The notes under the pieces were generated by a model. That model ran no database searches. It was not told where the DNA came from and worked only from the letters and a program-made list of their open reading frames with translations. 37,922 nucleotides of DNA from Candidatus Dadabacteria bacterium (GTDB lineage: Bacteria > Desulfobacterota_D > UBA1144 > Nemesobacterales > Mycalebacteriaceae), in the NCBI GenBank assembly GCA_026708565.1, contig JAPOUR010000017.1, forward strand, positions 1-37,922. The letters are read 5' to 3'. Of this stretch, positions 1 to 37,922 are shown in pieces (the first letter of the stretch is position 1; each line of letters begins with the position of its first letter). The translations under genes were made by a program, and so were the position numbers.

Positions 1-333
1 TTTCACCGTTTTAAGGTGGTGCTCGGCGTGTTTGGCATGATATTTGCCCACACGGTTGAAATCTGGCTGTTCGGTCTGGCGTTTTACTTCATGCACCACA
101 GCGGCAGGTTCGGCTCTCTTGAGGGCAATTTTGACGGCAGTCTGCTGGACTGTGTGTATTTTTCCTTTACCACCTACACATCCGTCGGCTACGGCGACAT
201 AGAGCCTTTCGGGCCCCTCCGCTTCCTTTCCGGCGTGGAGGCGATAACGGGGCTGTCTCTGATAGCGTGGTCGGCGTCTTTTATGTTTCTGGAGATGACT
301 AAGTTCTGGGAGAACGAGGGGACGGGGAAATAA
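1..333 (+). CDS. Potassium channel pore protein (5' end outside window)
   Basis: The reading frame is open from the first base, so the gene begins upstream of the window; the GTG codons at 16 and 19 need not be the start. About 110 residues are visible. A hydrophobic segment (about residues 6-30 of the visible part) is followed by a pore loop carrying the K+ selectivity filter TSVGYGD and then a second hydrophobic helix, which is the two-helix ion-channel domain layout. The stop is TAA at 331-333. The protein should sit in the inner membrane and conduct K+. Base composition is GC-rich like the core genome, in contrast to the AT-rich channel gene that follows 15 nt later. The family is clear; gating and full length cannot be judged. 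Confidence 0.8.
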   Translation, partial: FHRFKVVLGVFGMIFAHTVEIWLFGLAFYFMHHSGRFGSLEGNFDGSLLDCVYFSFTTYTSVGYGDIEPFGPLRFLSGVEAITGLSLIAWSASFMFLEMTKFWENEGTGK

Positions 334-348
334 ATCAAAGAAAATTAA

Positions 349-1245
349 ATGCGCAATTTAATTGAACGACCACTGTACATACTCCTACTTTATATGGGAG
401 GAATTCTACTCTTCGCATTAATTTACTGGATTTTGCCACATGGTAGTTTCGGAAAAAACTTATCCCTAATAGAAAGCATATATTTAAGTGTAGTTACAAT
501 AACTACGCTTGGATATGGAGACATCACACCTACTAATGGGCTCGGAATGGCAATAACTATGTTTGAGTCGATTTTTGGGATTGTAATTATTGGTGCTTTC
601 ATCAATTCTGCATGGAAGTCTCATACAAACAAAATTGAGCAGGAACAGTCAAGAAAAATTCAAGAGACTCTCAAAGAGAAGAACAGAAACAATTTGCTGT
701 CTTATGTTTCTTACTCTAAATCACTTATAGATGATTACCAATTAGTCAATTTTGAAATAACCACCCCTATGAGTGAAAGAAGTGGTAAAGAACCTGTTTT
801 GAATTTCGAATTTCAATTGTCAGACATGAGGGACATATTCTACCCCTCGCTTAGTCGCAATAGAGGCTTTGGAGATAGCTTAATATCTGCATATTTCGAT
901 ACAGAGAAAGCGATCATAAGTGAGCTAAAATATATCCTGACAAATTTTGATTTTGAAGATTTTCCCAAACTTAAAGAGTTGATTATCCTTTTCTTGACCG
1001 CCTCTCATAAAACTGATGTAGAAAAGGCTTTAATATACTATGACAATCTTCCAAGCGACCATCAGATGAGAAAATTACTAGTAAGCATGATTAGAGAATC
1101 AAAGGAACAACGCACAATAGGCAATCAGCCAAACATAATAGATCCTGTAGTAGCATTGAATGAAGCAATACCAGTAAAGATGAGATTGATAAATGCCATA
1201 ATCTTGGAGTTTGAAAACATACAATCCAACAATACCAACATGTAA
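349..1245 (+). CDS. AT-rich two-TM potassium channel with cytoplasmic tail
   Basis: A 298-residue protein with two hydrophobic helices (about residues 7-27 and 65-88) flanking a pore loop with the filter TTLGYGD (about residues 50-56), i.e. an ion-channel domain. From about residue 95 the chain is soluble and charged, starting with a Glu/Lys/Gln-rich, probably coiled helix; I do not recognise this roughly 200-residue C-terminal region and see no clear RCK motif. The start ATG has only a weak AAAG-type ribosome site. By eye the gene is about 35-40% GC, far below its neighbours, which suggests recent transfer. It follows another channel gene in the same orientation, but their different composition argues against simple tandem duplication. 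Confidence 0.8.
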   Translation: MRNLIERPLYILLLYMGGILLFALIYWILPHGSFGKNLSLIESIYLSVVTITTLGYGDITPTNGLGMAITMFESIFGIVIIGAFINSAWKSHTNKIEQEQSRKIQETLKEKNRNNLLSYVSYSKSLIDDYQLVNFEITTPMSERSGKEPVLNFEFQLSDMRDIFYPSLSRNRGFGDSLISAYFDTEKAIISELKYILTNFDFEDFPKLKELIILFLTASHKTDVEKALIYYDNLPSDHQMRKLLVSMIRESKEQRTIGNQPNIIDPVVALNEAIPVKMRLINAIILEFENIQSNNTNM

Positions 1246-1436
1246 TTGACCCACAATTGCCATCAACTCAAAGTACAATCTTTTCCTTATCGGTGACTGA
1301 AACTTGCATATACCATTTGATTAGGATTTCTCATCAATTTTCTACTAGCAAGTACACTAATTTACCATTCTTCCCACTCCTCCTACATAAGCCACAAACA
1401 CCTACGACACTCCCGTCTTCCTTCTCCCCCTACCCA
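1246..1436. other. Intergenic stretch without a credible gene
   Basis: AT-rich at its start and pyrimidine-rich on the plus strand near its end. A plus-strand frame runs through it (1257-1613), but its product is a Pro/Thr/Ser/Leu-rich string without domains and overlaps the minus-strand genes, so I do not call it. The only recognisable content is the diverged serS 3'-end copy at 1363-1425. Confidence 0.6.
1363..1425 (-). repeat. Diverged, frameshifted copy of the serS 3' end
   Basis: Read on the minus strand, this segment matches the last codons of serS. A 15-base exact match (1407-1421 versus 4361-4375) encodes the EDGSV region; a gap of roughly 7 bases follows, then about two-thirds identity over 40 bases encoding VFVAYVGGV-like residues against ALVPYMGGV in serS. 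Both copies lie in the same orientation, making an imperfect direct repeat flanking the ATPase/PIN/ligase block. The copy is frameshifted and has no start, so it is non-functional. Chance similarity is possible, but the position immediately after the block's last gene favours a displaced target-site copy. Confidence 0.5.
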
Positions 1437-1607
1437 CTACACACCCTCCGGCTCAAACTCCCTCAACCTATCAAAAGTCCTCTTGAGACTCTCCGAAGAC
1501 CGCGCCGCAACCCGCGCGTCCCAATGCTTAAGCACAAACTCATTGAGTTTGCCATTGTAGTTTGGCCCCACCCTGCTCGTGGAGTCTCTTCGGGGCAAAA
1601 CTTTCAT
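1437..1607 (-). CDS. Small basic protein coupled to RNA ligase gene
   Basis: A 56-residue frame that starts at the ATG overlapping the stop of the RNA ligase gene as ATGA (1604-1607), the same junction used throughout this operon, and ends with TAG at 1437-1439. The product begins MKVLPRRDSTSRVGPNY and has a charged helical second half (DARVAARSSESLKRTF), ending FEPEGV. No transmembrane segment or known domain is visible. The identical overlap style and protein-like composition are the reasons for calling it. It could be an accessory or regulatory subunit of the ATPase/PIN/ligase system, or a C-terminal remnant of a longer gene. Function unknown. Confidence 0.6.
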   Translation of the reverse strand: MKVLPRRDSTSRVGPNYNGKLNEFVLKHWDARVAARSSESLKRTFDRLREFEPEGV

Positions 1608-2296
1608 CCGTAAGCATCAATGCTCAAGTGATTTGATTTTATGGCGGAACGGGACCAGTGTTCTTCAATGGACTGTATAAACTCGGAGCGCACAAGTTTG
1701 GCGCGTTGTCCAAGCCATTTTTCATCTTGATCAAACCTCAGATAGAGACCTTCTGCAGGCTGGTCGGCAAGTTTTGACTGCGAAAGAAGTTGCCGGAGTT
1801 CCAGGTATGTGAAATACCCTTGCGCAATAAACGGAACTTTAGCAATGTGCATTTTCTTGAGCATGTTGTCGCGCCGACCCGATGAAAGAAAACGGGCAAC
1901 TTCTTTGTCATAGATATCAAAACCGAGAAACCAGTCCGGCAGACGCTCATAGAAAACCGAATGCCGGGCAAAACACCATTCTCCAAAAAGAATGTAACGG
2001 TCGGAAAGATTGTCAAACAGCAAACCAATCCGGGGCGACAACCAACTCTCAAGTTTTTTCCATTGACCTGCTCCGGGCAACTGCAAGTATGAGCCTCTGT
2101 TTTGTGCTCGCACATTGCCTTCCAAATCAAACGAAATCCCAAGATTCGCCCCGTCCACCTTCTCTTCAACAACAAGGTTGTGTTGCAGAAATTCATCGCG
2201 TCCGGAAGCCGACAACACCTTATCATCCCTTATATCCGCGCCGGGCAACACCGCCAGATGAGGCGTAGAGGGGAATTTGAAAAAATCTTCTTTCAT
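1604..2296 (-). CDS. ATP-dependent RNA ligase (Rnl2-like nucleotidyltransferase)
   Basis: A 230-residue protein with the ordered motifs of the covalent nucleotidyltransferase ligase superfamily: motif I KVDGAN with the nucleotidyl-accepting Lys46, motif III FGEW (about 104-107), motif IIIa FLGFDIYD (123-130), motif IV AEGLYLR with Glu182, and motif V RAKLVR with Lys200. The set and the short length fit an RNA ligase of the T4 Rnl2 type rather than a DNA ligase, as no OB-fold, zinc finger or BRCT domain follows. Expected chemistry is ATP-dependent sealing of 3'-OH/5'-phosphate RNA nicks. The start ATG overlaps the stop of the upstream PIN gene by 4 nt, and its own stop overlaps the next small gene, so translation is probably coupled. 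The substrate is unknown; joining broken tRNA or another nicked RNA is inference. Confidence 0.88.
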   Translation of the reverse strand: MKEDFFKFPSTPHLAVLPGADIRDDKVLSASGRDEFLQHNLVVEEKVDGANLGISFDLEGNVRAQNRGSYLQLPGAGQWKKLESWLSPRIGLLFDNLSDRYILFGEWCFARHSVFYERLPDWFLGFDIYDKEVARFLSSGRRDNMLKKMHIAKVPFIAQGYFTYLELRQLLSQSKLADQPAEGLYLRFDQDEKWLGQRAKLVRSEFIQSIEEHWSRSAIKSNHLSIDAYG

Positions 2297-2829
2297 CGGC
2301 CCATCTTCTTCTTGTATGTGGCTTCGGCATACTCAGGGCAGACAAAATGAACATGAATGCCTTCTTCCTCCAAAGCATCTCTCCAACCCCACCACTTGCT
2401 ATCTGTCGCTTGCAGTATTGACGGCTTCTTCCGACTCGAATGGGCGTTTGCCACAGCAACAAACTTTCGGTCTGACGGGTCAAAATTAGTCAAGTCTTTA
2501 TGGTTCGGGAATTCATCGTAAGAGTCGCCGTTTTTTGTGATTTCTACCCTATGGGAGTCGGGCAACTTCCAACGCTGGGTGTGAACCCATTTCATGAACT
2601 TGTCGCCGACATTCGGTGCTCCGCTCATATTGAGTTGCCGTCGGTATTCATCAAATATCTCATTACCGCTATCTATTACCAATGCGCGATTTCTAATAAC
2701 ATGTTCAATTGCTTCAATACATTTTCCCACACACTCAGGGGACACATCAGATCCAGAGTCTGGCTGAATGGCAAGATTGGCTGTCTTTGGAACATTTGTA
2801 TCTACCACACATTTATCAGGCAAGATCAT
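2293..2829 (-). CDS. PIN-like nuclease domain protein
   Basis: A 178-residue protein with the acidic residue pattern of PIN-fold nucleases: CVVDTNV near the N-terminus (Asp10), an acidic helix IFDEYRRQL (Glu57, Asp60, Glu61), the centre FDPSDRKFVAVANAH (Asp117, Asp120), and a final strand QATDSKWW (Asp143). These are positioned as expected for a metal-binding active site on RNA or DNA. No membrane segment is seen. It lies in an operon between an ATPase gene (4-nt overlap at 2826-2829) and an RNA ligase gene (4-nt overlap at 2293-2296). Most PIN proteins are ribonucleases, so an RNA cutter paired with an RNA sealer is the natural reading, but neither activity nor target can be read from sequence. 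The assignment rests on motif pattern, not close homology. Confidence 0.72.
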   Translation of the reverse strand: MILPDKCVVDTNVPKTANLAIQPDSGSDVSPECVGKCIEAIEHVIRNRALVIDSGNEIFDEYRRQLNMSGAPNVGDKFMKWVHTQRWKLPDSHRVEITKNGDSYDEFPNHKDLTNFDPSDRKFVAVANAHSSRKKPSILQATDSKWWGWRDALEEEGIHVHFVCPEYAEATYKKKMGR

Positions 2830-4244
2830 TCAGACTCCTCCGCTTTACCCTCATTTTCTCGCGTCCGTTTCCCCATAGCAGCCTTGGATTGCTCAATAAT
2901 GTCCTCCATTTCATCACCGAAGAAGTTCTCTGGCCAGTTTTTTATGTTACCGAACAAATTAATTTCCAGAGGGTCCAGTGTTGCCGGAGTTCTAGTTATA
3001 TTGGCAAAATAGGCTGACACTTTCTCTTTCGGAATTCTATCTTCAGCAATCCGCCTTTGTAGCCGCCTCAGAAAGTGCTCCGAATGAGTCTCAATGATCA
3101 ATTGAATGTTCCTGTCTGCTCCGTTTTCTCTAGAATTAATGGCATCTATCATCACATCAGCCAACGCAGACTGAGCACTTGGATGCAAATGAATCTCCGG
3201 TTGCTCCATGATGATTATAGACCTCGGCGGAGCATAGAAGCATTGCACCAAAACTGGCAACACTTGCGATATACCGAAGCCGACATCGGGAAGATCTACC
3301 CAGTCCCTTGACCCTTTGGTGCAAACCTTGACCTCATAGTCTTGTCGCTGCTTGGTTATGGGTTTGACCTTGAATTCTTCTATTAGTCCCATTTCCTTGA
3401 GTTTAATGGCTATAGATTCTTGAAAGGGTTTCTTGCGTCGTCGGTGAGCAAAACTAATTTTGCGGTTTTCTGCGGCAAGAATAGCCGCAACCGTGTTCTC
3501 ACCTTCGTAGCCTACACTGTCAGGTTCTATTCCTGTCCATGAATACAAGCGTTCAGCTTTTGTGCGAAGTGGCCCGAGATAGTACAGATTTCTGAATAAC
3601 TTTTCATGCTCCAGATTCAGAGTCTGAACAAAATCCGCATTCTGATGGTAAGCAACCACCTCATCAGGAAACCCATAAAACCGGACCGGCGCACCGAGAG
3701 GCCACACGCGCCCTTGTCTACGTGTGAGTTCGTATCCTTCAACTGGGTATTCAACTTCATAATCAGAACTGGTGTCTGACTTGCGCTTCATTACTATGGA
3801 TAATTTGACTTTATCTTCGTGCAATATCTTGTAACAGAGGCTATGAAGTACTGGTGTGTTTTTATCTTTAACGCTCAATCCCGTCTCAGCACTAAAAGAT
3901 AGAATATTGCCAGAAACTTTCTCTTGATCTTGGTGCAAGCGGTCTTCTATCTCCAGCAACTCCGGCATTACCCACTGATAATCAAATGCAATCTTATTTG
4001 CAGAATTACGGTGAAAGACCATCTCCTGATAAGATCCAAGGTGGACAGCAGAATTCTTACCGCCGGGATAAAAAACCGCTTTTCTGTCTGGAGACTCAAC
4101 GGTCTGCTTCAACATCATAAGAAACTGACCGATGCTGGATTTTCCCGAACTGTTGGCCCCAAACAGTAAAGTTATGGGGGCCATCTTGATAACTCCGGTA
4201 TCCTCCCATCCCTTGAAGTTTTTTATTCGCAATTCCTTGAGCAT
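2826..4244 (-). CDS. SMC/OLD-like AAA ATPase (DUF3696 type)
   Basis: A 472-residue ABC/SMC-like ATPase. The N-terminal strand and loop KELRIKNFKGW lead into Walker A GANSSGKSS (residues 29-37). The middle contains a YLGPLRTKAERLY segment typical of DUF3696-type ATPases. The signature-like region GFGISQVLPVL precedes Walker B IIIMEQPEIHLHP (about 343-355), and the switch histidine lies in ETHSEH (about 385-390). The C-terminus is charged. No TOPRIM or nuclease domain is fused, so an effector would be separate, matching the PIN gene that overlaps it by 4 nt. Such ATPases often serve as sensors or activators in phage-defence modules (Septu, PARIS and OLD/Gabija types are known precedents). A promoter-like site lies between this gene and serS, so the operon need not depend on serS transcription. 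Confidence 0.85.
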   Translation of the reverse strand: MLKELRIKNFKGWEDTGVIKMAPITLLFGANSSGKSSIGQFLMMLKQTVESPDRKAVFYPGGKNSAVHLGSYQEMVFHRNSANKIAFDYQWVMPELLEIEDRLHQDQEKVSGNILSFSAETGLSVKDKNTPVLHSLCYKILHEDKVKLSIVMKRKSDTSSDYEVEYPVEGYELTRRQGRVWPLGAPVRFYGFPDEVVAYHQNADFVQTLNLEHEKLFRNLYYLGPLRTKAERLYSWTGIEPDSVGYEGENTVAAILAAENRKISFAHRRRKKPFQESIAIKLKEMGLIEEFKVKPITKQRQDYEVKVCTKGSRDWVDLPDVGFGISQVLPVLVQCFYAPPRSIIIMEQPEIHLHPSAQSALADVMIDAINSRENGADRNIQLIIETHSEHFLRRLQRRIAEDRIPKEKVSAYFANITRTPATLDPLEINLFGNIKNWPENFFGDEMEDIIEQSKAAMGKRTRENEGKAEESE

Positions 4245-4277
4245 ACTATGCGTCGCCTCTTGTCATTTTACCGCTTA

Positions 4278-4286
4278 ATCATACCA
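4278..4286 (-). promoter_or_regulatory. Extended -10 promoter for the ATPase operon
   Basis: On the minus strand the sequence TGG-TATGAT matches an extended -10 element (TGn plus TATNAT). No good -35 is evident, which extended -10 promoters tolerate. It lies about 35 nt before the ATPase ATG, and an AGAGG ribosome-site-like stretch sits between them. Confidence 0.4.
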
Positions 4287-4296
4287 CACCGGCGAC

Positions 4297-5577
4297 TTAG
4301 GGCATCCTCTCAATCCTCTCCACCCCTCCCATGTAAGGCACAAGCGCCCCCGGCACTTCAACACTCCCGTCTTCCCTCTGAAAGTTCTCAAGTATCGCCA
4401 CAACCGTTCTTCCAATCGCAAGCCCCGAACCGTTGAGGGTGTGAGCAAAAGCCGTCTTTTTGCCGTCCTTGAACCTTATCTGCGCCCTTCTCGCCTGAAA
4501 ATCCTCAAAGTTGCTGCACGAGGAAATTTCCCTGTATGCCCCCTCGCCGGGAAGCCAGACCTCAATGTCAAAGGTCTTTGCCGCGGAAAAACCCATGTCG
4601 CCCGCGCAAAGGGTTACCACACGGTGGTGAATGCCCAGCCGCTCAAGTATGCCGCATGCGTCTTTGAGCAGGGAATCAAGCTCCGCATAAGACTCTTCGG
4701 GACGCGCAAACTTGACCAACTCCACCTTGTTGAACTGATGCTGCCTTATGATGCCCTTTGTGTCTTTGCCGTAAGACCCCGCCTCTTTGCGGAAACAAGG
4801 CGTGTATGCCGCATATTTGAGCGGCAGGCTTGCCGCGGGGATTACCTCGTCCCGGTGAATGTTTGTAACCGGCACCTCGGCGGTCGGAATCAGGTAGTAA
4901 TCGGTGTCTTTCAGTTTGAACAGGTCTTCCTCAAACTTCGGCAGGTTGCCCGTTCCCGTCAAACTGGCGGTGTTTGCCGCAAACGGCGGCAGGGTCTCGG
5001 TGTATCCGTTCTCGCGGGTGTGAACGTCAAGCATGAAGTTTGCAAGCGCGCGCTCAAGAAGCGCGCCCGCGCCCAGGTACAGCGAAAACCGCGAGCCCGT
5101 TATCTTTGCCGCCCGCTCAAGGTCAAGAACGCCGAGAGCCGCGCCGATTTCATCATGACGAAGCGGGGCAAAACCGAATTCGGGCTTCTCCCCCCACCGC
5201 GAAACTTCAACGTTTTCACTCTCCCCCGCCCCCGGCGGAACACTGCCGTGCGGAAGGTTGGGTATGCCGAGCATCTCGCCCCTTATGCGGCTTTCCGTGT
5301 CCGCCCTTTCGGCGTTGAGGGTTTTGACCTTTTCGGAAACCTCTTTCATACGGGCGGAAAGCGAGGCAAAACCGCCCTCGTCTCCCCGCCGCTTCATCTC
5401 CGCCGCCTCGCGGGAGCCCTCGTTGCGCTGCCGCTCCAGCGACTCCGCCTGCGCTATCAGTTCGCGCCGCCGCTCAAAAAGTCTCACCAGCGGGGCGAAA
5501 TCAAACGAAAATCCCCGCCCGGACAGGCGCGTCTTTACTTCATCAAGATTGTTTTCAACAAATTTCCAGTCAAGCAT
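4297..5577 (-). CDS. serS: Seryl-tRNA synthetase
   Basis: Charges tRNA-Ser with serine in the cytoplasm. The start chosen is the ATG at 5577, giving [14 protein letters not shown], the normal SerRS N-terminus; the upstream in-frame extension crosses the promoter. The product is 426 residues, the usual bacterial length. An N-terminal two-helix coiled-coil arm (about 25-105) is followed by the class II core: motif 2 region [21 protein letters not shown] and motif 3 region [19 protein letters not shown]. The C-terminus [17 protein letters not shown] is typical. A -10 box lies 8 nt before the ATG, so the mRNA may be leaderless. The 3' end is repeated imperfectly at 1363-1425. Confidence 0.97.
4310..4379 (-). 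repeat. serS 3'-end partner of direct repeat
   Basis: This is the intact coding copy, within the last codons of serS, of the diverged segment at 1363-1425. The exact 15-base core is 4361-4375. If the block between the copies inserted by site-specific recombination, this would be the reconstituted gene end and the other copy the displaced original. No integrase gene is visible in the block. Confidence 0.45.
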
Positions 5578-5585
5578 GGGCGTAT

Positions 5586-5591
5586 AGTATA
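5586..5591 (-). promoter_or_regulatory. serS -10 box directly before start codon
   Basis: TATACT on the minus strand, with 8 nt between its end and the serS ATG at 5577. Transcription would start 1-2 nt before the ATG. No clear -35 and no ribosome-binding site are visible, consistent with a leaderless message. Confidence 0.45.
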
Positions 5592-5630
5592 AAGCAAAAA
5601 CACAGCCGTTATAAATGCTCCCCGCGCGCT

Positions 5631-5658
5631 TTGACAACAAAAAGGCGCGCGGTTAGTT
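5631..5658 (+). promoter_or_regulatory. Possible promoter for the MBL hydrolase-bamD-mtnA operon
   Basis: A consensus TTGACA at 5631-5636 with a weak -10 candidate TTAGTT at 5653-5658 (spacer 16). It precedes the TTG start at 5698 by about 40 nt and leaves room for the GGGAGA ribosome site at about 5685-5690. The weak -10 keeps this tentative. Confidence 0.35.
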
Positions 5659-5697
5659 TGTTTCGCGCACAAATTCCGGCGCAGGGAGAAAACTGTT

Positions 5698-6417
5698 TTG
5701 AGCAAACTGAAAGACGGAACCGCAATAACCTACTACGGGCATTCAACTTTTCTTATAAAAACGCCCGGAGACAGGAGCATCCTCATAGACCCGTGGGTGA
5801 AGGGCAACCCCGCATGCCCCGAAAACCTCCACAAAATTGACAAGGTTGACATCATCGCCATAACACACGGGCACTTTGACCACATCTCGGACGCGGTGGA
5901 GATTGCAAAGGAGCACAAGCCGCAAGTGGTCGCAAACTGGGAGGTGTGCGACTGGCTGGGCAAAAAAGGGGTTGAAAACTGCCTGCCGATGAACAAGGGC
6001 GGCGGGCAGACGGTTGAAGGGGTGCGGTTTGTTATGACACACGCCCAGCACTCAAGCGGCATAACGGAAGAGGACGGCTCAACCGTTTACGGCGGCGAAC
6101 CGGGCGGCTTTGTGATTGAACTTGAAAACGGCTACCGGATGTATCACGCGGGAGACACCAACATATTCGGCGACATGAAACTGATAAGGGAGATATACGC
6201 CCCGCGCCTCGCGTTCCTGCCCATCGGCGACCTGTTCACAATGTCGCCCCTTGAGGCATCCTACGCATGCCGGTTTGTTGAGCCGGAGATAGTGATTCCC
6301 ATGCACTACGGCACATTCCCCGCCCTTACGGGAACGCCGGAGGAACTGAAAAAACTCACCGCGGATATCAAAGGGCTTGAAGTGGCGGCGCTCAAACCCG
6401 GAGAGACGCTGGTTTGA
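5698..6417 (+). CDS. Metallo-beta-lactamase fold hydrolase, UPF0173 type
   Basis: A 239-residue cytoplasmic metal-dependent hydrolase. The signature metal-binding motif HGHFDH (about residues 56-61) follows strand VDIIAIT. Further ligands are expected in THAQHSSG (about 115-122), the HAGDTN stretch (about 150-155) and PMHYGTFP (about 200-207), the pattern of the UPF0173/YtkL group. The start is TTG preceded by GGGAGA at suitable spacing; no better upstream start exists. Its stop overlaps the TTG start of the BamD-like gene (TTGA), making it first in a three-gene operon. The physiological substrate of this group is not established; no link to the downstream genes is obvious. Confidence 0.85.
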   Translation: MSKLKDGTAITYYGHSTFLIKTPGDRSILIDPWVKGNPACPENLHKIDKVDIIAITHGHFDHISDAVEIAKEHKPQVVANWEVCDWLGKKGVENCLPMNKGGGQTVEGVRFVMTHAQHSSGITEEDGSTVYGGEPGGFVIELENGYRMYHAGDTNIFGDMKLIREIYAPRLAFLPIGDLFTMSPLEASYACRFVEPEIVIPMHYGTFPALTGTPEELKKLTADIKGLEVAALKPGETLV

Positions 6418-7070
6418 GCCGCAAACTGGCAGTTCTTGCCGCAGTTGCCGGGCTCGCCCTCTCCTCCTGCGGGGAAAAGGTTGACTACTCCGGCATGTCC
6501 GCGAAGACAATGTTTGAGAAGGCGGAGAGCATGGCCGCCGGAAGCAGGGATTTCTCCAAAAAAAACGCGATTGAAATGCTGAAGGAACTCCAGTTGAGAC
6601 ACCCGTTCAGCCCCTACGCGCCAACCGCCTCCCTGAAGACGGCGGACATCAACTTCAGCCGGGGAAGATTCAGGGGCGCGTCAGAGCAATACTCAAAGTT
6701 TCTGGCGGACAACCCGAACCACGACAGGCGCGAATACGCGCTGTGGCGGCTTTCCAAAAGTTTCTACAACCTCAAAAATTCACCCGACAGAGACCAGGAC
6801 CCGTGCAGGAAAACAATTTACTGGTCTCAGGCGCTTCTCTCATACCACCCGGAAACGCAATATGCGGAAGAGGCTGCGGAGCAGATAAGGGGCTGCGCCG
6901 CCGTGCTTGCGCAAAGCGAGTTGAGGATAGGGGAGTTTTACCTCAAGCGCGGGCACACCGAGGCGGCAAGGCGGCGGTTTTCCCACCTTGCGGAGAACTT
7001 TCCAGGAACGGAAGAGGCAAAACAGGCCGCCGAAATGCTGAGCGACCTTCCGCCCCCGCCCGAACAGTAA
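6414..7070 (+). CDS. bamD: BamD-like outer-membrane assembly lipoprotein
   Basis: A 218-residue lipoprotein. The N-terminal signal peptide ends in the lipobox LSSC, so Cys19 should be lipidated and the protein anchored in a membrane facing the periplasm. The rest is helical with TPR-type repeats: a first repeat around AIEMLKELQLRHPFSPYAP, a second around RFRGASEQYSKFLADNP, and a last near SELRIGEFYLKRGHTEAARRRF. This matches BamD/YfiO, which acts with BamA in inserting beta-barrel proteins. The TTG start overlaps the preceding stop, and mtnA begins immediately after the stop. The protein is slightly shorter than the E. coli one. A related TPR lipoprotein cannot be excluded, but BamD is the best reading. 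Confidence 0.82.
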   Translation: MSRKLAVLAAVAGLALSSCGEKVDYSGMSAKTMFEKAESMAAGSRDFSKKNAIEMLKELQLRHPFSPYAPTASLKTADINFSRGRFRGASEQYSKFLADNPNHDRREYALWRLSKSFYNLKNSPDRDQDPCRKTIYWSQALLSYHPETQYAEEAAEQIRGCAAVLAQSELRIGEFYLKRGHTEAARRRFSHLAENFPGTEEAKQAAEMLSDLPPPPEQ

Positions 7071-8140
7071 TGCCGTTCAAAACCATAGAATGGAAAGACG
7101 GCGCGGCGGTTATTCTTGACCAGAGAAAACTGCCCGGCGAAAAAACCTACCTCAGATGCGAAACGCACACACAGGTTGCCGGAGCCATAACCGGCATGGC
7201 CGTCCGGGGCGCTCCCGCAATAGGCATAGCGGCGGCCATGGGCTTTGCCCTCGGCGCGGCTGAAAACAGCGGCGCGGGCACAGGGGAGGAGTTCTCAAAA
7301 CGGATGGCGGAGGTGAGAAAAACCCTTGAGGGCACGCGTCCCACGGCGGTGAACCTGTTCTGGGCGACCGGCAGAATGGCGGAGGTGATGGAGCGGCATG
7401 AGGGCGCGCCGCCGGGCGAAATCGCGCGGCTTCTGAGGGACGAGGCGGTGGCAATATGCAACGAGGACCTGGAAACCTGCATGGCGCTGGGAAAAGCGGG
7501 GCAGGGTCTGATAAAGGACGGGGCGACCGTGATGACTCACTGCAACGCCGGGGGCCTTGCGACCGCCGGATACGGAACCGCGCTCGGCGTCATAAGGGCG
7601 GCGCGGGACGCGGGCAAGAAGGTGAAAGTCATATCATCCGAAACGCGGCCGCTTCTTCAGGGGGCGCGGCTTACGGCATGGGAACTGTGCGATGACGGAA
7701 TACCGGTAACCCTCATAGCGGATGTTGCCGCCGGTTACATGATGAAAAACGGAGCGGTGGACGCCGTCATAGTGGGCGCGGACAGAATCGCCTCAAACGG
7801 CGATGTGGCAAACAAGATAGGGACTTACCAGTTGTCCGTGCTGGCAAAGCATCACGGGGTCGCGTTCTTTGTCGCCGCGCCGTGGTCAACGGTTGACATG
7901 GCTTGCGCCTCCGGGCGGGATATTCCCATTGAGCAACGGGCGGCGGGGGAGGTTTCCCACTTTGCCGGAACACGGACGGCGGCGGACGGGGCGGAGATAG
8001 CCAATCCCGCTTTTGACATAACGCCTGCGGAAAACATCCGCGCCATTATCACTGAAAGAGGTGTTGCAAGCCCGCCGTGCGGAGAGGAACTCGCCCGTAT
8101 CAGCCCGCCTTCTCCATCTCTTCCTGAACCTCAATCGTGA
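7071..8140 (+). CDS. mtnA: Methylthioribose-1-phosphate isomerase
   Basis: Isomerises 5-methylthioribose 1-phosphate to methylthioribulose 1-phosphate in methionine salvage. The start is the ATG at 7071, directly after the bamD stop (TAA then ATG); a much longer in-frame extension overlaps bamD and is not protein-like. The product is about 356 residues, near the usual length. Recognisable segments are AVRGAPAIGIAAAMG, the catalytic-site Cys region THCNAGGLATAGYGTALGV, SSETRPLLQGARLTAWEL and the Asp region VIVGADRIASNGDVANKIGT. No other methionine-salvage genes are in the window. Its 3' end overlaps the convergent DksA-like gene by 41 nt, suggesting the C-terminal tail is variable. Confidence 0.95.
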
Positions 8141-8642
8141 AACGGGCAAACGGCATCACCCGCAGCCTGTCTTCGCCTATCTTCTCGCCCGTCACCTCGC
8201 AGATTCCGTAAGTTCCCTCGTCTATGCGCTTGAGAGCCCCCTCTATCTGGCTCAGGTTGCGGCGGTCGCGCTCGGAAAACAGGAGGGACAGAACCCTGTC
8301 CCTGTCGTCCGACGCCTGGTCGTAAAAGTCTCCCACGTCAATTTTGGTCTGCTCGGTCTCCCGCGTAACCGTGCGGGTAACGTCCCTGATGAGGCGCTCC
8401 CTCATCAGCAGAAGGTCTTTGCGTATCTCGTCCAAAAACCGTTTCCGGTATCCGGAGGAAGGAGACTTTGCGGTTTTCGGCTTCGCTTTCGGTTTGGGTT
8501 TCGGTTTTGCCGCCGTTTTCGTTTTTGCGGCGGGGGGTTTTGTCCGGGGCTTTGCCGCCGCTTTTTTCGGCGCGGAGGAAGAGCCCTTTTTCTTTGCCGA
8601 CTGGACGGAAGCGGGTTTCTTTGTTATGTTTTTTTTAGCCAA
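8100..8642 (-). CDS. DksA/TraR-family protein with Lys/Ala/Pro tail and lost zinc cysteines
   Basis: A 180-residue protein starting at TTG (8642) behind a GGAG site. Residues about 1-65 are Lys/Ala/Pro-rich and histone H1-like (KPKPKPKAKPKTAK). Residues about 65-140 form the long coiled-coil of the DksA family, with the acidic tip near DFYDQASDDRDRV. The C-terminal globule keeps the family frame YGICEVTGEKIG...PFARFTIEVQEE, but only one of the four usual zinc cysteines remains (Cys148); the others are Thr, Thr and Val. DksA-like proteins bind the RNA polymerase secondary channel; here the basic tail might add nucleic-acid contact, which is inference. It converges on mtnA and is divergent from the symporter gene. 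Confidence 0.8.
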   Translation of the reverse strand: MAKKNITKKPASVQSAKKKGSSSAPKKAAAKPRTKPPAAKTKTAAKPKPKPKAKPKTAKSPSSGYRKRFLDEIRKDLLLMRERLIRDVTRTVTRETEQTKIDVGDFYDQASDDRDRVLSLLFSERDRRNLSQIEGALKRIDEGTYGICEVTGEKIGEDRLRVMPFARFTIEVQEEMEKAG

Positions 8643-8677
8643 ATCGCCGTCTCCGTTTCCCGTTTCGGGAGCGGTTA

Positions 8678-8706
8678 TAGTTATTCAAAGCGCGGGCGAT
8701 TGTCAA
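8678..8706 (-). promoter_or_regulatory. Possible promoter of the DksA-like gene
   Basis: TTGACA on the minus strand (8701-8706) with TAACTA at 8678-8683 after a 17-nt spacer. The adjacent TATAAC at 8674-8679 has a better sequence but too long a spacer. The site lies 36-60 nt before the TTG start. Confidence 0.35.
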
Positions 8707-8737
8707 GCGGCGTTGCCGCTGTCGGGTAAAAGACGCC

Positions 8738-10234
8738 ATGTTGCTTCCGGTTTTCCTGTTTCCCGCCCTCTTCATCACTTTTGCGCTGTCCGCGCCCCAA
8801 AGCGCGCATGCGGGGATTGAGAGTTCCATAGAGAGCGTAGCCGCCCCCGTAGCGGACTTTATGCTCAAATGGGTGTTTTACTCCGTCCCGCTGTTCGGGA
8901 CGCAGGTGAAGGTGGTTGTCATGCTGCTTGTGGGGGCGGGGGTGTTCTGCACCCTGTATTTCAGGTTCATCAACATAAGGGGATTCGGCAGGGCGATAGA
9001 CCTTGTGGCGGGCAGGCGCGACAGCGCGCGGGACGCCCCCGGAGAAGTCAGCCACTTTCAGGCGCTTGCAACCGCATGCGGAGCCACGGTGGGGCTGGGC
9101 AACATTGCGGGCGTGGCGATAGCGGTCTCCAAGGGGGGGCCGGGGGCAACCTTCTGGATGATAGTGGCGGGGCTTTTGGGAATGTCGCTCAAGTTTTGCG
9201 AGTGCACGCTCGGCGTCAAATACCGCAAGGAAAATCCCGACGGCTCCGTCTCCGGCGGCCCCATGTATTACCTTTCGCGCGGGCTGGGCGAGATGGGGCT
9301 CGGCGGGCTCGGCAGGGTTCTGTCAGTGATGTTCGCGGTGTTCTGCATCGGCGGGGCGATAGGGGCGGGCGGCATCTTTCAGGCGAACCAGTCTTTCAAG
9401 CAGATACAGGGCATAGCCGAGGCGGGCGGGGGGCAGGTTTCGGGAGCGCTGTTCGGCGTTGCGCTGGCGGTTGCGCTGGGTTTTGTAATCATCGGGGGCA
9501 TAAAAAAGATAGCGACCGTAACGGCGAGAGTGGTTCCGTTTATGGCAATTATATATGTGCTGTCGGCGGGAGCAGTCATAGCGCTTCAGTTTGACAAACT
9601 TCCCGAAGCCTTCTCCCTGATAGTGCGCGGGGCGTTCTCCCCCGAAGGCGTTGAGGGCGGCATGCTGGGCGTTATGGTGTGGGGGTTTCAGAGGGCGACT
9701 TTCTCAAACGAGGCGGGGCTCGGCTCCGCCCCCATAGCCCACAGCGCGGTTAAAACCCGCCACCCGGCGACCGAGGGCATAGTGGCGCTCCTTGAGCCGT
9801 TTCTTGACACGGTTGTTATATGCACGATGACCTCGCTTGTGATAGTGCTGACCGGGGCATACCGCATCCCCGAAGGCATGGGAGGGATTGAGATAACCTC
9901 CGCCGCATTCGCGTCCTCTCTGGAATGGTTTCCCTATCTGCTGGCGCTTTGCGCTCTGCTGTTCGCTTTTTCAACCATGATATCGTGGAGTTACTACGGG
10001 CTGAAGTCATGGACGTTTCTGTTCGGTGAGACCCCAAGGCAGAAACTCGCCTTTAACTTCATCTTCTGCCTGTTCGTTGCGGCGGGCGCGGCGGCAAGCC
10101 TCTCGTCCGTCATCAACATTACGGACTCCATGATATTTCTTATGGCGGCGGTAAACCTCACGGGGGTTTTCCTGCTGGCGCCCGTGGTCAAAAGGGAACT
10201 GCGCTCCTATATGAACTCGCGGGACGGCAAATAG
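8738..10234 (+). CDS. Alanine/glycine:cation symporter
   Basis: A 498-residue inner-membrane transporter of the AGCS family, which couples D/L-alanine or glycine uptake to Na+ or H+. The N-terminus resembles a signal sequence (ALSAPQSAHA) before the first family helix. About ten further hydrophobic helices follow, with the family segments CGATVGLGNIAGVA, SGGPMYYL, GGAIGAGGIFQANQ, the region RATFSNEAGLGSAPIAHS, and SWSYYGLKSWTFLFG. The ATG lies only 13 nt after an in-frame region without a strong ribosome site. It is divergent from the DksA-like gene and convergent with the phosphotransferase gene. Family assignment is firm; the exact amino acid is not. Confidence 0.93.
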   Translation: MLLPVFLFPALFITFALSAPQSAHAGIESSIESVAAPVADFMLKWVFYSVPLFGTQVKVVVMLLVGAGVFCTLYFRFINIRGFGRAIDLVAGRRDSARDAPGEVSHFQALATACGATVGLGNIAGVAIAVSKGGPGATFWMIVAGLLGMSLKFCECTLGVKYRKENPDGSVSGGPMYYLSRGLGEMGLGGLGRVLSVMFAVFCIGGAIGAGGIFQANQSFKQIQGIAEAGGGQVSGALFGVALAVALGFVIIGGIKKIATVTARVVPFMAIIYVLSAGAVIALQFDKLPEAFSLIVRGAFSPEGVEGGMLGVMVWGFQRATFSNEAGLGSAPIAHSAVKTRHPATEGIVALLEPFLDTVVICTMTSLVIVLTGAYRIPEGMGGIEITSAAFASSLEWFPYLLALCALLFAFSTMISWSYYGLKSWTFLFGETPRQKLAFNFIFCLFVAAGAAASLSSVINITDSMIFLMAAVNLTGVFLLAPVVKRELRSYMNSRDGK

Positions 10235-10249
10235 ACGTCGCCCTTTTTT
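10221..10249 (+). terminator. Terminator after the symporter gene
   Basis: GGGACG pairs with CGT-CG-CCC (a 6-bp stem with a 2-nt bulge), followed by six T at 10244-10249. The stem includes the symporter stop codon. It lies between two convergent genes. Confidence 0.5.
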
Positions 10250-11546
10250 AAGACCGCCGCCCGCCGAAAAAGCGCGCCCTCACCCTGAATATGTCTTCAA
10301 TCTGGTGGATGAAGATGCCCGCAAGCCCCAGAGTGGTTACCGCAAGCACCCACGGGTAGCCGCCAAGAATCGCCACCGGAATAAACACGAGCGAGTAGAA
10401 GTTTCTCCTCATCACGGGGCGGAGAAACGCGAGAAGACGCCTCGCGGGCGACAAGTCGCCGCCGCCCACAAGTTCGTCTATCCTGTGGTATGAGACCAGA
10501 CTGCCCGACCCCGTGTAGCGAACCATAAAGAAGAATGACCAGGCGAGGAAAAACAGAAAAACCGATATGTTGAAAGCGCCCAGAGCAAGCGCGAGAGACT
10601 GGTTGCCGCCGTGCAAATACAAGCCCACCGGAACGCTGATGACAAACCCGCCCACGGTTATCTGGTCGCTGAGCGTGTCAACCCATTCGCCGCGCTTTGT
10701 CTCAAGAAGTTTGATTCTTGCCACCTCGCCGTCGCAACGGTCAAGAACGGCCGCTATCTGCATAAAAACCGCCCCCAGAACCGGATAGCCCGACAGGTAT
10801 GACGCTATGCACGGCACACCCGCAAGGATGTTGGTCAGAACGCTTATCTGATTCGGCGTCAGTGATGTGTTGCGGGCAAGCCATGAACTTACCGGCAGGG
10901 AGATTCTGCCGTTTATGTTCCTCGCTATCCATCCGGTTGATGTTTTGCCGACGCTTGAGGAGAGAAGCCGCCACGCGCGGGAAACGGACTCCGGGCTGTC
11001 GTCAAGGCGGATGGCGTGAACCCCTTCGGGAACATGAAACTGTTTGACCCCGTCATCCCTGTAACGCCCCACCCAGCGCGACAGGTCGCAGTCTTCAACG
11101 AGGTCCGCAACCGCCTCCGGCTCAACGATAACGGCTCCGAGAGGCTTTACCACACTCTCGCCCGCCGGGCCCTCGTCTCGGGTTTTCATTATGACCGCGC
11201 CGCCCGCAGACGGCTTCTCTTTGAGAAAATCCCCCAGAAGCGGGGCGTGAAAAAATATGTTTGACTGAAGCACAAGCGTGTTGCCGCCGCGCTCGCGTTC
11301 CACAACGGTTTTGCCCGGATTCAGAAAGGTTATCTTCGCCTGACCCGAACCGGCTTCGGGAAGCATGTCCCTGAGGACGGACTCATGGGCGGGGGAAACT
11401 ACCGTTATGGAGTCAATTCCGGCTTTGAGGCAGGAGCGCACAAGCCTGCGAACCTGAGTGAGGCCGCCTATGGAAACGCCGGCGAAAGTGTCAAGAGACT
11501 CGCCGCGCAGTCCGGTCCCGCAAGCCAGAATCAGAGCGTCCGCCAT
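10248..11546 (-). CDS. Nucleotidyltransferase-like/CDP-alcohol phosphotransferase fusion
   Basis: A 432-residue two-domain protein. Residues about 1-190 resemble a sugar-phosphate nucleotidyltransferase, but the signature loop is degenerate (LACGTGLRG instead of LAAGxGxR). Residues about 215-425 form a membrane CDP-alcohol phosphotransferase with a complete catalytic motif D269-xx-DG-xx-AR-x8-G-xxx-D290-xxx-D294 and several hydrophobic helices. This layout is like the bifunctional inositol-1-phosphate cytidylyltransferase/phosphotransferase that makes inositol phosphodiesters, but related fusions make other headgroups. The upstream LicC-like gene ends 8 nt before this start, so a separate active nucleotidyltransferase could supply the CDP-alcohol. 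No good ribosome site is visible. The product, a phospholipid or soluble phosphodiester, is undetermined. Confidence 0.82.
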   Translation of the reverse strand: MADALILACGTGLRGESLDTFAGVSIGGLTQVRRLVRSCLKAGIDSITVVSPAHESVLRDMLPEAGSGQAKITFLNPGKTVVERERGGNTLVLQSNIFFHAPLLGDFLKEKPSAGGAVIMKTRDEGPAGESVVKPLGAVIVEPEAVADLVEDCDLSRWVGRYRDDGVKQFHVPEGVHAIRLDDSPESVSRAWRLLSSSVGKTSTGWIARNINGRISLPVSSWLARNTSLTPNQISVLTNILAGVPCIASYLSGYPVLGAVFMQIAAVLDRCDGEVARIKLLETKRGEWVDTLSDQITVGGFVISVPVGLYLHGGNQSLALALGAFNISVFLFFLAWSFFFMVRYTGSGSLVSYHRIDELVGGGDLSPARRLLAFLRPVMRRNFYSLVFIPVAILGGYPWVLAVTTLGLAGIFIHQIEDIFRVRARFFGGRRS

Positions 11547-11554
11547 TTAAGAAT

Positions 11555-12340
11555 TCAACCCGAAGATACTATCTTGAAAGGCTTTCGGGAGCCCGCGACG
11601 CGACCGCCGCGAAACATGAACCGGTCTGAATTGTTCTTCGCCGCAAACAGGTCCTTCGGATAGTCAACATCCATCCAGAACATGTCGCCCACATCAAAAG
11701 GCTTCACCTTGTATCCCTTGTTAAGAAGCCTCTGTATGCAAGACACATACCACTTCTGGCGGACGTTGCTTCCCCTCATCTCCTCTTCGGAAGCCTTCTT
11801 TATCATCTCAACGCCGGAGCCTCTGAACAGGCGCAACCCGACCGATTCGTAGTGAATGTCTTCCTCTATGTCCTTGGTAACCAGAGAGACATGCTCGCTG
11901 TCCATCCTGACCTTCATGTCCTCCTGGTCGTAGGAGGCTTTCTTTTTGACCGGAAACACTATGTTTTCGCGCCGCATGTTTACCATGCTGTCCAGAATGT
12001 CTATCTCAAATATGTCATCGCCGTTCATCACAACAATGTCATCATCCATCTCCCCCCTTGCCAGACACAGGGAGACAAGGCTGTTGGTGGTTCTGTAGAA
12101 GGGGTTGTAAATGGTCTTTATCTTCATGCCGAGGCCGTTGTAGCCGCGAAGGAACCCCTCAACCTTGTCAAAGCCGAAGCCCACCACAATGACCACCTCG
12201 CTGATTCCGCAGTCGCGTATGTGGTTTATCTGGTTCTCAAGAATGGAAGTGCCGCCCAGGTTCAGAAGACATTTGGGTATGGTCTCCGTATAGGGGCGCA
12301 ACCGGCTCCCCAGACCCGCGGCAAGAATAATAGCTTTCAT
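11555..12340 (-). CDS. Sugar/alcohol-phosphate nucleotidyltransferase, LicC-like
   Basis: A 261-residue cytoplasmic nucleotidyltransferase. The start is the ATG at 12340, giving MKAIILAAGLGSRLRP, preceded by GGAG on the minus strand; a 9-residue extension upstream is unlikely. The nucleotide loop AAGLGSRL, Lys23 in PKCLL, the RTTNSLVSLCLA segment, and metal Asp residues in NGDDIF and WMDVDYP fit the phosphocholine-cytidylyltransferase-like (LicC) branch. It probably loads CMP on a phosphorylated alcohol or sugar. Operon partner of the downstream CDP-alcohol phosphotransferase fusion, whose own nucleotidyltransferase domain looks inactive. Substrate (choline, inositol or another) not readable. 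Confidence 0.82.
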   Translation of the reverse strand: MKAIILAAGLGSRLRPYTETIPKCLLNLGGTSILENQINHIRDCGISEVVIVVGFGFDKVEGFLRGYNGLGMKIKTIYNPFYRTTNSLVSLCLARGEMDDDIVVMNGDDIFEIDILDSMVNMRRENIVFPVKKKASYDQEDMKVRMDSEHVSLVTKDIEEDIHYESVGLRLFRGSGVEMIKKASEEEMRGSNVRQKWYVSCIQRLLNKGYKVKPFDVGDMFWMDVDYPKDLFAAKNNSDRFMFRGGRVAGSRKPFKIVSSG

Positions 12341-12394
12341 CGCTCCGTCTCCATAATGACCGGACAAGTAAAATGAAAATCAGTTATTACAACC

Positions 12395-12418
12395 GGCGGC
12401 TGACACAAGCCAGCCGCC
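12395..12418 (-). terminator. Hairpin downstream of panD
   Basis: A perfect 8-bp stem, GGCGGCTG with CAGCCGCC, separated by 8 nt. It lies about 45 nt after the panD stop on the minus strand and is followed there by a weak T-containing tract (GGTTGTAAT). Likely the end of the panBCD transcript, although the missing T-run leaves this uncertain. Confidence 0.4.
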
Positions 12419-12462
12419 AAACTCCCGCCTATTATCTCCGTTCACGGCGAAAAATTCAAGAG

Positions 12463-12864
12463 TTATTGCTCTTGGCGGGCGTCCGATATCGTAAAGGGGC
12501 TTACCTCGCTTTTGATGCTTTTGATGTTGTTGCGCTCATCAACATAGACCAGCTTGGGGGTGTGGCTCTTGCACTCGCTTTCGTCATAGGAGGCAAAACT
12601 GGCGATTATAAGAGAATCGCCCTCCCGCGCCAGATGAGCGGCCGCGCCGTTAACGCATACGACGTTTGTGCCCCTCCCGCCCTCTATGACATAGGTGAAG
12701 AACCTGTGACCGTTGGTAACATTGAAAATGGAGACCTTTTCGTGGGGCAACAGGTCGGCGGCCTCCATAAGGACGGGGTCAAGCGTCAGGCTTCCCTCGT
12801 AGTCAAGGTCGGCCTCGGTAACAAGAGCCTGATGTATCTTGGATTTCAGAAGACTTCTCTTAAT
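12463..12864 (-). CDS. panD: Aspartate 1-decarboxylase, apparent ATT start
   Basis: Makes beta-alanine from aspartate for pantothenate synthesis; the pro-enzyme self-cleaves at Gly-Ser to make a pyruvoyl group. The first in-frame ATG (12768) lies after the cleavage site and would remove the catalytic Ser. The frame extends upstream with perfect family agreement ([19 protein letters not shown]) to an ATT at 12862-12864; the only codons between this and an upstream TGA contain no ATG, GTG or TTG. Starting at ATT puts the cleavage site at Gly24-Ser25, the same numbering as E. coli PanD. An AGGGG ribosome site ends 9 nt before it. The later motifs IFNVTNG (Asn, Thr) and VNGAAAHLA are intact. The product is 133 residues. 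Last gene of panBCD. Confidence 0.88.
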
Positions 12865-12898
12865 GTCTGCGCACCCCTTTTTTCAAAATCCCGCCCGG

Positions 12899-13747
12899 TC
12901 AAAACCTTACGCTGTCTATGAGCCTTGCTTTGCCGACCCCGGCCGCTATCGCCGCCAGACTACCCGTCCGCGCGGTCTCTGCGGGCGCGAGCGTTTCGGG
13001 GTCGCAGATCTCAAGGTATTCAACCTCAACCCCGGAACGCGTCCCGAGGAACTCTCTGCCGTCCCTCACTATCTCGGCGCTACGCGAAATACCTGACTCA
13101 AACAGCGCCTTCATTCTAAACAAAACATCGGGAATGGCAACCGCAGCCTTTCTTTCTTCATCCGACAGGTATTCGTTGCGGGAACTTACGGCAAGCCCCG
13201 AAGAGTCTCTCACGGTGGGAACGCTGATGATTTCCATGTCCAGATTGAGGTCTTTTACCATCCTCCTGATGATGGCGAGTTGCTGAAAGTCCTTTTCGCC
13301 GAAACCCGCAACCGCCGGGCGAACTATGTTGAACAGTTTCAGAACAACCGTTGCCACGCCCTTGAAGTGGCCGGGCCTCTTCAGACCGCAGAGAAAGCCC
13401 TGAAGGCGCTCAACCTCAACCGATGTCTGAAAGCCGTCCGGGTATATATCCCCCGATTCCGGCAGAAAGACCGCATCCACACCGGCGGCGGACAGTTTGG
13501 CAATATCGCCCGCAGTGTCTCTCTTATAGCCGTCAAAATCCTCCCCTGAACCGAACTGCAGGGGGTTGACGAAGATGCTGACCACACATGCGCGGTTCTT
13601 CGCGGCGACCCTGTCCACTATGCTCAAGTGCCCCGCATGAATCGCGCCCATCGTGGGAACAAACCCGACCTCCCCGCCCGACGCGGCAACGGCGGACGAG
13701 TATTCTCTCATCCCGGAGACCGTTCTTATGACAGCGGGGGAGCTCAA
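12899..13747 (-). CDS. panC: Pantothenate synthetase
   Basis: Joins pantoate and beta-alanine with ATP to form pantothenate. The 282-residue protein has the class I HIGH-type signature PTMGAIHAGHLSIV (about 31-44), the pantoate/ATP segment SIFVNPLQFG, GEKDFQQL and the KMSKS-like loop SSRNEYLS. The start is TTG at 13747, overlapping the panB stop as TTGA; a later ATG (MREYSS) is possible but would trim 12 residues. It sits between panB and panD, and the next gene panD starts 34 nt after its stop. Confidence 0.95.
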   Translation of the reverse strand: MSSPAVIRTVSGMREYSSAVAASGGEVGFVPTMGAIHAGHLSIVDRVAAKNRACVVSIFVNPLQFGSGEDFDGYKRDTAGDIAKLSAAGVDAVFLPESGDIYPDGFQTSVEVERLQGFLCGLKRPGHFKGVATVVLKLFNIVRPAVAGFGEKDFQQLAIIRRMVKDLNLDMEIISVPTVRDSSGLAVSSRNEYLSDEERKAAVAIPDVLFRMKALFESGISRSAEIVRDGREFLGTRSGVEVEYLEICDPETLAPAETARTGSLAAIAAGVGKARLIDSVRF

Positions 13748-14550
13748 TCGTTTTCGCCGTCCGGCGGGGGGAACGTTCCCTCTCTGACCTCGCGGACGTA
13801 ATCCTCAACAGCGGACGAGAAAATTTTCCCCGCCTCGCAATACTGTCTGACAAAGCGGGGAACTTCCTCGGTGAGCCCGACAAGGTCGTTGAAAACAAGT
13901 ATCTGTCCGTCGCACCCGCCGCCGGAGCCGATGCCGATGGTCGGTATGTCAACGGCGGAGGTGATGCGCCGCGCAAGAGCGGGCGGCACGCACTCCACCA
14001 CCAGAGCCACCGCGCCCTCCTCCCGGCTTTCAAGGGCAAGCCGGTATATGTCATCCGCGCTCTCCGGAGTGCAGCCCTGAATTCCGTATCCGCCGTACAG
14101 GTTGACGGACTGGGGGCACAACCCCACATGGGCGACAACCGGAATGCCGGCGTCCGTCACGGCGCGCGCGGCTTTTATGTGGCGGGAAGCGGATATCTCC
14201 ATCTTCACGGAACGAGCCCCCGCGCGAAGAAGGGCTCCGGCGTTTCTGACCGCGTCCCGCTCGCCCGTCTGATAGGAGAGAAAGGGCATGTCCGCGCACA
14301 AGTGGGCGTTCCTGACGCCCCGGGAAACCGCGCGGGTGTGGTATTCCATATCCCTCATGCGCACGGAAACTGTGCTCGGCAGACCGGCAAACACATTGCC
14401 CACGGAGTCGCCCACCAGAACAAGGTCAACCCCGCACCCGTCAACTATTTCACCCACGCGCCAGTCGTAGGCGGTTACGGCCACTATTTTGCGCCCTTCC
14501 CGTTTCATGCGTTTCAGGTCGCGGGCGGTCTTTCCGGTTTCACTGCTCAC
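13744..14550 (-). CDS. panB: Ketopantoate hydroxymethyltransferase
   Basis: Transfers a one-carbon unit from methylene-tetrahydrofolate to ketoisovalerate, the first pantothenate step. The start is the GTG at 14550 (MSSETGKTARDLKRMK); the longer frame upstream overlaps the divergent aminotransferase gene and is not family-like. The product is 268 residues, normal for PanB. Family segments are VAVTAYDW, the metal-binding loop LVGDSVGNV, KMEI-type ligand GARSVKMEIS, GHVGL-like VVAHVGLCPQS, and IGIGSGGGCDGQILVFND. No strong ribosome site is seen. First gene of panBCD, divergent from the aminotransferase across 84 nt. Confidence 0.94.
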   Translation of the reverse strand: MSSETGKTARDLKRMKREGRKIVAVTAYDWRVGEIVDGCGVDLVLVGDSVGNVFAGLPSTVSVRMRDMEYHTRAVSRGVRNAHLCADMPFLSYQTGERDAVRNAGALLRAGARSVKMEISASRHIKAARAVTDAGIPVVAHVGLCPQSVNLYGGYGIQGCTPESADDIYRLALESREEGAVALVVECVPPALARRITSAVDIPTIGIGSGGGCDGQILVFNDLVGLTEEVPRFVRQYCEAGKIFSSAVEDYVREVREGTFPPPDGEND

Positions 14551-14569
14551 CGCGCAAACTTTAACAGGC

Positions 14570-14594
14570 AAAAACGCGCGGGGAAAGCCCGCGC
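14570..14594 (-). terminator. Terminator-like hairpin ahead of panB
   Basis: A 7-bp GC stem (14576-14582 with 88-94 of the same stretch) and a 5-nt loop, followed on the minus strand by five T. It precedes panB by about 20 nt and ends 3 nt from the -35 of the divergent promoter, so it could be an attenuator of panBCD or a block to antisense transcripts. Confidence 0.45.
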
Positions 14595-14597
14595 AAT

Positions 14598-14625
14598 TTG
14601 AAATCCGTAAGCGGTGAAATATAAT
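14598..14625 (+). promoter_or_regulatory. Strong sigma-70 promoter of the aminotransferase gene
   Basis: TTGAAA (14598-14603), a 16-nt spacer, then a perfect TATAAT (14620-14625). The ATG follows 9 nt after the -10 box, so the transcript should begin about 2-3 nt before the start codon. It rules out the GTG at 14614 as a start. Confidence 0.75.
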
Positions 14626-14634
14626 CGCTCCATT

Positions 14635-15831
14635 ATGAAAGTTTCCCGCCGCCGCTGGAAATCCGCTCTTATGGACAGCCTTCCGGAGTATGTTTTCAAC
14701 TCCGTTGACAGGCTCAAAAGAGACGCCCGCGCAAGGGGCGAAGACATCATAGACCTCGGAATGGGCAATCCCGACCGCCCCACGCCGGGGCACATCGTTG
14801 AAAAACTGACCGAGGCGTCCGCAAAGCCGCGCAACCACAGGTATTCGGCCTCCGCCGGAATACCGAACCTGAGAAAAGCGGTGTGCGACTGGTATCAGAG
14901 AAAGTTCGGCGTGCGCCTCAATCCCGACACCGAGGCGGTCGCCACAATGGGAATCAAGGAGGGCATATCACACCTTATGCCGTGCCTGATTGAACCGGGA
15001 GACTCGGTTGTCGTGCCGTCTCCCGCCTACCCCATACACCCTTATTCGGTAACCATCGCCAGAGGAAAACCGGTTTCCGTGCCGATGGCGGAGGACGAAG
15101 ACAAGTTTATCGCCTCCATTGAGCGCGCGATAAAAAGGGGCGGCGGAAAGGTAAAGGCGATTCTTATATCGTTTCCGAACAATCCGACAACAAGAACGGT
15201 CAGCAAGGAATTCTTTGAAAAAGTGGTTGAGCTTGCGCGCGAGGCGAAGGTGGCGGTGATACACGATTTCGCCTATGCGGAGTTGTGTTTTGACGGCTAC
15301 CAGGCCCCCAGCATAATGCAGGTCAAAGGGGCGAAGGATGTGGCGGTTGAGTTCTACTCCCTTTCCAAGACATACAACATGCCGGGCTGGAGGGTCGGCT
15401 TCATGGTCGGCAACCGGGACATTGTGGCGCACCTGAAGAAACTCAAAAGTTACCTTGACTACGGTATCTTTCAGCCCATTCAGATATCCGCCATTCTCGC
15501 AATGAACGGCCCGCAGGAATGCGCCCGGGAGGTGAGGGAAACCTACCGCCTCCGGCGCGACAGTCTCGTCAAATCGTTCGCCCGCGCCGGGTGGGAGATT
15601 GAACCGCCGGGCTCAACGATGTTCGTGTGGGCGAAGATACCCGCGCGGTTTGAAAAGATGGGCTCTCTTGAGTTCTCAAAAATGCTGATAAGGAAAGCCG
15701 GGGTCGCGCTGTCGCCCGGCGTGGGTTTCGGGGCTCGCGGCGAGGGCTTTGTGCGCCTCGCGCTTGTTGAAAACGAAAAGCGCATAAATCAGGCGGCTCG
15801 CAACATAAAGAGAGTTCTGGGACAGCGCTAA
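14635..15831 (+). CDS. PLP aminotransferase, AlaC/LL-DAP type
   Basis: A 398-residue fold-type I aminotransferase. The start is the ATG at 14635 because an upstream GTG (14614) sits inside the promoter. Visible motifs are IDLGMGNPDRPTP, the substrate/cofactor loop NHRYSASAGIP, ISFPNNPTT with the conserved Asn, HDFAYAEL with Asp and Tyr, and the PLP lysine in SLSKTYNMPGWRVGF. This combination fits alanine-type aminotransferases such as AlaC and LL-diaminopimelate aminotransferase relatives. An alanine/pyruvate role would suit a neighbour of pantothenate synthesis (valine pathway), but that is inference. Its 3' end overlaps the convergent Omp85 gene by 4 nt. Confidence 0.87.
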   Translation: MKVSRRRWKSALMDSLPEYVFNSVDRLKRDARARGEDIIDLGMGNPDRPTPGHIVEKLTEASAKPRNHRYSASAGIPNLRKAVCDWYQRKFGVRLNPDTEAVATMGIKEGISHLMPCLIEPGDSVVVPSPAYPIHPYSVTIARGKPVSVPMAEDEDKFIASIERAIKRGGGKVKAILISFPNNPTTRTVSKEFFEKVVELAREAKVAVIHDFAYAELCFDGYQAPSIMQVKGAKDVAVEFYSLSKTYNMPGWRVGFMVGNRDIVAHLKKLKSYLDYGIFQPIQISAILAMNGPQECAREVRETYRLRRDSLVKSFARAGWEIEPPGSTMFVWAKIPARFEKMGSLEFSKMLIRKAGVALSPGVGFGARGEGFVRLALVENEKRINQAARNIKRVLGQR

Positions 15832-17663
15832 AACGCCTGCCCTATGTTAAAAAGGAACTGATACCTTCCCAGCCGGGGGTGGGGATTGAGCGCATAGCCG
15901 AAATCAAGGCCTATGGGTATTCCGGAAACCTTGTATCTCAGGCCGAAGCCCGCCGCATACCTGAGGTCTTCAAGGGGGTAGTCAAAACTGCGCTCAAACA
16001 CATTGCCGTAGTCAAAGAAAGCCACGCCGCCGAGGTAGGGCCACGGCAGGGGCAGGGGAAACCTCACCTCCACGCTGCCCGTAATCAGGGAGTTTCCGCC
16101 GAGCGGGTCTTTATTCGCGTCAAGAGGTCCCAGAGTTTGAAAGGAAAATCCCCTCATGTTTTCGCCGCCGGCGAACAGGCGGCGAAAGACGGGAACTTCA
16201 TCCCCGCTTGTGCTTCCGAAGGTCTCTATAAAGCCCGCCTGTATCCTCTTTGCCAAAACGGTTCCCCACAGACGGCCGCCGAAATCATAGTAGCCCGCAA
16301 CCTCAAAAACCGATTTCAAGTATTCCCTCTCGGAGCCCAGCAGGTCGGGTGAAAGTTCCAAGTCCATATCAAAATAAAAGCCGCGCGCCGGGTCAAGAGG
16401 GTCGTCCGTGCGGCTCAAGTGGAAGCCGCCGCGCAACAGAACAAGAAAGATGTTTCCAAGGTCTCTTGTGTCGGCGGGGGCTCTTATTATCGTGGAATCT
16501 ATGACGGTGGGAATGAAGCGGACGGTGAAAAGCCCCCTGTGAAGACCCTTTTCCAGTTCGGTTGACCCTATAAGAAAGTCCGCCTCGTGGCTGGGATAGT
16601 TTTCCCGCCGTATATCAAAGAGCGCGGACAAAATGGAGTCCGGCCCGAGAAAGCCGGGCTGCTGTATGGACGCCGAGGCGCTCTGGGAGGCGAATGACGC
16701 CTGCGCCGACAACTCAAGGGTTCTGTTGAGGTTCAGAAAGTTCCTGTTGATGAACTTCACGCGCCCGCGAACCTTGTCCTCCCTGCCCGCCCCGGCGCTG
16801 ACCTGAAAGGTTCTGTTTTTTCTTCCCACCGCCCTGACAACCGTCCGCACGGACATGTTGAGGGAATCCGTGCTCGGAGTGATGGAAACCGACTCAAAGT
16901 AGCCGAGGCCTATGAGCCGCCTTTTTGACTCAAGAATTTTTGACGGCGCGCTGGGCTCTCCGGTTTTGTAGGCGATTGCCCCTATCACCACATCCCTGAG
17001 AGACTCGTCCGAAACGTCAATCTCTATGTCGCCAAAGGTGTGGACGCCGCCCGGAATGATGGAGAAGGTCAAATCCGCCCGCCTTTCAGACCTGTTGACC
17101 TCGCCCCTTGATTCAACGGCGGCTCCCGCGTAGCCCATTTCAAGCAGGGTGTTTTTGACAACCCCCTTCGCCTTTCTGAACCGCCTCACGCTGAAACGTT
17201 TGCCGCGAACAAGCGGTATCTCCGCAAGCGCCTCATTCAGGCGGGAAATGTGGGCGGGCGGAAAATCCTCCGCTTTTATGTCAAGGTTCACATGAGACAC
17301 TACGGTCGGGCTGCCGAGGTCTATGTCTATTTGCAGGCTTGCGGTTTTGCCGTCCCGGCTGTCCTTGCGCCGCCAGACAACGGACGATTTGTGGTAGCCG
17401 CTCCCCACCAAGAACTGGCGCAGGATTTCAATGTTTCTCTCCACCATCAGCGGGTCAAGGGGCGGCTGGCTCTTCCAGAAAAAGACGCGACTGTGCGGAA
17501 CGATTTCCGGGATAACATCCTTTATGTCGGTCTCGCTGATGTCGCCGTTTCCGCGAATGGAGAGTTTTGTTATAAGGGGAAATTTCTCAAGCGCCGCCGA
17601 GGGGGGCGCAAGAAATGCAAGAGCAATCAGAACTGTCAGGGATGCCGCACAAAGCCCGCGCAT
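15828..17663 (-). CDS. Omp85-family outer-membrane protein, TamA-like
   Basis: A 611-residue outer-membrane protein. Residues 1-24 form a signal peptide (AFLAPPSAALE). About residues 25-285 contain POTRA-type repeats, with a typical hinge IGLGYFESVSITPS. The remainder is a beta-barrel with the Omp85 loop motif FAGGENMRGFSF (MRGF for the usual VRGF) and a C-terminal Phe. The length and apparent three POTRA units resemble TamA rather than the longer BamA with five. Expected role: insertion or translocation of outer-membrane proteins. No TamB-like partner is adjacent. The CoA-lyase gene ends 34 nt upstream in the same direction, so they may share a transcript without a functional link. Confidence 0.87.
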   Translation of the reverse strand: MRGLCAASLTVLIALAFLAPPSAALEKFPLITKLSIRGNGDISETDIKDVIPEIVPHSRVFFWKSQPPLDPLMVERNIEILRQFLVGSGYHKSSVVWRRKDSRDGKTASLQIDIDLGSPTVVSHVNLDIKAEDFPPAHISRLNEALAEIPLVRGKRFSVRRFRKAKGVVKNTLLEMGYAGAAVESRGEVNRSERRADLTFSIIPGGVHTFGDIEIDVSDESLRDVVIGAIAYKTGEPSAPSKILESKRRLIGLGYFESVSITPSTDSLNMSVRTVVRAVGRKNRTFQVSAGAGREDKVRGRVKFINRNFLNLNRTLELSAQASFASQSASASIQQPGFLGPDSILSALFDIRRENYPSHEADFLIGSTELEKGLHRGLFTVRFIPTVIDSTIIRAPADTRDLGNIFLVLLRGGFHLSRTDDPLDPARGFYFDMDLELSPDLLGSEREYLKSVFEVAGYYDFGGRLWGTVLAKRIQAGFIETFGSTSGDEVPVFRRLFAGGENMRGFSFQTLGPLDANKDPLGGNSLITGSVEVRFPLPLPWPYLGGVAFFDYGNVFERSFDYPLEDLRYAAGFGLRYKVSGIPIGLDFGYALNPHPRLGRYQFLFNIGQAF

Positions 17664-17697
17664 ATCTGTCCGTCACAAACGGCGGAAACGGACGCGG

Positions 17698-18729
17698 TTA
17701 CTGTCCCTTCAGTATGTCGTATCCGGTAATTGACATACTTTTTTCCGCCATGCTTTCAACATACTGCGAGTCAACCATTCCCGCATTGAATGCCTTTGAA
17801 ATGCGCATAAGGGCTATTTTTGCGGTCGCCTCATCAACCATCTGGCCGGTGTCGGGGTCAAACATGCTTCCGCCTCCCTGTTTGTGGTAGAAGTCCAATT
17901 GGTGTTTTGCCTCTTCAATCTGTTTTTCGGTCGGGGTGAAGCCGCCGTTGGCGATTGCCGCCTGCTGCGGGTGGATAACCCATGTGCCGTCCATTCCTAT
18001 CTCCGCGGAACCGGCGCATTTCTTTGCGAGCCCGCTTTCAACCTCTTTAACGGTTTCGGGGCTGTCGTCCTTTCTCCAGATGCGGAGGTAAACGTTGTCT
18101 ATCGCGTGAAGCCCCGCCGCTTTTGCCGCTGTAACAACGGCTTTTTTCTCGTAGTAGAAGATCTCGTTCTGCCTGTCCAGCAGAAGGTCGGGGTCAAGCC
18201 CGATTTCGGCGGCGTAGTCGGCAATTCCGAACACAAGCCCCGCCATTCTGGGGCTTGCGGTGGCTATTTCGTAGGCGTATTTCAGCGCGCGGGGGCGTTC
18301 AATCAGCGCCTCTATGGCGACGGTGGTTTTCCAGTTGTGTTTTTTCTCAAGGTCATCCAGAAGGTCGGACACGATTTTGATGTCTTCGGGGCCGTTGGAT
18401 TTGGGGATGATAACGCCGTGAAACTTGTCAACCGCTCCGCTCATAACGGCTTCAAGGTCTCCCTTGAAGAAGTCCGAGCGCACATTGTTGGGGCGCACGG
18501 TTATGACCTTTTTGCCGAAATCAAGGGTGTTGAGGGCTTCAACCATCACCTGCCTGCTTTTGTCGCCTTTGAATTCGTAGGGGCAGGCGTCCTCAAGGTC
18601 CGCCATTACGTGGTCAACGGGCGCTTTGTTTGCGTCCGCCGCGTTTGTGTGAAGTTTGAGGTTGTGTCCCGGATATGTCAGTTCCGTCCGTGGAACTACA
18701 ACCCTTGAACCGTTATCCAATACAAACAT
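17698..18729 (-). CDS. HpcH/CitE-type CoA lyase, probably malyl-CoA lyase
   Basis: A 343-residue TIM-barrel aldolase of the HpcH/HpaI-citrate lyase beta family. The start is the ATG at 18729 (MFVLDNGSRVVVPR) behind AGGGAGAA; the earlier frame start lies in the promoter. The signatures are HVMADLEDACP (metal and substrate acidic residues), VIIPKSNGPEDI, AIEALIERPRAL with the metal-binding Glu, and the CoA loop MDGTWVIHPQQAAIAN. Length is near malyl-CoA/beta-methylmalyl-CoA lyases, and an ethylmalonyl-CoA mutase occurs 7 kb away, which supports that pathway. Other CitE-like activities such as citramalyl-CoA lyase remain possible. Confidence 0.8.
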   Translation of the reverse strand: MFVLDNGSRVVVPRTELTYPGHNLKLHTNAADANKAPVDHVMADLEDACPYEFKGDKSRQVMVEALNTLDFGKKVITVRPNNVRSDFFKGDLEAVMSGAVDKFHGVIIPKSNGPEDIKIVSDLLDDLEKKHNWKTTVAIEALIERPRALKYAYEIATASPRMAGLVFGIADYAAEIGLDPDLLLDRQNEIFYYEKKAVVTAAKAAGLHAIDNVYLRIWRKDDSPETVKEVESGLAKKCAGSAEIGMDGTWVIHPQQAAIANGGFTPTEKQIEEAKHQLDFYHKQGGGSMFDPDTGQMVDEATAKIALMRISKAFNAGMVDSQYVESMAEKSMSITGYDILKGQ

Positions 18730-18772
18730 TTTCTTTCTCCCTGTTGTTGGTTTTTGCGCCGAAGACACCGGA

Positions 18773-18801
18773 AATATCAATAAAAAACGGGGTTTTGTCA
18801 A
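18773..18801 (-). promoter_or_regulatory. Promoter of the CoA lyase gene
   Basis: On the minus strand TTGACA (18796-18801), a 17-nt spacer and GATATT (18773-18778). The leader is about 37 nt and carries the AGGGAGAA ribosome site. The same TTGACA-17-GATATT arrangement occurs before the NYN gene. Confidence 0.65.
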
Positions 18802-18840
18802 GACGGGATAGTGTCTTTAAGGGCGGGGAAACATCGACGG

Positions 18841-19035
18841 TCAAAGGTCAATCTTGACTGTTTGCCCTGTCGCAGATTCTTTCAGGCTTCGTGCCAATGC
18901 CGCGCGATTCTCCGAAGTGGAGTTCAGGTAGGCGGTCTCATCGGCACTTGTTTTTTTTCTGTTACGAGTACCGGGCTTGACACCAACCGCTACCGATTTT
19001 GTTGCCCCGGCTACTGTTTGTTTCTTGTTACGCAT
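18841..19035 (-). CDS. Small basic protein, antitoxin-like tail
   Basis: A 64-residue frame with an AGAGG ribosome site 7 nt before its ATG and a TATAGT -10 box upstream. The first half is Lys/Arg/Thr-rich and probably disordered. The second half, SADETAYLNSTSENRAALARS then LKESATGQTVKIDL, resembles the DETxYL-NxxxL region of Phd/YefM antitoxins. No toxin gene is adjacent, so a classical pair is not seen. It lies just downstream of the pentamer array and may belong to the same accessory patch. Function unknown; the antitoxin likeness is weak. Confidence 0.5.
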   Translation of the reverse strand: MRNKKQTVAGATKSVAVGVKPGTRNRKKTSADETAYLNSTSENRAALARSLKESATGQTVKIDL

Positions 19036-19060
19036 GTTGTGCCTCTGTCAAAGTAATATC

Positions 19061-19066
19061 ACTATA
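19061..19066 (-). promoter_or_regulatory. -10 box before the small basic protein gene
   Basis: TATAGT on the minus strand, about 25 nt before the start codon, with the AGAGG site in the leader. No convincing -35 was found. Confidence 0.35.
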
Positions 19067-19114
19067 GCGACCAAGAGGCAAGTAAAAGGGCGAGTTAAAG
19101 TCCCGCCCGAAGAC

Positions 19115-19328
19115 TGTCCATGCCGTGCCGCGCCTGACCCCGCCAGACCTTGCCGCGCCGAACCTCACCGTGCCCCGCCTTACCACACCTCGCCACGGTA
19201 TCTTATTTCCCTGCCATACCAAGCCCTGCCTAACCGTGCCAGACCCCACCGTGCCAAGCCCAACCTTGCCATGCCGCGCCTGACCCAGCACTGCCTAACC
19301 GAGCCAAGCCTGAACCAAGCCTCAAGCC
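19115..19328. repeat. NNRCC pentamer array (GGYNN on the minus strand)
   Basis: Two phased blocks of 5-nt units, 19120-19194 (15 units) and 19211-19310 (20 units), separated by a 16-nt AT-rich interruption; two looser units continue into the stop codon of the gene at 19322. In 34 of 35 units the third base is a purine and the last two are CC, while the first two bases vary freely. The strict period with free dinucleotides is unlike coding DNA, a microsatellite or a CRISPR. It begins exactly where the minus-strand gene ends and would be transcribed as its 3' untranslated region. Function unknown. Confidence 0.9.
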
Positions 19329-19933
19329 CAATCGGGCTTCTCTTTGACCTCCTCTATGTTCTCAATCGTGAACCGCCCGTAGTGTCCGCTTTTTTCGGGT
19401 CTCCAGTCGCCCAAACCGACACGCCGACCGCCGACATCCAGAAACTTCTCAAGTTTCGGCTTGTCTATCAACTCGTCATCTGTGTCCAACACAAACTCCG
19501 CGCTCCACTGGTCAAACTTTGCCCGTGTCCGCAAAAGCCGAGACCTCTGCACAACAACCGGCACAGTAAACTGCGCCTTCCGGCTCAATTCCTCAAGCGT
19601 CTTGCCGAGTGTCTTGCGGTCGTAGTCAAACTTGACTGCCGCCACAACCAGCCCCTCGCGCACATCGCCGCCCTGCTTTGACTTACGCGCCCCGTTCTCA
19701 ATCATTCGCCGGATTGCCCCGTGCGGGATTGTCGGTTGATCATTCTCATCAAGCCAGAGCGAAGACTGACATTCAAGTTCCCGGAGTCGGGCTTCGTCTG
19801 CCTCTGTGCGGTTGCTTCCTTTCTTTCGGGCGATTTCCGCTTTCTCAAGATTTGCGGGGCTTCTGGTATCCAGCCCTGCTTCCCCGGAGTGCATAATGAG
19901 GGGAGTTTCCCCTTTAATCGTAACGCAAAACAT
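19322..19933 (-). CDS. Phage-type protein of unknown function, RAMP-like motifs
   Basis: A 203-residue soluble protein with a strong ribosome site (AAGGAGG, about 10 nt before the ATG). I do not recognise a named family. Three features recall the RAMP (Cas5/Cas7-like) fold: a first strand VTIKGETPLIMHSG, a helix start IPHGAIRRMIENGARKSK resembling the IPGSSLRGxLR motif, and a Gly-rich segment GGRRVGLGDWRPEKSGHYGRF near the C-terminus. Between them lies a charged linker. The HNH gene upstream overlaps it by 232 nt in another frame, and the pentamer array starts at its stop codon. No Cas genes or CRISPR are nearby. Composition and partners suggest phage or mobile origin; the RAMP relation is inference. 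Confidence 0.7.
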   Translation of the reverse strand: MFCVTIKGETPLIMHSGEAGLDTRSPANLEKAEIARKKGSNRTEADEARLRELECQSSLWLDENDQPTIPHGAIRRMIENGARKSKQGGDVREGLVVAAVKFDYDRKTLGKTLEELSRKAQFTVPVVVQRSRLLRTRAKFDQWSAEFVLDTDDELIDKPKLEKFLDVGGRRVGLGDWRPEKSGHYGRFTIENIEEVKEKPDWA

Positions 19934-20193
19934 TTGCTGATGACCTCCTTAAATGTTGATTTGAAGAGCGGCCTGTCAACACCAAGCCGATAAGCCCGGC
20001 GCATTGTGGTCGCTACCTCATGACACGGATTACAGAGCGGGGTAAGGTCGTCTGCGGTAACAGTTGCGGCATAACGCCAATGGTGGGCGTCTGTCGCCTC
20101 CGCCGTTCCGCAGAACGCGCACTTTCCGCCCGTGCGGGCAAAACATTCCTTCCGCGCTCGTTGAAATTCGGGACCGTATCGCTTGCTATCCAC
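19702..20193 (-). CDS. HNH-type endonuclease domain protein
   Basis: A 163-residue frame with GTG start at 20193. The N-terminal 65 residues contain a zinc-bound HNH-type core: CAFC (25-28), the HH pair in TDAHHWRY (37-38), and LCNPCHEV (Cys54, Cys57, His58). From about residue 87 onward (past 19935) it runs through the start of the next gene in another frame and becomes Lys/Ser/Arg-rich without domain features, so the true C-terminus may be shortened by a frameshift or this tail may be real overlap. It belongs to the phage-like patch with the RAMP-like gene. HNH proteins nick or cut DNA; the target is unknown. A -10 box 9 nt before the GTG predicts a leaderless message. Confidence 0.75.
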   Translation of the reverse strand: MDSKRYGPEFQRARKECFARTGGKCAFCGTAEATDAHHWRYAATVTADDLTPLCNPCHEVATTMRRAYRLGVDRPLFKSTFKEVISKCFALRLKGKLPSLCTPGKQGWIPEAPQILRKRKSPERKEATAQRQTKPDSGNLNVSLRSGLMRMINRQSRTGQSGE

Positions 20194-20202
20194 AAGGGGG
20201 GA

Positions 20203-20208
20203 ATTATA
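20203..20208 (-). promoter_or_regulatory. -10 box directly before the HNH gene
   Basis: A perfect TATAAT on the minus strand with 9 nt to the GTG start at 20193. No ribosome site and no clear -35 are present. Predicts transcription starting almost at the start codon. Confidence 0.5.
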
Positions 20209-20270
20209 CCCGCGATTTGAAACCGCATACGGCTTTACATTACCACCCTCAATTCAAACCGCCGGAAACC

Positions 20271-20906
20271 CTAACTCCAATCATCCGGTTTTCTAATGGT
20301 GGTTCCGGGAATGTTGTCGGGCATTTGAGACTTGTGCAGGAGCGACCCTCTTATTTTTCTCACAAAATGAGCGTATTTACCCAGTTGCGCGGAGGACGTT
20401 CCGCCCGGAGTTATCAGACCAATCACTTTTTCGGGAAACCGCTCCCTTACCATCTTCAGCGATTCAGTCATATCGCTGTCATTTGAGGCGATAACGGCGC
20501 AATCGTATGTGTCAAGCCATGCATCATTGAGAAGGTGAACCGCCAGATTTACATCCGAGCCTTTCTCTTCGGCTCTCCACACTTTTACCGTATTGTGAGG
20601 CGGAGTCACTTCCGCCATTGCGACTTTGTGAAGCGCAAAATGACCGTAGTGAATGCTGATTTCAGGAATGTGCTTTTGCAATGCCCGCAAGTAGGTTTGC
20701 TGTCTTTGCGGCGCTTTTTCGTTGCCGGGTATGGGTTTTACTATTGCCGTAAAATACTTGATTTGAGTAATAAGGTTGTTGCTTTTGAGTAATTGAGAGA
20801 ACAGAGATTTCAGGTCAAGCCACTTGAAAGGAGTGTTTTTTACACAACCGTAATAAAGGTTTAGACCGTCAACATATACTGTTGTCCTCAGAGACTTCAT
20901 TGACAT
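20271..20906 (-). CDS. NYN-domain (LabA/DUF88-type) protein
   Basis: A 211-residue protein of the NYN family, PIN-like presumed nucleases. The N-terminal metal-site strand TTVYVDGLNLYYG has Asp13 and Asn16; the centre carries EEKGSDVNLAVHLLNDAW and the strand CAVIASNDSDMTESLKMV with further acidic residues; then KVIGLITPGG and the helix SAQLGKYAHFVRKI complete the domain. Two close starts exist (20906 and 20900). It is preceded by a good promoter and a stable hairpin that may mask the ribosome site. It lies next to the HNH patch on the same strand, but is separated from it by 77 nt. Likely RNA-directed; target unknown. Confidence 0.87.
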   Translation of the reverse strand: MSMKSLRTTVYVDGLNLYYGCVKNTPFKWLDLKSLFSQLLKSNNLITQIKYFTAIVKPIPGNEKAPQRQQTYLRALQKHIPEISIHYGHFALHKVAMAEVTPPHNTVKVWRAEEKGSDVNLAVHLLNDAWLDTYDCAVIASNDSDMTESLKMVRERFPEKVIGLITPGGTSSAQLGKYAHFVRKIRGSLLHKSQMPDNIPGTTIRKPDDWS

Positions 20907-20912
20907 AAAGCA

Positions 20913-20932
20913 AGGGCTCCCGAAGGAGCCCT
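20913..20932. promoter_or_regulatory. Stable UUCG-type hairpin in the NYN leader
   Basis: A perfect 8-bp stem AGGGCTCC/GGAGCCCT with a TTCG loop on the minus strand. Its 3' arm contains the only GGAG-like ribosome site, ending 10-14 nt before the start codons, so it might control translation. It could also serve as a terminator for transcription from either side, though no T-run follows. Confidence 0.5.
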
Positions 20933-20971
20933 GCGGTCCGGGGACGAATCCGCCGGATGTGGTAGTGTTGA

Positions 20972-21000
20972 AATATCGCCTTATTTGCCCGCGCTGTCAA
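20972..21000 (-). promoter_or_regulatory. Promoter of the NYN gene
   Basis: TTGACA (20995-21000), a 17-nt spacer and GATATT (20972-20977) on the minus strand. The predicted leader of about 60 nt contains the hairpin at 20913-20932. Confidence 0.65.
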
Positions 21001-21051
21001 GAATTTTTTTAACCGTATGACGGATGCCAATCACCCCCACAAACCAGAGCC

Positions 21052-22218
21052 TCAGTAAACCTCAAGCAACCTTCTTGCTATCACTTCGTGCTGAATCTCG
21101 CTTGTCCCCTCAAAGATGCTGAACACCCTTGCGTCCCGCCAGAACCGCTCCATCGGATACTCCGATGAATAGCCGTAACTGCCGAACACCTGCATCGCCT
21201 CTCTTGTAACAAACTCCGCCATCTGCGCCGCCTTCGCCTTGGCGACACCGGCTTCAAGGTCGCACCTCTCGCCCCTGTCCTTCTTTTCCGCCGCCACATA
21301 GGTCAGGTAACGCGCCGCCTCAAGCTCCGTCCACATCTCGGACAGTTTGTGCCGTATGATTTGAAACTCGCTTATGGACTTGCCGAACTGGTTGCGCTCC
21401 TTTGAGTATTTAACCGCCTCCTCAAACGCCGCCTGCGCCACGCCGACCGCGCGCGCGGCGGTCTGTATCCTTGCCGCCTCAAAGGTGGACATAAGATGAT
21501 AAAACCCCCTGCCCTCCTCCATTCCCAGAAGGTTTTCCGCCGGAACTCTGCACTCGTCAAAACTCACTGTGAAAGACTTCATTCCGTGATAGCCGATTGT
21601 GGGAATGGGCCCGCCCGCAATGTTGGGGTGGTCAAGATGTTCGGACGGCTCTTTTTCAACAAGGAAAATACTGAGCCCCTTGTGCCTCTTTGAGGCGTCG
21701 GGGTCAGTGCGGGCGAGAACCGCCAGAATGTTCGCGCGGTTGGCAAATGTGCACCATGTTTTCTCCCCGTGAAGGATGTAATGGTCTCCGTCCTTTGTCG
21801 CCCGGAGTTTTATGCCCGCGAGGTCTGAGCCGTTGTCGGGCTCGGTGAATGCGGCGGCGGACATAAGTTCGGCGGACGCAAGGCCCGGAAGAAATCTCTT
21901 TTTCTGCTCCTCGTTTCCGCCGTTCTGAAGCAGAGTGCCGGTTATGATGTTTCTGGTCATAACGCTCCCCGCGCTCAGAAGGCCCCTGCTGAGCTCCTCG
22001 GTAACCACCGCCATGCTCACATAGTCAAGCCCCACGCCGCCGAGTTCCTCGGGAAATATCATGCCGAAATAGCCGAGGTCTCCCATCTCCCTGATGATTT
22101 CGGGCGGAATCTCCTTGTTGTTGGTGTGTATGTCCGCCGCGATGGGAACAATTTTCTCTTCGGTGAATTTTCGGACTTCGCGCCTTATCTCTTCGTGTTC
22201 ATCTGTGCACAGAGGCAT
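21052..22218 (-). CDS. Acyl-CoA dehydrogenase
   Basis: A 388-residue FAD flavoprotein that forms the alpha-beta double bond of an acyl-CoA and passes electrons to electron-transfer flavoprotein. The three-domain family pattern is clear: LMSAAAFTEPDNGSDLAGI and HGEKTWCTFANRAN (flavin/substrate region), RNQFGKSISEFQIIRHKL, and QVFGSYGYSSEYPMERFWRDARVFSIFEGTSEIQ-type C-terminus, where the Glu in FEGTSEI is the usual catalytic base. The ATG is preceded by GGGGGGAT. Chain-length specificity is unknown; methylsuccinyl-CoA dehydrogenases are longer, so a role in the ethylmalonyl-CoA pathway is only possible. It is expressed alone, behind the trmB terminator. Confidence 0.94.
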   Translation of the reverse strand: MPLCTDEHEEIRREVRKFTEEKIVPIAADIHTNNKEIPPEIIREMGDLGYFGMIFPEELGGVGLDYVSMAVVTEELSRGLLSAGSVMTRNIITGTLLQNGGNEEQKKRFLPGLASAELMSAAAFTEPDNGSDLAGIKLRATKDGDHYILHGEKTWCTFANRANILAVLARTDPDASKRHKGLSIFLVEKEPSEHLDHPNIAGGPIPTIGYHGMKSFTVSFDECRVPAENLLGMEEGRGFYHLMSTFEAARIQTAARAVGVAQAAFEEAVKYSKERNQFGKSISEFQIIRHKLSEMWTELEAARYLTYVAAEKKDRGERCDLEAGVAKAKAAQMAEFVTREAMQVFGSYGYSSEYPMERFWRDARVFSIFEGTSEIQHEVIARRLLEVY

Positions 22219-22247
22219 GTCGGTTTTATCCCCCCGGATGTCTTATT

Positions 22248-22275
22248 AAAACGGCGCGCGCCGGACGGGCGCGCG
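22248..22275 (-). terminator. Terminator after apt-aroB-trmB
   Basis: An 8-bp stem CGCGCGCC/GGCGCGCG with a 5-nt loop (22255-22275) followed on the minus strand by CCG and four T. It lies 34 nt after the trmB stop and just before the acyl-CoA dehydrogenase leader. Confidence 0.65.
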
Positions 22276-22308
22276 ACTGTTATATGAAACCGGCAACGGC
22301 GCGTTTTG

Positions 22309-22917
22309 TCAAACCGCGCCGCGCTTTGCGTAAACAAGATAACGGACGGGTTTGCCCTGCCCCCGGAAGATTTTTTCAAATCTGGTCTGCGGCCTCCCGC
22401 CCGGATACTCAAGCAGAGCGCCGCCCGAAACATTCTCAAACTGCGCCGACCCGTCAAGGGTTTCTGCCACAACCTCCATGTATTCCCCGTGGTCACTCGC
22501 CACCTCAAGCCGCCCCCCGCCCCTGAGAGCCGCGCCCAGAAGAGAGACAAAACCGGGGCTGACAATTCTGTGCTTGTGGTGTCTGCCCTTGGGCCACGGG
22601 TCGGGAAAGTTGATGTATATGCGCTCAAAAGAGCCCGGCGCGAACAAACCGGCGGCGACAGTCCCTTCAAGGTGGATAAACTTTACATTGTCCGCGCCGA
22701 GCCTGTCCGCCGCCCGGACGGCCTTTTTGAACCTGCCGAACTTGATCTCAACCCCTATATGGTTGAAGCCCGGCATAAGGCGCGCCGTCTCAAGCAGAAA
22801 CTCGCCGTCTCCGCAGCCGATGTCCAGAGTGAGCGGCCTGTTGCCGGGAAAAACCGCGTCCGCGCTTATGGGCGGCATCAGGGTTGACAAATCAAAAGCC
22901 CGGGGCGAGCCCTTCAT
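22309..22917 (-). CDS. trmB: tRNA (guanine-N7)-methyltransferase
   Basis: Methylates G46 of tRNA using S-adenosylmethionine. The 202-residue protein has the SAM motif LDIGCGDGEFLLETA, the acidic strand HIGVEIKFGR, and the diagnostic TrmB motif INFPDPWPKGRHHKHRIV with the catalytic Asp. The start ATG overlaps the aroB stop by 4 nt (ATGA at 22914-22917), so it is the last gene of apt-aroB-trmB. Length is normal. Confidence 0.95.
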   Translation of the reverse strand: MKGSPRAFDLSTLMPPISADAVFPGNRPLTLDIGCGDGEFLLETARLMPGFNHIGVEIKFGRFKKAVRAADRLGADNVKFIHLEGTVAAGLFAPGSFERIYINFPDPWPKGRHHKHRIVSPGFVSLLGAALRGGGRLEVASDHGEYMEVVAETLDGSAQFENVSGGALLEYPGGRPQTRFEKIFRGQGKPVRYLVYAKRGAV

Positions 22918-23993
22918 AAGGCGCTCTCTTCCACGGGTATGGCGTGCCGCCCGTCCGCTGTTGCCATCTCGCCTATGCGGCGGGGCAAAGCCATCTCCAC
23001 AGAGCCCGCGCGCGCCTTTTTGTCAAGTTTCATGGCGGCGAAAAGACGCGCCTTATCCCCTTCGGGAAGGTCGGCGGGAAGCCCGGCGGCCTCCACAAGC
23101 CGCCTTATGCGCTCTGCGTCCGCGCGGGGCAAGATACCCTTGGAAACGGCTATTTCCGCCTCTTTGACCATGCCAATCCCCACCGCCTCCCCATGCGAAA
23201 CGCTATAGCCCGAAAGCATTTCAACCGCATGGCCTACCGTGTGGCCGAAGTTCAGGATCTTCCGCAAATCCTGCTCCCTTTCGTCCTTCTCAACAACATC
23301 CGCCTTGATTCGGCAGCTTTCTTCAACCACACGGGCGACTGTTTCCGTGTCTCCGTCAAGTAGCGCCGCCATGCTTTTCTCAAGAAACTCAAACAGCCCC
23401 GCATCTTTTATAACGCCGTATTTGATAACCTCCGCCGCCCCCTCCACCATGCCGGAGCGGGGCAGGGTTGAGAGCAGCGATATGTCCGCATAGACGGCCC
23501 TCGGCTGGTGAAACGCCCCTATGAGGTTTTTGCCCGCCGGTGTGTCAACGCCGGTCTTTCCGCCGACCGCGCTGTCAACGCACGCGACCAGAGTTGTCGG
23601 TATCTGAACGTATGGAACGCCCCGGCAGTATGTGGCCGCCACAAAACCTGCCAAATCCCCCACAACGCCGCCGCCAAGCGCAATAATGCCCGAATCTCTG
23701 CCGAAACCCGCGCCCAGCATTTCGTCTTCAATGCGGCTTTTTGTCTTCCGGTTTTTGTTCTCCTCTCCGGCGGGAAACGAAAACACCTCCGCCGGGTGCG
23801 GCTGTTTTTCAATCTCCGCCATAAGGGCGGGAGCGTGTATGCGTTCCAGATTGGAGTCCGTTATCACCGCCCAGCGGGAGACACCGGCGGTTGCGGCCAT
23901 GTTACGGGCGGCAAGGGCAAGCAGCCCCTCGCCTATGGTTATGGTGTATGAGCCGCCGCCCGCGCGAACATCCACTTCCGCCCTGATGAGCAT
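22914..23993 (-). CDS. aroB: 3-Dehydroquinate synthase
   Basis: Second step of the shikimate pathway, converting DAHP to 3-dehydroquinate with NAD and a metal ion. The 359 residues include GGGVVGDLAGFVAATYCRGV, the Lys/Asp-rich active-site stretch QIPTTLVACVDSAVGGKTGVD, and the metal-site region LNFGHTVGHAVEML with SHGEAVGIGM. It starts 11 nt after the apt stop and overlaps trmB. It works after the DAHP synthase encoded at 27285-28313. Confidence 0.96.
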   Translation of the reverse strand: MLIRAEVDVRAGGGSYTITIGEGLLALAARNMAATAGVSRWAVITDSNLERIHAPALMAEIEKQPHPAEVFSFPAGEENKNRKTKSRIEDEMLGAGFGRDSGIIALGGGVVGDLAGFVAATYCRGVPYVQIPTTLVACVDSAVGGKTGVDTPAGKNLIGAFHQPRAVYADISLLSTLPRSGMVEGAAEVIKYGVIKDAGLFEFLEKSMAALLDGDTETVARVVEESCRIKADVVEKDEREQDLRKILNFGHTVGHAVEMLSGYSVSHGEAVGIGMVKEAEIAVSKGILPRADAERIRRLVEAAGLPADLPEGDKARLFAAMKLDKKARAGSVEMALPRRIGEMATADGRHAIPVEESAL

Positions 23994-24004
23994 TTCTAAG
24001 GCCC

Positions 24005-24523
24005 CTAAACCTCAAACTGTATCACGGAAAAAACCGGCTCTTTCAGTTTGGACGCGCCGGAAAGCTCCGTGAGTTCAATCAGGAAAACATAGGCCGCCAC
24101 CGTCCCGCCCACGCTTCGTATCAGACGGCCTGTCGCCTCGGCTGTGCCCCCGGTGGCAAGCAGGTCGTCAACAATCAGTATCTTTCCGCCCTTCTTCACC
24201 GCGTCCTTGTGAATCTCAAGGGTGTCCGTCCCGTATTCAAGGTCGTAGGATTCCGCCTGTGTTGAGTAGGGAAGTTTTCCCATCTTCCGTATAAGAACCA
24301 TCCCCTTGCCGACCTTCCGGCAAAGGGCCGCGCCAAAGATAAAACCGCGCGACTCAATGGCCGCCACCGCATCAAAATCCAAATCACCCACCAATTCGTG
24401 CATGCGGTCCACGGCTTCGGAAAAAGCCGCGCCGTCCTGAAGCAACGGGGTAATATCGTGAAAACAGATTCCCTCTCTGGGAAAGTCCTGAACATCGCGA
24501 ATATGCTTCTTGACATCAATCAT
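24005..24523 (-). CDS. apt: Adenine phosphoribosyltransferase
   Basis: Salvages adenine to AMP with PRPP. A 172-residue protein of usual length with the PRPP-binding loop KILIVDDLLATGGTAEA, the N-terminal segment QDFPREGICFHDITPLL and the ESRGFIFG strand. The ATG at 24523 is 8 nt after a TATAAT box with an extended TGn, predicting a leaderless message. It is first in apt-aroB-trmB and divergent from a secreted-protein gene across 23 nt. Confidence 0.95.
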   Translation of the reverse strand: MIDVKKHIRDVQDFPREGICFHDITPLLQDGAAFSEAVDRMHELVGDLDFDAVAAIESRGFIFGAALCRKVGKGMVLIRKMGKLPYSTQAESYDLEYGTDTLEIHKDAVKKGGKILIVDDLLATGGTAEATGRLIRSVGGTVAAYVFLIELTELSGASKLKEPVFSVIQFEV

Positions 24524-24539
24524 GAAGTGCTATTATAAC
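24510..24539. promoter_or_regulatory. Overlapping divergent promoters of apt and the secreted protein
   Basis: The minus-strand apt promoter is TGT-TATAAT (-10 at 24532-24537), 8 nt before the apt ATG. The plus-strand promoter is TTGACA (24510-24515, inside apt), an 18-nt spacer, then TATAAC (24534-24539), 7 nt before the ATG at 24547. The two -10 boxes share bases, so the polymerases should compete, and both mRNAs should be leaderless. Confidence 0.6.
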
Positions 24540-24546
24540 ACGGGAC

Positions 24547-25137
24547 ATGGTTTTTTCTTTTGTAGCATTCGCGGCCGTTGCGGCGCTTGCGGTCGCGCAG
24601 GTTGCCGCGGCGGCGGTCGGCGGAACGGCGGTCGGCTTTGAATTTGAACTGACGCCGGAGGCGGTTTTTGAGCGGGCGCGGCTCGCCGGACTCAAAACGG
24701 AGGAAGAGGGAAAGGAAAAGGACGCCCGCCGAAAAACGGTCTTTCTGGGAGCGATGCCGGGAATTCCGCAGGCGGGCGGAGAGATGAGGACGCGGGTGTC
24801 ATTTTTCAAAGGCAGGGTTGACGGCGTTACATTGCTTGTGGGCGGAGCGGACAGGAATGACGCGCTTGTTCTTCAAGAGTTCATTGAGCGGAAATACGGC
24901 AAGCCGGACGCGGAAAAGACCGTCTTTTCATACACCGTCAAATCATGGAACGAAGACGGCTCAAAAGTCGTTCTCAGCCACTCTGACGGAAATGTTCTGA
25001 CTCTCGCCCACACCCACACCGGCCTCAGAAAAAAGAGGCGCGAGAGGGAAATAAAAAGAGACAAAATCAAAGACAAGCGCCATCCCGTCCAAAGGATGAT
25101 AGACGGCGACTACTCAAAGCCCGATTATATTGAATAA
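24547..25137 (+). CDS. Secreted or periplasmic protein of unknown function
   Basis: A 196-residue protein not matched to a known family. Residues 1-27 are a strong signal sequence (VAFAAVAALAVAQVAAAA). The mature part has an alternating strand/helix appearance: FEFELTPEAVFERARLAG, a charged linker, then GEMRTRVSFFKGRVDGVTLLVGG and VLQEFIERKYGKPD, which recalls short periplasmic domains that compare a charged ligand. The C-terminal 35 residues are Lys/Arg-rich. It is divergent from apt and convergent with ecm, so it has no operon partner. The start fits the leaderless promoter. Confidence 0.8.
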   Translation: MVFSFVAFAAVAALAVAQVAAAAVGGTAVGFEFELTPEAVFERARLAGLKTEEEGKEKDARRKTVFLGAMPGIPQAGGEMRTRVSFFKGRVDGVTLLVGGADRNDALVLQEFIERKYGKPDAEKTVFSYTVKSWNEDGSKVVLSHSDGNVLTLAHTHTGLRKKRREREIKRDKIKDKRHPVQRMIDGDYSKPDYIE

Positions 25138-25153
25138 CCCTCGGGCAGTATTT

Positions 25154-27160
25154 TCAGGAGGCGCACCCCTCAAGGACAAGGCCCGCCATGTCTCCCACTA
25201 TGCGCGTGAGAGAGAAGTCTTTCGGTGTGTAAACCTTCCGGACGCCGCTCCGCACCAGTTTTCTCACATCCTCGTCCGGTATGATGCCGCCCGCGATAAC
25301 GGGAATATCCGTCATTTCCTTGCGTTTCAGCATCTTCATAATGCGCGGAACAACCGTGTTGTGAGAGCCTGAGAGAATGCTGAGCCCTATCAGGTCAACA
25401 TTTTCCTGCTCCGCCGCGCTGACTATCTGTTCGGGCGTGAGGCGTATTCCCTGATACAGAACCTCCATTCCCATGTCCCTCGCCCTGACGGCGATTTGCT
25501 CTGCGCCGTTGGAATGCCCGTCAAGGCCGGGCTTGCCGATCAGTATTTTCGGCGGGCGGCCCAGGGACTCTTTAATTCGCCTGATGTCCTTTCTGGCGCG
25601 CAGTTCCTCGTCTCGCGGTTTTCCGCCGGGCAGGCTCACGTTTGCGCCGGTGGGGGCTCTGTATTCGCCGAACCGCTCCCTGAGCGTGTCCGCCCATTCG
25701 CCCGTGGTAACCCCCGCGCGCGCGCACTCAACGGACGGCGGCATGATGTTTTTGCCGCTTGCGGCGGCCTCCGCAAGCGCCCGCAAAGCGCTTTTCACCT
25801 TTTTTGAATTCCTTTTTTTCCTGAACGCGGCAAGCCGCCGGGACTGCTCCCGGACAAGGGCGGGATCAACCTTGTGTATGGATGCCTCAAGCGAGCCGGT
25901 GAGCGGAGACGGTTCGGTTTCGGTGTGGCAGTTCACGCCCACCCGCATTATTTCGCCCGACTCAACCCTGGCCATCCGCCCGGCGTTTGAAGCCACAAGG
26001 CTCTCCTTCATGTAGTCAATCGCGCCCAGCGCCCCGCCCATGCGCTCTATCTTGCGAGCCTCGGCAAGCGCCTCTTTTTTGAGTTCCCTCACCTTTGCGC
26101 CCACCACCTTTGAGCCGTCAAATATGTCGGGATACTCAAGAATGTCCGTCTCATGGGCGAGTATCTGCTGAAACCGCAGAGACCACTGCTGGTCCCACGG
26201 ACGCGGAAGCCCGAGCGCCTCGTTCCAGGCGGGCAGTTGTATGGCGCGCGCCCTCGCGTTTTTTGAAAGCGTTACATCAAGCATTTGCAGTATGATGCGC
26301 GCCACATTGTTTTCGGGCTGGTCGGCGGTCAGGCCGAGAGAGTTGACCTGAACACCGTATCTGAATCTTCGCAGTTTTTCGTCTTTGACGCCGTAACGTT
26401 TTTTTGTGAGGCCGTCCCATATCTCGGCCATTGCGCGCATCTTGCACATCTCTTCAACAAACCGTATGCCCGCGTTCACAAAAAACGATATTCTCCCCAC
26501 CACGCCGGGGAAATCGGCTTCGGAAACGACCCCGCTCGCCTTCACGGCGTCAAGAACGGCGGTGGCGTTCGCCATTGTGTAGGCAATCTCCTGAACCGGA
26601 GTGGCTCCCGCTTCCTGAAGGTGGTAACTGCATATATTTATCGGATTCCACTTCGGCGCTTCCGCATAGCAGTGTGCCACCATGTCGGAGATGAGCCGCA
26701 TGGAGTCCGCGGGGGGAAAGATGTATGTCCCGCGGGACAGGTATTCCTTGATTATGTCGTTCTGGGTCGTCCCCGCAAGCGAGGCGGGGGCGATGCCGCG
26801 CTTTTCGGCGACGGCAATATAAAGCGCAAGCAGCCACGCCGCAGTGGCGTTAATAGTCATAGACGTGTTCATCCGGTCAAGCGGAATGCCCTCAAAAAGC
26901 GCCTCCATGTCCTCAATGTGGCAAACGGGGACGCCCACTTTGCCCACTTCGCCTTCGGCAAGGGGGCTGTCGCTGTCGTATCCCGTCTGAGTGGGCAGGT
27001 CAAAAGCCACGCTGAGGCCGGTCTGCCCTTTTTCAAGGTTCTTTCTGTAAAGTTCGTTGGACGCCTTCGCCGTTGAGTGACCGGCGTAGGTGCGCATTAT
27101 CCACGGGCGGTCTTTACCGACCACCGGCCCGGAACTTTTTCCATTTTTAAGAGACGGCAT
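25154..27160 (-). CDS. ecm: Ethylmalonyl-CoA mutase (coenzyme B12-dependent)
   Basis: Rearranges ethylmalonyl-CoA to methylsuccinyl-CoA, a step of the ethylmalonyl-CoA route for acetyl-CoA assimilation. The chosen start is the ATG at 27160 ([11 protein letters not shown]); the earlier frame overlaps the aroF promoter. The 668-residue single chain has the MeaA/Ecm-type beginning [20 protein letters not shown], the barrel motif [12 protein letters not shown], then [11 protein letters not shown], and a C-terminal B12 domain with DGHSNG (DxHxxG, about residue 545), GLSILSG and AGGIIP. Methylmalonyl-CoA mutases usually differ in this N-terminus and have a separate or longer partner, so Ecm is preferred, but methylmalonyl-CoA mutase activity is not excluded. 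Confidence 0.87.
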
Positions 27161-27239
27161 CCGCTCACAAAGCCTCCAACGGGTTAATTGTAAGTCCGCC
27201 GGGCGGCAAGTCAAGAAACGCGCCGCCGCGCGCGGGTTG

Positions 27240-27248
27240 TGGTATAGT
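27240..27248 (+). promoter_or_regulatory. Extended -10 promoter of aroF
   Basis: TGG-TATAGT, an extended -10 element, about 37 nt before the aroF ATG. The leader contains GGGGGTG as ribosome site. No clear -35. It is divergent from ecm. Confidence 0.5.
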
Positions 27249-27284
27249 ATCTGCCCCAAACCGGACGGGGGTGAAAATCTTAAA

Positions 27285-28313
27285 ATGATAGTGGTAATGA
27301 AAAGCACGGCGGAGCCGAAAGACATTGAGAGGGTAATGTCCGCCATAAACGACCTCGGCTACAAAGCCCATCCCATAGAAGGCGTGCTTCGCACTGTTAT
27401 CGGCGTTGTCGGCGATGACCGGGACAATACCGCTCCTCTGGAAAGCCTTGCCCAGTTGAGCGGGGTTGAAAAAGTCGTTCCCATCCTCCAGCCCTACAAA
27501 CTGGCAAGCAGAGAGGTGGAGGACAAAACCTCCCAGGTGCGTATTGGAGACACCGTTGTCGGCGGACGGGAAATAGCCGTCATGGCGGGCCCGTGCTCCG
27601 TTGAAAGCAGAGACCAGATAATGACAATAGCGCGCGCCGTCAAAAAATCCGGCGCGACCATGCTGCGCGGCGGCGCGTATAAGCCGCGCACATCGCCCTA
27701 TTCGTTTCAGGGCCTCGGCAAAGAGGGGCTTGACCTCATGCTTGAGGCAAAAAAGGAAACGGGGCTTCTTCTGGTAACGGAGATTATGGACATCGGCGAT
27801 CTGGAAAAGCTTGACGAGTATGCCGACCTGCTGCAGGTGGGGGCGAGAAACTCGCAAAACTACTCGCTTCTCAAGGCGCTGGGCAAGTCAAACAAACCGG
27901 TGCTGCTCAAGCGGGGGCTCTCAACCACCATCAACGAGTTCCTCATGTGCGCCGAATACATACTGTCCGAAGGCAACAGCCGGGTGATACTGTGCGAGCG
28001 CGGAATCCGGACTTTTGAAACCGCCACCAGAAACACGTTTGACCTTAACGCAATACCCGTTCTCAAGGAGAAGACCCACCTGCCGGTCATAGCCGACCCC
28101 AGCCACGGAACGGGCTACTGGAATTATGTAACGCCCATGGCGCTGGCGGCGGTGGCCGCCGGGGCGGACGGGCTTATAGTGGAAGTTCACAATGAGCCGG
28201 AAAAGGCTTTCAGCGACGGCGGACAGTCTCTGAAACCGAAAAAGTTTGAAGACCTGATAAAAAGAGCCGCCCTCGTGGCGGAAGCGGTCGGGCGGACGAT
28301 GACGGTCAGCTGA
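27285..28313 (+). CDS. aroF: 3-Deoxy-7-phosphoheptulonate synthase (DAHP synthase, type I beta)
   Basis: Condenses phosphoenolpyruvate and erythrose 4-phosphate, the first shikimate step. The start ATG at 27285 gives [13 protein letters not shown]; an upstream frame enters the promoter. The 342 residues comprise an N-terminal ACT-like regulatory domain (about 1-70) and the KDPG-type barrel with [54 protein letters not shown], and the metal site [11 protein letters not shown]. This architecture is that of the Thermotoga/Bacillus-like type I beta enzymes with feedback control through the N-terminal domain. Feeds AroB, encoded 3-4 kb away. Confidence 0.94.
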
Positions 28314-28908
28314 CCTTAACCTTCCCGCCTTCAAGCCGTATCTCCCCCCGCGCCAGTTTCCCTATCACTTCGGGGTATATTCTGTGCTCCAGTTCGTGAA
28401 TCTTTTCCGACAGAGTCTGCTCCGTGTCCCCCGGCTCCACGGCAACGCGGGCGGCGGTGATAACGGGCCCCGTGTCCAGCCCCTCGTCCACGAAGTGAAT
28501 TGTGCAACCGGCCTCGGCAACCCCGGCGGCAAGGGCTTGCCGGACGGCGTTCATTCCACGGAAATCGGGCAGCAGGGACGGATGAATGTTGACTATCCTG
28601 CCCTCAAATCTTTTCACAAATTCCGGCGAAAGAACCCTCATAAACCCCGCAAGGACTATCAGGTCTGGGTCGCGGGGGGCGAGCCGCGCCAGAATTTCGG
28701 CCTCAAAATCACCGCGCGATTCATACAGCGAGCGGTCAACCGTTTCAACGGGAACTCCGGCCGCTTTCGCCCTGTCAATGGCGCGGGCGCCGGGTCTGTC
28801 GCAAATGACGGAAACAATGCGGACACCTTCAATTGCGGCGTCCATAATTGCCTGAAAGTTGCTGCCCCCGCCGGAAACAAAAACGGAAACCTTGAAAACG
28901 GGGGCCAT
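28306..28908 (-). CDS. purN: Phosphoribosylglycinamide formyltransferase
   Basis: Transfers a formyl group from 10-formyltetrahydrofolate to GAR in purine synthesis. The start ATG at 28908 gives [21 protein letters not shown]; the longer frame enters the 5S gene. The roughly 200-residue protein has the phosphate loop [10 protein letters not shown], the catalytic [12 protein letters not shown] (Asn, His) and [10 protein letters not shown] with Asp. No strong ribosome site is present. Its start lies 22 nt beyond the 5S rRNA, so its transcript may derive from the 5S promoter. The 3' ends of purN and aroF overlap by 8 nt. Confidence 0.93.
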
Positions 28909-28930
28909 CAACTTAATTTTTGAAAGAACC

Positions 28931-29044
28931 AAGGCGGCAACCTACTTTCCCACTCCCGAAGGGAGCAGTATCATCGGCCCACGAGGACTTAACTTCCGGG
29001 TTCGGAATGGAGCCGGGTGTTTCCCCTCTGGCATAGCCACCCAG
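28931..29044 (-). rRNA. rrf: 5S ribosomal RNA (unlinked)
   Basis: The minus strand contains the conserved 5S elements in order: the loop B/C region CACCCGGCTCCATTCCGAAC, then CCGGAAGTTAAG, the CGCCGATG-like GGGCCGATGATAC stretch and the 3' helix ending GGTTGCCGCC. The 5' GGTGGC and 3' GCCGCC can pair as helix I. Length about 114 nt. No 16S, 23S or tRNA gene is nearby: rpoD is on one side and purN on the other, so this copy stands alone with its own promoter. End coordinates are approximate by a few nucleotides. Confidence 0.92.
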
Positions 29045-29055
29045 ATTCGGGAGGC

Positions 29056-29083
29056 ATTTTAGCATACAAGCGGGGTCTGTCAA
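29056..29083 (-). promoter_or_regulatory. Promoter of the 5S rRNA gene
   Basis: TTGACA (29078-29083), a 16-nt spacer, TAAAAT (29056-29061) on the minus strand. The -35 box overlaps the rpoD stop codon. Predicted transcription start about 29049, matching the 5S 5' end. Confidence 0.75.
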
Positions 29084-30423
29084 TCCGCATAAAGGCGAAT
29101 TTGGGATTTTCTGCTGTTTTTCTTGAGTTTGGTCAGAGACTTGACTTCTATCTGCCGGACTCTTTCCTTTGTAATCCCCAGATGCTTTCCGATTTCCTCA
29201 AGCGTGTATTCCTTCTTTTCCCCGATACCGAAACGCATTTTGATAACCTTCTGCTCTTTGGGCTTGAGAACCTTCAGAGCGTTGCGCACAAGCGTGGTCA
29301 GCTCATTCTCCTCCACTATCTCCGATGACAGCACGCCGCGCCCCTTGTCTTCAACAAAGTCAAGCACCGTGCCTTCCTCGTTGCCGAGGGGAGCATCAAG
29401 TGAAAGCGTGCCTTCCGCAAATCTGAGAGTCCTTGAAACATCTTTCGGCGTCTGCTCAAGTTGCGCGGCAAGTTCCTCCATTGACGGTTTCTTGCTCATC
29501 TTCTGGAATAAAGACTGTCTGGTTTTGTATATCTTGCTCACATTCTCAACCATGTGAACCGGCAGTTTGATCACCCTTGACTGCTCGGCAATCGCGCGGG
29601 TTATGGCCTGCATTATCCACCAACTCGCGTGTGTGGAGAATTTGTTGCCTCTGCGGTATTCAAACATGTCAACCGAGTGCCTGAGCCCTATGTTGCCCTC
29701 CTGAATCAGGTCAAGTATGGGCAGGCCGCGGTTTTTGTATTTGCGCGCTATGCTCACCACAAGGCGCAGGTTGGCTTCAACCAGTTTCTTTCTGTTGAGG
29801 GCAACCTCATCGCACGATGAGCGCAAGTCGGAGAGGCATCCCGCAATTTCGTCCTCTTTCTGCGGGGAGCACAGTCTGCGGAGTTTTGTCAAATGCTTTT
29901 TCAGTTCGTCCTTCTGCTTGACCGAACGCAGGGTACGGAGGGCGGAGGAGGTTTTCTCAAAGTCGCGCGCGAGCGCGTCCGTGGACTCAAGGGCGGATTC
30001 CATGCACTGCTTGAACAGCGGGTTGTGCTGGCGGTTCATTTTTTTCAGGGTGTCAATCGCTTTCTTTTTGACGCGCGACTTTTTGCGCGAAATCTCGCGC
30101 AAAGTTCCGCCGGACTCTTTGATTTTCTTAATCTGACCGCGAATTTCCGTCAAACGTTCCACGCACTCAAGAAAAACCTGTAGCATCGCATAGTAGCGGT
30201 TGTTTGAAGGGGTCTTGCCGTCATCCGGGCCATCATCTTTCCCTGCCCTGCAGAACTCGCGGACAATAAAATCCGAACCGAGAACAGCCGCGGCAACCTT
30301 TTCCTTTGAGACTTCAAGGGCCTTTGCCACCTCTATCTCCTGTTCTTTTGTGAGCAGCGGGTGGGTCGCGATGTCCTGAAGATAGGTGCGCATCGGGTCT
30401 TTTTCAAAAGAGCCGTTGAGCAC
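29080..30423 (-). CDS. rpoD: RNA polymerase primary sigma factor RpoD
   Basis: The housekeeping sigma factor. Region 1.2 begins [17 protein letters not shown]; a helical non-conserved segment follows; regions 2.1-2.4 contain [30 protein letters not shown] and [17 protein letters not shown]; region 3 follows, and region 4.2 ends [18 protein letters not shown]. No region 1.1 is seen, so the protein is short (447 residues). The GTG at 30423 is the only standard start available; the frame continues protein-like upstream to an ATT at 30492 without another ATG/GTG/TTG, so the true N-terminus may be longer. Third gene of rpsU-dnaG-rpoD; the dnaG stop lies 83 nt upstream. Confidence 0.93.
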
Positions 30424-30506
30424 AAGGGCGGGAGACCCCTCCGCCGCCTCGGCGTCGTAGAGGTGGCTTTCGTCCCACCGCGCGCCCGCAATTTTCGTTT
30501 TTGTGG

Positions 30507-32252
30507 CTACTGCAACTCCTCCGAATTTATTCTCTGCTTTTCATCAAGCAGTTCTTTGTAACGTTGCATAAGGTCTGTGCCGTCCGCGCCTCCGCCGGAC
30601 TCAGATACCCTCAACTCTTCCCTAATGGTTTCAAGTTCACGCCCTATGGCGTCCAGTTTCAGCCTCACAAGACACTTCTCTATCTCGGCGCGCACATTGC
30701 TCTCGTCCATATAATCTATCTCGTCAAGCGTGAAGTGGGCATGAGAAAGCAACGCGCCGCCCGCGCCGGGAGACGCCGCAACGCCAGACGCGCTCATGGA
30801 CGAAATAACAGTCTTCACTTCGCCGTCCGGTATGAGTTTTGACACCTCTTCCCCGGAAAGAAACTCCGCCGTCCGGGGAAACTTCAGAGATATTCTGAGC
30901 AGCATCATCTCGGCGGCGCTGACTTTCTGAACGGGGCTTTCCTCTTTTGAGGCGGCAGTTACGGACGGCCTTGAGCGGGCGGTCATTGACTTAACGGTTG
31001 AATACAGGTCGTTCTCCCTGAATCCGAATCTCCGGGAAACCTCCGTCACATAAGGGCCCGTTTCCGGCGAGTTGCCGAGCGCGGGAACAACCGCCATAAG
31101 CCTTCGCGCGGCGGCGGCCTGTGATATTTTCTTTTTGCTTAAAGCGGCGGAAATGTCATCCATCAAAACCCCGGTAAGCGGAGGCGCGGCTTCTATAAGA
31201 GCCTTCAGCGCGGCGGAGCCCTTTTCACGGGCAAACCGGTCGGGGTCAAGCCCGCCGGGAACACGCGCTATGCGCGGAACAATCCCGTGCGACATAAAAA
31301 CCTCTCCCGCCGTAAAAGACGCGTCTATCCCCGCCCTGTCGCCGTCGTAAAGGATGACAACATCGTCCGCGTATCTCCTGATAACGCCGACCTGCTCCCT
31401 TGTGAGGGAAGTTCCAAGCGAGGCGGCTGTGTTCTTTACACCCGCCTCATACACGGACAGAAGGTCCATATATCCCTCAACAAGCACGCACACGCCGCTC
31501 TTTCTTATCTCCTGCCGGGTTTTGTGAAGCCCGTAGAGCGAACGCCTTTTTTTATAAACGGCGGACTCGGCGGAGTTGAGATACTTCGCGGGGCTCGCCT
31601 CCGGATTCAATATCCGCCCCCCGAAACCGATTACTTTCCCGTCCGGGCTGAATATGGGAAACATCAGCCGTCCGCGAAACTTTCCGTAATAGCCCCTCTC
31701 ATTGGAGGCGACAAGGCCCGCCTCTGCGGCGCGTTTCATTGAGAACCCCTGCTTTCCGATAAAGTCCGGCAGGGCGGACGGCGCGGACGGCGCGTATCCT
31801 ACGGAAAAATTCTCTTCCATTTCCGGCGTTACACCCCTGCCGCGCAGGTAGGAGGAAGCCGCGCCGCTCTCCGCCGAACCGGAGGAGAGCGACCGCCTGA
31901 AAAATCCGCACACCGCTCTGTTCATGTTCAAAATCTCTTCCGCGCCCTTGTTCTCCGAAGAGGAAAACGCCTCCACCGAAACCCCCGCCTTTTCCGCGAC
32001 CTCGCGGAGCGCCTCCGGAAAAGTGCCGCCGTTTATGCGTTGTAAAAACGCGAACACATCGCCGCCCGCCTTGCAACTGAAGCAGTAAAACATCCCCTTG
32101 TCATCATCAACGTGAAGAGACGGGTTTTTGTCATCATGGAACGGGCAGAGACCCTTGTAGGACGCGCCCGCTTTTTTCAAAGCCACATAGCCGTTAATAA
32201 TCTCGGCTATGCTGACCCTGCTTTTCAGTTCCTGTGCGGAGACCGTTGCCAT
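30507..32252 (-). CDS. dnaG: DNA primase
   Basis: Makes RNA primers at the replication fork. The 581 residues contain the N-terminal zinc-binding domain [11 protein letters not shown] and [11 protein letters not shown] (Cys-His-Cys-Cys), the core, and the TOPRIM domain with [10 protein letters not shown] and [14 protein letters not shown] acidic motifs; the C-terminal part should bind DnaB helicase. The start ATG at 32252 follows rpsU by 67 nt, and rpoD follows on the same strand, reproducing the classical macromolecular synthesis operon. Confidence 0.95.
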
Positions 32253-32319
32253 AATTCACCACAAGCGCGGGAGTTTGCCCCGCCGCAGACGCAATACCTC
32301 AGAAACAACTGAAAGCGAC

Positions 32320-32505
32320 TCATCGCCTTGACTTCCTCATGCGCTTAATGGCCGCCAGAACCTTTCTCTTCCGCTTCTGGCTGGGTTTTTCGTAGAACTC
32401 TCTCTTGCGAACTTCGGAAACAACGCCCGCCCTCTCAACCTGTTTCTTGAAACGTTTGAGAGCGCTGTCTATGGTCTCGCTTGAACCGACCGTTATCCCC
32501 GGCAT
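32320..32505 (-). CDS. rpsU: 30S ribosomal protein bS21
   Basis: A 61-residue very basic small ribosomal subunit protein. Recognisable bS21 features are the N-terminal [20 protein letters not shown] and the run [12 protein letters not shown]. The ATG has AGGAGAG upstream. It is first in rpsU-dnaG-rpoD, with a consensus promoter about 55-80 nt before it. Confidence 0.93.
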
Positions 32506-32555
32506 CAGCGGTTCTCTCCTTCAAACCCGTATGGTGAACCAGTCATAATCGCCCA

Positions 32556-32584
32556 ATCGTAAAGGCAAACGGCGATTATGTCAA
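32556..32584 (-). promoter_or_regulatory. Promoter of rpsU-dnaG-rpoD
   Basis: TTGACA (32579-32584), a 17-nt spacer, TACGAT (32556-32561) on the minus strand, giving a leader of about 45 nt with AGGAGAG close to the rpsU ATG. Confidence 0.7.
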
Positions 32585-32595
32585 CGAAAATAATT

Positions 32596-32766
32596 TTATT
32601 TTAAGGGTTTTGGTGAAAACACCTTTCCGAACATCCGCCGTCTGCGGAGAATTTCGCCCTCATTCTCAGGCCCGCTTTTTGCGTCCGGGTGGCGGGTTTT
32701 TCTCTGCTTCTCAAGCCGCGCCCCCCACGGGTCGGACTTGTCGCGGACATTTCTTATCAGTCCCAT
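32596..32766 (-). CDS. Small basic protein upstream of rpsU
   Basis: A 56-residue frame (MGLIRNVRDKSDPWGARLEK, then a charged Arg/Lys/Glu-rich part with RRRRMFGKVFSPKPLK at the end), with a GGAGG ribosome site 4-5 nt before the ATG and a TAA stop next to the rpsU promoter. Composition matches the GC-rich genes around it. No known family. It is divergent from the membrane-protein gene at 32826. Its length and basic nature would suit an RNA- or ribosome-associated protein, but that is inference; a chance frame is possible. Confidence 0.5.
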   Translation of the reverse strand: MGLIRNVRDKSDPWGARLEKQRKTRHPDAKSGPENEGEILRRRRMFGKVFSPKPLK

Positions 32767-32825
32767 GCCGCCTCCGGAGAGGGGCGGTTTGTGTCAAAAG
32801 CCGGGAGCATATAGATTACAGGCAA

Positions 32826-33044
32826 ATGGCGGACCTCATCAGAGAAGTAACCCTAAACTATCTAAACGTCCTTTCAAACACAATACCGGACATGCTGTCG
32901 GGCGCGAGCCCGGCGGTGCGGCTGGGCGCTTACTGCGCAACCGCCCTTCTCTACCCCCTCGCGCTGGTGGTTCTTATGTGCCTTGTGGGCGTGGCATGGG
33001 TGGCGGTTTCCATAGTGCGCCCCTTTATTGAAGGGGAAACATGA
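32826..33044 (+). CDS. Small single-pass membrane protein before uppS
   Basis: A 72-residue protein starting MADLIREVTLNYLNVLS. About residues 33-60 (RLGAYCATALLYPLALVVL and on) are one long hydrophobic helix, or two short ones, followed by VRPFIEGET. The ATG has ACAGG close by; a longer frame starting at 32610 crosses other signals and is not preferred. Its stop overlaps uppS by 4 nt (ATGA), so they are translationally coupled. No known family; a role with the undecaprenyl phosphate synthase is only suggested by context. Confidence 0.65.
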   Translation: MADLIREVTLNYLNVLSNTIPDMLSGASPAVRLGAYCATALLYPLALVVLMCLVGVAWVAVSIVRPFIEGET

Positions 33045-33760
33045 AAAACGGCGCGATACCGCGCCATGTCGCCGTGATAATGGACGGCAACGGAAGGTGG
33101 GCGCGCGAAAGGGGAATGAAAAGGGTGGTCGGCCACATCGCGGGAATGAAGTCCGTGGCGGCAACCGTAAAGGCGGCGAGAGAGATGGGCGTCCGGCACT
33201 TGAGCCTTTATGCGTTTTCCATACAGAACTGGGGCAGGCCCGAAGGCGAAGTGGCGGGGCTTATGGATTTGCTGGGCGAGTATCTTGAGCGTGAAACGGA
33301 AAATCTGGTCAAAAACGGCGTGCGGCTCAACCCCATAGGGCGGCTTGACCGCCTTCCCCGCAACACGCGGAACGCCCTTGAAAAAGCGGTCAAAAAAACC
33401 CGGAAGGGGAAAAAATCCACCCTCACCCTCGCCCTCAGTTACGGAGCGAGGGAAGAGATAGTGGACGCCGTACGGAAAATAGCGGCGGAGGGCATACGCC
33501 CGGAGAGGATTACGGAAAAGACGGTGGAAAGGCGGCTTCACACCGCCGGGCTGCCCGAACCCGACCTGCTCATCAGGACGGGCGGGGAGATGCGGCTTTC
33601 AAATTTCTTCCTCTGGCAGTCCGCCTACACGGAAATCTACGTTACAAAAACGCTCTGGCCTGATTTCAGAAAACGCCACTTCGTAAAGGCGGTGGAAACC
33701 TTCATGCGGCGCGAAAGGAGATTCGGCCTCACAAAGCCCCGGCGGGGAGGGGCGCGTTGA
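33041..33760 (+). CDS. uppS: Undecaprenyl diphosphate synthase
   Basis: Adds isopentenyl units to build the C55 lipid carrier of cell-wall synthesis. A 239-residue cis-prenyltransferase with AVIMDGNGRWARERG (catalytic Asp), HIAGMKSV, the segment SLYAFSIQNWGRP, LALSYGAREEIVDA and the RTGGEMRLSNFFLWQSAYTE conserved region. The ATG overlaps the small membrane protein stop, and its TGA overlaps the dxr TTG start. Part of uppS-dxr-rseP, the common arrangement for envelope lipid and isoprenoid genes. Confidence 0.96.
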   Translation: MKNGAIPRHVAVIMDGNGRWARERGMKRVVGHIAGMKSVAATVKAAREMGVRHLSLYAFSIQNWGRPEGEVAGLMDLLGEYLERETENLVKNGVRLNPIGRLDRLPRNTRNALEKAVKKTRKGKKSTLTLALSYGAREEIVDAVRKIAAEGIRPERITEKTVERRLHTAGLPEPDLLIRTGGEMRLSNFFLWQSAYTEIYVTKTLWPDFRKRHFVKAVETFMRRERRFGLTKPRRGGAR

Positions 33761-34905
33761 AGGCGGTCTCCATACTCGGCTCAACCGGGTCTGTCGGGAG
33801 GCAGGCGCTTGAAGTAATAGAAAGGTTTCCCGACCGGTTCAAAGTAACCTCCCTGTCCGCCGGTTCAAACACCAAACTGCTCACGGAGCAGATGAAAAAA
33901 TTCTCCCCCTCCGCCGTGTGCGTGGGAACAGAGGAGCAGGCGCGCGAGGTGGAGGCCGCCGCAGGCGGGAAAACGCGCGTTCTGTCCGGGAGGGAGGGGC
34001 TGCTTGAAATCGCCCGCGATGAATCGGACACGGCGCTTTGCGCGATAGTCGGCGGCGCGGGGCTCGCCCCCACCCTTGCCGCGGTGAGGGCGGGCAAGAG
34101 GGTCGCGCTTGCAAACAAGGAGGCGGTCGTGGCGGCGGGCGGGCTCATAATGGACGAGGCCAAGCGGAGCGGAGCGGAGATAGCGCCGGTTGACAGCGAG
34201 CACAGCGCGGTGTTTCAGTCCCTGCGGGCGGGAGGGGCGGCGCGGCGAATCGTCATCACAGCTTCGGGCGGGCCGTTCCGGAATTTCAGCGAAGAGCGGT
34301 TGCGCGGCGTTACGCCGCAAGACGCGTTGCGCCACCCCACATGGGAAATGGGAGATAAAATAACCGTGGACAGCGCAACCATGATGAACAAGGCGTTTGA
34401 AATAATAGAGGCGCGGTGGCTGTTTGACGTCCCGCCCGAAAAAATCTCGGTCTGGATACATCCGCAAAGCGTGGTTCACTCAATCGTGGAGTTTGAAGAC
34501 GGCTCTTCCGTATGCCAGATGAGCGAGCCGGATATGCGCGTGCCCATCGCCTACGCCCTTTCCTTTCCCGAACGTTTGCCTCTCGGCTCTCCCGCCGTTA
34601 CGCCGGAGCGCATGGGCGGCCTGTCTTTTGAGGAGGCGGACACCGGCAAAACCGCCGCGCTCGCGCTGGGGTTTGAAGCCCTGAGGGCGGGCGGAACCGC
34701 GCCCGCCGCCATGAGCGCCGCCAATGAGGAGGCGGTGCGGCTTTTTCTTGAAAACCGTATAAAATTCACCGACATAGTTGAGGTGGCCGCCGCGGTAACA
34801 CGCGCCCACAAACCGCGCCCGGCGGACGGGCTGGAGGTTGTGGAGGAAGCGGCGCGGCGCGCCGCGGAACAAGCGCGGTCGGTCGCCTCGGAACTGCAAC
34901 AATGA
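33757..34905 (+). CDS. dxr: 1-Deoxy-D-xylulose 5-phosphate reductoisomerase
   Basis: Makes methylerythritol 4-phosphate with NADPH in the non-mevalonate pathway. The 382-residue protein begins with the dinucleotide-binding SILGSTGSVGRQALE, then IAPVDSEHSAVFQ (metal/substrate), ITASGGPFRN, the region HPTWEMGDKITVDSATMMNK and HPQSVVHSIVEFEDGS. The start is TTG at 33757 with GGGGAGG upstream. Overlaps uppS and rseP by 4 nt each. Confidence 0.96.
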   Translation: MKAVSILGSTGSVGRQALEVIERFPDRFKVTSLSAGSNTKLLTEQMKKFSPSAVCVGTEEQAREVEAAAGGKTRVLSGREGLLEIARDESDTALCAIVGGAGLAPTLAAVRAGKRVALANKEAVVAAGGLIMDEAKRSGAEIAPVDSEHSAVFQSLRAGGAARRIVITASGGPFRNFSEERLRGVTPQDALRHPTWEMGDKITVDSATMMNKAFEIIEARWLFDVPPEKISVWIHPQSVVHSIVEFEDGSSVCQMSEPDMRVPIAYALSFPERLPLGSPAVTPERMGGLSFEEADTGKTAALALGFEALRAGGTAPAAMSAANEEAVRLFLENRIKFTDIVEVAAAVTRAHKPRPADGLEVVEEAARRAAEQARSVASELQQ

Positions 34906-36428
34906 GCACGGCGGCGGCGTTTCTTTTCACCATAGGGCTTCTGGTATTCATCCATGAACTCGGTCATTTTCTGGTCGCGCGGTGGTGCGGGGTCAGGGTG
35001 GAGGCGTTCGCTCTGGGCTTCGGCCCCGCGCTGCTGAGTTTTGTGCGCGGAGAAACCCGCTACAGCGTGCGCCTTCTTCCGCTGGGCGGTTATGTGAAGA
35101 TGGCCGGGGAGGACACCGGCGCGTTAATCGTTGAGAGCGCGGACGGCAAAAGCCCGTTCAAAAGCGGAGACAGAATAGTGTCGGTCGGTGGCAACCGATT
35201 AAAACCGGAAACGCCCTGGGCGGATGTCGCCCCGTCCGTTAAAACGGGAACGGAGGTCGGCATAGAGAGAAACGGCGAGGAACTGTCCGTCCGGGCGGAC
35301 GGGGCGGCGGGCTTGCGGGTGTGCGCCGAGAGCGACTATCCGCGCTCATTTTCAAAAAAGAGTGTGGCCCGCAGAATGGCAATCGTAACCGCAGGCCCCC
35401 TTATGAACTTTGTCCTGCCGTTTGTTCTTCTGCCTCTGGCGTTTCTGTCCGGGGTTAACGCGCCCGCCTACACGGAGGCCGAGCCGGTGGCGGTCAGAAC
35501 GGCGGGAGAGATTCGCGCCGGAGACAGAATTCTGTCGGTCAACGGGAAAAAGACGGCCACCTGGAACGAGGTTTCCGCCGCTCTCGGAAACGCAACCGCG
35601 GAGGCGGAGGTGTTGAGAAAAAACGGCCGCCGCGACACCGTCCGGGGCGGGCGGGCGGAACTTGCCCCGGAAATTCTGGCTCTTAGGCGCGAAACGATCG
35701 TGGGGAAGGTTGCGCCGGGGTCTCCCGCAGAGGCGGCGGGCATAAAGCCGGGAGACAGGGTGGTCTCGGTGGCGGGGCGCAAGGTGAAACTGTGGGAGGA
35801 TATGGCGCGGGTAATCCGTGAAAACGGGGGCAGAGAGATAGAGGTTTCCCTGCTTCGCGGCGGCTCAAGGGTGCAAACGCGCGCGGTTCCCGTTCCCGCT
35901 CCGGAGGGCGGCGCGCTGCTTGGAATCACAATGGACACCGGCGGGACGGTGCTCAAAAAGTTCGGCGTTTTTGAGTCCGCAACAAGGGGAGTTACGCGCG
36001 CGGCGGAAATGACCGTTGCCGTGATTGCGGCGTTGTTCGGCCTGCTGGCCTCCCTGCTGAGCGGGGGCCTGTCTCTGGGGCAGGCGGGGCAGTCTCTTGC
36101 GGGACCGGTGCTGATAGCAAAGATGTCCGGCGGGGCGGCCGCCGAGGGCATCGCCTCCCTTCTTATGTTTGCATCCGTAATAAGCGTAAATCTGGCGGTC
36201 ATAAACCTGCTTCCCATCCCCGTGCTTGACGGCGGACACGTGGTCTGGCTCACCATTGAGGGGCTGAGGGGAAAACCCCTGCCGCGCTCCGCAATTGAGC
36301 GGGCGACAAAAGCGGGGCTCACCCTTCTTATAACGCTTATGCTGTTAGCCACATACAACGACATATCAAAACTCCTCCGGGGCGACATAACGGAGATTAT
36401 TGGAAAACTGCTTGGCTCTTCCGGTTAA
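34902..36428 (+). CDS. rseP: RIP zinc metalloprotease RseP
   Basis: Intramembrane site-2 protease acting on anti-sigma or signal-peptide substrates. The 508 residues have the first helix with the zinc motif FIHELGHFLVARW (HExxH at about 18-22), two PDZ domains (about 105-165 and 190-330; VGGNRLKPETPW and GIKPGDRVVSVAGRK are PDZ-like), and the C-terminal ligand motif NLLPIPVLDGGHVVW with Asp. Further membrane helices follow. The ATG overlaps the dxr stop. Two PDZ domains match the E. coli-type layout. Confidence 0.95.
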   Translation: MSTAAAFLFTIGLLVFIHELGHFLVARWCGVRVEAFALGFGPALLSFVRGETRYSVRLLPLGGYVKMAGEDTGALIVESADGKSPFKSGDRIVSVGGNRLKPETPWADVAPSVKTGTEVGIERNGEELSVRADGAAGLRVCAESDYPRSFSKKSVARRMAIVTAGPLMNFVLPFVLLPLAFLSGVNAPAYTEAEPVAVRTAGEIRAGDRILSVNGKKTATWNEVSAALGNATAEAEVLRKNGRRDTVRGGRAELAPEILALRRETIVGKVAPGSPAEAAGIKPGDRVVSVAGRKVKLWEDMARVIRENGGREIEVSLLRGGSRVQTRAVPVPAPEGGALLGITMDTGGTVLKKFGVFESATRGVTRAAEMTVAVIAALFGLLASLLSGGLSLGQAGQSLAGPVLIAKMSGGAAAEGIASLLMFASVISVNLAVINLLPIPVLDGGHVVWLTIEGLRGKPLPRSAIERATKAGLTLLITLMLLATYNDISKLLRGDITEIIGKLLGSSG

Positions 36429-36437
36429 GGTTAAGGC

Positions 36438-36857
36438 ATGAGCGAAAGGGAAGACATCCTCAAATCAAACAGAGAGTTCTACGAGGCGCTCGGCAAGAGA
36501 GACCTTGACGCAATGAAGCGCGTCTGGCTCACGGGAGACAAGGCGGGCTGCGTCCATCCGGGCTGGGCTATTATGCGCAAATGGGAAACCATCATGCAAA
36601 GCTGGGAAAGCATCTTCAACCCCGAAGATCAGGTTCACATCAAACTGTCCGACATATCCCTTGAGATCAGCGGCGACATGGCCTGGCTCACATGCATACA
36701 GGAAATGTTTTATATCAAGCGCGAGCCGCAGACTTTCAACATCTCGCAGTCCACAAACATCTTCAAAAAGCAGGGCGGCAAATGGGGGATGCTCATCCAC
36801 CACGCCTCGCCCATCATTGTTACCGGCTACAAGCCCGAAGCGGCAAATCTTCAGTAG
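36438..36857 (+). CDS. SnoaL/NTF2-like fold protein
   Basis: A 139-residue protein of the SnoaL/DUF4440-type NTF2-like fold. The pattern is an N-terminal helix pair SEREDILKSNREFYEALGKR and DLDAMKRVW, then strands with GCVHPGWAIMRKW, SWESIF, VHIKLSDISLEISGDMAWLTC and FNISQSTNIFKKQGGKWGMLIHHASP. No cofactor site is assignable. It begins 9 nt after rseP with a weak AAGG site and is probably co-transcribed. Function unknown; such proteins bind small molecules or act as isomerases. Confidence 0.82.
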   Translation: MSEREDILKSNREFYEALGKRDLDAMKRVWLTGDKAGCVHPGWAIMRKWETIMQSWESIFNPEDQVHIKLSDISLEISGDMAWLTCIQEMFYIKREPQTFNISQSTNIFKKQGGKWGMLIHHASPIIVTGYKPEAANLQ

Positions 36858-36887
36858 GCGGGTGTTAGTATTTGTTGCGGGTTTGTG

Positions 36888-36893
36888 TATAGT
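36888..36893 (+). promoter_or_regulatory. -10 box before the methyltransferase gene
   Basis: TATAGT, about 32 nt before the ATG; the leader holds GGGAGGA as ribosome site. The -35 is unclear. A small GCCCG/CGGGC hairpin can form in the leader. Confidence 0.4.
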
Positions 36894-36925
36894 TGCCCGT
36901 TGCGCCTGCGGGCGCGGGAGGACAA

Positions 36926-37786
36926 ATGAGCGAAAAAGAAACTTACGTATACGAACCGTTTGCGGAAACCAGTGAATACAAAGAGGTCAACGGCGAGATA
37001 ATCGCGCAATGGGTTGACACAATGGTGGACCGCGGCACGGAGCGGGTGGACAAAATCATGGACATCGCCACCGGAGTGGGAACAATGGTGCGGCTGTTCG
37101 TCTCAAAACTGCCGGAGCAGTTCAAATACTCCGAAGTGGTGTGCCTTGACCAGTCATCCGAGGCGCTCAAAAGGGCGGCGGAAAAACTGAGCGGCTCGGT
37201 TGCCAACATGAGTTTTATCAAGGCGAAGGTTCAGGACGCCGAGATAGAGGAAAAGTCCATAGACATTGTGATCTGGGGAAACGGCATACACTATCTCTCC
37301 GAACTGGAGCAGAGGGAAAGCCTTGAGAACATCAGAAAGGGGATGAAGGACGGCGGCTGGCTGTTTTTCAACACGGCGTTTTACGAGGGCTCGCGTCCTC
37401 AGGAGACCCTTTCCTTTTACAGAACGCAGGTGAAAAAGGCCGTCCAGAGCCTCCGCGAGCGCGGCATCACAAGGGAAAAAGCGCATGTTCGCGCCGAGGC
37501 GGCAAATTTTCATCCGAGGGAATACTATGAGGAACTTGTGTCGCTTGCGGGCTTCAAACTGGTGGAGGCGCAGGAATACGCCGCAAACCTGAGCGCCGAG
37601 GCGTGGGAATACATAAGTTCCTTCCAGCAATATGCGGCGGGCGCGCTTGGCGGCTACCCGGTTGAAGAGGCGTCCGTTGCCATGAGAGACGCGGTTGCGC
37701 CCGCCATAGCGGAGCACGGAGGGCGCAATGAAGACGGTTCAATGTTTGTTACCAGAAACTGGCTTTCCATCTGCGCGCGGGTCTGA
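36926..37786 (+). CDS. Class I SAM-dependent methyltransferase
   Basis: A 286-residue methyltransferase. The chosen ATG at 36926 follows GGAGG at 6 nt and gives MSEKETYVYEPFAETSEYKE. Motif I is IMDIATGVGTMVRLF (DxATGxG); acidic motif II lies in VVCLDQSSEALKRA, motif post-I in IDIVIWGNGIHYL, and then a catalytic-type RKGMKDGGWLFFNTAFYEG. The C-terminal third is helical, perhaps the substrate cap. It could be a small-molecule or lipid methyltransferase; substrate unknown. It has its own promoter and ends before a terminator. Confidence 0.85.
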   Translation: MSEKETYVYEPFAETSEYKEVNGEIIAQWVDTMVDRGTERVDKIMDIATGVGTMVRLFVSKLPEQFKYSEVVCLDQSSEALKRAAEKLSGSVANMSFIKAKVQDAEIEEKSIDIVIWGNGIHYLSELEQRESLENIRKGMKDGGWLFFNTAFYEGSRPQETLSFYRTQVKKAVQSLRERGITREKAHVRAEAANFHPREYYEELVSLAGFKLVEAQEYAANLSAEAWEYISSFQQYAAGALGGYPVEEASVAMRDAVAPAIAEHGGRNEDGSMFVTRNWLSICARV

Positions 37787-37825
37787 TTTTCAACCGGACA
37801 CCGGATACAAACGATAAAGACACCC

Positions 37826-37856
37826 GCCCGCAATGCGGAATTTTCGGGCATTTTTT
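37826..37856 (+). terminator. Terminator after the methyltransferase gene
   Basis: GCCCG (37826-37830) pairs with CGGGC (37845-37849); six T follow at 37851-37856. The loop contains a smaller GC-rich inverted sequence. Confidence 0.65.
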
Positions 37857-37857
37857 C

Positions 37858-37893
37858 TTGACAAGAAAGGGGGTTACTTGGCAAAATAACCCC
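37858..37893 (+). promoter_or_regulatory. Promoter with inverted repeat at the window end
   Basis: TTGACA at 37858-37863 and a CAAAAT -10 candidate at 37882-37887 (18-nt spacer). The -10 is covered by an inverted repeat, GGGGTTA (37870-37876) and TAACCCC (37887-37893), separated by 10 nt, a layout suited to an operator or an RNA hairpin. The regulated gene lies beyond the window. Confidence 0.5.
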
Positions 37894-37922
37894 TATTGAT
37901 TGAAGCCACGGGAGGGATTCAA

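Follow-up and report, generated by a model that had tools for sequence, protein, structure and literature searches.

The array of GGYNN pentamers described here is very probably (at about 0.9) the guide-RNA part of a VIPR (Viral Interference Programmable Repeat) system, the gene preceding it coding for the effector Vipr. The locus lies in a chromosomal window of 37,922 nucleotides (the whole stretch of DNA that was analysed); it is a genuine VIPR member, associated with an HNH gene. VIPR is known from one preprint centred on phages, first posted in April 2026 and not yet peer reviewed (PMC13142463), and the window locus was found independently of it. A match to PDB 36pp led to the preprint, and all that had been measured earlier agrees with it. 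The locus comes from an uncultured bacterial lineage; the corresponding site of a congener is cleanly empty, and a separate putative guide gene lies elsewhere in the assembly. It provides an independent test of the array-gene linkage, the free dinucleotides and the RAMP fold, and gives concrete predicted target sequences.

A VIPR system is marked by Vipr, a RAMP homologue whose single RRM-type core has a G-loop, and by an accessory vap gene serving DNA interaction. In the published systems Vipr is paired with vrRNAs that carry a structured tail and 9-16 YNNGG units each; these RNAs are expressed and were found to co-purify with the protein (PMC13142463). The NN dinucleotides pair with double-stranded DNA, one base being skipped per unit, and the targets are competing phages and prophages (PMC13142463). 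Most VIPRs are viral or proviral. Types III and V have predicted nucleases and are said to sit in defence islands, the nuclease-bearing types being described as host immune systems (PMC13142463). VIPR has been proposed as an ancestor-like relative of CRISPR effectors (PMC13142463).

Structure of the array

The array occupies positions 19321-19118 of the minus strand and begins directly 3' of the TGA stop codon (19324-19322) of the open reading frame 19933-19322. Parsed in a fixed phase, it has two units at its 5' end, one extra A, a 20-unit block, an AT-rich break of 14 nt, AAATAAGATACCGT (16 nt counting the preceding GG), which moves the phase by one, and a second block. The GGY rule is kept in 19 of the 20 units of the first block, the sole exception being TGCTG, and in all 15 units of the second. 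The first-pass annotation had counted 34 of 35 core units obeying the rule among about 37 pentamers, and the parse reproduces both figures. Its AT-rich break with a one-nucleotide phase shift, its placing of the start at the stop codon of a RAMP-like gene and its strand reading (GGYNN in the mRNA sense) were likewise correct.

The chance that a single unit obeys the rule is about 0.04 at the base composition of the window, and that of the whole tract is about 1e-47, a rough estimate assuming independent units. No array of this kind occurred in 551 kb of codon-shuffled viral DNA, and the 1.57-Mb genome contains just one other. Among plasmid records no DNA match to the window array was found. 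Since its dinucleotides are free, the tract was not called at period 5 by Tandem Repeats Finder.

Identical dinucleotides never occur in adjacent units of the window array. The third position of the unit is C or T in the viral arrays and the fourth and fifth are close to free. Among 4780 adjacent pairs in these arrays, neighbours share the same NN at a frequency of 0.074, compared with 0.077 after shuffling, and the frequency of identical units equals the shuffled level at lags 1 to 8. The combination of GGY at a fixed spacing with varying NN is therefore not the result of slippage, and the earlier suggestion of a selected spacing is supported.

A terminator-like hairpin is situated just 3' of the array. 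The pattern scan that located it found 5 terminators against 3.2 expected in shuffles, and its position is therefore the chief argument for it. Tract B is followed by this hairpin only, and tract A by the short break, which is similar to one in the viral contig L334. A structured tail like that of Escherichia phage SUSP1 was looked for at the window array and none was identified. Position and terminator suggest that the array is part of the vipr mRNA. The predicted guide tracts have 15 (B) and 22 (A) units and a further array, described below, about 18, the published range per vrRNA being 9-16. As tract A exceeds that range, it possibly gives rise to staggered, overlapping guides.

Table 1. 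Positions of the VIPR island, its parts and related elements (window coordinates unless a contig or locus is named).
Feature	Position	Strand	Remarks
Malyl-CoA lyase-like flanking gene	17698-18801		
VIPR island	18749..21051	.	2303 bp, between malyl-CoA lyase-like and acyl-CoA dehydrogenase-like genes
Small ORF	18841..19035	-	64 aa, inside island, downstream of array
Putative intrinsic terminator	19088..19108	-	just 3' of array; GGGCGGG-ACTTTAA-CTCGCCC + TTTT, pattern scan
Predicted guide tract B	19118..19194	-	15 perfect GGYNN units
Tract B, predicted NN order	19118..19194	-	GA GT AA GG AC GA TC GC AA CT GG CA GC AC AT
Break AAATAAGATACCGT between tracts A and B	19195..19208	-	candidate tail/boundary of first vrRNA
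Predicted guide tract A	19209..19321	-	22 GGYNN units, one imperfect, one 1-nt slip
Tract A, predicted NN order, part 1	19209..19321	-	TT TC TT TC TA AG TG CA GC AT AA
Tract A, predicted NN order, part 2	19209..19321	-	TG TT AC GG CT AC TA AG TT AT AG
vipr	19322..19933	-	RAMP/Cas7-like, 203 aa, phrog_4652 E 6e-32
HNH endonuclease ORF	19702..20193	-	candidate vap (accessory nuclease); several HNH PHROGs, best 2.5e-7
NYN-domain gene	20271..20906	-	HEC-09 (PADLOC candidate defence protein), phrog_7929; inside island
Acyl-CoA dehydrogenase-like flanking gene	21052-22218		
Orphan vrRNA-like gene	G000:C12:4594-4743 (= L010)		array 4594-4687, ~18 units
Actinophage minihelix sites	L131:4570-4850; L132:3740-3920, 5190-5380; L133:2980-3145; L363 near 2639; L413 near 2869		

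The Vipr protein

Judged by its sequence, the protein first described as RAMP-like is a Vipr homologue and a member of the VIPR family. Searched alone, it matched PDB 36pp, 'SUSP1 Vipr protein', with an E value of 1.8e-14. A profile built from 64 of the family's members matched one solved protein, again PDB 36pp (E 3e-48). The family is phrog_4652, listed with unknown function in PHROGs, and is absent from Pfam. The RAMP-like gene call was further confirmed by an AlphaFold2 model built on a 44-row alignment (pLDDT 94.9), with which Foldseek found the type III CRISPR RAMP chains Csm3/Cmr/Cas7, Csm3 being the top match. The reading frame is intact and all invariant residues are kept.

The genome carries one vipr gene. 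The closest Vipr proteins are those of the viral contigs L334 and L335 (IMG/VR), at 44-45%. In the Vipr tree, the deeper branches of which are weakly supported, the window protein groups with L334 (support 100/100) in an HNH-vipr clade.

Linkage between arrays and vipr genes

The association of array and gene was found from both directions. A gene-blind scan of IMG/VR for ten GGY spaced 5 nt apart gave at least 120 stretches, in agreement with the first-pass annotation, which had placed similar tracts in phage genomes. A Vipr gene is present in 87 of 120 viral loci among the matches listed, and in none of 23 control loci drawn by a random 15-mer. A phase-aware model applied to 152 arrays showed that the nearest upstream gene is co-oriented with the array in 119 of 139 cases, and that the array starts a median of 8 nt past the stop codon of such a gene. 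When clustered, the upstream genes form one dominant family, which is that of the window gene. In whole records the arrays are confined to one or a few places on a single strand.

The search starting from the gene used a 10-row alignment of nearer members; the window protein alone found no orthologues among viral contigs, and the alignment of 64 rows proved too diverse as a query. An array lies within 2.5 kb of vipr in 69 of the 80 viral loci and in 9 of the 12 genomic ones, and 108 of the 110 arrays in the viral set share the vipr strand. The outcomes that the first-pass annotation had named as contrary to its proposal (arrays at random positions, tied to no gene family, or formed by simple slippage) were sought, and none was seen.

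Of the arrays in Vipr loci 1% are of low diversity, compared with 14% of the others. The pattern matches in L111, L118 and L119 are true simple repeats, one unit accounting for more than 90%, and were set apart. A whole-record profile search also left some array-bearing viral contigs without a Vipr match (L026, L061, L033, L083, L113, L124 and others), some of these contigs being fragments of 50-105 kb. Such arrays represent either a divergent Vipr, effector-less guides or incomplete contigs.

The chromosomal island

In G011, the one same-genus genome compared, both flanking genes are present at 79-82% DNA identity and 18 bp replaces the 2303-bp island. The rest of the window is housekeeping chromosome, phage genes being absent beside the island. 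Apart from the window's own genome, none of 60 relatives searched has vipr, and none of 100 has an array of eight perfect units. The island genes follow one another in the order of transcription NYN, HNH, vipr, array and terminator. The HNH frame overlaps the start of vipr by 232 nt, and an HNH-like frame lies immediately upstream of vipr or overlaps it in 30 of 92 Vipr loci, near-duplicates counted. The NYN gene was not found beside the other Vipr genes examined, and a role for it in VIPR is therefore unsupported.

The direct repeats of the island are the pentamers only, and its proteins gave no Cas matches in PADLOC or Pfam; Class 1 CRISPR-Cas was rejected on this basis. A second candidate defence locus lies 15 kb from the island, where a two-gene operon at 2293-4244 on the minus strand matches the PADLOC candidates HEC-03A (E 1e-29) and HEC-03B (1e-129) and adjoins an RNA-ligase-like frame (1604-2296).

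An orphan array on another contig

The other array of the genome is framed by a promoter match (TTGACA-16-TAAAAT, 11/12) and by a terminator match with a 14-bp stem and T after it. It has ankyrin-repeat genes on both sides, on the same strand, and vipr is absent nearby. The two contigs belong to one assembly of uncultured origin with an estimated contamination of 0.05; a binning error that placed the orphan on the wrong genome is possible but not indicated. The orphan may feed the same Vipr in trans. The preprint's main text has no mention of orphan or trans-acting vrRNA genes in cellular genomes (PMC13142463). Assuming that the orphan does supply this Vipr, guide repertoires can grow through scattered genes, a step needed by the argument for a CRISPR origin.

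Target searches

Searches with tracts A, B and the orphan, allowing skips of 0-3 nt, found no site above chance in the 1.57-Mb genome, the skip-3 matches there being the arrays themselves. Twelve-unit patterns of tracts A and B, three mismatches at most being allowed, had no match in 148 genomes, the bacterium's own among them. Cores of 8 units gave 11, 30, 8 and 6 matches in viral contigs, in which the phages of the hosts are poorly sampled; these are about the chance number, and the flanks of the matches agree at 28, 26, 21 and 21%, which is the chance level. A limited all-against-all comparison of the fetched arrays with the fetched viral loci did not favour a 1-nt skip, as would be expected if the targets lie outside these loci. 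The skip rule therefore rests on the preprint.

Proposed working of the locus and other explanations

The transcript of the island would run through vipr into the array and end at the terminator. By analogy with SUSP1, every Vipr subunit along the RNA would hold one GGY and leave NN free to pair with DNA, so that a target would be read as NNxNNxNN with one base skipped per unit. Tracts A and B would then be two independently programmed guides, and HNH the putative effector nuclease. Given that the locus is a compact island in the chromosome, with HNH overlapping vipr and an NYN candidate defence gene next to it, its most likely role is to recognise the DNA of invading phages or prophages under RNA guidance, and perhaps to cleave it. 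The first-pass annotation, although right about phages, knew of no assigned function for such tracts; one has since been assigned, that of vrRNA guides of VIPR systems (PMC13142463). A tentative extension is that VIPR, coupled to a nuclease, is the bacterium's own immune system and has a split guide set. Two guides would lie behind vipr and the orphan would provide a third, so that guides would act in trans and could spread as separate genes.

Some doubt attaches to the beneficiary. Instead of the host, the system might serve a prophage or satellite residing in it, against that element's competitors, in keeping with the viral or proviral nature of most VIPRs (PMC13142463) and with the occurrence of the closest relatives, L334 and L335, in viral contigs. 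We consider this unlikely, as the island is embedded in housekeeping DNA away from phage genes and nuclease-bearing types are said to be host immune (PMC13142463). It is less likely still that the island is a decayed relic, delivered by a phage and no longer used. The target searches without a match, the broken unit and 1-nt slip of tract A, the overlapping HNH and vipr frames and the isolation of VIPR in its lineage would fit such decay. However, vipr is intact with its invariant residues and a high-confidence model, tract B is perfect, the same overlap exists in L334, and the orphan array is framed by promoter-like and terminator signals.

That the array acts at the DNA level, as a recombination joint or a protein-binding site mobilising the vipr cassette, is very improbable. 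Array-flanked cassettes with clean empty sites do occur (LittleE compared with Squint and MiaZeal, wV8 compared with ASO1A and RPN213), and the window island likewise has an empty site in G011. Nevertheless, array orientation follows vipr transcription, the window array is on one side of the island genes only, and the published vrRNAs are RNAs found with Vipr (PMC13142463). Recombination or binding could be an extra role beside guide function; integron-like cassette joints were rejected, as a side role at best. That the array is a functionless simple-sequence repeat, now degenerate, which arose when a single GGCNN-like unit slipped during replication, is scarcely credible: the few real simple repeats among the pattern matches (L111, L118, L119) are outweighed by the shuffled-level identity of adjacent units, the scarcity of low-diversity arrays in Vipr loci, and the confinement of the arrays to one strand and a fixed place past the stop codon. 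Two-quartet G-quadruplexes and RecT-like annealing proteins binding 5 nt per monomer were considered before the Vipr match was found.

Comparison with related systems

Like the window locus, the type II VIPR of SUSP1 (PDB 36pp) is compact and has an alternating GGY/NN array beside a homologous vipr gene on the same strand. The window Vipr, however, belongs to another, HNH-associated branch; its locus is chromosomal, with no recognised SUSP1-like tail, and its accessory gene is HNH, not phrog_5926, which is found in wV8-like and actinophage loci. VIPR types III and V, as described in the preprint (PMC13142463), share with the window a nuclease beside vipr, a cellular chromosome and candidate defence genes nearby. 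The resemblance to type III CRISPR Csm3/Cmr/Cas7 lies in the RAMP fold and glycine-rich loop, relatives forming an RNA-bound oligomer. It is limited by a sequence identity of 11-16%, a period of 5 rather than 6 nt, a guide read two bases at a time, and the absence of CRISPR repeats and cas genes from the island.

The viral loci L334 and L335 have, as in the window, an HNH frame that shares about 230 nt with vipr, an array starting from the stop codon, short array breaks and a terminator-like hairpin. The L334 breaks, GGGAATACGG and AAGGAATACGA, are comparable to AAATAAGATACCGT. Unlike the window, these loci are in phage genomes and have a second array upstream on the opposite strand.

In Mycobacterium phage LittleE, arrays with phrog_4652 and phrog_5926 replace 34 bp of Squint and MiaZeal, phages 95-98% identical to it, and the cassette is oriented opposite to the surrounding tail genes. 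In Felixounavirus wV8 hairpin-array units stand on either side of the phrog_4652/phrog_5926 pair, and relatives lacking the gene pair still have one such unit at the site. It follows that VIPR loci are mobile as compact cassettes.

The recurrent genes directly 3' of vipr on the same strand in viral loci include phrog_15946 (12 of 55), a candidate for an unnamed vap, phrog_5926 (5), ParB-like genes (3) and recombination genes, such as those for RecE/RecT-like proteins and RusA.

Actinophage VIPR loci have tRNA-like minihelices between the GGYNN runs. Each consists of an acceptor-like stem of 5 bp, a linker resembling GATGGTCGCA and a T-arm in which GTTCGANTCC is invariant. In ten copies 95.9% of the positions are paired, and 9 of the 10 pairs show compensatory change; none of 500 shuffles matches this pairing, and slid versions reach 41-66%. 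Neither ARAGORN nor Rfam recognised a known RNA at these arrays (L132), and tRNA is not mentioned in the preprint's main text (PMC13142463). The minihelices may be vrRNA tails or processing signals. The annotated start of Gordonia phage Trine gene 40 (phrog_5926, L131:4579-5382) is upstream of the array, which is therefore read as N-terminal protein. Similar array-encoded N-termini occur in other automatic translations (e.g. L035, L020 and L111).
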